Shown here: positions 1 to 64,000 of the stretch, in pieces
Layout of the letters: every line of letters begins with the position of its first letter
Position numbering within the stretch: position 1 is the first letter of the stretch
From: Cutibacterium acnes
GTDB lineage: Bacteria; Actinomycetota; Actinomycetes; Propionibacteriales; Propionibacteriaceae
Length of the DNA stretch: 64,000 nucleotides
Direction of reading: 5' to 3'
NCBI RefSeq assembly: GCF_003030305.1
Contig: NZ_CP023676.1
Location: 1,426,001-1,490,000, forward strand
Notes under the pieces: model-generated
The model's database searches: none
Seen by the model: only the letters and a program-made list of their open reading frames with translations
What the model was told of the DNA's origin: nothing
Translations under genes and position numbers: made by a program

Positions 1-785
1 GCTGCCCCTCCTCAGCGATGCCAAGATGAGTACCTGCGACCGGAGTCATCGTCTCGCCATCAACCGTGAATTCCTGGTAGGAAAGGTACATGAAGTGATC
101 ATCAGCCAGCCACTCAAGTAACTCACGACTCGAATCGCGATCATCGGCTGGTCCTGGAGGAAGCGCTGACGAGCTCAGCAGTGCGCAGCATTGCTTCATG
201 CATTGCCCCCCAGTCATCGGTGGCACAAACAACCTGATCAAGGCACGCACACAAATCGTCACGAAGTTGCTCGGCTGCCTGTCCGATATCGGTACCAAGC
301 GGGGCCGTCGCATCAATGTGGATCCACGACTCCGAGGCACAACCTCCCCGACCGGGCATTCCGACCGCCTCAATCGTGCCGCGGTCGCGTTTCACACCGA
401 TGATCGGATGCCGGACGTCCTCGACCCTCCACCCGTGCCTCAGCAAGCAGGACGCCACAGTGTCGACAAGGAAAGGACGGTCACCCGTCACGACCTGAAC
501 AGAATTTATCTGCCCGTCTGACCACGGCGGATCGACGATGACGTCAACGCGAACCGGCCCAGGTCGCAGCGCAAGCTGCGCCTGGTGTTCCATCGCTTGA
601 CGAATCGCATCGTCACGGTAATGATCTCCGGTGGCATGCTGCTCTTGCACAGCTGCCACGAGAGCCGGGATGACTTCATCCATCTCTGACACGATCAGGT
701 CACCTTCGTCATGGTCACGGGGCCACCTCCACGTGGTCCTCATCGAGAACTCTACAAGGGTCAATGCCTTGGCGTGAACCACCAC
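1..785 (-). pseudogene. NAD-specific glutamate dehydrogenase (large GDH2-type), N-terminal part, frameshifted and cut by the window edge
   Basis: The first ~210 residues match the N-terminal regulatory part of the very large (about 1600 aa) bacterial NAD-glutamate dehydrogenases, which deaminate glutamate to 2-oxoglutarate: a VVTGDRPFLVDTV stretch, then RHPIIGVKRD, then SWIHID. The reading frame stops at 141-143. In another frame the sequence continues without a break to the window edge as RELLEWLADDHFMYLSYQEF, which is the typical next segment of the family. The frames rejoin if one base is removed at about 145-175. The gene is therefore frameshifted, or the base is a sequencing error. The start is uncertain: GTG at 785 or a downstream ATG at 743. 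The 835-1308 gene is divergent from it. The rest of the protein lies outside the window. Family call fairly sure; pseudogene status uncertain. Confidence 0.68.
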
Positions 786-834
786 GCACAGGCATAGTGT
801 GAGATGTGCCGTAACCGTCCGGCATCATGGTGGC

Positions 835-1308
835 ATGGACATCAATTCACGGGCCCATTTCGACGCAACCCCCGACCAAGTCGTCGCTATGATGACTGAT
901 CCGGCATGGTGGCAAGACGTCCACCGTCGTGGCGGTGGCACGACCAGCAACGCCGTCGTTACAGGGGATTCACTGAGTTTGGACGTAGCTATGCCAGCCC
1001 CCAGCCAGATCACCACGTTCGTCGGTTCGACTCTGACCGCCAAGCAGACGCTGTCGTGGCAACCGGCCGGCCCCAACGGATCACGCGAGGGTACCCTCCA
1101 GATCGTCCCTCAAGGCATGCCTGCGAAAGCGGATGGACACGCATCAGTGCGCCCCGACGCCACCGGAACTGAGGTTATCTATACCGGAACCTTCACAGTG
1201 TCGGTGCCTTTAGTTGGTAAGAAACTCGAAAAAGCCGCAGCTCCTCACATCACTCAGGCATTTAACATGCAACAGGATGCTGGCAACGACTGGTTGGCCT
1301 CTCACTGA
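835..1308 (+). CDS. DUF2505-type protein (START/SRPBCC-like fold)
   Basis: Encodes about 157 aa if translation starts at ATG 835 (MDINSRAHFDATPDQV); a GTG at 799 would add 12 residues. The opening, with a FDATPDQVVAMMTDPAWW pattern followed by a small beta-rich domain and a C-terminal amphipathic segment (APHITQAFNMQQDAGNDWLA), is typical of the actinobacterial DUF2505 family. That family resembles START/polyketide-cyclase ligand-binding folds. No catalytic residues can be named and no ligand is known. It is divergent from the NAD-glutamate dehydrogenase start and convergent with the next gene. Function unknown. Confidence 0.7.
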   Translation: MDINSRAHFDATPDQVVAMMTDPAWWQDVHRRGGGTTSNAVVTGDSLSLDVAMPAPSQITTFVGSTLTAKQTLSWQPAGPNGSREGTLQIVPQGMPAKADGHASVRPDATGTEVIYTGTFTVSVPLVGKKLEKAAAPHITQAFNMQQDAGNDWLASH

Positions 1309-1340
1309 ACACCACACCGGACCACGCGAGGCGGTCAGCA

Positions 1341-1838
1341 TCACTCAAGACCGCGGAAACCCTCCGGGTCGGTGCTGACCGCAGGAAGCTCCTCGGTGAC
1401 GTCATGCCATGACAACTCGTGCTCACCGATAAGGGTTTGGATAGTGACGTCGTTCCACGCGTCATCAATAGTCATGCCCTTGACTGCCTCCGCCGCCTCC
1501 CGTGAGTGAGCGTCGTCATCATCAGCGAACCACGCGGTGATCTGAGAAGGCTCGAGATGTGTCAGAGTCACTCCGCCGTTGTCGACCTCCTCATGGTCGG
1601 TGATCTGCTCAGGCGGGACGTGAGCTACGAGTACCAAGCGTCGACCAGTGTGGGTCAATCCCCACACAGAACCGATAACCATGGCGGCATGCTCGGTTTC
1701 CTCCGGATCGGTGACATCAAGGATGGATTGCAACTCCTCAGTAACCGTGAAAGCCGTTACCTGTTTCCCCGGTGCAGCAACGAGTTGATGAGCCCGCTCC
1801 GCACTGGTCGGGATGAAGACGATGGTGGATGTCGACAA
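1341..1838 (-). CDS. Conserved actinobacterial hypothetical protein (DUF6912-like)
   Basis: About 165 aa from a TTG start at 1838, chosen because GGAGGG lies 5 bases upstream and the protein then begins STSTIVFIPTSAERAHQL, a typical first beta-strand. Upstream in-frame codons give an unlikely Arg-rich extension. The protein is soluble, acidic (a DDDD run near the middle) and without membrane segments. It resembles the small actinobacterial proteins found near secA and called DUF6912; that identification is from memory. Function unknown. Confidence 0.6.
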   Translation of the reverse strand: MSTSTIVFIPTSAERAHQLVAAPGKQVTAFTVTEELQSILDVTDPEETEHAAMVIGSVWGLTHTGRRLVLVAHVPPEQITDHEEVDNGGVTLTHLEPSQITAWFADDDDAHSREAAEAVKGMTIDDAWNDVTIQTLIGEHELSWHDVTEELPAVSTDPEGFRGLE

Positions 1839-1955
1839 TTGAACCCTCCTTGGTCGGCGTGGCCTCAGATCCATGATCCACGCTACTCAAGTGCGAGCAA
1901 GAACCATATATTGGTTCGCGACATCCCAGATGATGGAACGATTCGCTCACCAGAG

Positions 1956-1964
1956 TTGTCCACA
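1956..1964 (+). promoter_or_regulatory. Single DnaA-box-like 9-mer
   Basis: The sequence TTGTCCACA matches the DnaA-box form common in high-GC Actinobacteria. It lies upstream of the plus-strand gene at 2019. No second box is nearby, so this is not an origin. It may be chance, or an isolated DnaA-binding site. Confidence 0.15.
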
Positions 1965-2018
1965 GATTTCCCGAACAACCCTTCCGCTTACGGTATCTCA
2001 TGCGTTGTCCTTGGGTAC

Positions 2019-2522
2019 ATGACGACGACATCCTCGCCTATACCCCTCAACTCGGCACTGGTAGACCATTCCGGGATCTTCTTGGAACTTGATCGGGATT
2101 GGTGGCCTGACGAACTATGTATCGTCTCATCGGCACCGACACTGAGCCGCAACGGAGATGACTCACAAGCTCGTTACGAGGCGGTAAGGCTCACCCGCGC
2201 AGCCCACATCATCATCGTGGAGACGATGGCTGGACGACGACCTATGAGCCAGCTCGTCAAGGCCAGTAGCACTCGTGCAGTTGGGACGATGAGACGTTGG
2301 CCTCGCGGCCCGGGCTGGAGCCGTATGCTCCTCGTTGGTGAGCCACGCGTAAGTTACGACGACAACCGGGTCGACGGTGTGGGTCTGCTTGACCTCAGGG
2401 GCAGACGGTTACCACTGGCCACCAGCCTGATACTTGAGACGTGCCTGGCGTCTCGACGCCGTCGAACTGGTCCTCAACCCCAAAGTGGCCACGTTATTGA
2501 CGTTGAAGAAAATCACCTGTGA
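2019..2522 (+). CDS. Probable Rv3235-family protein
   Basis: A 167-aa open frame on the plus strand, convergent with secA, in the position Rv3235 occupies relative to secA1 in mycobacteria. The central part (IIIVETMAGRRPMSQLVKAS) resembles the GRRP..QL motif of that family, and a second block (RVSYDDNRVDGVGLLDLRGRR) could be its beta-rich half. The last ~25 residues do not look like the family end, so a late frameshift is possible. No strong ribosome-binding site precedes ATG 2019. Codon use is GC-rich in the third position and consistent with coding. If this gene is not real, 1839-2583 has no other candidate. Confidence 0.4.
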   Translation: MTTTSSPIPLNSALVDHSGIFLELDRDWWPDELCIVSSAPTLSRNGDDSQARYEAVRLTRAAHIIIVETMAGRRPMSQLVKASSTRAVGTMRRWPRGPGWSRMLLVGEPRVSYDDNRVDGVGLLDLRGRRLPLATSLILETCLASRRRRTGPQPQSGHVIDVEENHL

Positions 2523-2544
2523 GACCGTCGGGCTGGGATAATAA

Positions 2545-2578
2545 CGACGGCGCCAGCCACGTAGAACTGGCGCCGTCG
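2545..2578 (-). terminator. Hairpin terminator after secA
   Basis: Perfect 12-bp inverted repeat (2545-2556 and 2567-2578) with a 10-base loop, directly downstream of the secA stop codon. It may also stop transcription of the convergent gene ending at 2522. No long T-run follows, as is common in high-GC Actinobacteria. Confidence 0.7.
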
Positions 2579-2583
2579 ACCAC

Positions 2584-5289
2584 TCACCGACGCTTCTTAT
2601 TGCGGCGATTCTTTGGCTTCTTCGACGCCGCGGATCTTCTGGCGGCGCGGTTCCCCTCGCCGCGGGGCTTCTGTCCGCCTTCTGAGGTTGTCTCTGCCTC
2701 GCCTTGCTCATCCGGCGCCGAATAGGTCAAGGCCCGTCGTGGACGATTCCCTTTGGGGAGCACTGAGTCAGCCGTGACCGGGTTGCCCCCATCGTCGGTG
2801 ACCAGGCCGACCTGCGGGCCGGTTTCAATCTCGAGGTTGAACAGGAACCCGACGACCTCCTCCTTGAAAGAATCCATCATCGAGTTGAACATGTCGCCAC
2901 CTTCGCGCTGGTACTCGACCAACGGATCACGCTGCGCCATAGCTCGCAGACCGATGCCTTCGCGTAAGTAGTCCATCTCGTAGAGGTGCTCGCGCCATTT
3001 GCGATCCAATACCGTCAGCAGGACTTCACGCTCAAGCTGCCGCATAGTTGCCTCGCCGAGTTCGGACTCGCGGCGATCGTAGGCCTCCTGGGCGTCGGCC
3101 TTAAAGTCCTCAATAAGTTCCTCAACGTCCTGGCAATCGGCATACTCGTCAAGGTCCAAACCAACCGGATATACAGTCCCAATCTCGTTCCACATTGCGT
3201 CAAGGTCCCAGTCCTCCGAGTAACCCTCGGCGTACTTGCGGACGCCCGCCTCAACAACGCGGTCGGTAGTCGCACGCAACTCAGCCTCAACGTCAGCCCC
3301 CTCCAAGACTTTGCGACGGTCGCCATAGATGACGTGACGCTGACGGTTCATGACATCGTCGTACTTAAGGACGTTCTTTCGCATCTCGAAGTTCTGCGCT
3401 TCGACCTGCTTCTGGGCACTCTCAATCTGTCGCGACACCCACTTCGATTCGATGGGCATGTCCTCGGGCATTTTGAGGGTCACCATGGCACGGTCAATGA
3501 CCTCGGGCTTGAATAGCCGCATGAGCTCGTCCTGCAGCGACAGATAGAACCGCGACTCACCGGGGTCGCCCTGTCGACCGGAACGTCCTCGCAACTGATT
3601 GTCGATACGGCGAGACTCGTGACGTTCCGAGCCAATGACATAAAGGCCGCCAAGCCCCTCGACCTCATTGTGTTCAGCCTGGGACTGCTCCTCATACTTG
3701 GCCAGGGTGTTGTTCCACGCAGTCTGGTACGCGTCCTGGTCCTCGAGGGGGTCCAAGCCCTTTTCCCGTAGGTCAAGCTCAGTGAGGAACTCGGGGTTGC
3801 CGCCGAGGATAATGTCGGTACCACGGCCAGCCATATTCGTCGACACCGTCACGGCCCCCTTACGGCCAGCTAAGGCGACAATCGCGGCTTCAGACTCATG
3901 GTGCTTGGCGTTCAGCACCTTGTGCGGAACACCGGCACGCTTGAGCTTCTCGGAAAGCAGCTCCGACTTGGCCACCGACGCAGTGCCGATAAGGATCGGC
4001 TGGCCCGCCTCGTGACGCTCAACAACATCGGCGATGATGGCGTCGAACTTGGCATCCTCGGTGCGGTAAATGAGGTCCTTCTGATCTTTGCGGATCATCG
4101 GACGGTTCGTCGGGATCGGGATGACTCCCAGACCGTAAATTTTCTGGAACTCGCTTTCCTCGGTCTTAGCGGTACCCGTCATGCCGGCGAGCTTGTCGTA
4201 CATGCGGAAGTAGTTCTGCAGGGTGATCGTGGCGAGAGTCTGATACTCGTCCTTGATCTCGACGTGTTCTTTGGCCTCAAGGGCTTGGTGGAGGCCTTCG
4301 TTGTAACGACGGCCAGCAAGGGTCCGGCCGGTGTGCTCGTCAACGATGAGGACTTCACCACCGACGACGACGTAGTCCTTATCGCGGTGAAAAAGCTCCT
4401 TGGCCTTGATGGCGTTGTTGAGGTACCCGATAAGCGGAGTGTTCGCTGACTCATAAAGGTTCTCGATACCGAGCCTCTCCTCAACGACGGTGATTCCGTG
4501 CCCAAGTACAGAGACGGTGCGTTTCTTCTCGTCTACCTCGTAGTCGACGTCGCGTTCGAGCCGCGAGACGATCTTGGCGAATTCCGGGTACCACTGCTTG
4601 TTCTCCTCGGCAGGTCCAGAGATGATCAGCGGGGTACGAGCTTCGTCAACGAGAATGGAGTCAACCTCGTCAACAATCGCGTAATGGTGACCGCGCTGCA
4701 CGCACTCGCTGAGCGAACTGGCCATATTGTCACGCAGGTAGTCGAAGCCAAACTCGTTGTTCGTGCCATAGGTGACATCGGCCTTATAGGCCTCCTTGCG
4801 GGCCATCGGCGGCATGTCCGACAGGATCGCCGAGATCGACAAACCTAGGAACCGATGCACACGGCCCATCTGCTCTGACTGCACCCGAGCCAAGTAGTCA
4901 TTGACGGTGACGATATGTACACCCTCGCCGAGCAGGCCCTCGAGGTAGGCAGGAAGCAAACCGACCAGCGTCTTGCCTTCACCGGTCTTCATCTCGGCAA
5001 TGTTGCATTGGTGGAGGGCTGCACCACCCATGATCTGAACATCGAAGTGTCGCTTACCCAGCACGCGCTTTGAGGCTTCACGTACCGTCGCGAAGGCTTC
5101 TGGGAGGAGACGATCCAGACTCTCGCCATTGTCAAGACGTTGACGGAAGTCGGCGGTCTGACCGGCCAACTCGTCGTCGTCCATGGCGACGTAGTCCTCC
5201 TCAATGCTGTTGACCTGGCCGACAATGCGGTTGAGTCGGCGGATGATCTTGCCTTCACCGGCGTGCAGCACGCGATCCATGAGGTTCAC
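2584..5289 (-). CDS. secA: Preprotein translocase motor ATPase SecA
   Basis: 901 aa. SecA drives unfolded preproteins through the SecYEG channel at the inner face of the membrane by ATP hydrolysis. Seen: Walker A MKTGEGKT at residues 100-107, DEVD at 207-210 followed by [12 protein letters not shown], the second nucleotide-binding fold with [11 protein letters not shown], and [11 protein letters not shown]. Length is normal. The C-terminus is a Lys/Arg-rich tail ([18 protein letters not shown]) instead of the Cys-rich zinc-binding end of many SecA proteins. GTG 5289 is preferred to the in-frame ATG three codons later because AAGGA lies 8 bases upstream. It follows hpf on the same strand but two hairpins separate them. 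Very likely the essential housekeeping SecA. Confidence 0.97.
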
Positions 5290-5428
5290 GGGGCGGGTCC
5301 TTCAAGGAGTAGACGTCGTAACCGTCCGAGCATATGCCCGACGAGTGGCATAGGGAAGCCACCGCCCCCATCCTAGGGGGTCCTCGGCCGAACCAAGAAC
5401 GCGCAGCTCGATCTACCCCATGAACACG

Positions 5429-5459
5429 CGGTGCCGGCATCTCTGCCATGCCGGCACCG
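5429..5459. terminator. Strong inverted repeat between hpf and secA
   Basis: A perfect stem of at least 11 bp (12 with the outer C-G pair) around CTCTGCC. It is the second of two tandem hairpins downstream of hpf and probably backs up termination before secA. Confidence 0.55.
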
Positions 5460-5492
5460 GAAGCTGCGGAAAGTCGATTACCCCCATGACAA

Positions 5493-5522
5493 GCGGCGAT
5501 GCGGGAAGACCCGCATCGCCGC
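5493..5522 (-). terminator. Hairpin terminator after hpf
   Basis: Perfect 13-bp stem (5493-5505 with 5510-5522) and a 4-base loop, 23 bases past the hpf stop codon. It is placed to end the hpf transcript. Confidence 0.7.
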
Positions 5523-5544
5523 GACCTCAAAACCTCAGTAAGTG

Positions 5545-6156
5545 TTACTCGTGGTCAAGGTCGAGATGGATGACGCCGTAGTTGTATCCCTTCTTACGCC
5601 GGTAGACGACGCTAGGCCGCTTGGAATCCTGATCAAGGTAGAGGAAGAAATCGTGACCGACTAGTTCCATCTCGTCGAGAGCCTGGGCCAGGGTTAGAGG
5701 AACAGCCTGGAAAATCTTCTCCTTAACGTAGATAGGGCTATCCCCAGTGACTTCCACGTCACCTGCGATCGTCCTTGTGGTGAGGATATCGGGTGCATCG
5801 TCAGTGCTCTCCTCAGGTAAAACGTCTAGGACCTGGGAAACACGCAGCCCGCGGCGGCTGCGACGACGATCCGCAGCCTTGACTAACTGGGTGCGAAGCC
5901 GATCGGCGGCCATGTCAAAGGCAACCATCTTGTCCTCCGCCTGTCCGACGGCTCGCACTACCGGCCCCTTAGCGCGCAGCGTGATCTCACACGTCATGGC
6001 CTGGTCTTTGGGTCCCTTAGTGCCTTGGGCGGTGAAAACCACCTCGGCGCGCTGGACCCGGTCCTTCAACTTTTCGACCCCGGAGAGCCTGTCCTCGACT
6101 TGGGCGCGCACGTCGTCACTGACGTGGCAATGCCGTCCCGAAACGATGACCTCCAT
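5545..6156 (-). CDS. hpf: Long-form ribosome hibernation promoting factor HPF
   Basis: 203 aa from ATG 6156, which has AGGAGG five bases upstream; the frame is open further upstream but without a start site of similar quality. The N-terminal domain (residues 1-~100, MEVIVSGRHCHVSDDVRAQV) is the S30AE fold that binds the decoding site of the 30S subunit. The C-terminal domain (about 135-203, IYVKEKIFQAVPLTLAQAL then HDFFLYLDQDS) is the dimerisation domain of long HPF, which pairs two 70S ribosomes into inactive 100S particles in stationary phase. The two are joined by an Arg-rich linker. The comF-hpf-secA order is the same as in mycobacteria. High confidence. Confidence 0.93.
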   Translation of the reverse strand: MEVIVSGRHCHVSDDVRAQVEDRLSGVEKLKDRVQRAEVVFTAQGTKGPKDQAMTCEITLRAKGPVVRAVGQAEDKMVAFDMAADRLRTQLVKAADRRRSRRGLRVSQVLDVLPEESTDDAPDILTTRTIAGDVEVTGDSPIYVKEKIFQAVPLTLAQALDEMELVGHDFFLYLDQDSKRPSVVYRRKKGYNYGVIHLDLDHE

Positions 6157-6374
6157 GACAACCTCCTGTGCTGGGGTTTGCATCGGTCTTTCCGACGCTG
6201 ACACAAAAGGCACGACCGTGTTCCACCCTCTGATGAGAGATCCGGGTGCCGTTCGGTCGTGCCATGCATCTACGCTAGCCCAAACGGGGCGCTCCCAACA
6301 GATGTTTGGCAAGCTTCAACGCGCTCAGTGACGATGCGACCAGCCTCGTGATCATACCGAGGATCTCATTGTGA

Positions 6375-7022
6375 TCACGGCCATCGCGTCGCGGTCGCGG
6401 CGTCAGCCAGGACGACGATGGCCAGCACCTGTCGTCCCGACCGGGTCAAGGCGCGGCAGGCCTCCTCCACCGTCGCTCCGGACGTGCGTACATCATCAAC
6501 AATAATGACGTCTCCGCTCCCAGAATCGGCCCTCATAGACCCTCGTTGATTGACACCACGCTGCTCATCGCCGACCTCGAGCTGATCGGCCACCTGACGG
6601 GTTCGATGCAACAGCTGGTTCACGGTTGCGCCAGGTACCTTAAGCCATTCCAAGGCCGAACGAGTCATGTCGGCAGCGTGGTCAGCTCCTCGTTTCCTGA
6701 CTGCCCGCCTCGATGACGGCACTGGGACAACGTCAACGTGCCCAGGAGCGGCCGCCACGGCCGGTGCTAGTCCACAGGCCAGCCATTGGCCGAGTTGATC
6801 AGTGAGCCACGTAGCACCGCGGTCCTTGTGGGCGGTGACGATCCCCGGAATCGGACCGTGGTAGCCCATGCAGGCGATGATCGGGGGCGGTCCGTCAAGG
6901 ATGACCCGTGGCGCCGGATTCACGGCTTCCAGGCACGCCTGACAGATTCCGATTCCAGGCGCTGTACAACCGGGACAACATGCCCCCAGAAACAGATCCG
7001 CCAGCGATTCGAGTGTGTTCAC
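6375..7022 (-). CDS. comF: ComF-family phosphoribosyltransferase-like protein
   Basis: 215 aa. ComF proteins combine an N-terminal Cys cluster with a type I phosphoribosyltransferase fold; in competent bacteria they act in uptake or handling of transforming DNA, and in others the role is unclear. Seen: the Cys pattern CCPGC...GICQAC near residues 15-30, HKDRGA at about 66, and the PRPP-binding loop IIVDDVRTSGAT near the C-terminus. Start GTG 7022 has no clear ribosome-binding site. The gene lies between lpqB and hpf, the same setting as Rv3242c in M. tuberculosis, and may be translated with lpqB. Family call secure; function inferred. Confidence 0.82.
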   Translation of the reverse strand: MNTLESLADLFLGACCPGCTAPGIGICQACLEAVNPAPRVILDGPPPIIACMGYHGPIPGIVTAHKDRGATWLTDQLGQWLACGLAPAVAAAPGHVDVVPVPSSRRAVRKRGADHAADMTRSALEWLKVPGATVNQLLHRTRQVADQLEVGDEQRGVNQRGSMRADSGSGDVIIVDDVRTSGATVEEACRALTRSGRQVLAIVVLADAATATRWP

Positions 7023-7063
7023 GATCCATTAGTTTCGTGGCTCTGCCTGCTTCGGCGGAAGGG

Positions 7064-8839
7064 TCAAGTAGTGACCGCAACGGCGTTAACACCTTGAAGG
7101 ATCTGACGCCAGCGGAAACTCTCCTCGTGGAGCAGCAACGTCCCGTCCTCGCACAGCACGACCGCCTCGGTGCCCATTTCCGTCGGCAACGCGACGACGG
7201 CCGCCATGCTAGTGGCGGTGAGCTGACCCATTGACGTCGCGCCAGATCCGTCGACGACGATCTCGTAAGGGGTCGTGACACCAGCATCGATGGCACGACC
7301 CAGCACGCACAACCGAGTCTGAGATAGCCATGCAACGTCGGTAATGATCGACAGATTCACGTCTGAGGAGGACAGCGGGATGTCGGTTATGTGACTGAGG
7401 TGGACCGCGCCTTCCTGGCGGGACAGCAGCCCAATCCCCAGCGCACGTGTCTTCCCCCGTTCAAGGACGAGGGCGACCCGGACCGCATCAGGGGCCACGC
7501 TGAACGACGTCACCCTGCACCCACCGAGATCGACGACGGTCGACATTCGGGCGCCATCTGATCCGACGACGATCAGCGTCGGATCCGTGTCCGAAAAGGT
7601 CATGATGCTGTGGTCGCGAAGCACTTGAGGCCGCCGTAAGTTCACGCCGGTGGCCAGCACCTGGATATCCTCGCTACCTTCCTGCCAGGTGAGCAATGAA
7701 CGTCGATCTGCTGAGACCGCATGCCAGATCGCACCTGGGCTGCGCGGGGAGATCATTGGCATCGTAAACTGAGTAGATGCGACCTCCGCCACACTGTTGT
7801 TCGTGGTCGCCCCTCGCCCCAGTGCTCCGGGCATGATCCGGAAGTTGTGTCCTGAGGCCGCGACACGCCCCATCTGCCCCTTGATGACGGCGACCACGGT
7901 CGGTGAGTGGGTAGCGGGAAAGGGGATGAACTCGGCGTAAAGATCTGCGGACACGCTTTGATCTTCGGCCGCCTCCGGAAGCGAAAGCAGAGAGCCACCG
8001 GCAGTAAACCGGATGCGCGATATCGCTGCGAAACCATTCAGGGTCCATGTCACCTGGCTGGCTAACAGACGCCGCTGGGATGGCGACAGTTGGGCCGCCG
8101 AAGCACTCAACGGAACGGTGACCACACCGACGGCATCCACCGACGTCGTCCCCGTGACCGTCACCCCGTCCGGCAAGGCCGTTCGCAGCACCGCGTCGAG
8201 AGGCTCGGGAACCCCGGCTGTCATCGCCCGAAGAGCGGCATCTGGGTCGGCGGCGGCGCTGGGAAGATGAATGATGTCGGGCACGAGGCGGTCCGCCGCC
8301 TCTGTCAAAAAGTAGATGGGAATCGTCGACCAGCTCCGTTGAAAGGTGTACTGGGAAATGAGCACCCCTTCTGGAGGCCGGGAGATACGCCACTGACCCG
8401 ATTCCTGCGCCATTCCGAAGTCATGATTGAGAGTTTGAGAACTAGTCGGATGATAGTGGCCTCTGGAATCGATCTGCCCCACCACGGGGGCCTGAAGCGC
8501 TGCGGTAGCGACGGTGCTGGCCGGCTTATGGTTCGTGGCGTCATAGATGGTGACTTTCGCATGGGGATCCCATCGATCCGCAATGTCGCTAGTGAGGTAA
8601 GACCTCGCGACCCGGTAGTCGTCACGCACGCTCGCCATCGCCTGCAGGAACCCGCCCACCACGAGGTCGATGGACGCGCCGTCTGCAGGAGGATGGGGAG
8701 CGACGTCGATGCTTTCCCGCGCGGCGGCGCGGGGACCATCAGCTCGCTTCACTGGGCCCTGGGATGGTACTTCGGAGCATCCGGTGAGCAAAACAGCAGC
8801 AGCTGACAGCACAGCACGCCGGGAAGGGCGTAGGGTCAT
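7064..8839 (-). CDS. lpqB: Lipoprotein LpqB (MtrAB-associated, GerMN domain)
   Basis: 591 aa with a lipoprotein signal: Arg-rich start, hydrophobic stretch, then lipobox LLTGC with the lipidated Cys at residue 21. In mycobacteria LpqB works with the sensor kinase MtrB in cell-wall stress signalling. The middle region contains a GerMN-like domain (about residues 200-310) and the C-terminal half looks like a beta-propeller with repeated short hydrophobic strands. It overlaps the end of mtrB by 4 bases, so the two are translationally coupled in an mtrA-mtrB-lpqB operon. Length matches the family (about 580-600 aa). Confidence 0.92.
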   Translation of the reverse strand: MTLRPSRRAVLSAAAVLLTGCSEVPSQGPVKRADGPRAAARESIDVAPHPPADGASIDLVVGGFLQAMASVRDDYRVARSYLTSDIADRWDPHAKVTIYDATNHKPASTVATAALQAPVVGQIDSRGHYHPTSSQTLNHDFGMAQESGQWRISRPPEGVLISQYTFQRSWSTIPIYFLTEAADRLVPDIIHLPSAAADPDAALRAMTAGVPEPLDAVLRTALPDGVTVTGTTSVDAVGVVTVPLSASAAQLSPSQRRLLASQVTWTLNGFAAISRIRFTAGGSLLSLPEAAEDQSVSADLYAEFIPFPATHSPTVVAVIKGQMGRVAASGHNFRIMPGALGRGATTNNSVAEVASTQFTMPMISPRSPGAIWHAVSADRRSLLTWQEGSEDIQVLATGVNLRRPQVLRDHSIMTFSDTDPTLIVVGSDGARMSTVVDLGGCRVTSFSVAPDAVRVALVLERGKTRALGIGLLSRQEGAVHLSHITDIPLSSSDVNLSIITDVAWLSQTRLCVLGRAIDAGVTTPYEIVVDGSGATSMGQLTATSMAAVVALPTEMGTEAVVLCEDGTLLLHEESFRWRQILQGVNAVAVTT

Positions 8840-10434
8840 CGTTCTTCCTCGTCGTCAGAGCGGTCGGCATCGGTCGGAGATGCGGGGAGCGGGGACTTGA
8901 CGATGACTCCGCCGGGCTGTCTGGGAACCACCAATCGGAAGTAGGCCCCCTGGTTCGGGCGTCCCCAGGCTGTCAGCCAGCCATGATGAAGGTTCGCATC
9001 CTGACGCGAGATCGCCAGCCCTAGGCCACTGCCGCCCACAGTACGCACCCGTGATGGGTCGCCTCGCCAGAATCGTCCGAAGACCTTCTCAGCTTGCCAT
9101 GCCTCAAACCCGACACCGTGATCACGCACAGCGACTCCCACCGCACAGTCATTGCCCACCACCGTAACCTCAACGGTCTTGCGCTCGGCGTGCTCGACGG
9201 CGTTGGATACCAGGTTTCGGACGATGCGGCTGATACGACGCGGATCTACCTCTGCGGTCTGAGCAGCCTCGGCAACGAGCACGATCGATACTCCTAGACG
9301 ATCGGCCAACGGTGTGACGTCGCTGATCTCGGACCGCACCAAGTCAACAATGTCACAGTCTTCTAGGCTGAGTTGGGCAGCACCGGCGTCAAACCGCGAG
9401 ATCTCCAACAGGTCGGCGAGAAGCAGTTCTAGCCGCTCCATCTGGGCGCGCATGAGCTCCACGGATCGCACTTGCACCGGATCGTCCGGGTTAGCCTCGA
9501 CCATTTCCGAGGCCATCCGCATCGTCGTCATCGGCGTGCGTAACTCGTGGGATACGTCAGAAACGAACTGCTGTTGCAGACTCGACAACTTCTCGAGCTC
9601 ACCGATGCGTAGGTCCAGCTGCGCAGCCATGTCGTTCATGGACGATGCTAGGGTCGCCAGATCGTCGGTCCCGCGCACCACCATCCGCTCGTCAAGGGCG
9701 CCTTTGGCCAGTTTTGAAGCAGTAATGGACGCTTGGCGAATCGGCAAGGAAATATGACGAGTCGCCAGATAGGTCGTAACTGCAATAGCCAAGGCCATGA
9801 GAGCACCGACGCTAATGACACTGCGACGCAATAGCTCGACGGCAGCAACCTCCTGAGTCTCGGGAAAGATGAAATATACCGGGATGGATTGGCTGGCCTC
9901 TGGCGACCACAGCGTCGACCCAACGACGATTCCGGGGACATCTGGACGGACATGGTCGGTGTAGTGCACCGTCGTGGGGGCAGTCCACATGCCGTTGGAC
10001 TCCCCCACCGTCGCTGTCAGGTCCGTCGGGACCGAATCTGGGGACACGCCTTGGGAGATGAGGCCGGAAACCGGTCCCTGAATGAGGACGTGGTATTGGT
10101 CGGACTGGCTCGCGGCGTCGTCGGCAAGAAGGTTGAGCCGCTCATAGAAAGATGCCGTACGCAGATCGGTGTCGCGCAGTTGTCCCTGAATCCGATTGAT
10201 GGTCGCGGTCGTCTCGGCGACGGCTGAGGTGCGCTTAGCTTCAACGATGCCCGCGGTGGCCTGACGAACGAGGAAGAAGCCACCAACAATGAGAATGACG
10301 AGGCTACTCGACAAAGTGACAGTAACCGTGCGCAGCGGCAGGGAAGACCACCACAGCCGTCGAGGTCCGGTCAGCCACGATGGGCACCAACCCGGCCGCC
10401 AACCACGACCGGCGCGCCCCGCCAGGGTGATCAG
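8836..10434 (-). CDS. mtrB: Sensor histidine kinase MtrB
   Basis: About 532 aa if translation starts at the codon that overlaps the mtrA stop (CTG 10434, with GGAGGA just upstream); the true start is uncertain because no ATG or GTG lies in a good place. Domain order: first membrane segment (about residues 35-55), extracytoplasmic sensor region, second membrane segment near 200, HAMP linker, then the dimerisation helix with phospho-accepting His near residue 295 (VSHELRTPM) and an ATPase domain with N-box NLVSNAVEHA, DHGVGF and GSGLGLAI. MtrB phosphorylates MtrA and controls cell division and envelope genes in Actinobacteria. Sits between mtrA and lpqB, overlapping both. Confidence 0.92.
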   Translation of the reverse strand: MITLAGRAGRGWRPGWCPSWLTGPRRLWWSSLPLRTVTVTLSSSLVILIVGGFFLVRQATAGIVEAKRTSAVAETTATINRIQGQLRDTDLRTASFYERLNLLADDAASQSDQYHVLIQGPVSGLISQGVSPDSVPTDLTATVGESNGMWTAPTTVHYTDHVRPDVPGIVVGSTLWSPEASQSIPVYFIFPETQEVAAVELLRRSVISVGALMALAIAVTTYLATRHISLPIRQASITASKLAKGALDERMVVRGTDDLATLASSMNDMAAQLDLRIGELEKLSSLQQQFVSDVSHELRTPMTTMRMASEMVEANPDDPVQVRSVELMRAQMERLELLLADLLEISRFDAGAAQLSLEDCDIVDLVRSEISDVTPLADRLGVSIVLVAEAAQTAEVDPRRISRIVRNLVSNAVEHAERKTVEVTVVGNDCAVGVAVRDHGVGFEAWQAEKVFGRFWRGDPSRVRTVGGSGLGLAISRQDANLHHGWLTAWGRPNQGAYFRLVVPRQPGGVIVKSPLPASPTDADRSDDEEER

Positions 10435-11141
10435 CTTTCCTCCCCAGGGGTGTTGATGCGGTAACCGATGCCACGAACAGTGACGATCATCTGGGGGTGG
10501 TCCGCGTTGCGCTCCACCTTGGAACGCAGTCTCTGCACATGGACGTTGACCAACCGAGTATCGGTGATGTTGGTGTATCCCCATACCTCACGCAACAGGG
10601 TCTCCCTGCTAAATACCCTATTGGGGTATTGGGCCATCGTAACGAGCAGGGAGTATTCCAACGGAGTGAGTGAGATCTCCTCGCCTCCTAGTTGAACCAG
10701 ATGGGCAACGGGATCAATGGTCAAATCCCCGACGGTAATGACCTCGCCCTCCTCACGCCGGGAAACGGGTGTGCGCAACCGGGCACGAATACGAGCAATG
10801 AGCTCGGCGGACCGGAACGGCTTACAGACGTAGTCGTCGGCTCCAGCACCAAGTCCTTGGACGACATTAGGGGTGTCAGTGCGGGCAGTGAGCATGATGA
10901 TCGGGACGCCTGACTCACGTCGGATGTCCTGACAGATCCGGATACCGTCACGCCCGGGCAGCATGAGGTCGAGAAGGACCAGGGCGGGCCGGTGCTCGCG
11001 GAATACGTCCATGACATCACTGCCGTGCCCGACCCCTGCCGTCGAGAACCCTTCTTTGATGAGGACAAGCTGAAGCATCTCCGCTAGGGCCGCGTCGTCG
11101 TCAACGACAAGAATCGGCCCATGATCACCGGCGGCGTCCAC
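10431..11141 (-). CDS. mtrA: Response regulator MtrA
   Basis: 236 aa OmpR/PhoB-type regulator. Receiver domain: acidic pocket VVDDD at 12-16, phospho-accepting Asp 58 (LVLLDLMLPG), Thr in MLTART and Lys in CKPF. The C-terminal winged-helix domain (about 135-230) has the LTPLEYSLL and GYRI signatures. MtrA is essential in mycobacteria, where it regulates cell-wall hydrolase genes and dnaA. Start is GTG 11141. First gene of the mtrA-mtrB-lpqB operon. Confidence 0.95.
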   Translation of the reverse strand: MDAAGDHGPILVVDDDAALAEMLQLVLIKEGFSTAGVGHGSDVMDVFREHRPALVLLDLMLPGRDGIRICQDIRRESGVPIIMLTARTDTPNVVQGLGAGADDYVCKPFRSAELIARIRARLRTPVSRREEGEVITVGDLTIDPVAHLVQLGGEEISLTPLEYSLLVTMAQYPNRVFSRETLLREVWGYTNITDTRLVNVHVQRLRSKVERNADHPQMIVTVRGIGYRINTPGEES

Positions 11142-11205
11142 CGTGGACCTCCTGACTGGATTCTGAGATGGTGCATATGGTAGCCCCCATACTCCTGGCC
11201 GGTGA

Positions 11206-11784
11206 TCAGTTGAGGGCAGGGGTGTCGGTCGCCGTTGCGAGCAACGCCGCGGGGCCGTTCTGACGATGCAGCACCGCCCGCCATAAACCTCGCGGCTCAG
11301 AGGAGAAGATGTCTTCGGGGTGAGCCACGGCTCTGATCCAGTCTCCGCGAATGAGTTCGGCCTCTAGCTGGCCGGGCACCCATTCGGCGTATCCCGCGAA
11401 GATCCGGACGTCGGTGAACGCACCTTCCACAAGTTCAGTCGGGGTGTCGAGGTGGAGCAGACCAGTTAGTCCTTGGACACGTCGCCATCCGGGAGGTTCC
11501 TCACTCGAGCGTTGCACTCGGGCCAGGCAGATGGCCCCATTTGGCGACATCGGACCGCCGAGGAAGAGATCCTGCGGCGGGGTAGCTAAATGCACCCAGC
11601 CAGGAAGTTGTCTGTGCAAGGTTCCCGCTGTGCATGGTTGGTTGACGATAACTCCAAGGACGCCATCAAGAGCAACGTCGATGAGATAAACGACGGATTC
11701 GTAGAAAATACCCTCGTCAATTTGGCGACTTGCCACAAGCAAGTCACCGACCTTGAGAGGGTTCGCGAGTATCACGAGGTCCAT
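11206..11784 (-). CDS. YqgE/AlgH family protein (DUF179)
   Basis: 192 aa from ATG 11784; a GTG four codons upstream is an alternative, and neither has a clear ribosome-binding site. The family signature is clear: VGDLLVASRQIDEGIFYESVVYL near the start, GVLGVIVNQP, then FLGGPMSPNGAICL. Members are small single-domain proteins without an established biochemical activity; the AlgH name comes from alginate regulation in Pseudomonas. It lies upstream of mtrA on the same strand but separated by about 65 bases. Confidence 0.85.
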   Translation of the reverse strand: MDLVILANPLKVGDLLVASRQIDEGIFYESVVYLIDVALDGVLGVIVNQPCTAGTLHRQLPGWVHLATPPQDLFLGGPMSPNGAICLARVQRSSEEPPGWRRVQGLTGLLHLDTPTELVEGAFTDVRIFAGYAEWVPGQLEAELIRGDWIRAVAHPEDIFSSEPRGLWRAVLHRQNGPAALLATATDTPALN

Positions 11785-11796
11785 TGTGTCACCCAC

Positions 11797-12211
11797 GGGC
11801 AGGGAACCGGGGCACGATCGTCAACGGACTCTTAAGATAATCACAGGCCGACCCCGATTCCACCTCGATGCGACGTGCCAGGCCGTCGACGGGTTGCCGC
11901 CACGCCCCGCAGGGGTGTGAGCTGGGGCCAGTTCGGGACGTAGATGTGCCAGGGCCAATAAGCCCACTCGGGATACCAAAGGGGAGCCGAGGACCCGATA
12001 ACACCGACAGGCATTCCGTCCCCGCCGACCCGGCTGGACCAGCGGATTTCGAAAGCCAAAAAGGGCAAGGTATTTCATCACTTGGGTGCGTATCCAGTCA
12101 CCCCGTAGTTCATTTCAGCGATGACGCATCCGGCGTCGTGGCGGGACGTGACCATGCGCCCCACTCCGACACCTCAATCGAGCCCGGAGGAGAAGAGACT
12201 GTGAACACGAA
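11797..12211. other. Intergenic stretch without a convincing gene
   Basis: Between the YqgE gene and the CAMP terminator. A 75-codon minus-strand frame from TTG 12068 to 11841 encodes a Trp/Pro-rich peptide with YWPWHIYVPNWPQLTPLRG. It looks protein-like but has no ribosome-binding site or family I recognise. Nothing else supportable is visible. Confidence 0.25.
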
Positions 12212-12245
12212 CATGGGCCCACCCCTCAAGAGGAATGGGCCCATG
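12212..12245 (-). terminator. Terminator after the CAMP factor gene
   Basis: A 10-bp perfect stem (12212-12221 with 12236-12245) whose interior contains a further CCTC/GAGG pairing, giving a nearly continuous hairpin. It lies about 40 bases beyond the CAMP factor stop codon. Confidence 0.65.
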
Positions 12246-12283
12246 CCGTAAATGATTTCGATGCAAGTGTCAGGACAACAGCA

Positions 12284-13141
12284 TCAGGAGGCGGCCGGAG
12301 CAGGCAGGCAGACGGACGGCACTGCCGGAGTCAGCAACCTGTTGGGAGCCTTGAGGGCATCCTGGTAGGCAGCCTTGACGTCCGTGATGGCCTGATCGAC
12401 CTCGGAAACACGCACCAGCGGTTCCATCAGCACACCAGTAGCCTTGAGCAGGGCACGGCTCATGAAGTAAATGGTGCCCAAGCGCTTAAAGGGCAGCACG
12501 CAGGTGTTGCGATCGAAACGAATCTGGCGAAGCACACGGGACAGCTTGGTCTTGGTGTAGAAGGTGGCCACATCGTTGGGTTTGAGGTCAGGCATCTTCT
12601 GAGCCTCCGCAAGAGCCTTCTTCACAGCCGCCATTTCGTCCTTCAGCTGATCGCTAGTGGCGCTCACGGTCACCAGTAGCACACTGGCGTGGACCAACTC
12701 AAGGAACACGTGGGAGTGGGCTGGCTGGGCCTTGTCCTGCAAGGTGTGGGCTGCGCCGTTGACGGTATCGACCATCGTTACCAGCAACTCGACACGAGTG
12801 GGGATCGACTTAAGGAAAGCAATCCCACCCTTGATCACGTTGACGAGTGCTTCCTTGATCCGTCTGGCCGTCTCCAGGAGCTTGCCAATGATATTGAGGA
12901 CGTTCGCGGGCGCGAAGGCTTCCTTTGCGCTCTTCTGGGTATCCAGAAGCGAGGCAATACGGGCATTGACAACCTGCAGCTCCTTCTGCGCTTCCGCAAC
13001 AGAAAGGGTCTTATTGGGCTGAGTGGCGCTCACCGCAACTATGGGGGCAACCGGGGCAGCATGAGCTGTCGCTCCAGAGAAAGCTGCCGGCGCCATCAAG
13101 GCACCAACAATCAGCGGCGCTGCTAAGAACTTAACCTTCAT
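12284..13141 (-). CDS. CAMP factor (secreted co-haemolysin)
   Basis: 285 aa from ATG 13141, which has AAAGGAA upstream and starts a clear signal peptide (MKVKFLAAPLIVGALMAP..., cleavage expected after AHA near residue 28). CAMP factors are secreted proteins that enhance sphingomyelinase-dependent haemolysis. C. acnes has five CAMP genes that are linked to virulence and inflammation. The mature part is alpha-helical, with the family blocks LLETARRIKEALVNVIKGGIAFLKSIPTRVELL and a C-terminal VRVSEVDQAITDVKAAYQ. It sits at the edge of a decayed accessory zone. Its position suggests the paralogue called CAMP factor 1 in C. acnes, but I cannot separate paralogues with certainty. The gene is open and complete. 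Confidence 0.93.
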   Translation of the reverse strand: MKVKFLAAPLIVGALMAPAAFSGATAHAAPVAPIVAVSATQPNKTLSVAEAQKELQVVNARIASLLDTQKSAKEAFAPANVLNIIGKLLETARRIKEALVNVIKGGIAFLKSIPTRVELLVTMVDTVNGAAHTLQDKAQPAHSHVFLELVHASVLLVTVSATSDQLKDEMAAVKKALAEAQKMPDLKPNDVATFYTKTKLSRVLRQIRFDRNTCVLPFKRLGTIYFMSRALLKATGVLMEPLVRVSEVDQAITDVKAAYQDALKAPNRLLTPAVPSVCLPAPAAS

Positions 13142-14238
13142 TTGTGGGTTCCTTTCATCGGGAACAATTGCTCGCAACTGCAAGCAAGAAGCATCGTTGC
13201 ACACCAGGGGGTCAACTTGGCGTCCTCAGTTCAAAATTGATTCAAACTAACAGTTCCATGTCGGGAAACAGCACCAGGAAGCTCGTGACATATCGTCTTT
13301 CATTGCGAGAAACATCTTACTTATGTACATTTCTAAGCTATAGCGTCTACCCTTGTCAGACCCAGGACGATGGGTGTCACATCTCCTTTCTAGTCAACCT
13401 AAGAGAGGAGGAAATGCCGCGATATATGTTCCACCCTGTCATCACGAAGGCCACCACAATCTATCCCAGAACAGCCGGCACTTCACTCACGATGCCCCGA
13501 TGCTGGATTCCTATTGTCGCCCTTATTAGGGCAAGCGGTGCCAGTAGCAGAATATGTCACCTCAACAACTCGATCCACCCCTGCCCATTACATGGGTAAC
13601 ATATCCATGGAGGTTCGATGTATACTCGAGGATACAGTCGTCCATCACGCCCGCCTACATACCCATTACATCAGCATAGAAATATGCTCCAACAGCAACT
13701 CCGATGCCTCATTTGCCAGCCGGCCACATGCCTATATCCACGAGCAGTGGTTATCACCCAGATGTGGGTGCCGTAGAGAAGACCGCATTCTCGCGCGCGA
13801 CATTTGCACCCGTCACCATGTCCCCACTCGCAAGCTTTCCACCGCCCAAATACGGGCCGATATGGCGGGAATATACAGTTCGGCGCCTCACAAGTCCGAC
13901 CACGACGACGACCCCGGACCTTGATGGGCTCCGCTAGGACAGGTTCATGGCCATCATGCAAGGACACCCAACCTAGCCAGAAGGAGACGAACTCACCATG
14001 CCAACATCAGTCAGATCACGAAACTCATCAAGGCATCCATTCAGCAATGGCCCGCGATATCCGCATGACGCAAAACCAGAACAGCACGTTGAAACAGCAG
14101 GCATCGAACATCTCCACTGTCAAGAACCTCGCCACCAAAATGTGGAAGATCAGGACGCCCTATGACCCATCTGGTACTACGCGCTCGAGAACCAGGCCGC
14201 CTTGAATCCAAGCTCTTCGACATCACAAGGAAGGTAAA
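13142..14238. other. Degraded non-coding or formerly coding accessory stretch
   Basis: About 1.1 kb upstream of the CAMP gene with no intact gene I can support. The CAMP promoter should lie in the first ~120 bases but no clear boxes stand out. A 61-codon frame from ATG 13414 has a strong AGAGGAGG upstream but no recognisable product. Around 13,680-14,230 short plus-strand stretches in different frames look like pieces of old genes: a CLICQPATC motif, a frame starting at ATG 13998 with AAGGAGA upstream, and the end GRLESKLFDITRKVK, whose stop overlaps the next ATG at 14239. The gene start-stop overlaps suggest an eroded operon. Confidence 0.4.
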
Positions 14239-14583
14239 ATGATGACTGACAAGGCTTTTTAGACTGGTGAGAGTGAACGCGCCCTCAAGACATTCTCCAG
14301 ACCTTCGTCGCCGTGCTCGACGCGACAACTGGCAGGATGGACATGACCGCCCTATCGGTCAGGCGAGCGTAAACAACGGCACGCCTACCAGACCTAAATC
14401 GACAACTGCAGGCTCGCCCACAAGCTTTCCAGCCCATTCCTCAACCATCGCACAGGCGAACTCGAGGCTCACGCACCCACAATCCGTGTCACCATGAAGG
14501 GCTTGTCCTTCCTGCACTGGCTTCACGGCAGCACCGACGATTTTGCCGACCTCATCGACTCCGACGAGGCGGCGGCAGCATGA
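14239..14583 (+). pseudogene. Eroded gene of unknown function in the accessory zone
   Basis: Starts at ATG 14239 with AAGGAAGG upstream and reads MTDKAF, then a TAG, then TGESERALK. After a frame change it reads ILQTFVAVLDATTGRMDMTALSV. After another frame change and stop it reads IDNCRLAHKLSSPFLNHRTG and on to LHGSTDDFADLIDSDEAAAA, ending at 14581-14583. The joined product would be about 115 aa, soluble and acidic at the end. The last four bases overlap the ATG of a following short frame, as in an operon. At least three lesions show it is dead. I do not recognise the family. Confidence 0.5.
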
Positions 14584-14625
14584 GCGCCGTTAACCTGCGC
14601 GTATCAGGTGTTGGGGGGCTAGTCC

Positions 14626-14853
14626 TCATGCGAGCGCAGCTTCGAGCGCTTCACGCACAATCTCGGAGCGTCGCTTCCCAGTGCGCGCAGCTTCATGGTC
14701 GAGCTTGGCGTTGAGTCCTTGGGGAAGCCGCACGGTCACCGACGGCGAACGCACGCCGGGGGAACTCAGCGATGGCCTACCCGCACCGCGGGCCTCAGTG
14801 GCCGCCTCAACGAGTTCGTCGGCCCGATGTACGACCGCCCTTCGTCTCCACAC
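14626..14853 (-). CDS. Ribbon-helix-helix (CopG/Arc-like) DNA-binding protein, possible antitoxin
   Basis: 75 aa from GTG 14853. The C-terminal half (VTVRLPQGLNAKLDHEAARTG then SEIVREALEAAL) is a typical ribbon-helix-helix domain: one beta-strand for DNA contact and two helices for dimerisation. The N-terminal 35 residues form a helix plus a Gly/Ser-rich linker, common in antitoxins. No toxin gene is visible beside it; neighbouring frames are degraded, so it may be an orphan. It is the only intact gene between the CAMP factor and ssrA. It overlaps, on the opposite strand, the end of an eroded plus-strand operon. Confidence 0.6.
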   Translation of the reverse strand: MWRRRAVVHRADELVEAATEARGAGRPSLSSPGVRSPSVTVRLPQGLNAKLDHEAARTGKRRSEIVREALEAALA

Positions 14854-15056
14854 TTGGTGACAATCGGAGTGGGTTCACAAGTAGCAACGACGTGACGCAC
14901 GTGAGCCTTGCCGACCCGGTGCCTGCGTGAACCTCAACTCCGCACCCCAAATATGACCTACACAATCAAGGTTATGCAAGACACAACTCAAGATGATGAC
15001 GACTACCACGCCGATAAAGTGGCCTCATGAGCGCTATCAAAACGACCGAGGCCTCT

Positions 15057-15265
15057 CTATTCGACTGTCCATCCCATCTTTTGCCCGGCTTCGTGGACAA
15101 GAGATTTAACGTTGACTGCCAAATGGAGAGCCACCGGTAGACCACGGATATCGGCAGGTCTCGTTGACCCGAAGATAGCGGCCAAGGGTGACGTATTCGA
15201 TACCGGTATCGCGCGACAGCTGGACCACGGATTTACCCTCAAAGCTGGCCTGCACACGTGATCAC
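15057..15265 (-). pseudogene. Remnant of an XRE-type helix-turn-helix regulator
   Basis: One frame reads SFEGKSVVQLSRDTGIEYVTLGRYLRVNE, a helix-turn-helix with the usual spacing. In the next frame it continues ADIRGLPVALHLAVNVKSLVHEAG to the stop at 15057-15059, the expected last two helices. An in-frame stop just upstream of the first segment removes any start. The frameshift is near 15,155-15,175. The original function was presumably repression within a mobile element. Confidence 0.5.
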
Positions 15266-15326
15266 GGCGCCGAGGGTGCCTCCAGTCCATCCTGCCCGTG
15301 CGGTTCAGGTCGTTTAGGATGATCGC

Positions 15327-15855
15327 ATGCCCAGACCGACGACGAAGAGCGAACTGCTGGCCGCAGCGAGTGCCTCCTTCAAGAAGCTCACGACGCTGTG
15401 GGACGGATTCACTCCCGAGCAAGCCCACGCGCCATTCCCGGCAGCGCTGTTGACAGGCGGTACTGAGGCACATTGGCAGCGCGACAAGTGCCTACGTGAC
15501 GTCGTGATCCACCTGCATGAATGGCACAATCTCGTCACCGTATGGGTCAGTGCCAATCAGGCTGGCACCCTCTCCTGAACCGTACACATGGCGTAACTAC
15601 GCCGCGCTCAACGAACAGTTCGTCCGCCAACATCAGAATACGACCTACGAAGCAGCTCGCGATCTCTTGGCGGCATCACACCAGCACGTACTCGGTATTA
15701 TTAAAGGTTTCAGTAACGACGAGCTGTTCACCAAGAAGCACTTCGGGTGGACGGGGACGACCAGCTTGGGTTCCTACTTTGTGTCGGCGACCAGTTCCCA
15801 CTACGAGTGGGCGGCCAAGAAAACCCGCACCTACGCGAGGATCCTCGCACGCTAA
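15327..15855 (+). pseudogene. ClbS/DfsB-family (DUF1706) protein, frameshifted
   Basis: ATG 15327 opens a frame reading MPRPTTKSELLAAASASFKKL and later CLRDVVIHLHEWH, the family's four-helix bundle start. It stops at 15576-15578. The second half continues in the next frame from about 15,560 (PSPEPYTWRNYAALNE) to ELFTKKHFGWTGTTSLGSYF and a stop at 15855, the characteristic C-terminal signature. The full protein would be about 175 aa, normal for the family. ClbS hydrolyses colibactin and protects the producer; most relatives have unknown roles. One base of difference at about 15,555-15,575 breaks the gene, so it is either a fresh pseudogene or a sequencing error. Confidence 0.75.
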
Positions 15856-16063
15856 CGTCGCTTCTTGACCCGCTAAGGGCCAATATCATGTTTGAATTCG
15901 GGGTTTGTGCGTGGCTGGCCCCACTCGTTGAGGAGCCGGCCAACTCTAAAGACCCGACGGCCCCAACCTCTCACCAACGCCGTGAGGATGCGCCACGTCG
16001 CGCGAACTGGCCCCAGAAGCTCACAAAGTTGAGGCCCGCGAGACATGGCGCAACGGCGCCGCA

Positions 16064-16436
16064 TTAGTAGAAGTAGACGCGCGGAGCCTTCCTCCACCAA
16101 ACGTCCTCACGGGCAGTCTTGGCTGAGTGGCACGGCCTCAAGTTCGCCTTGTCATGGCCGCCATCCCTCTCGAGAGGGATGGCGTGGCCCACATCTTGCA
16201 CGGGTGTTACCCGTCCTACCGCTACGCAGTGCTCGCACAACGGATGAGCCGTGGCGTGAGCGTCCCGGACGCTCACGCCACCGGTGGTCATAACGCTTGT
16301 TAATTGCCGAGTCACATTGAAAGCGTCGGTAACAAACGTCCTCGGCTTTGACGTACGCGGTGCGGAATCCGTCAGAAGTGAAATCGGGACAGCCAGGGTG
16401 GGAGCAGAGGCGTTTGGGTTTGACCGGCATGCTCAC
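16064..16436 (-). pseudogene. HNH endonuclease remnant (phage type), frameshifted
   Basis: First frame: MPVKPKRLCSHPGCPDFT then VCYRRFQCDSAINKRYDHRWR, the N-terminal zinc-binding part of phage HNH endonucleases. After a frameshift at about 16,270-16,290 the second frame gives VRDAHATAHPLCEHCVAVGRVTPVQDVGHAIPL and NLRPCHSAKT. In active relatives the core reads D-H-I at the position where this copy has G-H-A, so the metal-binding Asp is also lost. Such enzymes usually lie beside phage terminase genes; none is here. It ends 65 bases from the truncated ssrA copy, which supports phage ancestry of the zone. Confidence 0.65.
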
Positions 16437-16500
16437 CGCCTTCTACGAACGGCAAGTCCCTAAACGGGTCACCGAGAAGCGCCTGCGGGTCTCTGCCTAG

Positions 16501-16824
16501 TGGAGAGGCAGGAATTGAACCCACGTCCTTGAAAGACCATCCAGACATTTTCCGGGCGCAGTCGATGCTGTCGTTATTGCTCGGCTCCTGCACTCACACC
16601 GACATGGTGCAAACAAACTCGATCGTAGAAATAATTCCGCCCAGTCACCACGACAACAACTGGGCGGCAAGTCATCGCAACGAAACCAGAATCCGGGCTG
16701 ACCCTTCGATCACTGATCAGGCAGCAAGAGCGAAGTCAGTGCGAGTATTCTCGGCACTTATAGATTCCCAACGATCGTTAACAAGTTGACCCTGGGCCCT
16801 CACCCCACTTCTCCTGGAACAACC
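16501..16824 (-). pseudogene. ssrA: 5'-truncated second copy of tmRNA gene ssrA
   Basis: Matches the intact ssrA at 17818-18185 over the 3' tRNA-like end, the following helix (long identical run near 16,560-16,605), the region around the tag frame and part of the 5' pseudoknot. The tag frame encodes the same peptide, AENTRTDFALAA. The central pseudoknot region has a different sequence, but CCGCCCAGT at 16637-16645 still pairs perfectly with ACTGGGCGG. Similarity stops at about 16,824, so the 5' acceptor strand and the conserved UGGUUUCGAC segment are missing and the tRNA-like domain cannot form. Probably a remnant brought by an integrating element. It is unlikely to be charged by alanyl-tRNA synthetase. 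Confidence 0.8.
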
Positions 16825-16940
16825 GTCCGGAAAACGCTGCACTACAGCTCGGCTATCACTGCGCTGACGCCAACCGAATTGATCAGGATATCGGCCCTGT
16901 CACTGGCACCGCCACAGCATGATCCGCATCAGTGACAACG

Positions 16941-17339
16941 TCAGCCGCGCACGTTATAGTCGGCAGCCAGCGCATTCACGGCGTGCAGGAACTTGTGCAT
17001 GAAGATAAACGGGCCGACGATGATGAACCCGCCCAACACTGCCCACAACCAGAAATCCCCCGCCGTCACGCCAGACTTCATGCCTCATCGATTCTGTTCG
17101 CGCCCAATACTCCCACAGACCTGATGCATCCAGATGTACATGGCAATTCCAATAGTCAGCGGAGAGATCACCAGGGCGACGAGCCAGAAATTCATAGTAC
17201 GTCGGCCGTCCCACCGCGATGCGATGACATTGAGGTCCTCGCCGGCCCGGGCCAGCACCCAGACGTCGTAGATGCCGAAGGTGATTATCCCCAGCAGAAT
17301 GTACTTGAGCAGGGACCGGTTGGTGTCAAAAGTGCCCAT
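16941..17339 (-). pseudogene. DUF4234-type membrane protein with an in-frame stop
   Basis: Starts at ATG 17339 (MGTFDTNRSLLKYILLGIIT) and reads through two predicted membrane segments of the DUF4234 type (LLKYILLGIITFGIY, NFWLVALVISPLTIG). It meets TGA at 17085-17087 after GREQNR, then continues in the same frame GMKSGVTAGDFWLWAVLGGF with a third membrane segment and the end HAVNALAADYNVRG at 16941. A CGA-to-TGA change would explain the stop. The whole product would be 132 aa. It is the only recognisable gene between the two ssrA copies. Function of the family unknown. Confidence 0.7.
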
Positions 17340-17817
17340 CTGAAACGCCGGAGCGCAAGGCTGCGGGACACTGCGCGGGTCACATGGCTGCTGGCTTTAG
17401 GACAACGGCTGACCATAGGTCTGCCAATCCTGGTCAGAATACGGCTAGGACGCGAACGAAACCTCGCCGCGCTGCGGAGGAACATTGGATTCAGGATTGA
17501 ATGACACGAAATTCTCTTCTCCTCGGAAGAAATGATACCTGAACATCTCCGATGTCCAGAATCAGATTACCTTACCGAAGCGACCGTAAAAGTCCTGTCC
17601 ATTCATCGCACTGTGCTTGAACCAGCGCTACGCGAAGGCCAGCACGGGCGAGCATGAGACACAGGACTCATTGCTGGAGTACTCCGCCGGTCGAAAAACT
17701 CCCACCATAGCGTCGCGGTTCTACAAAACAGGGAAGAAGAGATCGCACACAGAAATCTCATGTAGACAAAATGAGAAAATGCTGACTCCGGCTGCAGAGT
17801 TCAACACTCCCCTCTAG
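17340..17817. other. Gene-poor stretch between DUF4234 remnant and ssrA
   Basis: About 480 bases with higher AT content toward ssrA. No supported gene on either strand. Integrase or attachment sequences would be expected here if an element inserted at the 3' end of ssrA, but I recognise no integrase fragment. Confidence 0.4.
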
Positions 17818-18185
17818 TGGAGATGGCGGGAATTGAACCCGCGTCCTTGAAAGACCGTCCAGACATTCTCCGGGCGCAGTCGATGCTGTCGTTATTGCTC
17901 GGCTCCTGCACTCACACCGACATGGTGCAGACAAGCCCAGTCACGGAAACGTCCCGTACAGCCCCCGTGACCACAGCTGTACGGCAAGCCTTCTAAACGA
18001 GGCCAGGATCCGGACGGAAGGCTACATCCGGGCTGACCCTTCGATCACTGATCAGGCAGCGAGAGCGAAGTCAGTGCGAGTGTTCTCGGCACTTATAGGT
18101 TTCCAAGGATCGTTAACGAGTTGACCCTGGGTCCTCGGCCCGCTTCTCCTGGAACAACCATTCCAAGTCGAAACCAGTCATCCCC
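17818..18185 (-). ncRNA. ssrA: Transfer-messenger RNA (tmRNA)
   Basis: About 368 nt. The 5' end GGGGATGACTGGTTTCGAC and the 3' end TTCAATTCCCGCCATCTCCA pair as an alanine-tRNA-like acceptor stem (GGGGATG with CATCTCC, one G-U pair) with a T-arm. The internal frame reads AENTRTDFALAA then TGA, preceded by the usual resume codon GCC. tmRNA enters stalled ribosomes with SmpB, adds this degradation tag and releases them; smpB is at 25098-25580. The 3' CCA is not encoded. Ends are placed by the acceptor stem and may be off by a base or two. Confidence 0.93.
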
Positions 18186-18213
18186 CTGTTGAGTTGTGTT
18201 GGTTAAGTGTATC

Positions 18214-18816
18214 TCATCGACCACGACTTAACGAACCTACCGCACGCCGTCGTCCATCATCGAAAAATCTCAGCGGGATCACCCGTAGGAGGGGGTTCGT
18301 CCACTCAATTCCCTCGAATGCTTTAGCAGCGTGCATGATCGTGCCAGCGAACCACGCCATACCGACGAATGGGAAGGTCACGATCATGAGGTTCGTTTTG
18401 ACGGCAACTCCCAATACCACTATCGCCAGGAGCAGCGCGACGAGCTGGAAATTGGCCTGTTGGGCCGCCTGACGACGTATCCAGGACCCCCGTGGCGAGA
18501 TAGCAACTCCCAGCATCGGCCCAAGAGGCCCAAGGAACAATGGGGACAGCCCAATGACGCCAGCTGCCAACGTCTCGCCTGCGGCGATACGCGAACCGTG
18601 AGCCTGTCCACCGACGACCGCTAGTCCGGTCAGGGCGGCATTGAGATCAGCGCGAGTCACCGCCCCCAAAGCGCGAGTCACCCTATCGTCGAAGTCGTCG
18701 GGCGAGAGCCGACCGTCAACGTAGGCATCGCGCAAGAAGGCCACGACTCGATCACGGTCGACGTCGTTGACAAGCCAGCCATCTTTTCCGGTTTGCCACG
18801 TCTGCCAACTGTTCAT
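18214..18816 (-). CDS. DUF1707 domain membrane protein
   Basis: 200 aa from ATG 18816 (MNSWQTWQTGKDGWLV); a longer frame starts 12 codons upstream without support. The N-terminal ~60 residues hold the DUF1707 pattern (RDRVVAFLRDAYVDGRLSPDDFDDRVTRAL), a short helical domain typical of Actinobacteria. Then come three hydrophobic segments (GVIGLSPLFLGPLGPMLG, LVALLLAIVVLGVA, LMIVTFPFVGMAWFAG) and a basic tail. The role of DUF1707 is not established. It lies just upstream of ssrA on the same strand and is a neighbour of a second DUF1707 gene. Confidence 0.8.
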   Translation of the reverse strand: MNSWQTWQTGKDGWLVNDVDRDRVVAFLRDAYVDGRLSPDDFDDRVTRALGAVTRADLNAALTGLAVVGGQAHGSRIAAGETLAAGVIGLSPLFLGPLGPMLGVAISPRGSWIRRQAAQQANFQLVALLLAIVVLGVAVKTNLMIVTFPFVGMAWFAGTIMHAAKAFEGIEWTNPLLRVIPLRFFDDGRRRAVGSLSRGR

Positions 18817-18914
18817 GCTTTCCAGGATGAACCGACAGCAAGGCCTAACCAACCGAACTCACCTTGAGGTAGACCGTGGTCATAGGTGCCGCCCACAACC
18901 GCGATACCTGTGTC

Positions 18915-20920
<2,006 letters not shown>

Positions 20921-20983
20921 TCAGCTTACCTACCGTCCTTCACACCGTCTTCAAACCCCATCCCACGGCATCAAGGAGGATCG

Positions 20984-22180
20984 TCAGGCCTGCACCGCGT
21001 CAATGAGACGGGGAAGGGCAGCGATGAAGGACTCGGCCTCCGCCTTCGTGAGGATGTAGGGCGGGGCCAACCTCAGTGTCGATGGGTTAACAGCGTTGAC
21101 GATGAACCCAGCATGGCGGGCAGCCGCGACAAGATCGGCGGCGATGTCCGAATCGAACTGGACGCCAAGGAGAGCACCGGTACCCCGTACCTCTGTAATG
21201 CGCGGATGACTTTGGCGCAGCGCGGTCGACATCAAGGTGCCGATCTGACGGACGTGAGTCAGTAGATCATCGGATTCGATCGTAGAAATGACCGCTAACG
21301 CCGCAGCACAAGCTAGCGGGTTGCCGCCGAAGGTAGTCCCGTGCTGCCCGGCTGCGAGGATCCCAGATACGTCCGATCCGAACGCCATCGTCGCACCGAT
21401 AGGAAAGCCGCCTCCCAGTGCTTTCGCCATAGTCATCACGTCGGGGGTGATGTGGGCGCTCTGGTGCGCAAACCAGCGACCGGTACGTCCCATGCCACAT
21501 TGCACCTCGTCGACGACCATGAGGACATCGTGGCAGGCCGTCAGCTCGCGTACCTGCTGTAGGTATTCATCCGACAAGGGGACGACCCCAGCCTCACCCT
21601 GAATGGGTTCCATAAAGACCCCGGAAACATCGCCCCTGTCTAGCTCACTAGCTAATGCGTCTGGGTCTTCGGGAGCTATGAAGGTGACATCGACAGCCGA
21701 GGGACCGAACGGTTGACGGTAAGCGATCTTGTGGGTCAACGAAAGAGCGCCGAGACTACGACCGTGGAAAGCATGATTAAGGGCGATGATACGTCCGTTT
21801 TTACGAGCCAAACAGATCTTGATGGCCGCCTCATTGGCTTCAGTACCAGAGTTCGAGAGAAACACTGCCGACCCCTTTGGTGCTTTCGCCAGTGCGAGGA
21901 GTTTTTCTGCGAGATCCAGCTGGGGCCCCGTGGTAAAAAAGTTCGAGACATGAGCCAGTGTCTCTGACTGATGGCTCACAGCCTCGACCCACGCTGGATG
22001 GGCATATCCCAAGGCGTTGACCGCAATTCCACCCAGCAAGTCCAGGTATTCCTTGCCATCATTGTCGACAACGACGCAACCCTGGCCGTGGTCTAGGCAC
22101 AGCTGAGGATTGCCAAACACGCCGAGAAGTGCATTGCGGTAGCGCTCTTGCCAATTGCCGTTCGTTTGTTGCTCCGCCAT
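20984..22180 (-). CDS. argD: Acetylornithine aminotransferase ArgD
   Basis: 398 aa class III PLP aminotransferase that converts N-acetylglutamate semialdehyde to N-acetylornithine. Seen: SNSGTEANEAAIK (phosphate loop), FHGRS, MVVDEVQCGMGRTG (cofactor Asp) and TMAKALGGGFPIGA with the Schiff-base Lys. ATG 22180 is chosen because GAGAGG lies six bases upstream; ATG 22186 and longer alternatives are less well placed. Starts 10 bases after argB. Confidence 0.95.
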   Translation of the reverse strand: MAEQQTNGNWQERYRNALLGVFGNPQLCLDHGQGCVVVDNDGKEYLDLLGGIAVNALGYAHPAWVEAVSHQSETLAHVSNFFTTGPQLDLAEKLLALAKAPKGSAVFLSNSGTEANEAAIKICLARKNGRIIALNHAFHGRSLGALSLTHKIAYRQPFGPSAVDVTFIAPEDPDALASELDRGDVSGVFMEPIQGEAGVVPLSDEYLQQVRELTACHDVLMVVDEVQCGMGRTGRWFAHQSAHITPDVMTMAKALGGGFPIGATMAFGSDVSGILAAGQHGTTFGGNPLACAAALAVISTIESDDLLTHVRQIGTLMSTALRQSHPRITEVRGTGALLGVQFDSDIAADLVAAARHAGFIVNAVNPSTLRLAPPYILTKAEAESFIAALPRLIDAVQA

Positions 22181-22190
22181 CGTCATCCTC

Positions 22191-23123
22191 TCAGACATAG
22201 TCGTCGCTGCGTGCCATTGTTCCGACGCCCCTGGTAGTGAAAATCTCCAGCAAAAGGGCGTGTTCAATGCGTCCGTCTACAATCGCAGCACTCGAGACCC
22301 CGCCGTCAATGGCATCAAGCAGAGCCTGCGCCTTCGGACGCATACCCTCACCTAGACGCGGAATCATGGCACGCAAATCACTCGCGGAGACCTCAGAGAT
22401 AAGAGTGTGAGGGTCAGGCCAGGTGCCATAAATACCAGCGACGTTTGTCAGCATGACGAGCTTTTCCGCACGTAGTGCCTGAGCAATAGCGGTGGCGGCA
22501 GTGTCGGCATTGACGTTGAGAACCTGTCCGGTGGGACGACCAGCCGCGTCAACCTCGGGACTCACCGGTGCAATGACCGGAATCTGACCGCGATCAAGCA
22601 TAGAGATAACGAGATCGATGTTGACGTCAACGATGTCTCCCACCAAACCCATGTCTATTTGCTCGCCATCAACAATTACCCGCGACTTCCGGGCCGACAA
22701 AAGTCCAGAGTCCTCACCTGACATGCCAGCTGCTAGCGGCGCATAGGCGTTGATTCGATTAACGAGCTGACGGCCCACCTGCCCGACGAGCACCATCCGG
22801 ACAACCTCCATGACCTCCGGAGATGTCACCCGCAAACCATTACGGAACTCCACTGGGGTAGCAGATTCAGCAAGCATCGCATTGATCTGAGGGCCACCAC
22901 CGTGGACGACAATAGGGCGAATCCCCACAGAGGCCATAAACACAATGTCGTCGGCGAAGGCCTGCTGCAGGCCGGGATCAACCATCGCGTTGCCGCCATA
23001 TTTCACGACGACAGTGCGGCCCTGAAACCGCCTGATCCAAGGCAGCGCTTCTACCAGGACCTCAGATTTCCGCTGAGCCGAGAACTGGGTGTCGTTGAGG
23101 GGGATGTCAAGAGCAAGGGTCAT
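22191..23123 (-). CDS. argB: Acetylglutamate kinase ArgB
   Basis: 310 aa amino-acid kinase that phosphorylates N-acetylglutamate. Seen: VVKYGGNAM (phosphate-binding Lys) near residue 40, VHGGGPQINAML near 75, NVNADTAATAIA, and LTNVAGIYGTW. The N-terminal helix (about 1-30) before the kinase fold is the type found in arginine-inhibited hexameric enzymes, so feedback inhibition by arginine is likely. Its ATG overlaps the argJ stop (ATGA), so translation depends on argJ being read through in frame. Confidence 0.95.
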   Translation of the reverse strand: MTLALDIPLNDTQFSAQRKSEVLVEALPWIRRFQGRTVVVKYGGNAMVDPGLQQAFADDIVFMASVGIRPIVVHGGGPQINAMLAESATPVEFRNGLRVTSPEVMEVVRMVLVGQVGRQLVNRINAYAPLAAGMSGEDSGLLSARKSRVIVDGEQIDMGLVGDIVDVNIDLVISMLDRGQIPVIAPVSPEVDAAGRPTGQVLNVNADTAATAIAQALRAEKLVMLTNVAGIYGTWPDPHTLISEVSASDLRAMIPRLGEGMRPKAQALLDAIDGGVSSAAIVDGRIEHALLLEIFTTRGVGTMARSDDYV

Positions 23124-23929
23124 GATGTATACTCGCTATTCTCTTCGACGTATTGGTGGGTCAGATCATTGGTCCATACCGCAGCTTCGGCGTCACCCGC
23201 ATGCAGCTCAATATCGATGTGAACCTCTCGTGGCCTCATATCGACGAGGTTGCGGTCCTCCCCGATACCCCCGGCCTTACAGATCTGGATGTCATTGATA
23301 GACACATCCACTTGGTCGGGATCGAAGGGAGCTACATTCTCGGGAACACATCCGATCGCCGCGAGGATGCGACCCCAGTTGGGGTCATTTCCTGCGATAG
23401 CCGTTTTGACGAGGTTGGAACGCGTGACCTCCCGGGCCACCGCCACAGCAGCTTCGGTACTGATGGCACCTGTAACGGTCACTTTGACATCGTGGTGGGA
23501 TCCCTCAGCATCTGCGACAAGCTGGCGAGCCAAGATGGCGCACAGCTCGGTGAGTGCGTCGGTAAGTTCATCACCCGTCAGGCTGATACCGGAAGCCCCC
23601 GAGGCCATAGCGACAACTGTGTCATTGGTCGACATGCAGGCATCGGAGTCAACCCGACTGAAGGTGATGTCACAGTCGGCGAAGCCATCGATCCCGGTAC
23701 AGGCGTTAGCGACAGCCGCGTTGACAATGACAGCACGAGCCTTGTGGTCGGCAGTGGCATGACGCGACCACTGGACCGGCGCAGCGCACACGCGGTTTGT
23801 TGTGAATACCCCGGCAACGACGTCGGCGGGTCCATCGTTGACGATGAGTGCAAGGTCCAGGCCTGGGGTGGTTCGCAACCCGGCCTGAATACCCCCGGCG
23901 CGGAATCCGAGTGGATAGGTGACCGACAT
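23120..23929 (-). CDS. argJ: ArgJ with an internal in-frame deletion, probably inactive
   Basis: 269 aa from ATG 23929 (AGGAGG four bases upstream); normal ArgJ has 380-405 aa. ArgJ transfers the acetyl group of N-acetylornithine to glutamate and matures by cutting itself before a Thr in a G-M-x-A-P-x-M-A-T-M-L region. Here the N-terminal part runs normally to NAAVANACTGIDGFAD and then jumps to ITFSRVDSDACMSTNDTV, which belongs about 108 residues further on. The missing segment contains the cleavage Thr and the following catalytic region. The C-terminal part (GNDPNWGRI, YVEENSEYTS) is complete. The frame is kept, so downstream argB can still be translated. Either a pseudogene or a structural leftover. 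Confidence 0.88.
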   Translation of the reverse strand: MSVTYPLGFRAGGIQAGLRTTPGLDLALIVNDGPADVVAGVFTTNRVCAAPVQWSRHATADHKARAVIVNAAVANACTGIDGFADCDITFSRVDSDACMSTNDTVVAMASGASGISLTGDELTDALTELCAILARQLVADAEGSHHDVKVTVTGAISTEAAVAVAREVTRSNLVKTAIAGNDPNWGRILAAIGCVPENVAPFDPDQVDVSINDIQICKAGGIGEDRNLVDMRPREVHIDIELHAGDAEAAVWTNDLTHQYVEENSEYTS

Positions 23930-23940
23930 GAATCCTCCTG

Positions 23941-24993
23941 TCACGGATTAAGACCAATGAGAGGCAACCCCGTAGTCTCGGGGAGACCAAAGGCCACGTT
24001 GAGACATTGAATGACGGCACCAGCCGTCCCTTTAACAAGGTTGTCCAGAGCGACAACGATGGTGGCAAGGCCGTTATCAGGATCGCCCACAGCATTGATG
24101 TGCGTCATAGCGGACCCGACGACGTCATGGGTATCGGGGTAGGCGTTAGTGACGTGAATGAGTGGCTCGTCACCATAGACCTCGCGCAACCGCGCGAGTA
24201 AATCATCAGAGGAAGCCTGTGATGGTGCGGTGCACACGGCGAGAATTCCCCGGGTCATCGGCACCAGCACGGCGCTAACGCTCAGGTGCGGTTTCTCAGC
24301 TCCCGCCATGCGAAGTGACTGCAGAATTTCAGGAATGTGACGATGAGCGTTACCAACCGAATAGGGATGGGCTCCCCCACTCATTCGGGAGAATGTGAGA
24401 TCTGGACGACTGGATTTTCCAGCACCGGATGTCCCAACTATAAGGGTGGCTGTCGACTGAGAAATGTCAACAAGGCCGACGAGGGGTGCCAGTCCCAGGG
24501 CAACCGCGGAGGCATTGCACCCTGGCGCAGCGATGCGGGTTGCACCTGACAGCATGTCACGTTGCGAGCCGCCCTCAGCTCGTGGCAGCTCGGGAAGTCC
24601 ATACGTCCAGGTACCAGCGTGGTCACTGCCGTACCAACGCTGCCAGTCTGACGCTGATAACAACCGAAAGTCCGCTCCAGCATCGACGATGACAAGGTCG
24701 GGATTCATCTTCACAAGCTCCTGGACAATCTGCCCGGAAGCCCCATGAGGCAAGGCCAGCACGACGGCGTCGTCGTGGGAGGCGAGACGCTCAACGTCGA
24801 TCTCGGAAAGGGTTCGCTCCTTAGCCACACCGACAAGGTGAGGCATGACGTGCGCCAATGGAAGTCCAGCCTGGCTGTGCGCAGCAAGATCTCCCATCGT
24901 AAACGCGGGATGCCCTGACAGCAGGCGCACGACTTCGGCTCCCGCATACCCGGAAGCTCCGGCGACGGCAACAGTGAATCCTTTTGCGCTCAT
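23941..24993 (-). CDS. argC: N-acetyl-gamma-glutamyl-phosphate reductase ArgC
   Basis: 350 aa. Reduces N-acetylglutamyl phosphate to the semialdehyde with NADPH. Seen: GASGYAGAEVVRLL (nucleotide-binding loop) at the N-terminus, IAAPGCNASAVALGLAPL with the catalytic Cys, and HRHIPEI with the active-site His. Start ATG 24993 (MSAKGFTVAVAGASG) has no room for a ribosome-binding site because a -10-like TATAAAT lies directly upstream, which suggests a leaderless mRNA; an ATG two codons earlier is the alternative. First gene of argC-argJ-argB-argD-argH. Confidence 0.93.
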   Translation of the reverse strand: MSAKGFTVAVAGASGYAGAEVVRLLSGHPAFTMGDLAAHSQAGLPLAHVMPHLVGVAKERTLSEIDVERLASHDDAVVLALPHGASGQIVQELVKMNPDLVIVDAGADFRLLSASDWQRWYGSDHAGTWTYGLPELPRAEGGSQRDMLSGATRIAAPGCNASAVALGLAPLVGLVDISQSTATLIVGTSGAGKSSRPDLTFSRMSGGAHPYSVGNAHRHIPEILQSLRMAGAEKPHLSVSAVLVPMTRGILAVCTAPSQASSDDLLARLREVYGDEPLIHVTNAYPDTHDVVGSAMTHINAVGDPDNGLATIVVALDNLVKGTAGAVIQCLNVAFGLPETTGLPLIGLNP

Positions 24994-25009
24994 GTGCATA
25001 TTTATACAC
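24994..25009 (-). promoter_or_regulatory. Candidate argC promoter with overlapping ArgR-like palindrome
   Basis: On the minus strand the 16 bases just before the argC ATG form an imperfect palindrome, GTGTATAA/ATATGCAC (6 of 8 positions match). It contains a -10-like TATAAAT about 7 bases upstream of the ATG. Its AT-rich core and position resemble an ARG box, where the arginine repressor ArgR would block the promoter. No argR gene is in the window. Inference from one site. Confidence 0.4.
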
Positions 25010-25097
25010 TCGATCGCCCACGAGACCAACCCCGACTCACAATGTGATCGAGAACGGCCACCCCGCACCTATACGTGCGACGGCGGCCATCAAAGAT

Positions 25098-25580
25098 TCA
25101 GCGTTTGCGGTTGCGCACCCGATTTGCCAGAGCTCGCTGAGCTTCACGCTTGGCATCGCGTTCGCGGATCGCCTGGCGCTTATCCCAGTCCCTCTTACCG
25201 GTGCCAACGGCAATCTCGACCTTGGCGTAGCCGTCCTTGAAGTAGAGCTGCAACGGAACGATCGTTTTGCCCGGGCCGTCCGCCTCGCGAGACAGCTTGG
25301 CGATCTCACGCTTATTGAGCAAGAGTTTGCGCTTGCGCATCACGTCGTGATTTCGCCATGTTCCGAAGGCATATTCGGGGATATGGAGGTTATACATCCA
25401 CACCTCACCGCGTTCATCGACCTGAGCGAAAGCATCAGTCAACGTGGCCTTGCCAGCCCGCAGGGACTTCACCTCGGTTCCCTGCAGAACGAGCCCGGCC
25501 TCCCATGTGTCACCGATGGTGTAGTCATGGGTGGCGCGTCGGTTACGCGCGACGACCCTGACCCCCTGCTCCCTGGGCAT
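25098..25580 (-). CDS. smpB: SsrA-binding protein SmpB
   Basis: 160 aa, normal length. SmpB binds tmRNA and brings it to stalled ribosomes. Seen: N-terminal [36 protein letters not shown] block, the [12 protein letters not shown] motif, and the basic C-terminal tail ([24 protein letters not shown]) that mimics an mRNA in the A site. Its RNA partner ssrA is about 7 kb away. It follows ftsX, the usual ftsE-ftsX-smpB order of Gram-positive bacteria. Confidence 0.96.
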
Positions 25581-25625
25581 GACAAACCTCCTTCGACACA
25601 GGATCTTTCATCCTATACGAAGAAA

Positions 25626-26528
25626 TTAGACTCTAAGGTACTTCTTTGTTGCAACGTAGGCTGGCGCCACAGATAGCACGACTGCTACGACAACCATCCA
25701 CGCGATGGACTTCCACACCTGGGGCCATCCAACCCATGCCAACGTCGTAATAGAATGCGCCATTTTACGCATGACGACCACATCAGCGCCCAAAGCCAGG
25801 GTCACACAGGCAAGCAGCGCGCCAAGAAGCCCTGCGATGAGAGATTCAAGGAGGAAAGGCATGAGGATATAGGTGTTGGACGCACCTACAAGTTTCATAA
25901 TTCCCAATTCTCGACGTCTGGAGAAAGCCGCCATCCGAATCGTGTTACCAATCTGCAAGGCTGCCGCAACGAGCAGAAGCACAGACATCCCAAAGGTGAC
26001 CCATCTCAGAGCATTCATCCACAGGAATATCGGGTCCAATACGTTATGTAAGTCGACAACCGACTGCACTCCCGGCAGACTTTGAGCCTCCGTCACCACC
26101 CCCTGGTACTGCTGAGGGTCAACCAGCTTGACACGATACGAGTCCTGGATGGTGTCCTCTGTCAAGACGTCACGCACCGGAGAATCAGCATAGATACGCT
26201 GATACTCTTCGAACGCCTCATGCTTGGATTCGTAGTAGACGCGGGAAACTTGCGGGTTTGACTCCAATGCCTCACGGATGGCGTCCTTTTGGGCCTGGGT
26301 GGCAGCTTTCTCGCCTGAGCATTGGGCCCCAGGAACACCATCGACGCACAGAAAGACCGATACCTCGACCTTGTCGTACCACTTGCCCTTGAGCAGATCG
26401 ACCTGTTGGGTGGCCAACAGAGCCGCCCCGAATAGGGACAGGGACACCCACATGGTGACGACGACGGCCAGGGTCATCGCTGCGTTGCGGCGTAGTCCAG
26501 ACCACGTCTCTCGCAAGGTGTGACGCAT
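25626..26528 (-). CDS. ftsX: Cell-division ABC transporter permease FtsX
   Basis: 300 aa with four membrane segments: one near residues 20-42, an extracytoplasmic domain of about 130 residues, then three in the C-terminal half (WVTFGMSVLLLVAAALQIG, ILMPFLLESLIAGLLGALLACV, IAWMVVVAVVLSVAPAYVATK). With FtsE it activates peptidoglycan hydrolases at the septum. The extracytoplasmic domain holds one Cys pair (LCVDGVPGAQC), as in other actinobacterial FtsX. Follows ftsE by 33 bases. Confidence 0.94.
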   Translation of the reverse strand: MRHTLRETWSGLRRNAAMTLAVVVTMWVSLSLFGAALLATQQVDLLKGKWYDKVEVSVFLCVDGVPGAQCSGEKAATQAQKDAIREALESNPQVSRVYYESKHEAFEEYQRIYADSPVRDVLTEDTIQDSYRVKLVDPQQYQGVVTEAQSLPGVQSVVDLHNVLDPIFLWMNALRWVTFGMSVLLLVAAALQIGNTIRMAAFSRRRELGIMKLVGASNTYILMPFLLESLIAGLLGALLACVTLALGADVVVMRKMAHSITTLAWVGWPQVWKSIAWMVVVAVVLSVAPAYVATKKYLRV

Positions 26529-26561
26529 GTACTTCCTCGTTCTGTACTCGTGTCGGGGATC

Positions 26562-27248
26562 TCAAGAATTACGGTAGACGCCCTCGTTCTCGTCCCGGAC
26601 AACATGTCCGAACTCGAGTTCGATCACTCGCCGCCTCATCTGATCGACAATCGTCGAATCATGGGTAGCCATGACGACCGTCGTGCCAGTGCGATTAATG
26701 CGATCAAGCACTTTCATGATGCCCACTGCAGTATCCGGATCAAGGTTTCCAGTGGGCTCGTCTGCGATGAGGATCTTGGGGCGGTTAACAAAAGCCCTAG
26801 CCAGAGCGACGCGCTGTTGCTCGCCACCGGAAAGTTCGTCGGGCATCCGCTTTTGTTTACCATCAAGGCCAACCAATTCAAGGGTGTCGGGGACGACGCT
26901 GCGAATCTCCTTCGTCGGCTTGCCGATAACCTGCATCGCGAAGGCGACGTTCTCATAGACCGTCTTCTTCGGAAGCAGGCGGAAGTCCTGGAAGACCGTG
27001 CCTATCTGGCGACGCAACGCGGGCACCTTCCACGACCTCAACTGGTTAAGATTCTTCCCGGCGACATACAGGGTGCCGCGGGTGGGTCGGTACTCACGCA
27101 AGATGAGTCGGATGAAGGTCGACTTCCCTGATCCGGACTGACCCACGAGGAAAACGAACTCCCCCTTGTCGATGTCGACATTGACGTCAGATAGAGCCGC
27201 TTGGCTCTGCCCGGTATATGTCTTTGTGACACTATCGAAGGTGATCAC
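26562..27248 (-). CDS. ftsE: Cell-division ATP-binding protein FtsE
   Basis: 228 aa from GTG 27248, which has GGGGA five bases upstream; an upstream frame extends 13 codons into prfB without support. ABC ATPase: Walker [10 protein letters not shown] at 36-44, signature [14 protein letters not shown], Walker [13 protein letters not shown], and a switch His in MATHD. Forms the FtsEX complex with the next gene product. Starts 11 bases after prfB ends. Confidence 0.95.
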
Positions 27249-27259
27249 GTCTGTCCCCG

Positions 27260-28366
27260 TCAGTCGGTTTCGTTCTTGCGACGCCAACGAATACCAGCGT
27301 CGATGAAGTCGTCGATATCTCCGTCGAAGACGGCATCAGTGTTACCGACCTCATGATTCGTACGCAAATCCTTGACCATTTGGTAGGGATGCAGCACGTA
27401 GGAGCGCATCTGGGCTCCCCAAGAGTTGCCCTCCGACTTCAATGAATTCATTTCGGCTTCCTGTTCCTCACGGGCTTTCTCAAGCAGCTTGGCCTGAAGA
27501 ACTCGCAAGGCGGCGGCCTTGTTCTGAATTTGGGAACGCTCATTCTGACAGCTCACTACGATGCCGGTCGGAAGGTGTGTCAGACGAACGGCAGAGTCGG
27601 TGGTATTCACACCCTGGCCACCAGGGCCCGAGGCATGGAAGACGTCAACGCGCAGATCGGACTCTGGGATGTCGACGTGGTCGGTCTCCTCAACGACGGG
27701 CAACACCTCGACACCGGCAAAGGATGTCTGACGGCGCCCCTGGTTGTCGAAGGGACTAATGCGCACCAGACGGTGGGTGCCCTGCTCGACCGAAAGAGTG
27801 CCGTAGGCGAAGGGGGCATGAACGACGAACGTCGCCGACTTAATGCCTGCCTCTTCAGCGTACGAAGTGTCGAGGATTTCAACCTTGTAGCCGTGACGTT
27901 CGGACCAACGCAGGTACATGCGTAGCAGCATCTCCGCAAAATCGGCAGCGTCAACACCGCCAGCCTCTGAACGAATCGTGACGACGGCCTCGCGCTCGTC
28001 GTATTGCCCCGACAGCAAGGTCCTCACCTCGAGAGCGTCAATCTCCTCACGAAGCTTAACCGTCTCGGTCGTCGCCTCAGCTAGGGATTCCTTGTCGTCA
28101 TCAGCAGCCGCGAATTCCAACAGCACGTGGACATCCTCGATCCGCGCGCGCAACCGCTCCAGACGTTCAATCTCAGCCTGCAGGGCCGACAGTCGAGAAG
28201 TCACCCGCTGCGCATTCTCTTGGTCGTCCCAGAGATTGGGAACGGCCACCTGCCTCTCGAGGTCCGCGATCTCCGCTTTCTTAGCCTCCGGATCGAGAAC
28301 ATTCTCAATCGAGGACAGGGATGCGTCGAGGTCCTCAACGGTCTGCTGAAGGTCTACCAATGCCAC
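27260..28366 (-). CDS. prfB: Peptide chain release factor RF2
   Basis: 368 aa from GTG 28366. Recognises UGA and UAA stop codons: the discriminating SPF tripeptide is present in [15 protein letters not shown], and the hydrolysis motif GGQ in [10 protein letters not shown]. The N-terminal coiled-coil is complete and the frame is continuous, so the self-regulatory UGA frameshift found in many prfB genes is absent, as is usual in Actinobacteria. The prfB-ftsE-ftsX-smpB order is widely conserved. Confidence 0.96.
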
Positions 28367-28466
28367 GTTGAGCAACTCTACAGGGACGTGGCGACAACTC
28401 CGGTGCGATGATTCTCCACCCGGGAAGTGTGCTTCACGTGATAAATCGGTAGAGTAGGTGCACCTG

Positions 28467-28540
28467 GGGCGTATAGCTCAGTTGGTCAGAGCGCCTGCCT
28501 TACACGCTGGAGGTCGCCGGTTCGAGCCCGGCTGCGCCCA
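28467..28540 (+). tRNA. tRNA-Val (anticodon UAC)
   Basis: 74 nt cloverleaf: acceptor GGGCGTA with TGCGCCC, D-stem GCTC/GAGC, anticodon loop CTTACAC giving TAC, T-stem GCCGG/CCGGC with TTCGAGC loop, discriminator A. The anticodon stem CCTGC/GCTGG has a central T-T mismatch. CCA is not encoded. Confidence 0.92.
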
Positions 28541-28784
28541 CTTCCACAATGAATGGCCGTGCCAAGTGCACGGCATTCCAGCCCACGGTGTCCATGCTTC
28601 TGCATTAACTATGGACATTAAACGTTTTTACGATACCGTGCATCCCGCCAGTATCAACCACACGAAAAGAGGTGTCCATATGACGGAGCCGAACAATCCA
28701 CACTGACCCGATGAGGCCGGTGTCTCAGGGTGGCCGAGCGAGGCCGGACGTGATCCCTACGGACAGCCTAGCAATCCCTACCAG

Positions 28785-29390
28785 ATGCCCGCCCCCTACT
28801 CGAGCGGCCTTCCAGTAGCTGAGAATCATCGCCGCCCGTACGTCGACTTCGGCTTGGCCATCAAGTTGTTCTTCAAGAACTATGCGGTTTTTCGAGGCCG
28901 CGCCTCCCGCTCAGAGTACTGGTGGACCGTTCTGTTCAACTTCATCATCGCCGTCGCGATACAGGCGCTCATGCCCATCCTCCAAGGCGTCGGTCTCATG
29001 TCGGCCATTACCTCGAACTCCACGACCGAATTCTCCGCCATGTCGACATCCGGCGTCATCTTCACGATGCTGCCCCTTGCTTGGCTACTCGCTATTATTA
29101 TTCCTTGCCTCGCCCTCACGGTGCGCCGTCTCCACGACGTCAACCACTCGGGATGGTGGGTCATGGCACCGACTCTCTGCGGCATCGTGTCCGCGATCAT
29201 GATGATTCTCGCATTTGTATCCGCCGCCGCAAATGACGGGAAACCATCTATGGCGCTACTGACGATCGGCATCGTTCTTTTCGTCGCCATCTTCGTCGTC
29301 AATATCATCCTTCTTATCTTCGTCATCTCGGATTCTCATCCCGAAGCATGGAAGAAGTACGACAAGGAGCCTCTGCCCGTCACCGAGTGA
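28785..29390 (+). CDS. DUF805 membrane protein, 5' end interrupted by a stop
   Basis: 201 aa. DUF805 core: FGLAIKLFFKNYAVFRGRASRSEYWWTVLFN, then hydrophobic helices and the typical RRLHDVNHSGWWVM. Four membrane segments. The natural start seems to be ATG 28680, which has AGAGGTG upstream and reads MTEPNNPH; a TGA at 28704-28706 follows in the same frame, then a Pro/Gly-rich head leads into ATG 28785. A single base change would restore the longer protein. Translation may restart at 28785 but that ATG has no ribosome-binding site. DUF805 function is unknown. Confidence 0.72.
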   Translation: MPAPYSSGLPVAENHRRPYVDFGLAIKLFFKNYAVFRGRASRSEYWWTVLFNFIIAVAIQALMPILQGVGLMSAITSNSTTEFSAMSTSGVIFTMLPLAWLLAIIIPCLALTVRRLHDVNHSGWWVMAPTLCGIVSAIMMILAFVSAAANDGKPSMALLTIGIVLFVAIFVVNIILLIFVISDSHPEAWKKYDKEPLPVTE

Positions 29391-29400
29391 TCCAGGGTTC

Positions 29401-29445
29401 ATGTGGGGGAGGGTCCGCGCCAAGTGCTCGGACCCTCCCCCACAT
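29401..29445. terminator. Bidirectional terminator
   Basis: Perfect 17-bp inverted repeat (29401-29417 with 29429-29445) and an 11-base loop, placed between the convergent DUF805 and ftsK genes (10 and 7 bases from their stops). It should end both transcripts. Confidence 0.85.
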
Positions 29446-29451
29446 CATCGC

Positions 29452-32052
29452 TCAACCCTCCGCCTGCAAATTGGCCAACACGTCGTCAAGGTCATCAGGC
29501 TTGACCAGAACGTCCCTCGCCTTAGACCCCTCAGACGGCCCGACGACATTACGGGTCTCGAGGATGTCCATAAGTCGGCCCGCCTTAGCAAAGCCCACAC
29601 GCAACTTACGCTGCAACATTGACGTCGATCCCAGTTGCAGCTCGACCACGAGCTTCGCCGCTTCCAGCACAAGCTCCATGTCGTCACCGATATCCTCAGC
29701 CACCTTCATCGCGGCCGTCGGGGCGGCGACATCGTCGCGATAATGAGCCTCCATCTGGGACTTGACATGGGAGACAACCTGATGGATCTCGGAATCAGAC
29801 ACCCACGCTCCCTGCACACGCACTGGCTTCGAAGCACCCATCGGCAGGAAGAGCCCATCGCCCTGGCCAACGAGCTTCTCGGCACCCGGCTGGTCCAAAA
29901 TGACTCGCGAATCGGTCATTGAGGAGGTCGCGAAAGCCAACCGAGACGGAATATTGGCCTTGATGAGGCCGGTGCACACATCGGTCGATGGACGCTGAGT
30001 AGCCAACACCAAGTGGATACCGGCAGCACGTGCCAACTGGGTAATACGAACGATGGAATCTTCAACATCACGAGGGGCTACCAGCATGAGATCGGACAGC
30101 TCGTCAACGACGACCAACAGGTACGGGTAGGGAGCCAAGACCCGTTCCGATCCCGGAGGCAAGGTGACCTCGCCAGCCTGTACAGCTTTATTGAAGTCCT
30201 TGACGTGACGGAATCCGAACGCAGCCAGGTCGTCATAGCGCTGGTCCATCTCACGCACGACCCATTGCAGAGCTTCGGCGGCCTTCTTGGCGCTGGTAAT
30301 AATGGGCGTCACTAAGTGTGGAATCCCCTCATACTGGGTCAGCTCCACCCGCTTGGGGTCAACGAGCATCATCCGCACCTCGTCAGGAGTAGCTCGCATC
30401 ATGACCGAGGTAATGAGGGAGTTAACGAAACTCGATTTACCGGAACCAGTGGCACCAGCGACTAGCAGATGGGGCATCTTGGCCACGTTGGCTATAACAA
30501 ATCCGCCCTCGACATCCTTACCCAGGCCGACGACCAGCGGATTGTGATCATTGCGAGCCTTCGAAGAGCGCAGCACGTCGCCCAAGGAGACGACCTCCTT
30601 GTCCCGGTTTGGAATCTCAATACCGATAGCGGATTTTCCAGGAATCGGCGACAGGATACGCACGTCGGGAGAAGCAACAGCGTAAGCGATATTCTTACTC
30701 AAGGCGGTGACCTTCTCCACCTTGACGGCCGCACCAAGCTCGACCTCGTATCGCGTGACCGTCGGGCCACGGGAATAGCCAGTCACCTGGGCATCGATAC
30801 CAAATTCGTCGAAAACCGTTGACAGCTTGGAAACGACAGCGTCGGAGGCATCAGTACGCGCCTGCGGCACTGAACCTGGACGCAACAGTTCCGAGGCCGG
30901 CAGGGTGTAGGCAATGTCCCCGGACAGTTGCAACTGTTCCACTCGGGCCGGCATCGGCTCATGAGCCGGCGGCTCGAGATCGGTATGTTCGTGAACGGTA
31001 AAGCCCTGCGGCAACCCGGCAGTTGTGCGCGCCTTATTCAGCTCATCGTCCGTCGGCACGTCACGCGGCAGGGATTCCTCAGCTGAGGCCGACGGCGTCT
31101 CGTCCACAATTTCAGCATCAAAGATCGCGTCAAGGCTCTCGTTAGTGCGCTCGGAACTGCTCTTGCGCTTTCGAGGACGCTCCTTAACAGGATCCATCTG
31201 CTGGGTATCGACGTCATCATCACGGTGATCGACGAGGGTATCCCCCACCAGCGGGGTGTCATAGGCGCGACGCGACTCAATTTCACGAGGCTTAACCACG
31301 GCCCGGTGCGAAGCGCTACGAATGTGGGTTACACCGTCAATTAACGGCCGTCCCACTACCAGCAACACCCCTAGAGCCGTCATGACGAGGAGCAGCGGCA
31401 AAGCGACCCATTTCGTTAACAGATCCGCGAACAAACTTGAGGAGATGTAACCGAGCATCCCGCCGGCGGCGCGCACTACCTCAGGATGATCGGGGCGCGG
31501 CAGGCCATGGGCAATATTGATAACCCCAAGTAAGCCAAGAAAGAAACAAGCCCAGCCCAGCACCTGGCGTCCACCGGTCCCAAGTGTCACTGGGTGACGC
31601 AGGGTATGCCACATCGCGGCTAGGCCGAAGAGCGGAAGGGCATAGGACAGCGCCCCGAAGATCGTCGAGACTCCCATTCGCAACCCATTGCCAAACCCGC
31701 CCGGCAGGTCGAACCAAAAGCCAGCTGCGACAAGGGCAGACAGCAGCAACAGCACGAGGCCAGTACCGTCATGAGTGATATCAGGTTCGGAAGGACGTCC
31801 ACCGATCCCACGAATCATACTTCCCAATCCCCTCGCAATGCCGGACCACGTCGCTGACAGCACCTGGGCCACCGGGTTAGGGGAAGTGGACGCGCTGGAG
31901 GGCGTCGACCTGCTCCGCGAGCTGGCCGACGTTTTCTTGTTGCTTCCGTTCGAGCGCGCGCCCGAGCCACGCGACGATTTTTTCGCCGCCGTCTTTCGGG
32001 GCCGCGCTGGGGAAGACGCACGGGTCGCCATGTCATTGACGTTATCAACCAT
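29452..32052 (-). CDS. ftsK: DNA translocase FtsK/SpoIIIE
   Basis: 866 aa from ATG 32052; a GTG 12 codons upstream is an alternative. Pumps chromosome DNA through the closing septum toward XerCD at dif. Layout: Lys/Arg/Ser-rich head, four membrane segments (about residues 95-250), a variable linker, then the RecA-like motor with Walker [10 protein letters not shown] and Walker [14 protein letters not shown], and a C-terminal winged-helix gamma domain ([30 protein letters not shown]) that reads polar KOPS sites. Partner xerD is at 58089-59009. Confidence 0.95.
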
Positions 32053-32142
32053 GGCCACCACCCGCCCAGAGGTGAAGCGGGGAGTCACGGGATTGGTAGT
32101 CGTGGCGCGAAACTCGACGGCACTGTAAACGCCGTCGCCACC

Positions 32143-33105
32143 TCAGGAATGGAAGTGGGTCCAACCTCGTTCCTGTTGCCAGACTTGGCCATCAACGAGA
32201 ACCGTGGGATCTGGTGCCTCATCGGGAGGTAGGACCCGTCCGACGACGGTCCACCCATCCGGAACAGTGCCGGGAGCGAAAGTCGCTGCCAACGCATGAT
32301 CCTCCCCACCGGCAAGCACCCACGTCAGCGGGTCCACACCGGTGGCCATACCGACGGTGCGGACTGACTCGGTGATATCCAGCTTCGCAGTGTCGATATC
32401 CATGGCGAATCCGGATGCCTCCGCGATATGGCCCAAATCAGCCAGCAGACCATCCGACACGTCAATCATGGCGTGTACTCCAGCCTTAGCCGCCACCCGT
32501 CCTTGACCGTAGGGAACCTCGGGACAACGCTGGGCAGCCACAACGGCACGTGGAGAACGGAAACCGCGTCCGAGAAGGGCCAGTCCGGCAGCTGCCAAAC
32601 CGAGTTGGCCAATCACCGCAACTTCATCGCCGGGTACAGCACCGTCACGACGCACAGGTGCCATGCCAGCGGTCTGTCCGATAACTGTTACGGCGATGCT
32701 GACAACCGGGCCGCCCGTGGTGTCCCCACCGACGACGCTGACTCCTGCCTTCTGGGACTCGGCGGTCATCCCGGCCATGAATTCGCGGGCCCAGGACGCC
32801 GGAAGATCACCGGGAGCGGAAAACCCGACGACGAGGGCTACTGGTACGGCGCCCATTGCCTCGATGTCGGAAACGTTGACGGCGACGGCCTTTCGGCCCA
32901 CGTCGGTCGCCGTCGACCATCGACGCCGGAAGTGAACCTCCTCGACGAGGACGTCGGTCGAGACAACTGCGGAACCGTCTACCTGGAACACCGCGCCATC
33001 GTCTCCCGGGCCGAGAGTGACAGCCTGGCCCATCGTCAAGTCGCCGACCATCGAGGAGATGAGGGGAAACTCCCCTACCTGGGAAATGGTCGTCGTGGTG
33101 GCCAT
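32143..33105 (-). CDS. thiL: Thiamine-monophosphate kinase ThiL
   Basis: 320 aa. Phosphorylates thiamine monophosphate to the active cofactor. Seen: LGPGDDGAV near residue 30, STDVLVEEVHF, NVSDIEAMGA, VVGGDTTGG and the C-terminal MIDVSDGLLADL and GGEDHAL blocks, all typical of the ThiL/AIR synthetase fold. Divergent from the DUF3515 gene. thiL, DUF3515 and ddl are commonly neighbours in Actinobacteria. Confidence 0.94.
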   Translation of the reverse strand: MATTTTISQVGEFPLISSMVGDLTMGQAVTLGPGDDGAVFQVDGSAVVSTDVLVEEVHFRRRWSTATDVGRKAVAVNVSDIEAMGAVPVALVVGFSAPGDLPASWAREFMAGMTAESQKAGVSVVGGDTTGGPVVSIAVTVIGQTAGMAPVRRDGAVPGDEVAVIGQLGLAAAGLALLGRGFRSPRAVVAAQRCPEVPYGQGRVAAKAGVHAMIDVSDGLLADLGHIAEASGFAMDIDTAKLDITESVRTVGMATGVDPLTWVLAGGEDHALAATFAPGTVPDGWTVVGRVLPPDEAPDPTVLVDGQVWQQERGWTHFHS

Positions 33106-33147
33106 GGGATCTCCTTATCAACCGGTCATCGGCGCTAGCGTGAATAT

Positions 33148-33603
33148 GTGCGCATCTATCATGCATCCCCGGTCGCAACCCTGCTAGTGGTCTTCCTCCT
33201 GACCACTGCCTGCTCCGGCCAGGATGAGCCGATCGCCCATCCTTCTCCCAGCGGCCCTGCTGCGGCGGGGTGTCGAGCAGTCATGGCAGATTTACCGCAA
33301 ACGGTTGCCGGGGCGACGCTCAACGACCACGACACGACCGTGGCAACCTGGGGTGATCCGCATATCGTGCTGCGCTGCGGGGTCGACAAGCCTGCTGGCC
33401 TCCAACCAACGTCACCCTGTGACGTCGTCAACGATGTCGGATGGTTTTCTGAGCAGATTGACGACGGCTGGCGATTCACCACTATTGGGAGAGCAGGCAA
33501 CATCGAGGTGACGGTTCCGACTAGTTACGCCCCGCAGGCGGACGCCCTGGTCGATCTTTCAGCAGCCATTAAGAAAATGCCCCAAGTACGTGCTTGCCAG
33601 TGA
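33148..33603 (+). CDS. DUF3515 lipoprotein
   Basis: 151 aa from GTG 33148. N-terminal signal with lipobox LTTAC (Cys 22), then the DUF3515 pattern: AGCRAVMADLPQTVAG, ATWGDPHIVLRCGV and CDVVNDVGWF with conserved Cys pairs, and a C-terminal VDLSAAIKKM. Probably anchored on the outer face of the membrane; function unknown. It converges on ddl with a 12-base gap. Confidence 0.88.
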   Translation: MRIYHASPVATLLVVFLLTTACSGQDEPIAHPSPSGPAAAGCRAVMADLPQTVAGATLNDHDTTVATWGDPHIVLRCGVDKPAGLQPTSPCDVVNDVGWFSEQIDDGWRFTTIGRAGNIEVTVPTSYAPQADALVDLSAAIKKMPQVRACQ

Positions 33604-33615
33604 GATACACCCCGA

Positions 33616-34713
33616 TCAGCGCAGGCCGAGGGGCCTTTCCAAAGCCAACTCAATGAGCTCACTGACAATCTGGGCGTACGTCATGCCACTGGCCTGCCAC
33701 ATAAGTGGGAATCCTGAGCTGCGGGTAAATCCGGGCATGGTGTTGGGCTCATTCACGTAAACGGCGCCGTCAGGGGTGACGAACGTGTCAATACGGGCAA
33801 GCCCTTCACAGCCAAGCACCTGGAACGCTTTGATCGCGACTTTTTGCACCCGTCTGCGGGTCGCATCGTCCAGATTTGCATGAGCCTGAACGGATGCTTT
33901 CTGCTCTCCACTGAGGTATTTAGCTTCGAAGTCATAGAAGCCGTCAGGGTCATGAACGACAATCTCACCGGGCACGGAGGCCCGAGGGGCAGCACCATGA
34001 CGGCCATCAATGACAGAGCACTCGATCTCGCGACCACGAATCCCCTGCTCAATGAGGACTTTGCTGTCGTGCTCGCGGGCCATCTCAATCGCAGTTTCCA
34101 GGTGTTCTGGGCTTGTCACGCGAGAAATGCCGATCGAAGATCCACCGCGGGCCGGCTTCACGAATACCGGGTATTCCAGGCGAGATGCAGCCTTGAGGAT
34201 AGCATTTCTGTCCTCACGCCACTCATGATCACGCACGACAACGTAGGGTCCGACCAATACTCCAGCTTCCGAGAGGATCATCTTGGTGAGGTGCTTGTCC
34301 ATGCAGTTAGCGCTGGCTGCCACCCCGCACCCGACATATCGCACCCCGGCCATCTCCAGCAGGCCCTGAATGGTGCCGTCTTCACCGAATGGTCCGTGCA
34401 ATACTGGAAATACCACCTGGACTGCATCGACATTACCCTCGGTATCGACGATGCAGGTGCCCTCGGGCATCTGTTTGACCGACACCAGAGGACGATCTCC
34501 CACTTCGACAGTAGGAAGTTGTCCGGTACCGGGAAGAGCGAGGATTTCGTCGGCCCCATATCGCACCCAGATCCCCTCGGGGCTAATACCGACACCGGAG
34601 ACATCGAATCGTTCGGCGTCAATCGCAGCTACCACGTTCGCCGCCGAAAGGCAGGAGATCGAATGCTCCGAACTCATCCCCCCGAAGATGACAGCGACGT
34701 GGATGCGATTCAT
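33616..34713 (-). CDS. ddl: D-alanine--D-alanine ligase
   Basis: 365 aa from ATG 34713 (AAAGGA six bases upstream). Joins two D-alanines for peptidoglycan. Seen: VIFGGMSSEHSISCLSA at the start, HGPFGEDGTIQG, an ATP-grasp core with VFVKPARGGSSIGISRV, and the catalytic end ARIDTFVTPDGAVYVNEPNTMPGFT. In many Actinobacteria gpsA lies between ddl and the acyltransferase gene; here only 48 bases separate them. Confidence 0.96.
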   Translation of the reverse strand: MNRIHVAVIFGGMSSEHSISCLSAANVVAAIDAERFDVSGVGISPEGIWVRYGADEILALPGTGQLPTVEVGDRPLVSVKQMPEGTCIVDTEGNVDAVQVVFPVLHGPFGEDGTIQGLLEMAGVRYVGCGVAASANCMDKHLTKMILSEAGVLVGPYVVVRDHEWREDRNAILKAASRLEYPVFVKPARGGSSIGISRVTSPEHLETAIEMAREHDSKVLIEQGIRGREIECSVIDGRHGAAPRASVPGEIVVHDPDGFYDFEAKYLSGEQKASVQAHANLDDATRRRVQKVAIKAFQVLGCEGLARIDTFVTPDGAVYVNEPNTMPGFTRSSGFPLMWQASGMTYAQIVSELIELALERPLGLR

Positions 34714-34761
34714 GTGAGGTCCTTTCCGTATGACGGCACTCAACCTTACCGAGCCAGTACC

Positions 34762-35538
34762 TCAGTGAGGGTCGACGACTGGCCGCGCGGAAGCAATGGA
34801 CTTGGGAATACGTGCCCCTTTGCGCATGTCGTAGCGATCCGGCGGTGGGAACTCCCCCCGAGCCCGAGCAACTTGGGCGTCAATGGCGTCCATGATCCGA
34901 TTCGTGGCCTCCCTGACAGACGCAAGGTCGTGACGACCTCGCAAGTCTGACAGCTCAACATCGGTGCCGCAGTACAGCTTCATGGTCTTACGCGGCCACA
35001 GTTTCGGGAAGGTCATCTCCTTGTAGCCCATGACCTCTTGGGGTCCCCATTGTCCAACTGGAATGACGGGGACACCCGTCTCCAGCGCCAGACGTGCCGC
35101 TCCTGTGCGTCCTGTCATGGGCCAGTGAAGCGGATCAGCGGTGATCGTACCCTCGGGGTACATCACGACCGTCATGCCCTTATCGAGGGCTGCCTTAGCG
35201 TCGTGGAGGACCTTGGCCGGGTTGGGACCTTTCCGGTCGACCGGGATTTGTCCACTAGCCGAGGCCACCCAGCCGACGATCGGCACTGAAAACAGCTCTT
35301 TCTTCGCCAGCCAGTGCGGCCACCGTCCGTTGGCGACAAGGAAAGCCCCCAGCACGACTGGGTCGTAATTCGAGATGTGGTTGCTGACGATGAGCGCCGG
35401 CCCGGGGCCAGGAAGGTTCTCGCCACCGTGATGATCAAACCGCGTCAGGATACGAGCCAGCGGATACAACGTCCCTACCCCCATTCGGAAAATCAATCCG
35501 GGGGCGTCGGCTGGGTTAGTCACGGCGGGCAAAGCCAC
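34762..35538 (-). CDS. 1-acylglycerol-3-phosphate acyltransferase (PlsC-type)
   Basis: 258 aa. Adds the second acyl chain in phosphatidic acid synthesis at the membrane. Catalytic NHxxxxD motif at 53-59 (SNHISNYD), substrate-binding YPEGT at about 127-131, and a hydrophobic N-terminal segment. The C-terminal ~40 residues are basic and soluble. Downstream of the leuCD remnant and upstream of ddl on the same strand. Confidence 0.9.
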   Translation of the reverse strand: MALPAVTNPADAPGLIFRMGVGTLYPLARILTRFDHHGGENLPGPGPALIVSNHISNYDPVVLGAFLVANGRWPHWLAKKELFSVPIVGWVASASGQIPVDRKGPNPAKVLHDAKAALDKGMTVVMYPEGTITADPLHWPMTGRTGAARLALETGVPVIPVGQWGPQEVMGYKEMTFPKLWPRKTMKLYCGTDVELSDLRGRHDLASVREATNRIMDAIDAQVARARGEFPPPDRYDMRKGARIPKSIASARPVVDPH

Positions 35539-35637
35539 GGTTGTCCCTCCTGAATGAGCTAGATTACCCTACCCTACCGATTCGTCGATTCTGCGAGCGA
35601 TCATCGACCGGGTTAGTTGATCGATAGGCGCGCCAGG

Positions 35638-35950
35638 TCAAGACGTAGTCGGCATGAAGGACGGCCGATGTGCCTCATATGCGGCGATATCGTCTGCGTG
35701 TTCTAGGGTCTCGCCGACGGCGTCAAGACCGGCCAGCAGACGCTGACGCGTGACGTCATCAATATGGAACGGGTAGGTCGTGCGACCCGGAAGGTTAATC
35801 GTCCGATTCTCGAGGGAGAGGGTGAGCTGCTCACCAGGATGCTGCTCGGCAAAGTCCCACAACTCTCCGACGACCTTGGGATCAACCTGAGCCAGTAACA
35901 AGCCGTTGTTCGCAGAGTTATTGCGAAAGATGTCAGCAAACCGGGAACCG
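35638..35950 (-). pseudogene. leuD: leuD remnant (C-terminal half only)
   Basis: Encodes the last ~105 residues of the isopropylmalate isomerase small subunit: SRFADIFRNNSANNGLL, then LENRTINLPGRTTYPFHIDDVTRQRLLAGLDAVGETLEH to the stop at 35638. The first ~100-115 residues, which include the substrate-binding region, are absent and the sequence runs directly into a leuC fragment at about 35,950-35,965. A single deletion therefore removed the end of leuC and the start of leuD. Not functional. Confidence 0.9.
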
Positions 35951-36938
35951 ATCTCGTCGGGGTCAAATCCATGTACTCCAAACGCTGCGCTGCGAGCTAC
36001 CTCGTCCTCAAAGTCTTCGACGGCCGGCACCACACCGCCTAGGGGGGAGTCCCTGCCCAGGGTTGGTACCCCAGGTAACGAAGGGGGGCGAGATTCGAGG
36101 CGTCCACATGGATCTCAGCGTCAAAGGTCGCATCGTCGTCAGTACGCAGAGTGCGCCAGTACGCGACAGCCTTGTCCCACTGTGCACCACGCGGAGCGTG
36201 CGGACGATCCTTGAGGTAGGTGAAGGTGGTCTCATCAGAAGCAACCATGCCGACGCGAGCTCCCCACTCAATCGACATATTGCAGATCGTCATGCGACCC
36301 TCCATCGACATCTTCTCGATGGCCTCGCCGCGATACTCGACCATATGACCTTGTCCCCCACCGGTGCCGATCTCGGAGATGAGGGCCAGGATGAGGTCCT
36401 TAGGTGTGACCTCCTCAGGCACTTCCCCATCCACCATGACGGCCATCGTTGTGGGACGAACCTGCGGGAGGGTCTAGGTAGCCAACACATGCTCAACCTC
36501 GCTGGTACCGATACCGAAGGCTAAGGCCCCGAAGGCGCCGTGTGTAGAGGTGTGGGAGTCACCACAGACGACAGTCATCCCCGGCTGGGTGAGACCCAGT
36601 TGGGGACCGATGATGTGCACGACCCCCTGATCGGCGTCCCCTAAAGGCGGCACACCGAACTCAGGTGCGTTGGCTCGCAACGCCTCGACCTGAGCGCGCG
36701 AGACCGGGTCAACAATTGGCTCGATACTGCCGACGGTAGGGATGTTGTGGTCCTCGGTGGCAATGGTCAGAACCGAACGACGAACCGAGCGCCCAACTAA
36801 TAAGCTCATCGAAAGCCTGCGGACTTGTCACCTCGTGGACGAGGTGAAGGTCGATGTAGAGAAGATCACGCTCCCCGTCGTGCCCCATGCCTGAACGATG
36901 TGAGCGTCCCAGAGTTTCTCGCTCAACGTCCTCCCCAC
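35951..36938 (-). pseudogene. leuC: leuC remnant with many lesions
   Basis: Isopropylmalate isomerase large subunit, normally about 470 aa. The start GTG 36938 ([14 protein letters not shown]) is intact. Lesions seen in order: a frameshift near 36,895 (next block [14 protein letters not shown]); another near 36,803 (next block [18 protein letters not shown]); a TAG at 36474-36476 in EHVLAT-stop-TLPQVRP, where relatives have Gln; a frameshift in a run of six G at 36083-36088 (next block [11 protein letters not shown]); two more frame changes near 36,030 and 35,985; then deletion of roughly the last 140 codons, including the iron-sulfur Cys ligands. Fused to the leuD remnant. Confidence 0.93.
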
Positions 36939-37032
36939 CGCACCTTCCCATCCGTTGTTTGCAGTGTGATCCCCCTCTTGACAACACCCATTTTGGTTCG
37001 ACGGTCAAGATTTGGAACGCTAGTATCGGCAT

Positions 37033-37752
37033 ATGGACGAATCAAGTGGTGTTGGTGTATTGGACAAGGCCGCCCTCGTATTGGCAGCCCTCGAGACCGG
37101 ACCGGCCTCCTTAGCAGGGCTGGTTCAAATGACCGGATTGGCTCGCCCGACAGCCCATCGCTTGGCGCGCGCTCTGGAACACCACCGTTTCGTCGGACGC
37201 GATCTACAGGGGCGTTTCATTCTTGGCCCGCGGCTATCAGAACTTGCCGCAGCCGCCGGCGAAGATCGTCTCTTGGCGGCTTCCGGGCCGATCCTGGCCA
37301 GGCTGCGTGACATCACAGGTGAGTCCGCTCAGTTGTACCGACGCCAGGCCGGCAGCCGTGTCTGTGCCGCAGCTGCTGAACGTCCCACCGGTCTTCGCGA
37401 CACCATTCCGGTCGGGTCGGTGTTGTCGATGGACGCCGGTTCAGCCGCTCAGATCCTGCTGGCATGGGAAGACGTCGACAAGATCCGCCGTGGCTTAAGC
37501 CACTCTGCCTTCTCCGAAGTCACCTTGGCAGCCGTGCGCAAGCGCGGCTGGGCTCAATCTGTCGGTGAGCGTGAGGCCGGTGTGGCATCGGTCTCGGCCC
37601 CAGTGCGCTCTCCCTCAGGAAAGGTCATTGCGGCTATATCGGTGTCAGGACCGATCGAGCGTCTCACCCGTCAGCCGGGACGTATTCACGCTCCTGCCGT
37701 CGTCGCGGCGGGAGAGCGCTTATCGGAGGTGCTGCGCCGGTCCGCGCAATGA
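37033..37752 (+). CDS. IclR-family transcriptional regulator (NdgR-like)
   Basis: 239 aa. N-terminal winged helix-turn-helix (about residues 10-60, [28 protein letters not shown]) and a C-terminal effector-binding domain ([48 protein letters not shown]). It is divergent from leuC, the position of NdgR/LtbR, which controls leuCD and other amino-acid genes in Actinobacteria. The gene is complete even though leuCD is destroyed, so it must now serve other targets or be on the way out. TTGAC (36978-36982) and GTCAA (37004-37008) half-sites lie in the shared promoter region. Confidence 0.88.
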
Positions 37753-37838
37753 GGGTCACAGTGCTGCCCAAAGCGACCAGGGGTGTGAGAGGGTAATTCT
37801 TCGCACCTTGGGGGATGGCATCTCGCCAAGATGCTGCC

Positions 37839-37868
37839 ATGGCCCGGATCCTGCTAGATCCGGGCCAT
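37839..37868. terminator. Hairpin terminator between the IclR gene and tRNA-Glu
   Basis: Perfect 12-bp stem (37839-37850 with 37857-37868) and a 6-base loop. It is downstream of both the plus-strand IclR gene and the minus-strand tRNA-Glu, so it can serve both. Confidence 0.7.
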
Positions 37869-37878
37869 CTACCATTGG

Positions 37879-37951
37879 TAGCCCCGAGCGGATTCGAACC
37901 GCCGTTTCAGCCTTGAGAGGGCCGCGTGCTAGGCCGCTGCACTACGGGGCC
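37879..37951 (-). tRNA. tRNA-Glu (anticodon CUC)
   Basis: 73 nt cloverleaf: acceptor GGCCCCG with CGGGGCT (one G-U), D-stem GTGC/GCAC, anticodon stem CGGCC/GGCTG with loop CTCTCAA giving CTC, T-stem GGCGG/CCGCT, discriminator A. The CCA end appears to be encoded (37876-37878). Confidence 0.93.
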
Positions 37952-38087
37952 ATGAAGTTATCAATGACCGTCGAGTTCGGTCTTGAAAACCTTCTTCGAT
38001 TGTCCCCCGACTCGTTTCCAAACCGGGCTGGAAAACTTTAGCAATCCATCCGCTATCTGTGCAACTTCATGGATTTGGTTTCCCGCG

Positions 38088-38159
38088 CTGGGGTACCAGG
38101 ACTCGAACCTGGACTAACTGAACCAGAATCAGTCGGGCTGCCAATTACCCCATACCCCA
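38088..38159 (-). tRNA. tRNA-Gln (anticodon CUG)
   Basis: 72 nt: acceptor TGGGGTA with TACCCCA, anticodon stem ACTGA/TCAGT with loop TTCTGGT giving CTG, T-loop TTCGAGT in a CCAGG/CCTGG stem, discriminator G. The initial U-A pair is typical of tRNA-Gln. CCA is not encoded. Pairs with the tRNA-Glu 136 bases downstream. Confidence 0.93.
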
Positions 38160-38252
38160 ATGTCATTCCACCGTGATGAACCTCGGTGGCGCAACGACGA
38201 GAAACTCTAATGGCCCATCCACCAACTTTGCAAATCAGGGCGAAACTCCTTG

Positions 38253-39197
38253 TCACGCGGGTGTCCGTCGGGCCACTCTCATGAGACTTCCGATCCACCA
38301 TCCGGCAAGAGCGATCGTCAAGAAGCCACCAACGTCCCACGCGGCATCCACCCAACTCATCGCGGTCATGCCGCGGGCCTGCGACACCCCTCCCAGAAAG
38401 ACTGCATAACCGAAGGCGAAAAGGTTGTTGACGACGTGAGCCGCCACGCCAGCCTCGAGGCCTCCTGTGACGATGACGAGCCAACCGGCGAGCAAACCAA
38501 AGGCGAATCGATCCGCGAAAAGCCACGCGTTTTGCGTGCCATGCATGAAGGCAAAAACCAGTGCGGAGACGACTACCGACGTCCAGCACCCGGCTTTTTC
38601 CGGCAGGTTCACCGACAGTCCAGAGATGACGTTCATGAGGTAGCCGCGAAAGAACATCTCCTCGGCGATCGCTTGGAACGGCGAAGTTATGATGATTGCC
38701 AACAACCACGCCCACCAGTGCCGGGGAACGATGTAATGGGCGTTGACCCCTCCTCGTACCAGTAACTGCGTGAGGTTGAGCACCACTACAGCGACAAGGC
38801 CCACCAACAACCCGAATCTCCAGCGAATTCCTGGTTGTACCGAAGCCACCCATCGCGGCACACGATGGTTAAGGTAGCGGGCGAGCACAAGCACCACGAC
38901 GATCAGGCTGGCTAGAGCTACATGTGTGGCTATGAGCCCTCCGACGGTGTGATACCCGGCTGCTCGCGTGTAATAGGCGCTGAACCTTTCCCCGTCGGTA
39001 CGCTCAAGGAGCCAACCGACGCCAAGGAAGGCGTATAGCAAGCCCGGAACGACGACGGCATACCCCAACAGCAACCCGATGAGCCCCAGCAGTCCGGGAC
39101 CCGGGCCAGCACTCGAATCAACGAGAACCCGGGTGTAGTCGACCCGTGGCTCGGGGTCAGTCACCGTCACATGGCGGGACAGGACACGAGCCGCCAT
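38253..39197 (-). CDS. CPBP-family intramembrane metalloprotease
   Basis: 314 aa with about eight hydrophobic segments. The CPBP (Abi, Rce1-like) motifs are present: EExxxR in AIAEEMFFRGYLM near residues 185-195, FxxxH in FVFAFMHGTQN, and HxxxN in AAHVVNNLFAF. These place the metal-binding Glu and His residues inside the membrane. The family includes prenyl-protein proteases and bacteriocin-immunity proteins; the substrate here is unknown. Its ATG overlaps the stop of the upstream FAH-family gene. Confidence 0.85.
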   Translation of the reverse strand: MAARVLSRHVTVTDPEPRVDYTRVLVDSSAGPGPGLLGLIGLLLGYAVVVPGLLYAFLGVGWLLERTDGERFSAYYTRAAGYHTVGGLIATHVALASLIVVVLVLARYLNHRVPRWVASVQPGIRWRFGLLVGLVAVVVLNLTQLLVRGGVNAHYIVPRHWWAWLLAIIITSPFQAIAEEMFFRGYLMNVISGLSVNLPEKAGCWTSVVVSALVFAFMHGTQNAWLFADRFAFGLLAGWLVIVTGGLEAGVAAHVVNNLFAFGYAVFLGGVSQARGMTAMSWVDAAWDVGGFLTIALAGWWIGSLMRVARRTPA

Positions 39198-39997
39198 CAG
39201 ACCTCCACGACAGTGTTCGTTAGCGTCCCGATCCCCTCAATTTCAACCTCGACGCGCTGTCCGAGCTCCATCGGCCCGACCCCAGCGGGGGTACCCGTGA
39301 GGATGACATCGCCCGGCAACAAGGTCATGAACGAAGAGATATAGGAGATGAGCTTGGGGATGGTGTGGACCATCTGGTCGGTATTACCGTGCTGAACCTC
39401 CCTACCGTCTAGTCGAGTCACAATCTGGCGGTGAGACGCTTCTGCAATGGAGAAGTGGGTAACCATCCATGGCCCCAGCGGGCAGAAGGTGTCAGCCCCC
39501 TTGGCGCGAACCCAGTGACCGTCAGAATCTTGCAGATCGCGGGCAGTGACGTCATTGGCAACGGTGAACCCAAAGATGACTTCCTGAGCTCTGTCCTCTG
39601 GCACGTCCTTACAGATCCGTCCGATAACGATGGCCAGCTCCCCCTCGTAGTGCAGGTTGGAGGACGCAGTCGGTCGCACAATGGGTTCGTCAGGGCCGAT
39701 AACCGAGGTATTCGGTTTAACAAATAGAAGCGGTTGGTGGGGAACCTCATTGCCCAGTTCGCTGGCGTGATCGGCGTAGTTACGACCAACCCCAATGATC
39801 TTCGATCGCGGAATCACCGGAGACAGCAACCGCACATCGGCAAGGTCGTGACGGGCACCAGTGTATTGAACCGGTGCCGCCACTGGGTCTCCAGTGATAA
39901 CGGCGATGGTCTCGGGATGATCTCCATGATCGGCAGCAAGCTCTACGATCCCGAAGGCAGGGTCGGAACCAGCGGTGACAAACCGGGCAATACGCAT
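39197..39997 (-). CDS. Fumarylacetoacetate hydrolase-family protein
   Basis: 266 aa. Metal-dependent C-C bond hydrolase or decarboxylase fold: SKIIGVGRNYADHASELG, the metal-binding HYEGELAIVIG (Glu residues) and NDVTARDLQ, and GTPAGVGPMELGQ near the end. Length fits single-domain family members such as acylpyruvases and oxaloacetate decarboxylases; the actual substrate cannot be read from the sequence. Start ATG 39997 lacks a clear ribosome-binding site. Translationally coupled with the CPBP gene. Confidence 0.88.
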   Translation of the reverse strand: MRIARFVTAGSDPAFGIVELAADHGDHPETIAVITGDPVAAPVQYTGARHDLADVRLLSPVIPRSKIIGVGRNYADHASELGNEVPHQPLLFVKPNTSVIGPDEPIVRPTASSNLHYEGELAIVIGRICKDVPEDRAQEVIFGFTVANDVTARDLQDSDGHWVRAKGADTFCPLGPWMVTHFSIAEASHRQIVTRLDGREVQHGNTDQMVHTIPKLISYISSFMTLLPGDVILTGTPAGVGPMELGQRVEVEIEGIGTLTNTVVEV

Positions 39998-40077
39998 GAG
40001 TTAAGACTAACGACATAACGCGACATAACCGGGGCATCCACGCACTGAAGAAGGGTAAGCCCTGTCATACTTGCGCC

Positions 40078-41367
40078 ATGACCAGCACCTATTCCGTCGT
40101 CGACCTTATCCGCGCTAAGCGCGAAGGCCAGACTCTCAACTCCGACCAAATCGCATGGCTTATCCGCGCCTACACCGACGACATCGTCGCCGACGAGCAG
40201 ATGTCTGCCATGGCGATGGCGGTGTACTTCCAGGGGCTCGACGACGCTGAGCTGTCAGCCTGGACGACGGCCATGATCAAGTCGGGCGAGCGGATGTCCT
40301 TCGCTGGGCTGTCCCGCCCCACTGTCGACAAGCACTCCACTGGCGGCGTGGGCGACAAAATTACCTTGCCGCTGGCTCCCCTGGTGGCCGCGTGCGGTGC
40401 TGCCGTCCCACAGCTGTCTGGGCGTGGCCTGGGCCACACCGGAGGCACCCTCGACAAGATGGAGGCCATTCCCGGATGGCGGGCGGATCTCTCTCATGAC
40501 GAGATGGTCGCCCAGCTCGAGAAAGTCGGCGCCGTCATCTGCGCAGCGGGCCCGGGACTAGCCCCTGCTGACAAGAAGCTCTACGCCCTGCGCGACGTTA
40601 CCGGCACCGTCGAGTCCATCCCGCTGATTGCTTCGTCCATCATGAGCAAGAAGATCGCAGAGGGCACCGACAGCCTCGTCCTCGATGTCAAGACCGGCTC
40701 GGGTGCCTTCATGAAGACAGATAAGGACGCCCGCGAACTCGCCAGCCGTCTCGTCGAGCTAGGTGAAGCCGCCGGGGTGCGTACCACCGCCCTACTGACC
40801 CACATGGACGTCCCACTGGGTTACGCCTGCGGTAACGGCATCGAGGTTGCCGAATCCCTCGAGGTGTTAGCCGGCGGAGGTCCTGCCGACGTCGTCGAGC
40901 TCACCGTCGCCCTGGCCCGTCACATGGTGAAGGTGGCTGGATTGGACGGCATCGACCCGGCCGATGTACTCGCCAGTGGCCAGGCAATGGATGTCTGGCG
41001 CAACATGGTTCGTGCCCAGGGCGGCGACCCTGACGCTCCACTACCGATGGCCCACCACACCCAGGACATCGTCGCCACCGAGGCTGGCGTCATCACCGGG
41101 ATTGATGCCATGTCCGTTGGCCTAGCTGCCTGGCGTTTGGGTGCCGGACGCGCCCGCAAAGAGGATCCGGTGCAAGCTGCGGCTGGCATCATGTTAAGAG
41201 TTCGCCCCGGCGACCGCGTTGTCACAGGCCAGCCATTGGCCACCCTGCTCACCGACACCCCCGACTCCATTGCGCGGGCCGAGGATGCCATGACCAACGC
41301 GTTCACCGTCGGGCAAACCTTCCAGCCGCAAGACATTGTCATCGACACCGTCGTAGCCCAGTCGTGA
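40078..41367 (+). CDS. deoA: Thymidine (pyrimidine-nucleoside) phosphorylase
   Basis: 429 aa. Cleaves thymidine or other pyrimidine nucleosides with phosphate. Signature block SGRGLGHTGGTLDKMEAIPG at about 120-140, KHSTGGVGDK for phosphate binding, KKIAEGTDSLVLDVKTGSGAFMK, and a C-terminal glycine-rich domain with GRARKEDPVQAAAGI. Alone on the plus strand between an FAH-family gene and ilvE. Confidence 0.94.
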   Translation: MTSTYSVVDLIRAKREGQTLNSDQIAWLIRAYTDDIVADEQMSAMAMAVYFQGLDDAELSAWTTAMIKSGERMSFAGLSRPTVDKHSTGGVGDKITLPLAPLVAACGAAVPQLSGRGLGHTGGTLDKMEAIPGWRADLSHDEMVAQLEKVGAVICAAGPGLAPADKKLYALRDVTGTVESIPLIASSIMSKKIAEGTDSLVLDVKTGSGAFMKTDKDARELASRLVELGEAAGVRTTALLTHMDVPLGYACGNGIEVAESLEVLAGGGPADVVELTVALARHMVKVAGLDGIDPADVLASGQAMDVWRNMVRAQGGDPDAPLPMAHHTQDIVATEAGVITGIDAMSVGLAAWRLGAGRARKEDPVQAAAGIMLRVRPGDRVVTGQPLATLLTDTPDSIARAEDAMTNAFTVGQTFQPQDIVIDTVVAQS

Positions 41368-41373
41368 ACATAT

Positions 41374-41393
41374 CATTGGGGCCGGCCCCAATG
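41374..41393. terminator. Compact palindrome between deoA and ilvE
   Basis: A 20-base perfect palindrome CATTGGGGCC/GGCCCCAATG, which folds as an 8-bp stem with a CCGG loop. Lies between two convergent genes, 6 bases from the deoA stop and 13 from the ilvE stop. Confidence 0.6.
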
Positions 41394-41406
41394 GACGTCG
41401 ACGCCG

Positions 41407-42498
41407 TCAGCAGACTCGCTTCAACCAGCCACGGGTGTCCTCAGCGCGTCCGAACTGGATATCCAGCAGACGGCGACGGATCTCCATCGTGGTCTTTCCG
41501 GTGGGCTCAGAGACCTTCACGTCGGTATCTCCATCTAGGAAAGAGCCGATCGGTGTGACAACCGCGGCGGTACCGCAGGCGAAGACTTCCGGGAACTCGC
41601 CAGAGCGAACGCCATCAAGGAGCTCGTCAACATCGATCTTGCGCTCCACTGGTTCAAGACCGAGGTCGGGGGCAACTTCCAGAATGGATCTGCGAGTCAC
41701 GCCACGTAGGATGGTGCCAGCTAACTCGGGGGTGACGAGCTGACCGTCCTTGCTGATGGCCATGAAGTTCATACCACCCAGTTCCTCGATCCAGCGATGT
41801 TCAACTGCATCGACAAAGAGCACCTCGTTGCAGCCACGGGTCTTGGCATCGATCTGGGAACGCAGCGAAGCTGCGTAATTGCCACCGCACTTCGCCTCAC
41901 CGGTACCGCCGGGGGCCGTTCGAGCTTGACGACGCTCGACGAGGAGCCGCAGCGGTTTCACCCCGCTGACAAAGTAAGCGCCAACGGGAGAACCAATAAC
42001 GGAAAACAGCACGGTACTTGCCGCGGCAAGACCGAGGAAATCCTGGTAGGCGATCATGAACGGCCGCAGGTAGAGGGACTTCTCTCCACCCTCACCGGGC
42101 TCAGGGACCCAACGGGAGTCGACCTCAACCAAGCGCATACAAGCAGTAACGAAGTCTTCGACTCGCAGCGTGGGCAGGGCGAGACGCTCGGCCGACCGAA
42201 CAAAACGCTCACCGTTCTGATCAGGGCGGAAGAGCCAGATAGAACCGTCAGCGTGGCGGTAAGCCTTCAGGCCCTCGAAAATCTCCTGGGCATAATGCAG
42301 CACAGCGCTGCCAGGATTGATATCAAGTCCGTGGTAGTTGACCACGGCGTCGTCTCCCCAGCCTTCACCGGCCTGCCAGGTAGCAACAGCCATATGGTCG
42401 GCAAGGACCGCACCAAATCGTGGATTGGCATGTTCCAGCGCGATCCGCTCGTCGGAGGACCACGTCAGATCGTCAGCAGAAGCAAAGCGCAAACTCAT
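41407..42498 (-). CDS. ilvE: Branched-chain amino-acid aminotransferase IlvE
   Basis: 363 aa from ATG 42498; GTG two codons upstream is an alternative, and neither has a clear ribosome-binding site. PLP enzyme of fold type IV that interconverts Leu, Ile and Val with their 2-oxo acids. Seen: VLHYAQEIFEGLKAYR, RLALPTLRVEDFV, the PLP Lys in EAKCGGNYAASL, and FVDAVEHRWIEELGGMN. Length matches actinobacterial BCATs. It is complete while leuB, leuCD and ilvBN are broken; it can still work in breakdown of branched-chain amino acids for fatty-acid primers. Confidence 0.94.
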   Translation of the reverse strand: MSLRFASADDLTWSSDERIALEHANPRFGAVLADHMAVATWQAGEGWGDDAVVNYHGLDINPGSAVLHYAQEIFEGLKAYRHADGSIWLFRPDQNGERFVRSAERLALPTLRVEDFVTACMRLVEVDSRWVPEPGEGGEKSLYLRPFMIAYQDFLGLAAASTVLFSVIGSPVGAYFVSGVKPLRLLVERRQARTAPGGTGEAKCGGNYAASLRSQIDAKTRGCNEVLFVDAVEHRWIEELGGMNFMAISKDGQLVTPELAGTILRGVTRRSILEVAPDLGLEPVERKIDVDELLDGVRSGEFPEVFACGTAAVVTPIGSFLDGDTDVKVSEPTGKTTMEIRRRLLDIQFGRAEDTRGWLKRVC

Positions 42499-42585
42499 AG
42501 CCACACATTACACCCACGCCGAGCCATTCGTTCCATTTTTTGAATCGACGGATCATATCGTGGACGTGCTGAGTATGGTTCACCT

Positions 42586-43379
42586 ATGACCGACGACGTA
42601 ACGCAACCCGCTGTCATCGGCGGCGACGGAATTGGCCCCGAAGTCACCGAGCAGGCACTCCACGTACTGGAGCAGACCGTCGGATCTGATGCTTTTGCCA
42701 CCCACGAGTACCACCTTGGCGCCGCACATTGGAAGGCCACGGGAGAGGTTCTTGACAACTCCACTCTGGCCGAGATTGCCCAGGAAGTCGCCATCGTGCT
42801 CGACGCTGTCGGTGCTACCCCTGACTCGACAGAGGTGCCGTCAGTTTTATTTGGAGCGCGGCCATTTCGCCCTGATCCACAAGCACAACGTGCTCGTCAA
42901 TGCCGGAACCTTGTGGCGTCGGATCGTCGACGAAGTTGTTCAAGAGTTCCCGAGTGTCACCACTGACTACTTGCACGTCGACCTACTTGCACGTCGACGC
43001 TGTCACGATCGCTCTGGTACGAGACCCCCAGCGATTCGACGTCATCGTCACCGACAACCTCATCGGTGACATCATCACCGACCTTGCCTCAGCGGTGACC
43101 GGTGGCGTCGGGCTCGCCCCTAGCGCCAATATCAATACCTCCGGCGAATTCCCGTCGATGTTTGAGCCGGTGCACGGCTCAGCGCCTGACATTGCTGGCA
43201 CTGGTAAGGCTGACCCGACGGCAGCGATCCTGTCGATAGCATTGCTGCTAGATCACCTTGACCGCCCTGAGGATGCAGCCCGCGTCCGCGAGGCTGTCTC
43301 GGCGGACAATGCCACTAGGGCTTCCGGCCCCGCTCGAACGACCAGCGAGATCGGGCGAGACATTGCCCAACGCATCTGA
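42586..43379 (+). pseudogene. leuB: leuB remnant (3-isopropylmalate dehydrogenase)
   Basis: The start is intact (AVIGGDGIGPEV, then YHLGAAHWKATGEVL). Near 42,845 the frame is lost. At about 42,862 the sequence jumps from LERG directly to [15 protein letters not shown], losing about 85 codons that normally carry substrate-binding Arg and Tyr residues. A 16-bp exact tandem duplication (42967-42982 and 42983-42998) then shifts the frame again. Removing one copy restores [15 protein letters not shown]. The rest ([23 protein letters not shown] to [15 protein letters not shown]) is well preserved to the stop at 43379. Dead gene. Confidence 0.94.
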
Positions 43380-43445
43380 CCCAACCAACTACCAGCTAAC
43401 CGCCCTCACAAAAAGTTCGAAGATACCGACTGGCAGAATGGCCCC

Positions 43446-44024
43446 GTGTTACCCATTCCCGAGATCCCTGAACCGGTGACGAAAGCTCTCCATAACGCAC
43501 TGGAGATGGGCTATTTCACCACCACCCGCAATGAGACCGGCCGATTCATGGCTACCCTGGCGGCCGGGGTACATGGCGCCATTGGGGAGTGCGAAACGGG
43601 GTCTGGGGCAGGAGCTGCCTGGCTACGACTGGGGGCACGAAAACGCACCAGGGTTGTCAGTTACGAACCAGATCCCACGGTCTGCGCCCGAGCTCGCGAG
43701 GTCTTGGCTGACCTCGATATCGAGGTCATCGAGGGCACCTGGGATGACCTGCTCGATCACGGCCCCTTCGGCCTGCTCTCGGTACCGATCCGAGTAGCGA
43801 GAGCGCACGATGTTGACGAGATTCTCAAGGCGGTCTCGGTCGGAGGCCTCGTCGTCATCGACGATATGCCCCCCAGCCATGGTTTTCCTCCCCACGACAT
43901 CAATGGCACCGTCGATACCACCAGGCTGGCCTGGCTGACCCACCCGAAGGTGCACGCCACCGAGATTCAGCTTGCCTCCGACATGGCGGCCATCGTTGCC
44001 TGTCGGCTATCTGCTCGAGGCTGA
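43446..44024 (+). CDS. Class I SAM-dependent O-methyltransferase-like protein
   Basis: 192 aa from GTG 43446. Rossmann-type SAM fold: motif I GECETGSGAGAAWLR at about 43-57, an acidic residue in VVSYEPDP, and LVVIDDMPPSHG in the position of the metal-binding Asp-Asp of catechol-type O-methyltransferases. The usual Lys-Asn-Tyr block is not obvious. Substrate unknown. Follows the leuB remnant by 66 bases and converges with ilvC. Confidence 0.7.
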   Translation: MLPIPEIPEPVTKALHNALEMGYFTTTRNETGRFMATLAAGVHGAIGECETGSGAGAAWLRLGARKRTRVVSYEPDPTVCARAREVLADLDIEVIEGTWDDLLDHGPFGLLSVPIRVARAHDVDEILKAVSVGGLVVIDDMPPSHGFPPHDINGTVDTTRLAWLTHPKVHATEIQLASDMAAIVACRLSARG

Positions 44025-44043
44025 CGAGGCAGAGGATACAGAA

Positions 44044-44074
44044 TTGAGGGCCCGCGGTACCTACGGGCCCTCAA
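44044..44074. terminator. Bidirectional terminator between methyltransferase gene and ilvC
   Basis: Perfect 11-bp stem (44044-44054 with 44064-44074), 9-base loop, located between two convergent genes. Confidence 0.75.
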
Positions 44075-44090
44075 CGTCAGGCCAGCAGGC

Positions 44091-45119
44091 TCAACGAGCC
44101 ACGCTGCCTTCGGTGTAGTCGTCATCAGCAGCTGCCAGCCAGGAGTACATCTTGCGAAGCTCTTTACCGGTGGCCTCGATCGGATGCTTTGCCTCACCCT
44201 CGCGAAATTTCTTGGACTGTGGAGCACCGGCATCCTGATCGGCGATGAAACGCTTAGCGAAGGCGCCATTTTGGATGTCGTCTAGGACCGCCTTCATATT
44301 CTTTTTGACGTGGTCGTCGATCACACGCGGGCCAGACACGTAGTCGCCATACTCAGCAGTATCGGAAATTGACCAACGCAGCTTGGAGATACCGCCTTCG
44401 ATGATGAGGTCGACGATCATCTTCATCTCGTGACAAACCTCAAAATAGGCCATCTCCGGCTGGTAACCGGCGGTAACGAGAGTCTCAAAACCGGCCTGGA
44501 TGAGGTGGGACAGGCCACCGCACAGCACCGCTTGCTCACCGAAAAGATCGGTCTCGGTCTCCTCACGGAAGCTCGTTTCAATGCCGCCGGCGCGCAAACC
44601 GCCGAGGGCCTTGGCGTAAGACCTCGTGAGGTCCCAGGCGATGCCAGAGGCATCCTGCTCGACGCACACCAGCACCGGGACTCCGCGACCATCAGAGTAC
44701 TCCCGACGCACGATGTGACCGGGACCCTTCGGGGCAACCATACAGACGTCGACGCCCTGGGGAGCTTTGATGTAGCCGAAGTGGACGTTGAAGCCGTGAG
44801 CGAAGAAGAGAGCGTCACCGTCCTTGAGGTGCGGGGCAATGTGCTCAGCATAGAGCTGGCGCTGGTTTTGGTCGGGAACGAGCACCATAATTAAGTCGGC
44901 CTCTTCGCAGGCATCCTCGATGGACAGCACCCGCAGCCCCTGAGCCTCAGCCTTGGCGATAGACGAGGAGCCGTCACGCAGACCGACACGCACATCGACA
45001 CCGGAGTCGCGCAGGTTGAGAGCGTGAGCATGACCTTGGGAACCGTAACCGATGACGGCAACCTGACGGTTTTGGATGATGGACAGATCGGCGTCATCGT
45101 CGTAGTAGATCTTTGCCAT
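44091..45119 (-). CDS. ilvC: Ketol-acid reductoisomerase IlvC
   Basis: 342 aa from ATG 45119 (GGAGAG upstream). Converts acetolactate to dihydroxy-isovalerate with NADPH and Mg. Seen: [17 protein letters not shown] at 18-34 (cofactor loop), [11 protein letters not shown], and the knotted C-terminal domain with [15 protein letters not shown] (Mg-binding Asp/Glu) and [18 protein letters not shown]. It is class I in length. No lesion is visible, although ilvB and ilvN just upstream are destroyed, so its normal substrate should not be formed unless another acetolactate synthase exists elsewhere. Confidence 0.95.
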
Positions 45120-45172
45120 AGCGTATTTCTCTCCTTGTTGGGGGTCTGGGTTGTCTTGGGATCTAGGGAACG

Positions 45173-45595
45173 TCACCCGGGGCGTTTCGCCCCGAGAACA
45201 GCCACACCACGGTTGAGGGCCACTTGTCCGGATTGAACAAGTTCGACAATTCCGAAGTGTTCCAGCACCTGCAGTAACACATCCAGCTTCTCACGTCACC
45301 CGGTGGCCTCGATCGTCAGCGATTCCAGTGAGGCGTCGACGGCCTTGGCACGACGTAGAGCAACGGTGTCGATGATCTTTGAACGGTTTTCGACGTTGGA
45401 ACGCACTTTGACCAGGATGAGCTCACGGGTGACCGTGCTCGGCTCTGGTTCGGCGATCTTATGAATCTCAATGAGTTTGTTAAGTTGCTTGATAATTTGT
45501 TCAAGGGCCTGGGCGGAGACGGCGTCCACTCCGATCGTCATCCGGGTCTCACTGGGATCGTCAGTCGGCGACACCGACAGTACGCGTCTGGTCAA
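45173..45595 (-). pseudogene. ilvN: ilvN remnant (acetolactate synthase small subunit)
   Basis: Normal IlvN is about 165-175 aa. Here TRRVLSV joins directly to SPTDDPSETRMTIGVDA; about 30 residues containing the first strands and helix of the ACT domain (valine-binding) are missing in frame. A TGA at 45296-45298 follows IEATG; after it the same frame continues [23 protein letters not shown] to a stop at 45173, the expected C-terminus. A CGA-to-TGA change would explain the stop. TTG 45595 overlaps the ilvB stop, preserving the original gene junction. Confidence 0.9.
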
Positions 45596-46126
45596 CTCAT
45601 CTTCCCGGCCTCATCATCGTTGCTGTCCTCGTCGCCGGGAGCAACGTCGTCTCCAACGTCACCCCAGTCCGGAGCCATATCTCGGGCGATCGTGATTTCA
45701 TCATTACTGGCTCCGAAAGCCACCATCGGCCAGACCATGGCGTCAGTGCGGATGATGAATTCCACCACGACCGGGCGGTCATTGATCGTGTTGGCAGCTG
45801 TGATCGTCTCGTCGACCATGCCCGGTCTGCGACCCGGAAAACAGCGCACCCCAATGCTTCAGCAAGCTTGACGAAGTCTGGTAAGGGGTCGGAGTGCAGA
45901 TCCATGTGAAAGAACCGACAATCAAAAGAACAGGTTCTGCCGCTGGCGCACCATGCCGAGCACGGTGTCTTGGGGTGCCAAAGCACCAACGCGCTGGATG
46001 ACCTGCTGCGGGGGGAGATTTCTTCCTCGGGCGTTTCTTCACCATGTGAGTGCATAGGTTTTTCATCCGCTGTAACTGACGCACCCAGGCAGAGATATCG
46101 GGCAGGTCGTGCTGTCCGGGAGGATC
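45592..46126 (-). pseudogene. ilvB: ilvB remnant (acetolactate synthase large subunit, C-terminal pieces)
   Basis: Only parts of the last third of the ~590-aa enzyme remain, in several frames: DLPDISAWVRQLQRMKNL, EETPEEEIS, then PQQVIQRVGALAPQDTV joined directly to LGMVRQRQNLF (about 80 codons missing, including the thiamine-diphosphate-binding GDG...NN region), MDLHSDPLPDFVKLAEALGCAVFRV, and finally INDRPVVVEFIIRTDAMVWPMVAFGASNDEI to the stop at 45592. The first ~380 residues are gone, with HIT following within 100 bases. Non-functional. Confidence 0.9.
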
Positions 46127-46226
46127 AGGACACTAGCCAATAACAAGAAGCTGGTCGTTCATGCCACTGATCCTTGTGTGCACGACTAACCGTCAACAGT
46201 TTCGGACAAACGTCTCACATTATGAG

Positions 46227-46637
46227 CTATTTGCGATTCGATTCCCCAGTCACCATGGCCGCAACCTCCTCAATAGGGCGACGAGGCATGGCCGACCGAA
46301 TGGCGTTGATGCCCGGCTCACGGTCGTACCGGGGAATGACATGCACGTGCAGATGATGGACACTCTGACCGGCAACCTCACCGGCGTTTGAGACGACATT
46401 GACTCCAGAAGCCCCCAGAGAGTCCACGAGGCGACGAGCCACCTTCGTGACCATCGGGCTGATACGTCCGAGCTCACCATCATCGTCGAGAACGCTTGTA
46501 ACGTGCCTACGCGGGATGACGAGAGTGTGGCCATCCTGGAAAGGCTCGATGTCGAGGAATGCGACTGAGGCGTCGTCCGAGTCAATGATCGTCGCTGGGA
46601 TGTCTCCCGCAGCGATTGAGCAGAAAAGGCAGTCCAT
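46227..46637 (-). CDS. HIT-family nucleotide hydrolase
   Basis: 136 aa histidine-triad protein. Seen: MDCLFCSIAAGDIPATIIDSDD (N-terminal Cys pair), FQDGHTLVIPRRHV and the catalytic triad HHLHVHVIPRY near residue 100. Members hydrolyse nucleoside phosphoramidates or dinucleotides such as Ap4A. Length normal. Upstream of the ilvB remnant on the same strand. Confidence 0.92.
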   Translation of the reverse strand: MDCLFCSIAAGDIPATIIDSDDASVAFLDIEPFQDGHTLVIPRRHVTSVLDDDGELGRISPMVTKVARRLVDSLGASGVNVVSNAGEVAGQSVHHLHVHVIPRYDREPGINAIRSAMPRRPIEEVAAMVTGESNRK

Positions 46638-46681
46638 AAGTTATGACTACCACATCGGCTAGGCGTGCAGTACGTGTTCGC

Positions 46682-47443
46682 TCAGCGGACCTCAAAGCCG
46701 GCATGACGCAGGCCGTCCTTGATCTGCGCGATCGTCAGGGTGTGATAGTGAAAAACTGACGCGGCGAGCACCGCGTCAACTCCGGCGCGCGCCGCCTCGA
46801 CGAAATCGGCAACCTTTCCAGCTCCACCTGAAGCGATGAGGGGGACGTCGACAGCTGCTCTCACTGCCTCGATCATCTCAATATCGAAGCCATCAGCCGT
46901 ACCATCGGCGTCCATCGAATTGAGCAGAATCTCACCTGCCCCACGCTCCACGGCTTGGCAAGCCCACTCAACGGCGTCCAACCCTGCCGAACGGGTGCCA
47001 CCATGGGTCGTCACCCCAAAACCGGATGGCCGATCTGGTTCGCGACGGGCATCGACAGACAACACGATGACCTGATTGCCAAACCGGTCAGCGACCTCGT
47101 CGATCATCCCGGGATGAGCAATCGCTGCGGTGTTGACACCAACTTTGTCAGCTCCCGCCCTCAGCAGGACATCGACGTCGTCGACCCCGCGCACCCCACC
47201 ACCTACAGTGAGGGGCACGAAAACTGTCTCAGCGCACCGTGTCACCATCTCGCGAGTGGTGGCGCGCCCCTCTGTTGAGGCAGAAATGTCGAGGAAAGTC
47301 ACCTCGTCGGCACCGAGCCGCCCGTATTCCGCCGCTAGCTCCACGGGATCACCGGCATCGCGCAGACCGACGAAGTTAACCCCTTTAACGACCCGCCCAT
47401 CCTTAACGTCCAGACATGGAATGACACGTATAGCCACAGCCAT
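46682..47443 (-). CDS. hisF: Imidazole glycerol phosphate synthase cyclase subunit HisF
   Basis: 253 aa TIM barrel. With HisH it forms the imidazole ring of histidine. Seen: [16 protein letters not shown] with catalytic Asp 11-12 region, [31 protein letters not shown], the second catalytic Asp in [14 protein letters not shown], and [12 protein letters not shown]. No other his genes are next to it. Appears intact. Confidence 0.95.
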
Positions 47444-47492
47444 GACCTCAGGCTACCGGGCCGCACATCCCCCTTGTTAGTGGGCGCACGAA

Positions 47493-50246
47493 TCAGTCTT
47501 CTTCGCGGTCCATGGTGACAACCCCACGCTGCATGGCACCCACCACTTGACGACAAGTGTGGGCCAGATTCTCCCCAACCCCGGCATGGGCAATCTGTCC
47601 AGCTAGATCGCACACCTGACGCACCCGGCGCACAAAATCACCAGCACTCATGTCGTCGAGTACGGTGTCCAGACCGGCACCGGCAGCCCATGCATAGCTG
47701 GCCTCGGCAAAACCAATGTCGAGATCTCGGGGACGCTCAATGCGGTGGTCACGCTCGAGCAGACCAATTTCGGCTCGGACCGCACGCAGTTGTGACTCCG
47801 CCGCTTCGCTCTTCCCATCGGGCATGCGATGAAGGTGGCCCCGGTCCCCCGGCCGCGACTCGTGAACGATGGTCGACAACACCGCCGCCAACTGCGGACA
47901 ATCCAGGCCGTCAAAGACGCCTCGCCGAATTGCCTCAGCCGTCACCAAGTCGAGTTCGGAATAGATCCCCGAAAGCATCCGGCCAGCGTCCGTGACAGTA
48001 TCCCCACCCGTACCGAGGTATCCCAAAGCCTCCAGTACCAGCACAATTCGCTCAAACTGGGTGGCAATCGACGTCGCCTTCGCGCGTGCTTTCGTCAATT
48101 CCCTCTCACTGCGACGGCGAAGTCTCATGGCACGTTCAGCGAAACGCGCATGGGACTCGCGATCAGGGCAGGAGTGGCAGGGATGAGCCTTCATCTGGGA
48201 GCGCAGCTCGGTGATCTGGTCGGAAAGCTCAGCATCCACCGCAGCACGACGCGGCTTCACCACTGGCCTCCCCAGCCCCTCAAGTACCCGATCGAAGGCC
48301 TTGCCGAGGCAGCGACGATCGGCCTGGTTTTCGGGGTGGAAATGGCGCGGGACTTTCACGCCGGCTACTCGCGTAACGGGGGCGTCAATATCCTGATGCC
48401 CCAGACGAATCACCGTCCGATCCGGAGTCATGACAAGGGGGCGAGGCCGTTGACCTCTCGTGCCGTGGGTGCCAGGGTCAACGACAACGACCCACCCAGC
48501 GTGACGCCCAGATGGCACGGCGATGATGTCCCCAGGATCAAGGCTCGACAGTGAGTCGGCAACCTGGCTAGGAAGTTCACCTTTGCGCAACCTCGCCTGC
48601 TCATGTTCCAGCTCCCTAATGTTTTCCCGCAACCGGGCGTATACGGTGAAATCTCCCCTTTCGCAATGGGCCGCCTTGAGGTAGGCCTCGATGTCGGCCT
48701 GGGTTTGCCGGTTGCGAACTGCCGAGCCTCCCAATCTGCGATCGATTTGGAACTGCGCGAAGGAATGCTCCAGTAGGTCACGAGCTTTTTCCCGCCCCAT
48801 CGATCCAACGAGGTTGACGGCCATGTTGTATGTCGGCACAAAGGTCGAATTGAGCGGGTACGTACGACGCGACGCCAGTCCGGCCACCGCACGCGGATCC
48901 ATACCTGGTTGCCAGCAGACGACGGCGTGCCCCTGGGTGTCGATCCCACGGCGTCCGGCGCGTCCGGTGAGCTGGGTGTATTCCCCGGGGGTGATGTCAG
49001 CGTGAGTCTGGCCATTGTATTTGACGAGTTTTTCCAGCACGACGGTACGAGCTGGCATATTGATGCCCAGGGCGAGGGTCTCGGTAGCGACGACGACCTT
49101 GAGTAATCCCGCGACGAACCCCTCCTCAACGATCGCTTTGATCACCGGGAGCAGACCGGCATGGTGAGCAGCAATGCCACGTTCGAAGGCTGCCATGAAG
49201 TGATTCCAGCCAACCGCGCGGCGTTCCTCGTCAGTCAATCCTTCCCCACGGCGTTGAGCGATGCGACGCAACTGACGAGCTTCCTGCTGGCTAGTGAGCA
49301 CCAGGTCGGTGTTAAGCAGCTGGCTGACAGCAGCGTCACAGCCGCTCCGGGAGAACACGAAGATGATGGCCGGCAAGAGGTTGACCTTGTGGAGGGAACG
49401 CACCACCTGGATACGGCTCGTCTGGTTGCGAGGGCCACGAGGCCGACCGCCACGCCCCCGACGCTGTGCCGAAGCCCCACCGAATCGGCCAGTTCCATAA
49501 GACACACTGCGTTTCCCCTTGCCAGACCTCCCTCGCGGACGACGGGAGTCATCACGCTGGAACCGGGCCTCCTCCTTGGCAATGGAGGTTAGTTCGGGGT
49601 TGACCCCCGTAGGACGGCGCGAATCGAAGAGTTCATAAAGACGCCGCGCCACCGCTACGTGTTGGACAAGCGGTACCGGGCGACGCTCGGATACGACGAC
49701 CCTGACGTCGCCACGCACCTCGTCGAGCCACTCCCCAAATTCCTCGGCATTAGAGACGGTTGCCGAAAGACCAACGATCTTGACGCGCGGATCGAGCCCA
49801 AGGATGACCTCTTCCCACACCGGGCCGCGGAAACGGTCCGCGAGGTAGTGCACCTCATCCAGCACCACCCACCCCAAGGTGTCGAGAGTATGGGAATTGC
49901 GGTAGATCATATTGCGCAATACCTCAGTCGTCATGACGATGACTGGTGCCTCGGAGTTGATGGTGACGTCACCGGTGAGAAGGCCTACTTGGTCTTCACC
50001 GTGTCTAGCGACAAGGTCATGGAACTTTTGATTGGACAGCGCCTTAATGGGTGTGGTGTAAAAGCACTTCAGCCCCGATGCCAGAGCTAAATCAGTGGCA
50101 TACTCCCCCACCACCGTCTTGCCAGCTCCAGTAGGAGCGGCCACCAGAACACCCGCGCCGTCATCGAGATCTTGGCAGGCCTTTACCTGGTAGTCGTCAG
50201 GTTCAAAGGACAACCCGGCGATGAACCGATCGAGAATCTCGCTCAT
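47493..50246 (-). CDS. helY: DEAD/DEAH-box helicase HelY (Ski2/Mtr4-like)
   Basis: 917 aa. Superfamily 2 helicase: Walker A VAAPTGAGKT near 33-42, DEVH box in VVLDEVHYLADRF, SAT motif in VGLSATVSN, and motif VI in QLTGRAGRRGID. A basic Gly/Arg-rich insert (residues ~235-265) and a large C-terminal domain with a Cys pair (HPCHSCPD) match the actinobacterial HelY family, thought to act on RNA. Its neighbourhood with tatC-tatA-pafC-pafB is typical. Confidence 0.92.
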   Translation of the reverse strand: MSEILDRFIAGLSFEPDDYQVKACQDLDDGAGVLVAAPTGAGKTVVGEYATDLALASGLKCFYTTPIKALSNQKFHDLVARHGEDQVGLLTGDVTINSEAPVIVMTTEVLRNMIYRNSHTLDTLGWVVLDEVHYLADRFRGPVWEEVILGLDPRVKIVGLSATVSNAEEFGEWLDEVRGDVRVVVSERRPVPLVQHVAVARRLYELFDSRRPTGVNPELTSIAKEEARFQRDDSRRPRGRSGKGKRSVSYGTGRFGGASAQRRGRGGRPRGPRNQTSRIQVVRSLHKVNLLPAIIFVFSRSGCDAAVSQLLNTDLVLTSQQEARQLRRIAQRRGEGLTDEERRAVGWNHFMAAFERGIAAHHAGLLPVIKAIVEEGFVAGLLKVVVATETLALGINMPARTVVLEKLVKYNGQTHADITPGEYTQLTGRAGRRGIDTQGHAVVCWQPGMDPRAVAGLASRRTYPLNSTFVPTYNMAVNLVGSMGREKARDLLEHSFAQFQIDRRLGGSAVRNRQTQADIEAYLKAAHCERGDFTVYARLRENIRELEHEQARLRKGELPSQVADSLSSLDPGDIIAVPSGRHAGWVVVVDPGTHGTRGQRPRPLVMTPDRTVIRLGHQDIDAPVTRVAGVKVPRHFHPENQADRRCLGKAFDRVLEGLGRPVVKPRRAAVDAELSDQITELRSQMKAHPCHSCPDRESHARFAERAMRLRRRSERELTKARAKATSIATQFERIVLVLEALGYLGTGGDTVTDAGRMLSGIYSELDLVTAEAIRRGVFDGLDCPQLAAVLSTIVHESRPGDRGHLHRMPDGKSEAAESQLRAVRAEIGLLERDHRIERPRDLDIGFAEASYAWAAGAGLDTVLDDMSAGDFVRRVRQVCDLAGQIAHAGVGENLAHTCRQVVGAMQRGVVTMDREED

Positions 50247-50266
50247 ACCTCCAACCTAGCGGGAGG

Positions 50267-50431
50267 CTACGACTCTCCGGGAACCCCGACAAGGGGTCGG
50301 GCGACGACGCTGGGGCGCGAGCGTATCCGCATGCCGTCACCATCCCATGACAACGAGCCGGTCACCTTGACCGTGGCAAGCCACGAAATATCAGCGGCTT
50401 GAACGTTTGTGGTGTGACTGACACCGCTCAA
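50267..50431 (-). CDS. Possible 54-aa ORF coupled to tatC
   Basis: TTG 50431 overlaps the tatC stop (TTGA) and opens 54 codons: SGVSHTTNVQAADISWL then VTGSLSWDGDGMRIRSRPSVVARPLVG. Codon use is GC-rich in third positions. It could be the tail of a formerly larger gene (diacylglycerol kinase-like genes are found at this place in some Actinobacteria), but the match is too short to call. May be a fragment or chance. Confidence 0.3.
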   Translation of the reverse strand: MSGVSHTTNVQAADISWLATVKVTGSLSWDGDGMRIRSRPSVVARPLVGVPGES

Positions 50432-51297
50432 TCGATCTGAATATCGAATTCTGACTTATCAATACCCATATTGTCGGTCGAGCGCTTACGTTCATTGCTG
50501 CGGCAAATCCATTCCGCAATGACATACATGACGCTCAGCGGAATAGCCAAAGCACACATGGAAATTGGGTCACCAGACGGGTTCACAAAAGCGCCCAGAC
50601 AGAAGAATCCAAAGATGGACCACTTCCGTGCCGCCTTCAGCTGCGCAGACGACAAGACGTGAATCAGATTGAGCAAGACCAAGACCACCGGCAGCAGGAA
50701 ACTCACTCCAAAGAGCAAGATGACGCGAATCTCCAGTGCCAAGAACGCATTCATGTCAAGCAGGTTGGTAATGCCCATGCCGTGAGGCGTGAAGTTCAGC
50801 ATCAAGGCAATACCCTTCGGGAGCACCCAATACCCCAGTACTGATCCTAGAAGAAACAGGGGGATAGCCGATCCCAGGAATCGCAGAGCCCACTTCTTCT
50901 CATTGACGAGCAAGCCAGGAACAATAAAAGCCCAGACCTGATAGAGCCAAATGGGGCAGGCAGCAATGAGGCCAGCAACAATGGCCACCCTCATATTCAG
51001 CACGAACGGGGCGACGACACCAGTATTGACTACCTGGAGGGAGGCCGTCGGGTTCTTCGCCTTGATGGCGAGGCTCGCCTGCTGGTACGGATGCATGACG
51101 ATCTCAACCAGCGGACGGTAAAAGACAAAGGCCACGGAGCTCGTAATGACCACCGCTATAAACGACACAATGATCCGGTAACGGAGCTCCCGGATGTGGT
51201 CCAGGAGCGACATTGTGCCGCCCTCCCCAGCCTGGGGCGGACGGAATCGGGCAAACCGGCGGTGATCCTCATCGGACTGCCGAGTATCCGTGGCCAT
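50428..51297 (-). CDS. tatC: Twin-arginine translocase subunit TatC
   Basis: 289 aa with six membrane segments. Signature MSLLDHIRELRYRI at about 29-42 and FALEIRVILLFGVSFLLPVVLVLL in the fourth helix region; FYRPLVEIVMHP follows the first helix. TatC recognises twin-Arg signal peptides of folded exported proteins. A hydrophilic head of about 28 residues precedes the first helix. Starts 4 bases after tatA ends. Confidence 0.95.
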   Translation of the reverse strand: MATDTRQSDEDHRRFARFRPPQAGEGGTMSLLDHIRELRYRIIVSFIAVVITSSVAFVFYRPLVEIVMHPYQQASLAIKAKNPTASLQVVNTGVVAPFVLNMRVAIVAGLIAACPIWLYQVWAFIVPGLLVNEKKWALRFLGSAIPLFLLGSVLGYWVLPKGIALMLNFTPHGMGITNLLDMNAFLALEIRVILLFGVSFLLPVVLVLLNLIHVLSSAQLKAARKWSIFGFFCLGAFVNPSGDPISMCALAIPLSVMYVIAEWICRSNERKRSTDNMGIDKSEFDIQID

Positions 51298-51300
51298 GAC

Positions 51301-51534
51301 TCACTCAGTTGGCTTGGTCTCGTCCTTGGCGACGTCAGCCTCGGTAGCCTCAATGTCCTTCTCGGCCTTCGCATCCTTGCCCTTGTTCAGACCCGCTGTT
51401 TCTTCCTTGAACTCACGGATAGCGCGGCCAGCACCCTTACCGACGCCAGCGATGCGGGAACCACCGAAGAGTACGAGCGCGAGAAGCACGATGATGATGA
51501 TGGTTGCTTCATTCGCAATGAGCAGAGGAGCCAT
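51301..51534 (-). CDS. tatA: Twin-arginine translocase pore subunit TatA
   Basis: 77 aa from ATG 51534 (GGAGAG upstream). One N-terminal membrane helix (LLIANEATIIIIVLLALVLFGG), the hinge SRIAGVGKGAGRAIREFKEET as amphipathic helix, and a charged tail. Oligomers form the Tat pore with TatC. The pafB-pafC-tatA-tatC-helY order is typical of Actinobacteria. Confidence 0.93.
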   Translation of the reverse strand: MAPLLIANEATIIIIVLLALVLFGGSRIAGVGKGAGRAIREFKEETAGLNKGKDAKAEKDIEATEADVAKDETKPTE

Positions 51535-51628
51535 TGAGGCTCTCCTTCCAGACTTGGCTGGCATCCCATCCCCGTACCGCACAGGAAGGCTACCAACTCG
51601 ACGATCGGCGTTCAGGCTACCACGATGA

Positions 51629-51832
51629 TCAGGGCGCTTCGGGAGCCGTCATGTCCTTGTTCATCGTGGTATCGACATCCTCGAGAATGTGAGCCAACTC
51701 ATCGAGTCGACCGGTTACCCGCTCAACCTCACCCAAGATAGCCGCGATCTTTCGCCACAACCAGATCGTGCCAACGACGATCTCCACGACAAGCAGCACA
51801 CCGGCAAAGACCAACACCCAGATCCACCACAT
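51629..51832 (-). CDS. Small single-pass membrane protein
   Basis: 67 aa from GTG 51832, overlapping the pafC stop by one base. N-terminal membrane helix (WWIWVLVFAGVLLVVEIVVGTIWLW), then a charged helix (AAILGEVERVTGRLDELAHILEDVDTTM) that looks like a coiled coil. Small proteins of this layout are common next to tatA in Actinobacteria. Function unknown. Confidence 0.65.
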   Translation of the reverse strand: MWWIWVLVFAGVLLVVEIVVGTIWLWRKIAAILGEVERVTGRLDELAHILEDVDTTMNKDMTAPEAP

Positions 51833-52800
51833 CAGGATTTCTCTACCGCCTCACGGTTCGAAATCTCAATGCTATTTGCGGCAGCCGCAGCGCGCGCCAG
51901 CTGAAGGGCAGGAGCTGCAGCATGAGGTGGGTCAACGGAGAGAACATCTGGTCCGAGGCCCACCATGAGCTCAGCAAGCCACGTCGCAGAGGCGACGGCA
52001 AAAGTCACCTTCCACATGTCCCCGTCCTTCTCAACATGGCGCACCGGGTGATACTCAGCAACCCAGCCCGCGCGCGGAGCAAGGGTCAGCGTCACCTCGT
52101 CCACGACGTCAGAGAACCATTCGAGGGTTTCGGGCGGACGTCCGTGATTCGTGGCGTGCCCAACTCGCCTGCCAGTGACGATGCGGTCAAGCCGCCACGT
52201 GCGCCACTGCTTGCGAGCCATCGACCATCCGACGAGGTAGCGATGACCGTCGCGAACTTCGACACGCACCGGGTCGACGATCTGGGTATGCGGAGTAGGG
52301 TCGTCACCGCGTCGATGGACGATCTCAATCCGCCACTTGTTAGCACAGGCCCCGGTGAACCACTCTGAGCGAGGGTCGTAATCGGCTTGGAGGCTGGCCT
52401 CCACCGGATCTGGACCAGCCTGCGGGCAGACCTGGCGCAACTTCTCTACCGCGGATTCCACTGCAGGACGAACGGTGTCGTCAGCCAAATCGGCGATGAC
52501 TTGCAAGGCGGCCAGCAGAGACCACGCCTCGTCGGGCGTCAGACGCATAGGCCGTGGCAGGGCATCAGCATTGGTGATGGTGATGGTGCCGTCGGAGTCG
52601 ACGGCGTCCATGTCAATGTCGATGAGGTCGTCTGGCATCCCACCGGGCAGACCAACCATCCATAAAATCTTGAGATCGGCAATCACACGGTCAGTGCTGA
52701 CACCAAACACTCGGGCAACCTCGGTGACGGCCACCCCAGGGTGAGATCGCAGATAGGGAATAAGAGCTAGCAGACGGGCGGTATCAGTGCGAGCCGTCAT
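51832..52800 (-). CDS. pafC: WYL-domain transcriptional regulator PafC
   Basis: 322 aa. N-terminal winged helix-turn-helix (RLLALIPYLRSHPGVAVTEVARVFGVSTDRVIADLKIL), a middle helical part, then a WYL domain (WRIEIVHRRG, HRYLVGWSMARKQWRTWRLDRI). With PafB it forms the activator of the mycobacterial DNA-damage response that does not depend on LexA. Overlaps pafB by 4 bases (ATGA). Confidence 0.9.
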   Translation of the reverse strand: MTARTDTARLLALIPYLRSHPGVAVTEVARVFGVSTDRVIADLKILWMVGLPGGMPDDLIDIDMDAVDSDGTITITNADALPRPMRLTPDEAWSLLAALQVIADLADDTVRPAVESAVEKLRQVCPQAGPDPVEASLQADYDPRSEWFTGACANKWRIEIVHRRGDDPTPHTQIVDPVRVEVRDGHRYLVGWSMARKQWRTWRLDRIVTGRRVGHATNHGRPPETLEWFSDVVDEVTLTLAPRAGWVAEYHPVRHVEKDGDMWKVTFAVASATWLAELMVGLGPDVLSVDPPHAAAPALQLARAAAAANSIEISNREAVEKS

Positions 52801-53759
52801 GAGGCGTTCTCTTCCAACCGCAGCACGGCATTGATCCTCTCGGCTAATACAGTGCGAGCCTCCTGGGGGGCAAGCAGGATGATACGACCGCCGGCGCGTA
52901 GCACGGCTGTCGCGGCCTCGTCATATCCGCCAAACCCACCGGTAACAACTTCGTAGCCCTCGGGAACTGGACCATCCCATTCGGCATGCGTAGTCATGAC
53001 CCCTAAACGCACTCCGGGGGCGACGGCCATCGTGACGTCAACCTCCTCCGGTTCAGGTGGCTCGAGGCGATTGAGGTGGGCCTCGATCACCTCAGGTTCA
53101 GGACTCGCGACGGCGCCGGGTTCTCCCACGGTCGTCACGGCAGAACTGATACGTGACAGCCGAAATAGTCGTGGCTCATCGCGGTCGACGTCTCGTCCAA
53201 CGAGGTACCAACGACCACGCCGCAAGGCCATTCGCCAGGGGTCTACGGTACGGTGCTTTCCCCCTCGGTAACCGAAGCGGACCCTGGACCGGTCAATAGT
53301 GGCCCGCCACAGATCAGAGAACGATGGCGCGTCTGCGCCAGTGACGACCTGGGTCGCGATGCCGGCCTCCGTGTCGGGCTCAACTCCTGCGGCACGCAAC
53401 TTCACCAGGGCAGACGTGGAGGACTCGTCGAGGACGGATTCGCGCCACACTCGGGCTGCGGTCGCTAAAGCGTCAGCCTCCGCTTGCGTAAATTGGACAG
53501 GGGGAAGCTCCACATCGGCACGGGGAATGCGGTAGCCGACCTCGTCACCGAAGAAGGTGTCGAGGGTGACCGATTCGACGGTGATACCGATTCGACGCAG
53601 CTCCTCTTTGTCGCGTTCAAAGGACCGTTGAAACGCTACCTCGGAAACCTTGCGGTAGTCCTCGATCATGTCACGCAGCTGCGCACGCGTGAGAGGACGG
53701 TCGGTGACCAGGAGAGCGATGACGAGGTTAACCAACCTCTCCGAACGCTGTGCAGCCAT
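52797..53759 (-). CDS. pafB: WYL-domain transcriptional regulator PafB
   Basis: 320 aa from ATG 53759 (AAGGAGG eight bases upstream). N-terminal helix-turn-helix (QRSERLVNLVIALLVTDRPLTRAQLRDMIEDY) and a WYL domain (SRVRFGYRGGKHRTVDPWRMALRRGRWYLVGRD). Acts as a heterodimer with PafC. Divergent from gluQ. Confidence 0.9.
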   Translation of the reverse strand: MAAQRSERLVNLVIALLVTDRPLTRAQLRDMIEDYRKVSEVAFQRSFERDKEELRRIGITVESVTLDTFFGDEVGYRIPRADVELPPVQFTQAEADALATAARVWRESVLDESSTSALVKLRAAGVEPDTEAGIATQVVTGADAPSFSDLWRATIDRSRVRFGYRGGKHRTVDPWRMALRRGRWYLVGRDVDRDEPRLFRLSRISSAVTTVGEPGAVASPEPEVIEAHLNRLEPPEPEEVDVTMAVAPGVRLGVMTTHAEWDGPVPEGYEVVTGGFGGYDEAATAVLRAGGRIILLAPQEARTVLAERINAVLRLEENAS

Positions 53760-53846
53760 CGGCACCCTCCTTCCAGCGTCCCAGCCTACCCATCTGACGG
53801 GGGCATGCCCGCCGCGTCACCCCAATTGTTGCCTACACTGCCGCTC

Positions 53847-54848
53847 GTGACCGATTTCGCCACCACTCACTCCGGTCTTCGACACGCAGCTGGTCGTTTC
53901 GCCCCCTCCCCAACCTCGGCACTGCATCTGGGGAACCTCCGCACCGCATTAGCGGCCTGGCTTTTGGCACGCTCGACAGGTCGTCGGTTCGTGGTACGCA
54001 TCGAGGATTTAGATCGTGCGCGGGTGGCCGCGGCCGGAAAAATTGCCTCGACTCAACTACGCGACCTGGAGCCCCTAGGTCTGGATTGGGATGGTCCAGT
54101 CGTCCGACAGTCTGAGCGCCTCGACTTGTACGCCGACGCAGTAGCGGGTCTGGAAACCTACCCCTGTTTTTGCACTCGCAGGGAAATCGCTGCGGCCACT
54201 ACCGCCCCCAACGAGGCCGATTGGCACCCGTATCCGGGTACCTGCCGCCGCCTCACCGTCCAGCAGAGACACGAACGTCTGACCACCCGGGCGCCAGCCA
54301 CCCGACTGGCCAGTCAACTGAACACTTTCGAAGCGACCGACCTCGCTCGCGGCTGTGCTCGAGGACGGGTGGACGATCTTGTCCTGGTGCGCAATGACGG
54401 CACGCCGGCCTACAACCTTGCGGTAGTCGTCGACGACGGTCTGCAAGGGGTCGATCAGGTCGTTCGAGCCCGAGACCTATGGTCCTCGGCCCCTCGCCAA
54501 GCCCAGTTGGCCGAACTGCTCGGATTTATCCCTCCGGTCTACGCCCACACCGGTCTTGTCACCGGTCCAGGAGGGGTACGCTTGTCAAAGTCGGCGGGTG
54601 CGGCGGGGCTGTCCGATCTCGCGGATTCAGGTATTGACCACCGCCAGGTCGTGGCGTGGCTCTGCCGTTCCCTCGGACTCCCTGAAGTTGCTGATCCCCA
54701 TGAGCTCGTCAACAATGTGGCCCTGACACCGCCTACCCCTGTTGCGGGCATTCACCGCTTAGATCCTAGGCCTCTTGGCGGAGCGATGGGGTGGTGGAGT
54801 GATGCGGTTCTCGATGTGGCGGTGCTGCGCGAGACCCGTCGACCCTAA
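53847..54848 (+). CDS. gluQ: Glutamyl-Q tRNA(Asp) synthetase GluQ
   Basis: 333 aa from GTG 53847. A truncated GluRS-like enzyme that attaches Glu to queuosine in the anticodon of tRNA-Asp. Seen: GRFAPSPTSALHLGNLRTAL (HIGH motif as HLGN), IEDLDRAR, the zinc-binding Cys in YPCFCTRREI and YPGTCR, and SKSAG as the KMSKS equivalent. No anticodon-binding domain, which separates it from GluRS. It needs queuosine in tRNA; the source is not in the window. Confidence 0.88.
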   Translation: MTDFATTHSGLRHAAGRFAPSPTSALHLGNLRTALAAWLLARSTGRRFVVRIEDLDRARVAAAGKIASTQLRDLEPLGLDWDGPVVRQSERLDLYADAVAGLETYPCFCTRREIAAATTAPNEADWHPYPGTCRRLTVQQRHERLTTRAPATRLASQLNTFEATDLARGCARGRVDDLVLVRNDGTPAYNLAVVVDDGLQGVDQVVRARDLWSSAPRQAQLAELLGFIPPVYAHTGLVTGPGGVRLSKSAGAAGLSDLADSGIDHRQVVAWLCRSLGLPEVADPHELVNNVALTPPTPVAGIHRLDPRPLGGAMGWWSDAVLDVAVLRETRRP

Positions 54849-54890
54849 GACACATATCGGCCGACATGTCTCGCGCAAAGCCATCGCCAC

Positions 54891-55964
54891 TCAGGATTCT
54901 TTTTGAGCCGAAAGGATGTCGATAACGTAGATCAGGGTCTCGCCCTTCTTTACCGGCGGGTTAGTGCTGCCGTTCGGGTAGGCGTCAGCGGGCGGCACGA
55001 TGAGCATCACCCGAGAACCGACGGTCTGCCCAATCAATCCCTTCTTCCATCCAGGAATAACGGAGTTCATGGATCCAGTCACAGGCTCACCGGAGTATCC
55101 GTCCTCAATGAGCTCCCCAGAGGACCAAGCATAAGTGCGGTACTTGACGTCGATGGAGTCATGAGCAGTAACCGCAGCTCCCTTACCCTTGATGAGGGGC
55201 TGGACGACGAGTTTATTCGGCTTGGTGGCCTTGCCGATGGTTACCGCGGGAGCACCCTGCACCTCCTTGACGGTGGGCAGACCAGCCGCCGGTTTGACGG
55301 TCTCACCCGTCGCCTTGGGCAAAGGTATGGCAACGATGTCGACGACAAAAATAAGGGAGTCACCCTTCATGATGCCAGCTTGCGGGGCACCACCTTGGGA
55401 GTCATAGCCGTCAGAGCCGGGCATCATGATGAGTACTCGGTCGCCCTGATGCTTTCCAACAAGACCCTTAGCGAATCCAGGAACCACCTGGGCCAATGGG
55501 AAGTCAGCCGTAGTGCCACGCTTATAGGAAGAGTCGAATTCCTTGCCAGTACGTCCGTTGACACCGACATAATTCACTTTGAGGGTGGCGTTCTTGTCGA
55601 CCTTTTCGCCTGTGCCCTCCTTGAGGATTTTGGACTCGGTTTTAGCAATAGCTAGCGGCCAGGCTCCCTCAACCTTTGGCGCCTTGCCGTCCTCGCCAGA
55701 CACCTTGATCTGGTCGAGGTTAGTGACCATAGTCGGCTTCTTCGTTGGGGAAGAGGAGGCCTTGGCGCTGGCAGAAGCGGGGGCCGAAACGCTGGAGACA
55801 CTCGCCGAAGGCTTCGGACTCGACGACGACTTGTTACAGGAAGCGAGGGCCAGTGACGACACGCACAGGACGGCAGCGAGTGCCGCGGCGTTGACCAGAC
55901 GATACTTGTTCGAACTCACCTGCTTGAGGTTACCCGAGCGATGCTTGAGGACAATTCCAGCCAT
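54891..55964 (-). CDS. Lipoprotein with two FKBP-type prolyl isomerase domains
   Basis: 357 aa from ATG 55964. Basic start and hydrophobic segment end in lipobox LALASC (Cys 43), then a Ser/Pro/Ala-rich linker. First FKBP domain about residues 130-215 (LKVNYVGVNGRTGKEFDSSY, QVVPGFAKGLVGKHQGDRV); second about 260-355 (VKYRTYAWSSGELIEDGYS, SVIPGWKKGLIGQTVGSRV). Both keep the core pattern of active isomerases, with the typical Tyr, Phe/Trp and Ile-Pro-Gly positions. Likely folds secreted proteins on the outer membrane face. Starts 10 bases after rluB. Confidence 0.9.
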   Translation of the reverse strand: MAGIVLKHRSGNLKQVSSNKYRLVNAAALAAVLCVSSLALASCNKSSSSPKPSASVSSVSAPASASAKASSSPTKKPTMVTNLDQIKVSGEDGKAPKVEGAWPLAIAKTESKILKEGTGEKVDKNATLKVNYVGVNGRTGKEFDSSYKRGTTADFPLAQVVPGFAKGLVGKHQGDRVLIMMPGSDGYDSQGGAPQAGIMKGDSLIFVVDIVAIPLPKATGETVKPAAGLPTVKEVQGAPAVTIGKATKPNKLVVQPLIKGKGAAVTAHDSIDVKYRTYAWSSGELIEDGYSGEPVTGSMNSVIPGWKKGLIGQTVGSRVMLIVPPADAYPNGSTNPPVKKGETLIYVIDILSAQKES

Positions 55965-55974
55965 GCGCGAGAAC

Positions 55975-56712
55975 TCACAGTTCGACGAGGTCGAGGAGCT
56001 GGCCCAGTTCTTCATGGGTAAGTTCACGCATATCTCCGCGCCCTAACCGCTTCAATCGGACCGGGCCGATCGCGGTGCGAGACAGTCGACGCACTGGATG
56101 AGCGACCGAATCCATGATGCGACGCACAATCCGGTTGCGGCCCTCATGAAGGCTCACCTCAACCAAGGAATGCTCCTCGCCAGCCTGTACTAGGCGCACG
56201 GCGTCGGGCTTGACAGGGCCGTCTTCAAGGGTCAGCCCTTTCGAAAGGCGGCGAATGACTTTGTCATCCACGCGGCCCTCAACATCTGCCAAGTAGGTCT
56301 TGAGAACCTTGTAGGACGGGTGGGTCATCCGGTTAGCGAATTCGCCATCATTGGTCAGCAAGATGAGGCCCGAGGTCTCAGTGTCGAGACGACCGACGTG
56401 AAACAGACGGATACCGCGCGGCACTCCTTCGAGGTCGGACAGGCACGGGCGGCCTTCCGGATCGTCCATAGTAGAGACAACTCCCTGCGGCTTATTAAGT
56501 ACGTAGTAGACGTGACGCCGCGCAGTCGGGATACGGGACCCATCGACCCGGATCTCATCGCGCTCAGGGTCAACACGTCGCCCCTGCTCAACGATGAGTT
56601 CACCATTGACCTCAACCCTTCCGGCCGCGATCATGTCTTCAGCAGCACGGCGGGATGCCAGACCGGCCTGGGCCAGCACCTTCTGCAGCCGGATGCCTTG
56701 CTCGTTACTCAT
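55975..56712 (-). CDS. rluB: 23S rRNA pseudouridine synthase RluB
   Basis: 245 aa. S4 RNA-binding domain at the N-terminus (IRLQKVLAQAGLASRRAAEDMIAAGRV), then the RsuA/RluB catalytic fold with GRLDTETSGLILLTNDG (catalytic Asp). Modifies a uridine near the peptidyl-transferase centre. In many Actinobacteria scpA and scpB lie between parA and this gene; here a 121-codon gene takes their place. Confidence 0.93.
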   Translation of the reverse strand: MSNEQGIRLQKVLAQAGLASRRAAEDMIAAGRVEVNGELIVEQGRRVDPERDEIRVDGSRIPTARRHVYYVLNKPQGVVSTMDDPEGRPCLSDLEGVPRGIRLFHVGRLDTETSGLILLTNDGEFANRMTHPSYKVLKTYLADVEGRVDDKVIRRLSKGLTLEDGPVKPDAVRLVQAGEEHSLVEVSLHEGRNRIVRRIMDSVAHPVRRLSRTAIGPVRLKRLGRGDMRELTHEELGQLLDLVEL

Positions 56713-56729
56713 ATGTGTCCTTAAAGTAT

Positions 56730-57095
56730 TCAGTCAGTCGTGAGGAGATGGGCGAGAGCAGAGTCCTCACCATTCTCCTCAAAATCGGCCAGGGCCATCG
56801 CCACCGAGGCACGCACAATTCTGCCTCGATCAGCATTAATGCCCTGGGATCTCATTGTCAGCCTCGCAGTCTCCAGAGCGATGAGCTCCTCCGTAGAGAC
56901 GTAGACGGTGATCTTCTCATCATGGCGCACTCGCCCGCTACCAGCATGTTTCCCACGAGAGGTGGCGTCTTGAGACGTCTTGCGTGCTCTGTGTGCCTTG
57001 GACTGTTGGGGAACTTCAACTGACTGGGGTTCGTGGCTACCAACCGTTGGACGGAAAAGCTCGTTCGCCCCCGGCAGGCTCACGCGGCGCGGCAT
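56730..57095 (-). CDS. Small protein with possible ribbon-helix-helix domain
   Basis: 121 aa; its ATG overlaps the parA end by 16 bases, so translation is coupled. The first ~55 residues are basic and low-complexity (SKAHRARKTSQDATSRGKHAGSG). The second half (KITVYVSTEELIALETARLTMRSQG, RIVRASVAMALADFEENG) looks like a ribbon-helix-helix DNA-binding domain. This layout, a basic tail plus ribbon-helix-helix encoded just after a parA, resembles small ParB-type partition partners of plasmids, but no direct evidence links it to partition. Not a family I can name. Confidence 0.65.
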   Translation of the reverse strand: MPRRVSLPGANELFRPTVGSHEPQSVEVPQQSKAHRARKTSQDATSRGKHAGSGRVRHDEKITVYVSTEELIALETARLTMRSQGINADRGRIVRASVAMALADFEENGEDSALAHLLTTD

Positions 57096-57997
57096 CGGGC
57101 CAGTACCTCCTTGGCCAGGTCACGGTAGGCCTGAGCTCCCGGAGATGAGGAGGCGTAGCTCGTAATGGGTTCCCCAGCGACGGTGGTCTCGGGGAACTTG
57201 ATAGTGCGCTTGATAACGGTGTGGAATACGACGTCACCAAAGGCTTGTACCACCCGTTCCATGACCTCCCGGGCGTGCAGGGTACGCGGGTCGAACATGG
57301 TTCCAAGGATGCCGAGGACCTCCAAGTCGGGGTTGAGACGGTCCTGAACCTTCTCAATAGTGTCGGTGAGCAGAGCAATTCCGCGCAAGGCAAAGAACTC
57401 GCATTCCAAAGGCATGATGACGTAGTCGGAAGCGGTCAGAGCGTTGATGGTGAGCAGACCTAACGACGGTGCACAGTCGATGAGGATCATGTCGTATTCG
57501 CCGCGGATCCGGTCAATGACCCGTTTGAGGGTCTGCTCGCGGGCCACCTCGCTGACGAGCTGCACCTCAGCGGCAGACAGATCAATATTAGCCGGTAACA
57601 AGTCCATACCCTCGGTCTCAGTGGGCTGGATGACGTCATGAACGTCGTCACGAGGCGACATCAGCAGGGTGTAGATGGAATTTTCGAGAGTATGGGGGTT
57701 AATCCCCAAGCCCACCGAGAGGGAGCCCTGCGGATCGAAGTCCACCAACAGAACGCGTCGTCCGTATTCGGCCAGTCCCGCACCCAAGTTGATGGTGGTT
57801 GTTGTCTTACCGACACCACCCTTCTGGTTACACATCGAAATGACGGTGGCATGTTTCGGGCCGCCGAGAGCCGGCGTCGGCTCAGTAAGGTCAGGAAGCG
57901 GACGTCCGGTCGGACCGATCGAGTTCTCGGCAGCCTCTTCGGCCTCCCGGCCCGGACCGGGTACGCGGAACAACGGTTCGGGGGCAGTCTCGGACAC
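57080..57997 (-). CDS. parA: ParA-family ATPase
   Basis: 305 aa from GTG 57997 (GGAAGG seven bases upstream). Deviant Walker A KGGVGKTTTT preceded by SMCNQ at about residue 55, Walker A' LVDFDPQGSLS, and Walker B MILIDCAPSLGLL. A Pro/Glu-rich head of ~50 residues precedes the ATPase. This is the orphan ParA found near xerD in Actinobacteria, distinct from the oriC parAB. It may act with the coupled 121-aa protein. Confidence 0.9.
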   Translation of the reverse strand: MSETAPEPLFRVPGPGREAEEAAENSIGPTGRPLPDLTEPTPALGGPKHATVISMCNQKGGVGKTTTTINLGAGLAEYGRRVLLVDFDPQGSLSVGLGINPHTLENSIYTLLMSPRDDVHDVIQPTETEGMDLLPANIDLSAAEVQLVSEVAREQTLKRVIDRIRGEYDMILIDCAPSLGLLTINALTASDYVIMPLECEFFALRGIALLTDTIEKVQDRLNPDLEVLGILGTMFDPRTLHAREVMERVVQAFGDVVFHTVIKRTIKFPETTVAGEPITSYASSSPGAQAYRDLAKEVLARCRAA

Positions 57998-58088
57998 GTA
58001 GTGACCTTCCTCTCGACGTCGCGGCAATATTGCTCTTCCTAACGATAGTGGGCACAACCGACAACCACACCCACCCGCAATGCTGAGC

Positions 58089-59005
58089 CTAGACGGCGCG
58101 AGGGTGCGACGAGCGGTAGACCTCCCTCAGGTGATCGGCCGTCACGAGGGTGTAGATCTGGGTCGTCGTCACGGACGAATGCCCCAGTAGCTCCTGCACG
58201 ACACGAACATCGGCACCACCGTCCAGTAGGTGGGTGGCGTAGGAGTGTCGAAGACTGTGCGGGGATAGGTGCTCAACGTCGAGCCCGGCAGCCTCACCGG
58301 CACGACGAATGACAGCCCACGCTGACTGTCGGGACAGCCGCCGACCGCGGGTATTGAGCAGTAGGGCATGTTCCCCGTTGCCAATCTCAGCCCATGCAGG
58401 ACGTCCCCTTATTAACCAGGCATCTACAGCTTTAGCGGCGTAGCTACCCAGCGGAACGATGCGCTCCTTATCCCCCTTGCCGATGAGCCTCAAACCGAGG
58501 TCAGGGTCATCCAACACGGGACGGATGTCGTCAACGTCAAGAGCACAGACCTCCGAAACTCGCGCCCCCGTACCGTAGAGCAGCTCCAGCAGGGCAGCGT
58601 CCCGTAGCCCCTCGACCGTACTGGTGTCTGGTGCAGCGAGCAAGGACTCAACTTGATCCATCGACAAGGCTTTCGGGAGCCGACGGGAACGGGTTCCTGG
58701 GGACATCCCAGCGGTGACATCGGCCTGGAGTTGCCCAGACCCCACTGCGAAACGATGCAAATTTCGTACTGCAACCACACAACGCGTCACAGACGCGGGG
58801 GCCAGGCCAATGTGATCCAGATGGCGTCGAAACTCCTCGACGTCGACACGGGTCACTTCGGCTAACGATCCGATCCCCCGCGAACCAAGGTATTCCTGGT
58901 AACGCAACAGATCACGTCGGTAGGCCTGCACCGTGTTATCGGACAGACCCCGCTCCACTACAAGGTGACGCAAGTAATCCTCGGCCTGACCGCCGACCAA
59001 CGAGG

Positions 59006-59009
<4 letters not shown>
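58089..59009 (-). CDS. xerD: Tyrosine recombinase XerD
   Basis: 306 aa. N-terminal SAM-like core-binding domain (1-~95) and catalytic domain with the Arg in GTGARVSEVCALDV, HSLRHSYATHLLDGG (His, Arg), LGHSSVTTTQIY (His and Tyr nucleophile). Resolves chromosome dimers at dif with XerC under control of FtsK. Overlaps the upstream NUDIX gene by 4 bases. Confidence 0.93.
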
Positions 59010-61425
<2,416 letters not shown>

Positions 61426-61522
61426 TCATAGCGCGCCTGTATGGTCAATCTCGTCTGTCAATGGAACGGCATGAAGGAGCTCTGGTGGCTGTCCATTTAG
61501 AAATGGTTATGGCGTCGAAAAG

Positions 61523-61669
61523 TCATTCCACAACGACCAGATCGTCAGGCATGCGCCACGACAAGGAACCATCCATCACCTCCGATGAATACCCAGGCCA
61601 CGGATATTCCGGATCATAGGGATACATCATCGATATTTCGCGTCTCACGACATCCGGATCGAAGTTCAT
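61523..61669 (-). CDS. Small hypothetical protein
   Basis: 48 aa from ATG 61669 (MNFDPDVVRREISMMYPYDPEYPW); a longer frame starts 21 codons upstream. Acidic, aromatic-rich (several Pro-Tyr and Trp), ending MPDDLVVVE. Lies after the split gene at 61736-62100 and may be part of the same locus. No family recognised. Confidence 0.35.
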   Translation of the reverse strand: MNFDPDVVRREISMMYPYDPEYPWPGYSSEVMDGSLSWRMPDDLVVVE

Positions 61670-61735
61670 GGGCCTCGAACGTTGCTCACTGTGTATGACC
61701 GAGATGCGGCGAGAAACATCGCATCGATTCATACA

Positions 61736-62100
61736 TCAAGTATGTACGCATTTGCTCTTAGGTGGAGGGTCGATCAGTTCCCATCCCTCCGCAACGAAGT
61801 ACATTGATTCGACGTCAACTGCAATCGGAGTGGCCAGCCCCATAAGTCGGATGAGGTCAGCCATCACAAGCATCGTGTTCACGCCCGGACTCTGGACATG
61901 ATGGGGCACCGGATGTGGTAATGACCGTGCATCTGCGCACAAGTCATGAGGATCGCCAGCTCGTCGGTATCGACGAATCGCCCCACGTCGACCGGGTCCA
62001 GATAGATCGCCGTTTCTATTTCAGCACTCGTCGACAGAGTCACCACCGTCGCCTCCATGATGAATGCGTTGCTCTTTTCGAAATGGTCCAGTGGTCCCAT
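61736..62100 (-). pseudogene. Small hypothetical gene split by a frameshift
   Basis: One frame (61879-62100) reads MEATVVTLSTSAEIETAIYL and ends in QMHGHYHIRCPIMSRVRA. An overlapping frame (61736-61942) continues NTMLVMADLIRLMGLATPIAVDVESMYFVAEGWELIDPP. Joined near 61,880-61,900 they would make one acidic protein of about 105 aa. The short overlap and the protein-like quality on both sides suggest one frameshift. Could also be two genes. Unknown family; small acidic proteins like this are often immunity proteins, but nothing here proves it. Confidence 0.4.
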
Positions 62101-62115
62101 GCGCCAACGCCGTCA

Positions 62116-63795
62116 TCAATCCATCTCACCAGCCTCGCGCAGCAGGTCATGAGCATGTTCTAGCCCGGATTCTGAGTCCACCATGCCGCTCATCATCCGA
62201 GACAGTTCGATTTCCCGATCCGATCCAGTGACCTCGCGCAGCCCCGAACTAGTGATGGCCCCGTCGGAAGCCTTAGTGATAACGACATGCGTGTCCGCGA
62301 AGGCAGCCACCTGGGCCAAGTGAGTGACAACAATGACCTGGTGCCGTCTTGCCAACTGACGCAGTCGTCGTCCGATCTCGATACCGACCGCGCCTCCGAC
62401 GCCCGAATCGATCTCGTCGAAGACGAAAGTTTGCGGAACCTGGGGTTGGGCCACGACGACCTCTAAGGCCAGTCTCACTCGTGAAAGCTCTCCGCCCGAG
62501 GCGGCCTTAGCCAACGGGGCCAAATCGGAACCGGGGTTGGCCGCCAACATGATCGTCACCGAGTCAGCGCCGCGTGGCCCCATAGGTGCAGGCTCGACAC
62601 GAAATTCCAGCCGGGCGTGCGGCATCGCAAGAGCAGCCAGCTCAGGACGCACCTCAGCAGCAAGCCGGACGGCCGTGCGACGGCGCACCGCGCTCATGTG
62701 GTCCGCGGATCGCCTCAACTCGAATCGCAGTTGTTCAACCTGCTGTCCCAAGAAATCGAGATCTGTCGCGCCAGGGTCAAGCTCAGCAAGTCGGTGTCGG
62801 TCTGCCGCAGTGGAGTCGAGGAGATCGTCGAGGGTGGTGGTGCGCGCCCTCAACAGCCGCTGAATAGCCGCCAAACGACCCCCCAATTCCTCAAGCCGTT
62901 GCGGATCAGCTTCAGCCCGAGCCGCATGGCCAGCGACCGAAGCAGCGAGGTCAGTGAGGTCATACGACATCTGGCGGGCGCGCTCAGCCAACTCAGCAGC
63001 GTGAGGATCAGCATCCCCAGTGCCATCCAGCTCATGTACGGCCTGTTCCAGCAAAGCAAGCGCACCCGGCTGTGGACCGGTCGACGTCTCTACCCCATTG
63101 AGCAGGACATCAGCCTTGTTCAAGGATTCCCGGATCGACTGAGCAGCCTGTAGCCCCGCCATCTCGGCGATGAGGTCGTCGTCCTCATGGGGCTTAGGAT
63201 CAACAGCGTCAACCTCGCCGACCCGACGCGTAAGCACCTCGCGTTCCATCTCGGCCCCAGCGCGATCCTCGTTGAGGCGCTGAAGGCGCTGGGATGCAGC
63301 ACGAAACTCCGACCACAGCTGTGCATGTCGACTTAGGTAGCCTGCCAGCTCATCTCCGGCAGCCCGGTCAACGACGTCGAGCTGCCGCGCTGCGTCGACC
63401 AACCTCACTTGTTCAGATTGGCCATGGATGGTCACCTGATCCCCGACGATGTGGGCCAGCTGACTAGCGGTAACTTGAGCTCCTCCAAGCAGCGCTCGAG
63501 AGCGACGACTCGTGATGTGTCGAGCGCAGATAACCTCGCCATCCTCGACTGTTCCGCCAAGCTCGCTGACGCGACCGGCATCAGGCGTGTCGAGGACGGC
63601 TTCGACGACGGCACGATCGCAGCCATGCCGGACCAATCCAGTGTCAGCCTTGTCGCCGAGCAGCAAACCAATACCGGTGACCACCATGGTCTTTCCGGCG
63701 CCGGTCTCGCCGGTGACTGCCGTCAGCGCGGATGAGGGTTCGAGGACCGTCTCATCGATGACGCCGAGTCCACGAATTCGCACACTACGTATCAC
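62116..63795 (-). CDS. recN: DNA repair protein RecN
   Basis: 559 aa SMC-like ATPase for double-strand-break repair. N-terminal Walker A GETGAGKT at 30-37, long coiled-coil middle with Glu/Arg-rich helices, and C-terminal ASGGELSRVRLALEVV (signature) followed by FVFDEIDSGVGG (Walker B). GTG start overlaps the NAD kinase stop (GTGA). NAD kinase-recN is a standard actinobacterial order. Confidence 0.95.
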   Translation of the reverse strand: MIRSVRIRGLGVIDETVLEPSSALTAVTGETGAGKTMVVTGIGLLLGDKADTGLVRHGCDRAVVEAVLDTPDAGRVSELGGTVEDGEVICARHITSRRSRALLGGAQVTASQLAHIVGDQVTIHGQSEQVRLVDAARQLDVVDRAAGDELAGYLSRHAQLWSEFRAASQRLQRLNEDRAGAEMEREVLTRRVGEVDAVDPKPHEDDDLIAEMAGLQAAQSIRESLNKADVLLNGVETSTGPQPGALALLEQAVHELDGTGDADPHAAELAERARQMSYDLTDLAASVAGHAARAEADPQRLEELGGRLAAIQRLLRARTTTLDDLLDSTAADRHRLAELDPGATDLDFLGQQVEQLRFELRRSADHMSAVRRRTAVRLAAEVRPELAALAMPHARLEFRVEPAPMGPRGADSVTIMLAANPGSDLAPLAKAASGGELSRVRLALEVVVAQPQVPQTFVFDEIDSGVGGAVGIEIGRRLRQLARRHQVIVVTHLAQVAAFADTHVVITKASDGAITSSGLREVTGSDREIELSRMMSGMVDSESGLEHAHDLLREAGEMD

Positions 63796-64000
63796 GAAGT
63801 CTCCTCTAGGTGATGACGGTCACGACCCTGACGCCACCCGCTGACCGGGAGCTCAAACTTCTTGACCAGACGCGATGTGAAGGGCTGCGCGGCCAGACGA
63901 GCAATGCGCAGACGGTCGGGATGGCGGACGACGGTGATTCTTTCCCCCGGTCGTACGGTGCACGATCGGCGCCCGTCGCACCACAGAACCGCCGATTCTG
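63792..64000 (-). CDS. nadK: NAD kinase, C-terminal end (partial)
   Basis: The last ~68 codons read VLWCDGRR, then RITVVRHPDRLRIARL and FTSRLVKKFELPVSGWRQGRDRHH to the stop at 63792-63794. This is the usual C-terminal strand set of bacterial NAD kinase, which makes NADP from NAD. The remainder lies beyond the window. The call rests on this short end and on recN following directly. Confidence 0.8.
   Translation of the reverse strand, partial: ESAVLWCDGRRSCTVRPGERITVVRHPDRLRIARLAAQPFTSRLVKKFELPVSGWRQGRDRHHLEETS

Follow-up and report, generated by a model that had tools for sequence, protein, structure and literature searches.

The branched-chain locus of the window

The window analyzed here is a 64,000-nucleotide stretch of the Cutibacterium acnes genome G000, a single contig of 2,495,001 bases. 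Between 35.6 and 46.1 kb, leuC, leuD, leuB, ilvN and ilvB are present as remnants only, alongside three whole genes:

35644..35952, minus strand: leuD remnant comprising the C-terminal part alone and fused with the leuC stump (tblastn, residues 135-237 of 238, 78%)
35958..36971, minus strand: leuC remnant with frame changes and in-frame stops, C-terminus missing (tblastn, residues 7-348 of 488, 71%)
37033..37752, plus strand: IclR-type regulator, intact, 239 aa (IclR_C and HTH_IclR), called NdgR-like in the initial annotation
41407..42504, minus strand: ilvE, branched-chain aminotransferase, intact, 365 aa (TIGR01123, 387.6 bits, cut-off 250.05)
42583..43379, plus strand: leuB remnant (residues 2-91, 187-228 and 219-354 of 354; indels by alignment)
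44091..45119, minus strand: ilvC, predicted class I ketol-acid reductoisomerase, intact, 342 aa with its ATG at 45119 (TIGR00465, 427.9 bits, cut-off 226.15)
45182..45580, minus strand: ilvN remnant lacking the N-terminus and interrupted by an in-frame stop (tblastn, 83% over residues 34-166 of 168)
45613..46108, minus strand: ilvB remnant made up of fragments from the C-terminal half (residues 357-406 and 490-608 of 608), broken by frame changes and stops

The remnants were aligned (tblastn) to intact same-genus copies from G001, the leuD reference being taken from G003. By alignment, leuB has lost 281 nt to a deletion and gained 16 nt by insertion, ilvN is 79 nt short and the ilvB piece has an internal loss of 261 nt; one TGA and three TAG codons lie inside the leuC remnant, and the leuD remnant still reads open as an ORF at 35638-36033. 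The initial annotation, made from the DNA sequence alone, had described five eroded genes and three clean ones, and both descriptions hold: only pieces of the five align to intact copies, and the three have open frames and family matches.

The ilvC product is assigned to the class I ketol-acid reductoisomerases (KARIs) by its family score and metal ligands, and its catalysis is predicted. Its active-site columns are intact in the alignment, and the four metal ligands D191, E195, E227 and E231 (numbering after PMC8615647) are all present in G000, in G007 and in 35 of 35 other homologues. The alignment includes seven Actinomycetaceae loci from a search of genome contigs for related loci, which gave no same-genus record among the 80 matches listed.

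Pathway genes elsewhere in the genome

No ilvD match was found at E<=0.001 anywhere in the G000 genome, and no intact ilvB or leuC was found genome-wide; for leuC, the aconitase family search returned one open frame of 925 aa and the remnant. Three proteins carry a TPP_enzyme_N domain. The best of them, which resembles acetolactate synthase, was scanned against NCBIfam and scores as pyruvate dehydrogenase (1017 bits, cut-off 893); L174 and L182 are weaker matches. The leuA gene is intact and under constraint (15/1038). A complete branched-chain pathway is thus missing from G000, as judged genome-wide for ilvB, ilvD and leuC and at the locus for leuB, leuD and ilvN. This bears out the loss of branched-chain synthesis proposed initially; intact copies elsewhere would speak against it, and genome-wide searches for ilvB and leuC found none.

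Pathway loss across the genus

We compared nine genomes of the genus, one per species. Four of them (G000, G002, G004 and G007) have neither ilvD nor a synthase above the ilvB cut-off; we refer to genomes without ilvD and intact ilvB as losers, and to those retaining the pathway as keepers. The stretches around ilvC in the four losers contain no whole ilvN, leuB, leuC or leuD. Nevertheless, ilvC is kept in 9/9 genomes, always above the family cut-off, and its frame is open in every loser. The losers have also retained ilvE, and the IclR-type regulator is present in all nine genomes (89-100%).

Keepers are interleaved with losers in the species tree, and ilvB and ilvD have been lost at least three times independently within the genus. 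The ilvC locus has been cleared further in G002, G004 and G007 than in G000, and what is left in G007 has degraded much further, to short pieces with 46-59% protein identity. The description of the loss as recent or ongoing suits G000, where the remnants seem to have drifted for no more than part of the branch, but not the genus, given the repeated losses and the clearer loci. Some orphan genes do go later, since leuA, constrained in G000, is lost in G007 and G002 (and in neither of the other two losers).

Branched-chain auxotrophy of Cutibacterium has already been predicted in print: 84 genomes were predicted to be auxotrophic for methionine, phenylalanine, tryptophan and the branched-chain amino acids (PMC9026213). 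The sections of that paper on which we draw mention neither the gene remnants nor a conserved orphan ilvC. The comparative part, with repeated losses in the genus and ilvC open in every loser, is new.

For a wider view of orphan ilvC genes, we surveyed 246 genomes of the class that are at least 95% complete, a sample outside which G002, G004 and G007 fall. The ilvD family scored above its cut-off in 240 and below it in four, and had no match at E<=1e-60 in two of the 246, G000 and G189, both of which have ilvC. Because ilvBN adjoin ilvC in G189, the absence of ilvD there may reflect a gap in the assembly. No further orphan-ilvC case emerged from these 246 genomes, a survey with little power since nearly all members of the class look prototrophic.

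Purifying selection on ilvC in G000 and G007

The IlvC proteins of G000 and G007 are under strong purifying selection, with their metal and substrate residues intact. At keeper-invariant sites of codon positions 1 and 2, G000 ilvC shows 10/643 changes, compared with 39/455 for the remnants of ilvBN (p=4.5e-8) and 37/975 for those of leuBC (p=0.0095); at the ilvBN remnant rate, ~55 changes would be expected in ilvC. Remnant rates were counted on gap-free blocks of >=36 nt and >=70% identity with four bases trimmed per end. This left out low-identity blocks: in G000, one of ilvB (reference 958-1075) and two of leuC (1020-1061 and 1069-1108); in G007, both of ilvB, the sole one of leuB, one of two of ilvN and four of five of leuC.

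Change per codon position 1, 2 and 3 amounts to 1.3, 1.8 and 16.9% in G000 ilvC, and with its open frame and this constrained pattern the gene does not qualify as a pseudogene. The branch dN/dS of ilvC, a measurement the initial annotation had suggested, is 0.07 (0.04-0.14) in G000 and 0.09 (0.05-0.16) in G007; hisF was excluded from branch estimates owing to its unstable branch dS. Both genes evolve at the pace of housekeeping genes, and at positions 1 and 2 the neighbouring genes lost along the G000 branch drift 2.4-5.5 times faster than ilvC does. The codon-position rates of ilvE are likewise similar to those of control genes. Changes are slightly more frequent in G000 ilvC (10/643) than in the keepers G005 (3/576) and G003 (6/630), a comparison across differing keeper sets that gives a hint of mild relaxation.

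The gap in rate between ilvC and the ilvBN remnants, together with the dN/dS of 0.07, means that ilvC is no leftover in G000. That selection should guard a mid-pathway enzyme after the pathway has gone suggests another job for IlvC, and the rate tests thereby lend support, for ilvC, to the earlier idea that the retained genes may serve other functions.

Altered IlvC in G004 and G002

The other two losers present a different picture. At invariant sites, G004 IlvC carries K131T and S252G together with the metal-ligand replacements D191N and E227Q, and G002 IlvC carries H108R, K131E and S252D together with the ligand replacements D191E and E231V. Both proteins still pass TIGR00465 (351.6 bits in G004, 252.1 bits in G002), and G002 falls under the NF004017 cut-off (330.9 vs 336). 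Since active-site residues have been lost in these two genomes, one catalytic function cannot explain all four losers.

Signs of selection on ilvC are weaker in G004 and G002 than in G000 and G007. Changes at position 1 exceed those at position 2 (p=0.006 in G004, 0.001 in G002), with no such excess in unconstrained remnants (p=0.81), and the amino-acid changes are less drastic than random ones (p=0.007 and 0.009). In G004, dN/dS is 0.46 (0.31-0.99) and the chance of the open frame surviving under neutral substitution is 2-27%, on which figures the gene may be drifting. The changed C-terminus of G002 IlvC could itself be damage. Gaps in both proteins were set aside, the protein-guided codon alignment being blind to compensated frame shifts.

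What IlvC may be doing

We consider it probable that the reductoisomerase has outlived its pathway because of a job outside it, and that in two lineages it has become a pseudoenzyme or a new enzyme. Host supply of branched-chain amino acids presumably allowed the three or more losses; each would have removed acetolactate synthase and dihydroxyacid dehydratase, and leuB and leuC from the locus, with IlvC staying behind. Given the purifying selection and the intact metal and substrate residues, IlvC of G000 and G007 would be a working NADPH/Mg reductase or reductoisomerase employed outside the pathway. The likeliest such job, promiscuous 2-oxo-acid reduction, is speculative and, taken by itself, rather unlikely: IlvE would turn imported amino acids into 2-oxo acids, one of which, or else hydroxypyruvate, would be the substrate that IlvC reduces. 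In G004 and G002, IlvC may have gained a function with no need of KARI chemistry, or may be a slowly dying gene. A more tentative scenario, which we rate as possible but doubtful, is that the sole ilvC of this human-associated genus evolves in place without duplication, being conserved at first for a hidden activity outside the pathway, with at least two lineages then losing the di-magnesium site as an open-frame pseudoenzyme or new enzyme.

The main competing explanation is that a functionless ilvC is simply the last gene to go, its frame open by chance in GC-rich DNA. The G004 dN/dS with an upper bound near 1, the active-site residues gone in G004 and G002, and the loss of leuA in two of four losers, as stepwise loss predicts, are all in its favor. 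However, it has to contend with the housekeeping-like ilvC of G000 and G007 and the faster drift of dead neighbours in G000, and time lag alone fits G007 badly because the pathway remnants there have nearly vanished. We regard it as unlikely.

IlvC might instead back up pyrroline-5-carboxylate (P5C) reductase in proline synthesis: Streptomyces KARIs reduce P5C and complement proC (PMC4353338), and P5C reduction might not require the di-metal site. On the other hand, the Corynebacterium glutamicum enzyme is described in the same paper as lacking P5C activity. Moreover, proC lies above cut-off in 9/9 genus genomes (255.8 bits in G000, cut-off 196.75), so that a weak P5C side activity of IlvC would be redundant; this role is very improbable, and IlvC is unlikely to be the sole P5C reductase where proC is intact.

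IlvE can produce ketoisovalerate from valine, and would yield it here for an IlvC that works in vitamin B5 synthesis as the ketopantoate reductase PanE. Such a role has experimental proof for Buchnera ilvC (PMC4306246) and is cited for C. glutamicum. We nevertheless rejected it as scarcely credible: a search for panC (TIGR00018) at E<=1e-5 drew a blank in eight of the nine genus genomes, all four losers included and only G003 positive, and without PanC pantoate would be useless to the losers.

Relatives of pyruvate dehydrogenase and pyruvate oxidase are capable of forming some acetolactate and further TPP enzymes are present, but a route still running on a non-orthologous acetolactate source and dehydratase is the least credible reading of all, as the search for the ilvD family comes up empty at E<=0.001 in all four losers, the best TPP candidates of G000, G002 and G004 are pyruvate dehydrogenases above the NCBIfam cut-off, keepers have proteins with an equal TPP domain score, and two lineages have lost the active site. 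Among the four TPP proteins scanned, L168 of the keeper G008 is the only acetolactate synthase (NF006187, 724 bits, cut-off 509).

Relation to known systems

Three published systems bear comparison with our preferred reading of an IlvC at work outside its pathway. The Buchnera case (PMC4306246) is alike in that a second reaction helps to explain ilvC retention in a reduced genome; that enzyme serves both branched-chain and pantothenate synthesis, whereas here both ilvB and ilvD have been lost and, with panC missing, a second job of this type is unavailable. Actinobacterial KARIs with a proline interlock (PMC4353338) similarly reduce several non-native substrates, but belong to organisms in which ilvC serves branched-chain synthesis, and here the pathway is lost and proC intact. 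The cyclopropanol synthase BurG (PMC9359912) is a KARI fold with a newly evolved function. It is an additional gene within a product cluster and keeps both Mg ions, unlike the sole ilvC copy here, which diverges in place and in two lineages loses metal ligands. A literature search found no publication combining ketol-acid reductoisomerase with pseudoenzyme.

An enzyme that stays conserved after its pathway has gone offers a natural way to probe underground metabolism. KARI would have a useful activity beyond those listed, and the two published second jobs fit poorly here; this is also relevant to drug ideas that target KARI. The genus offers a graded series: at one end the pathway is intact, in between fresh pseudogenes accompany a conserved IlvC, and at the other end the pathway is completely lost and IlvC altered. 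It can therefore be tested within one set of relatives in what order, and at what cost, the pathway is lost. For automatic annotation, all nine proteins pass the ilvC family cut-off although two of them have lost metal ligands.

Decay of the pathway in the window

Five genes of branched-chain amino-acid synthesis, ilvB, ilvN, leuB, leuC and leuD, are broken between 35.6 and 46.1 kb of the window, which comes from a genome (G000) consisting of a single contig of 2,495,001 bases. What remains of ilvB is pieces of the C-terminal half, between which the frame changes; ilvN is missing its N-terminus and is interrupted by an in-frame stop; leuB bears a 281-nt deletion and a 16-nt insertion; leuC is interrupted by several frame changes and stops, and its end is gone; and all that is left of leuD is residues 135-237, fused to leuC. 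The leuB insertion (window 42950-43000) resembles a tandem duplication. Intact are ilvC, ilvE and an IclR-type regulator, so that the contrast described in the initial annotation is borne out by frames, stops and deletions at the locus. Its interpretation, pathway loss with the kept genes possibly doing other jobs, is supported in part and extended by the genus comparison. Two tRNA genes adjoin the regulator:

37876-37951, minus strand, tRNA-Glu (ctc)
38087-38159, minus strand, tRNA-Gln (ctg)

Of the pathway set, G000 retains leuA, ilvC and ilvE. For ilvD there is no match in this genome at E<=0.001. An acetolactate synthase over the cut-off was likewise not found. Of the three TPP_enzyme_N proteins, the one most like an acetolactate synthase was scanned with NCBIfam. 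It is a pyruvate dehydrogenase (1017 bits, cut-off 893), and its score with the synthase model, 272 bits, stays well below the cut-off of 538. An aconitase family search returned one open frame of 925 aa, the size of an aconitase, plus the window remnant; leuB, leuD and ilvN were assessed at the locus only. Since ilvB and ilvD are missing, ilvC is an orphan.

Repeated loss across the genus

We compared nine genomes, G000 and eight others of the genus (G001-G008). In five of them (G001, G003, G005, G006 and G008, hereafter keepers) ilvD is present and an ilvB exceeds the cut-off; the other four, G000, G002, G004 and G007 (losers), have no ilvD and no synthase that exceeds it. In the fetched stretches of the keepers, ilvB, ilvN and leuB align near full length; G001 and G003 also have a whole leuC, and that of G005 and G008 reaches the stretch edge. 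In G006, the leuC alignment is split between two frames (residues 5-214 and 212-487; stretch L119:18300-19752), which suggests a frame change and may reflect breaking there too or an assembly error. No trace of ilvB, ilvN, leuB, leuC or leuD was found within the fetched stretches of G002 and G004, and in G007 ilvB, ilvN and leuC persist as short, decayed fragments (50, 59 and 46% protein identity, respectively). All nine genomes keep ilvC and the regulator, with ilvE on the stretch that carries ilvC. In G004, only ~90 nt separate an acyltransferase-like gene from the regulator, where keepers have leuCD, and ORFs to the right of the regulator (L219:12700-16300) look transposase-like by eye.

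A species tree from six flanking proteins (2,360 columns) places G000 with G007 (support 97) and G004 and G002 apart, with keepers in between; three nodes are weakly supported (68, 79 and 85). Because keepers and losers are interleaved, the pathway was lost at least three times, provided that lost genes were never regained.

Constraint on ilvC in G000 and G007

One account of an orphan ilvC is that its decay merely lags behind. At sites on which the keepers agree, ilvC has changed at 4/313 first, 6/330 second and 23/136 third codon positions in G000 and at 11/313, 6/330 and 23/136 in G007, rates that resemble control genes (G000 helicase: 15/767, 13/825, 44/237). In the remnants of four G000 genes, positions 1 and 2 change alike (38/694 vs 38/736, p=0.81, filtered counts). 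At positions 1 and 2 together, G000 ilvC (10/643) lies below both the ilvB and ilvN remnants (39/455, p=4.5e-8) and those of leuB and leuC (37/975, p=0.0095); at the ilvBN rate, 55 changes would be expected. The dN/dS of ilvC, from pairwise distances fitted to the tree, proved low, at 0.07 (0.04-0.14) in G000 and 0.09 (0.05-0.16) in G007. The slow-decay account therefore fails for both genomes, and most clearly for G007 with its nearly vanished pathway remnants. In keepers, ilvC changes even less (G005 3/576 and G003 6/630, counted against other keeper sets), so constraint may be mildly relaxed.

Altered IlvC in G004 and G002

IlvC evolves much faster in these two genomes: its protein branches on the species tree measure 0.286 for G004 and 1.019 for G002, where control proteins give 0.050 and 0.229. 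In the alignment, 168 columns are near-invariant, with at least 34 of 35 other homologues agreeing; when a gap counts as a change, G000 departs from them at 2 columns, G007 at 3, G004 at 26 and G002 at 66. In a class I ketol-acid reductoisomerase (KARI) with the same numbering, the Mg ligands are D191, E195, E227 and E231, according to PMC8615647. They are altered in G004 (D191N and E227Q) and in G002 (D191E and E231V). K131, S252 and S53, each invariant in 35/35 others, are lost in both; R48 varies among other homologues and is no evidence. K131, H108 and S252 count as active-site residues. Judged from these residues, neither protein is likely to be a normal KARI.

Both frames are open (332 aa in G004; 354 aa, with a differing C-terminus, in G002). 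Changes at position 1 exceed those at position 2 in G004 (43/311 vs 23/328, p=0.006) and G002 (95/287 vs 64/305, p=0.001), an excess absent from the remnants, and replacements are milder than under random mutation (p=0.007 and p=0.009). Neutral-substitution runs, over several substitution numbers and mutation biases, kept a stop-free frame in 2-27% for G004 and 0-6% for G002. The dN/dS of G004 ilvC is 0.46, with an upper bound of 0.99. Selection probably continues on the changed proteins but is not proven. Each branch partly predates pathway loss, weakening all these tests.

Possible roles and precedents

All four losers retain ilvC and ilvE, and ilvC is strongly constrained in two; we infer that IlvC is useful outside the branched-chain pathway. 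Retention of ilvE is readily explained by branched-chain catabolism and fatty-acid primers. Published second jobs of IlvC fit poorly, as none of the four losers yielded panC and every one of the nine genomes has proC. Among the nine, panC occurs in G003 only (L125). The substrates that KARIs can reduce include several 2-oxo acids and related molecules (PMC4353338). Our leading guess, an improbable one taken by itself, is that IlvC would reduce a 2-oxo acid or hydroxypyruvate, fed partly by IlvE.

Gene erosion by itself is ordinary, since 84 Cutibacterium genomes have already been predicted to be branched-chain auxotrophs (PMC9026213). Two further papers describe related cases: the retained ilvC of Buchnera has a known second reaction (PMC4306246), and BurG, of the KARI family, has acquired a new function (PMC9359912). 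The literature searched, with subscription papers mostly outside it, yielded no case of ilvC being conserved where acetolactate synthase, dehydratase and PanC are all missing, and none of in-place conversion of such an ilvC. A bolder reading, less likely than not, is that the orphan ilvC was released in place to a new function and then gave rise, in at least two lineages, to a KARI derivative lacking the metal site.

In a survey of 246 genomes of the class, with G002, G004 and G007 outside the sample, G000 was the sole clear case of ilvC without ilvD. Two genomes of the family, G015 and G018, gave no match to ilvC and none to ilvB at E<=1e-20; G054 (L205; 88% complete, 210 contigs) has ilvC and no ilvB match at that threshold.

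leuA, a second orphan

Among the nine genomes, leuA was not found in G002 and G007. A search beyond the window located it in G000, where it is intact (810 bits, cut-off 697) and constrained, having changed at 10/505 first, 5/533 second and 35/204 third codon positions. With leuBCD broken or gone at the locus, leuA in G000 and G004 joins ilvC as an orphan of this pathway:

L194:1330-3123 (G000), leuA, intact, constrained
L192:1378-3102 (G004), leuA, intact, constrained
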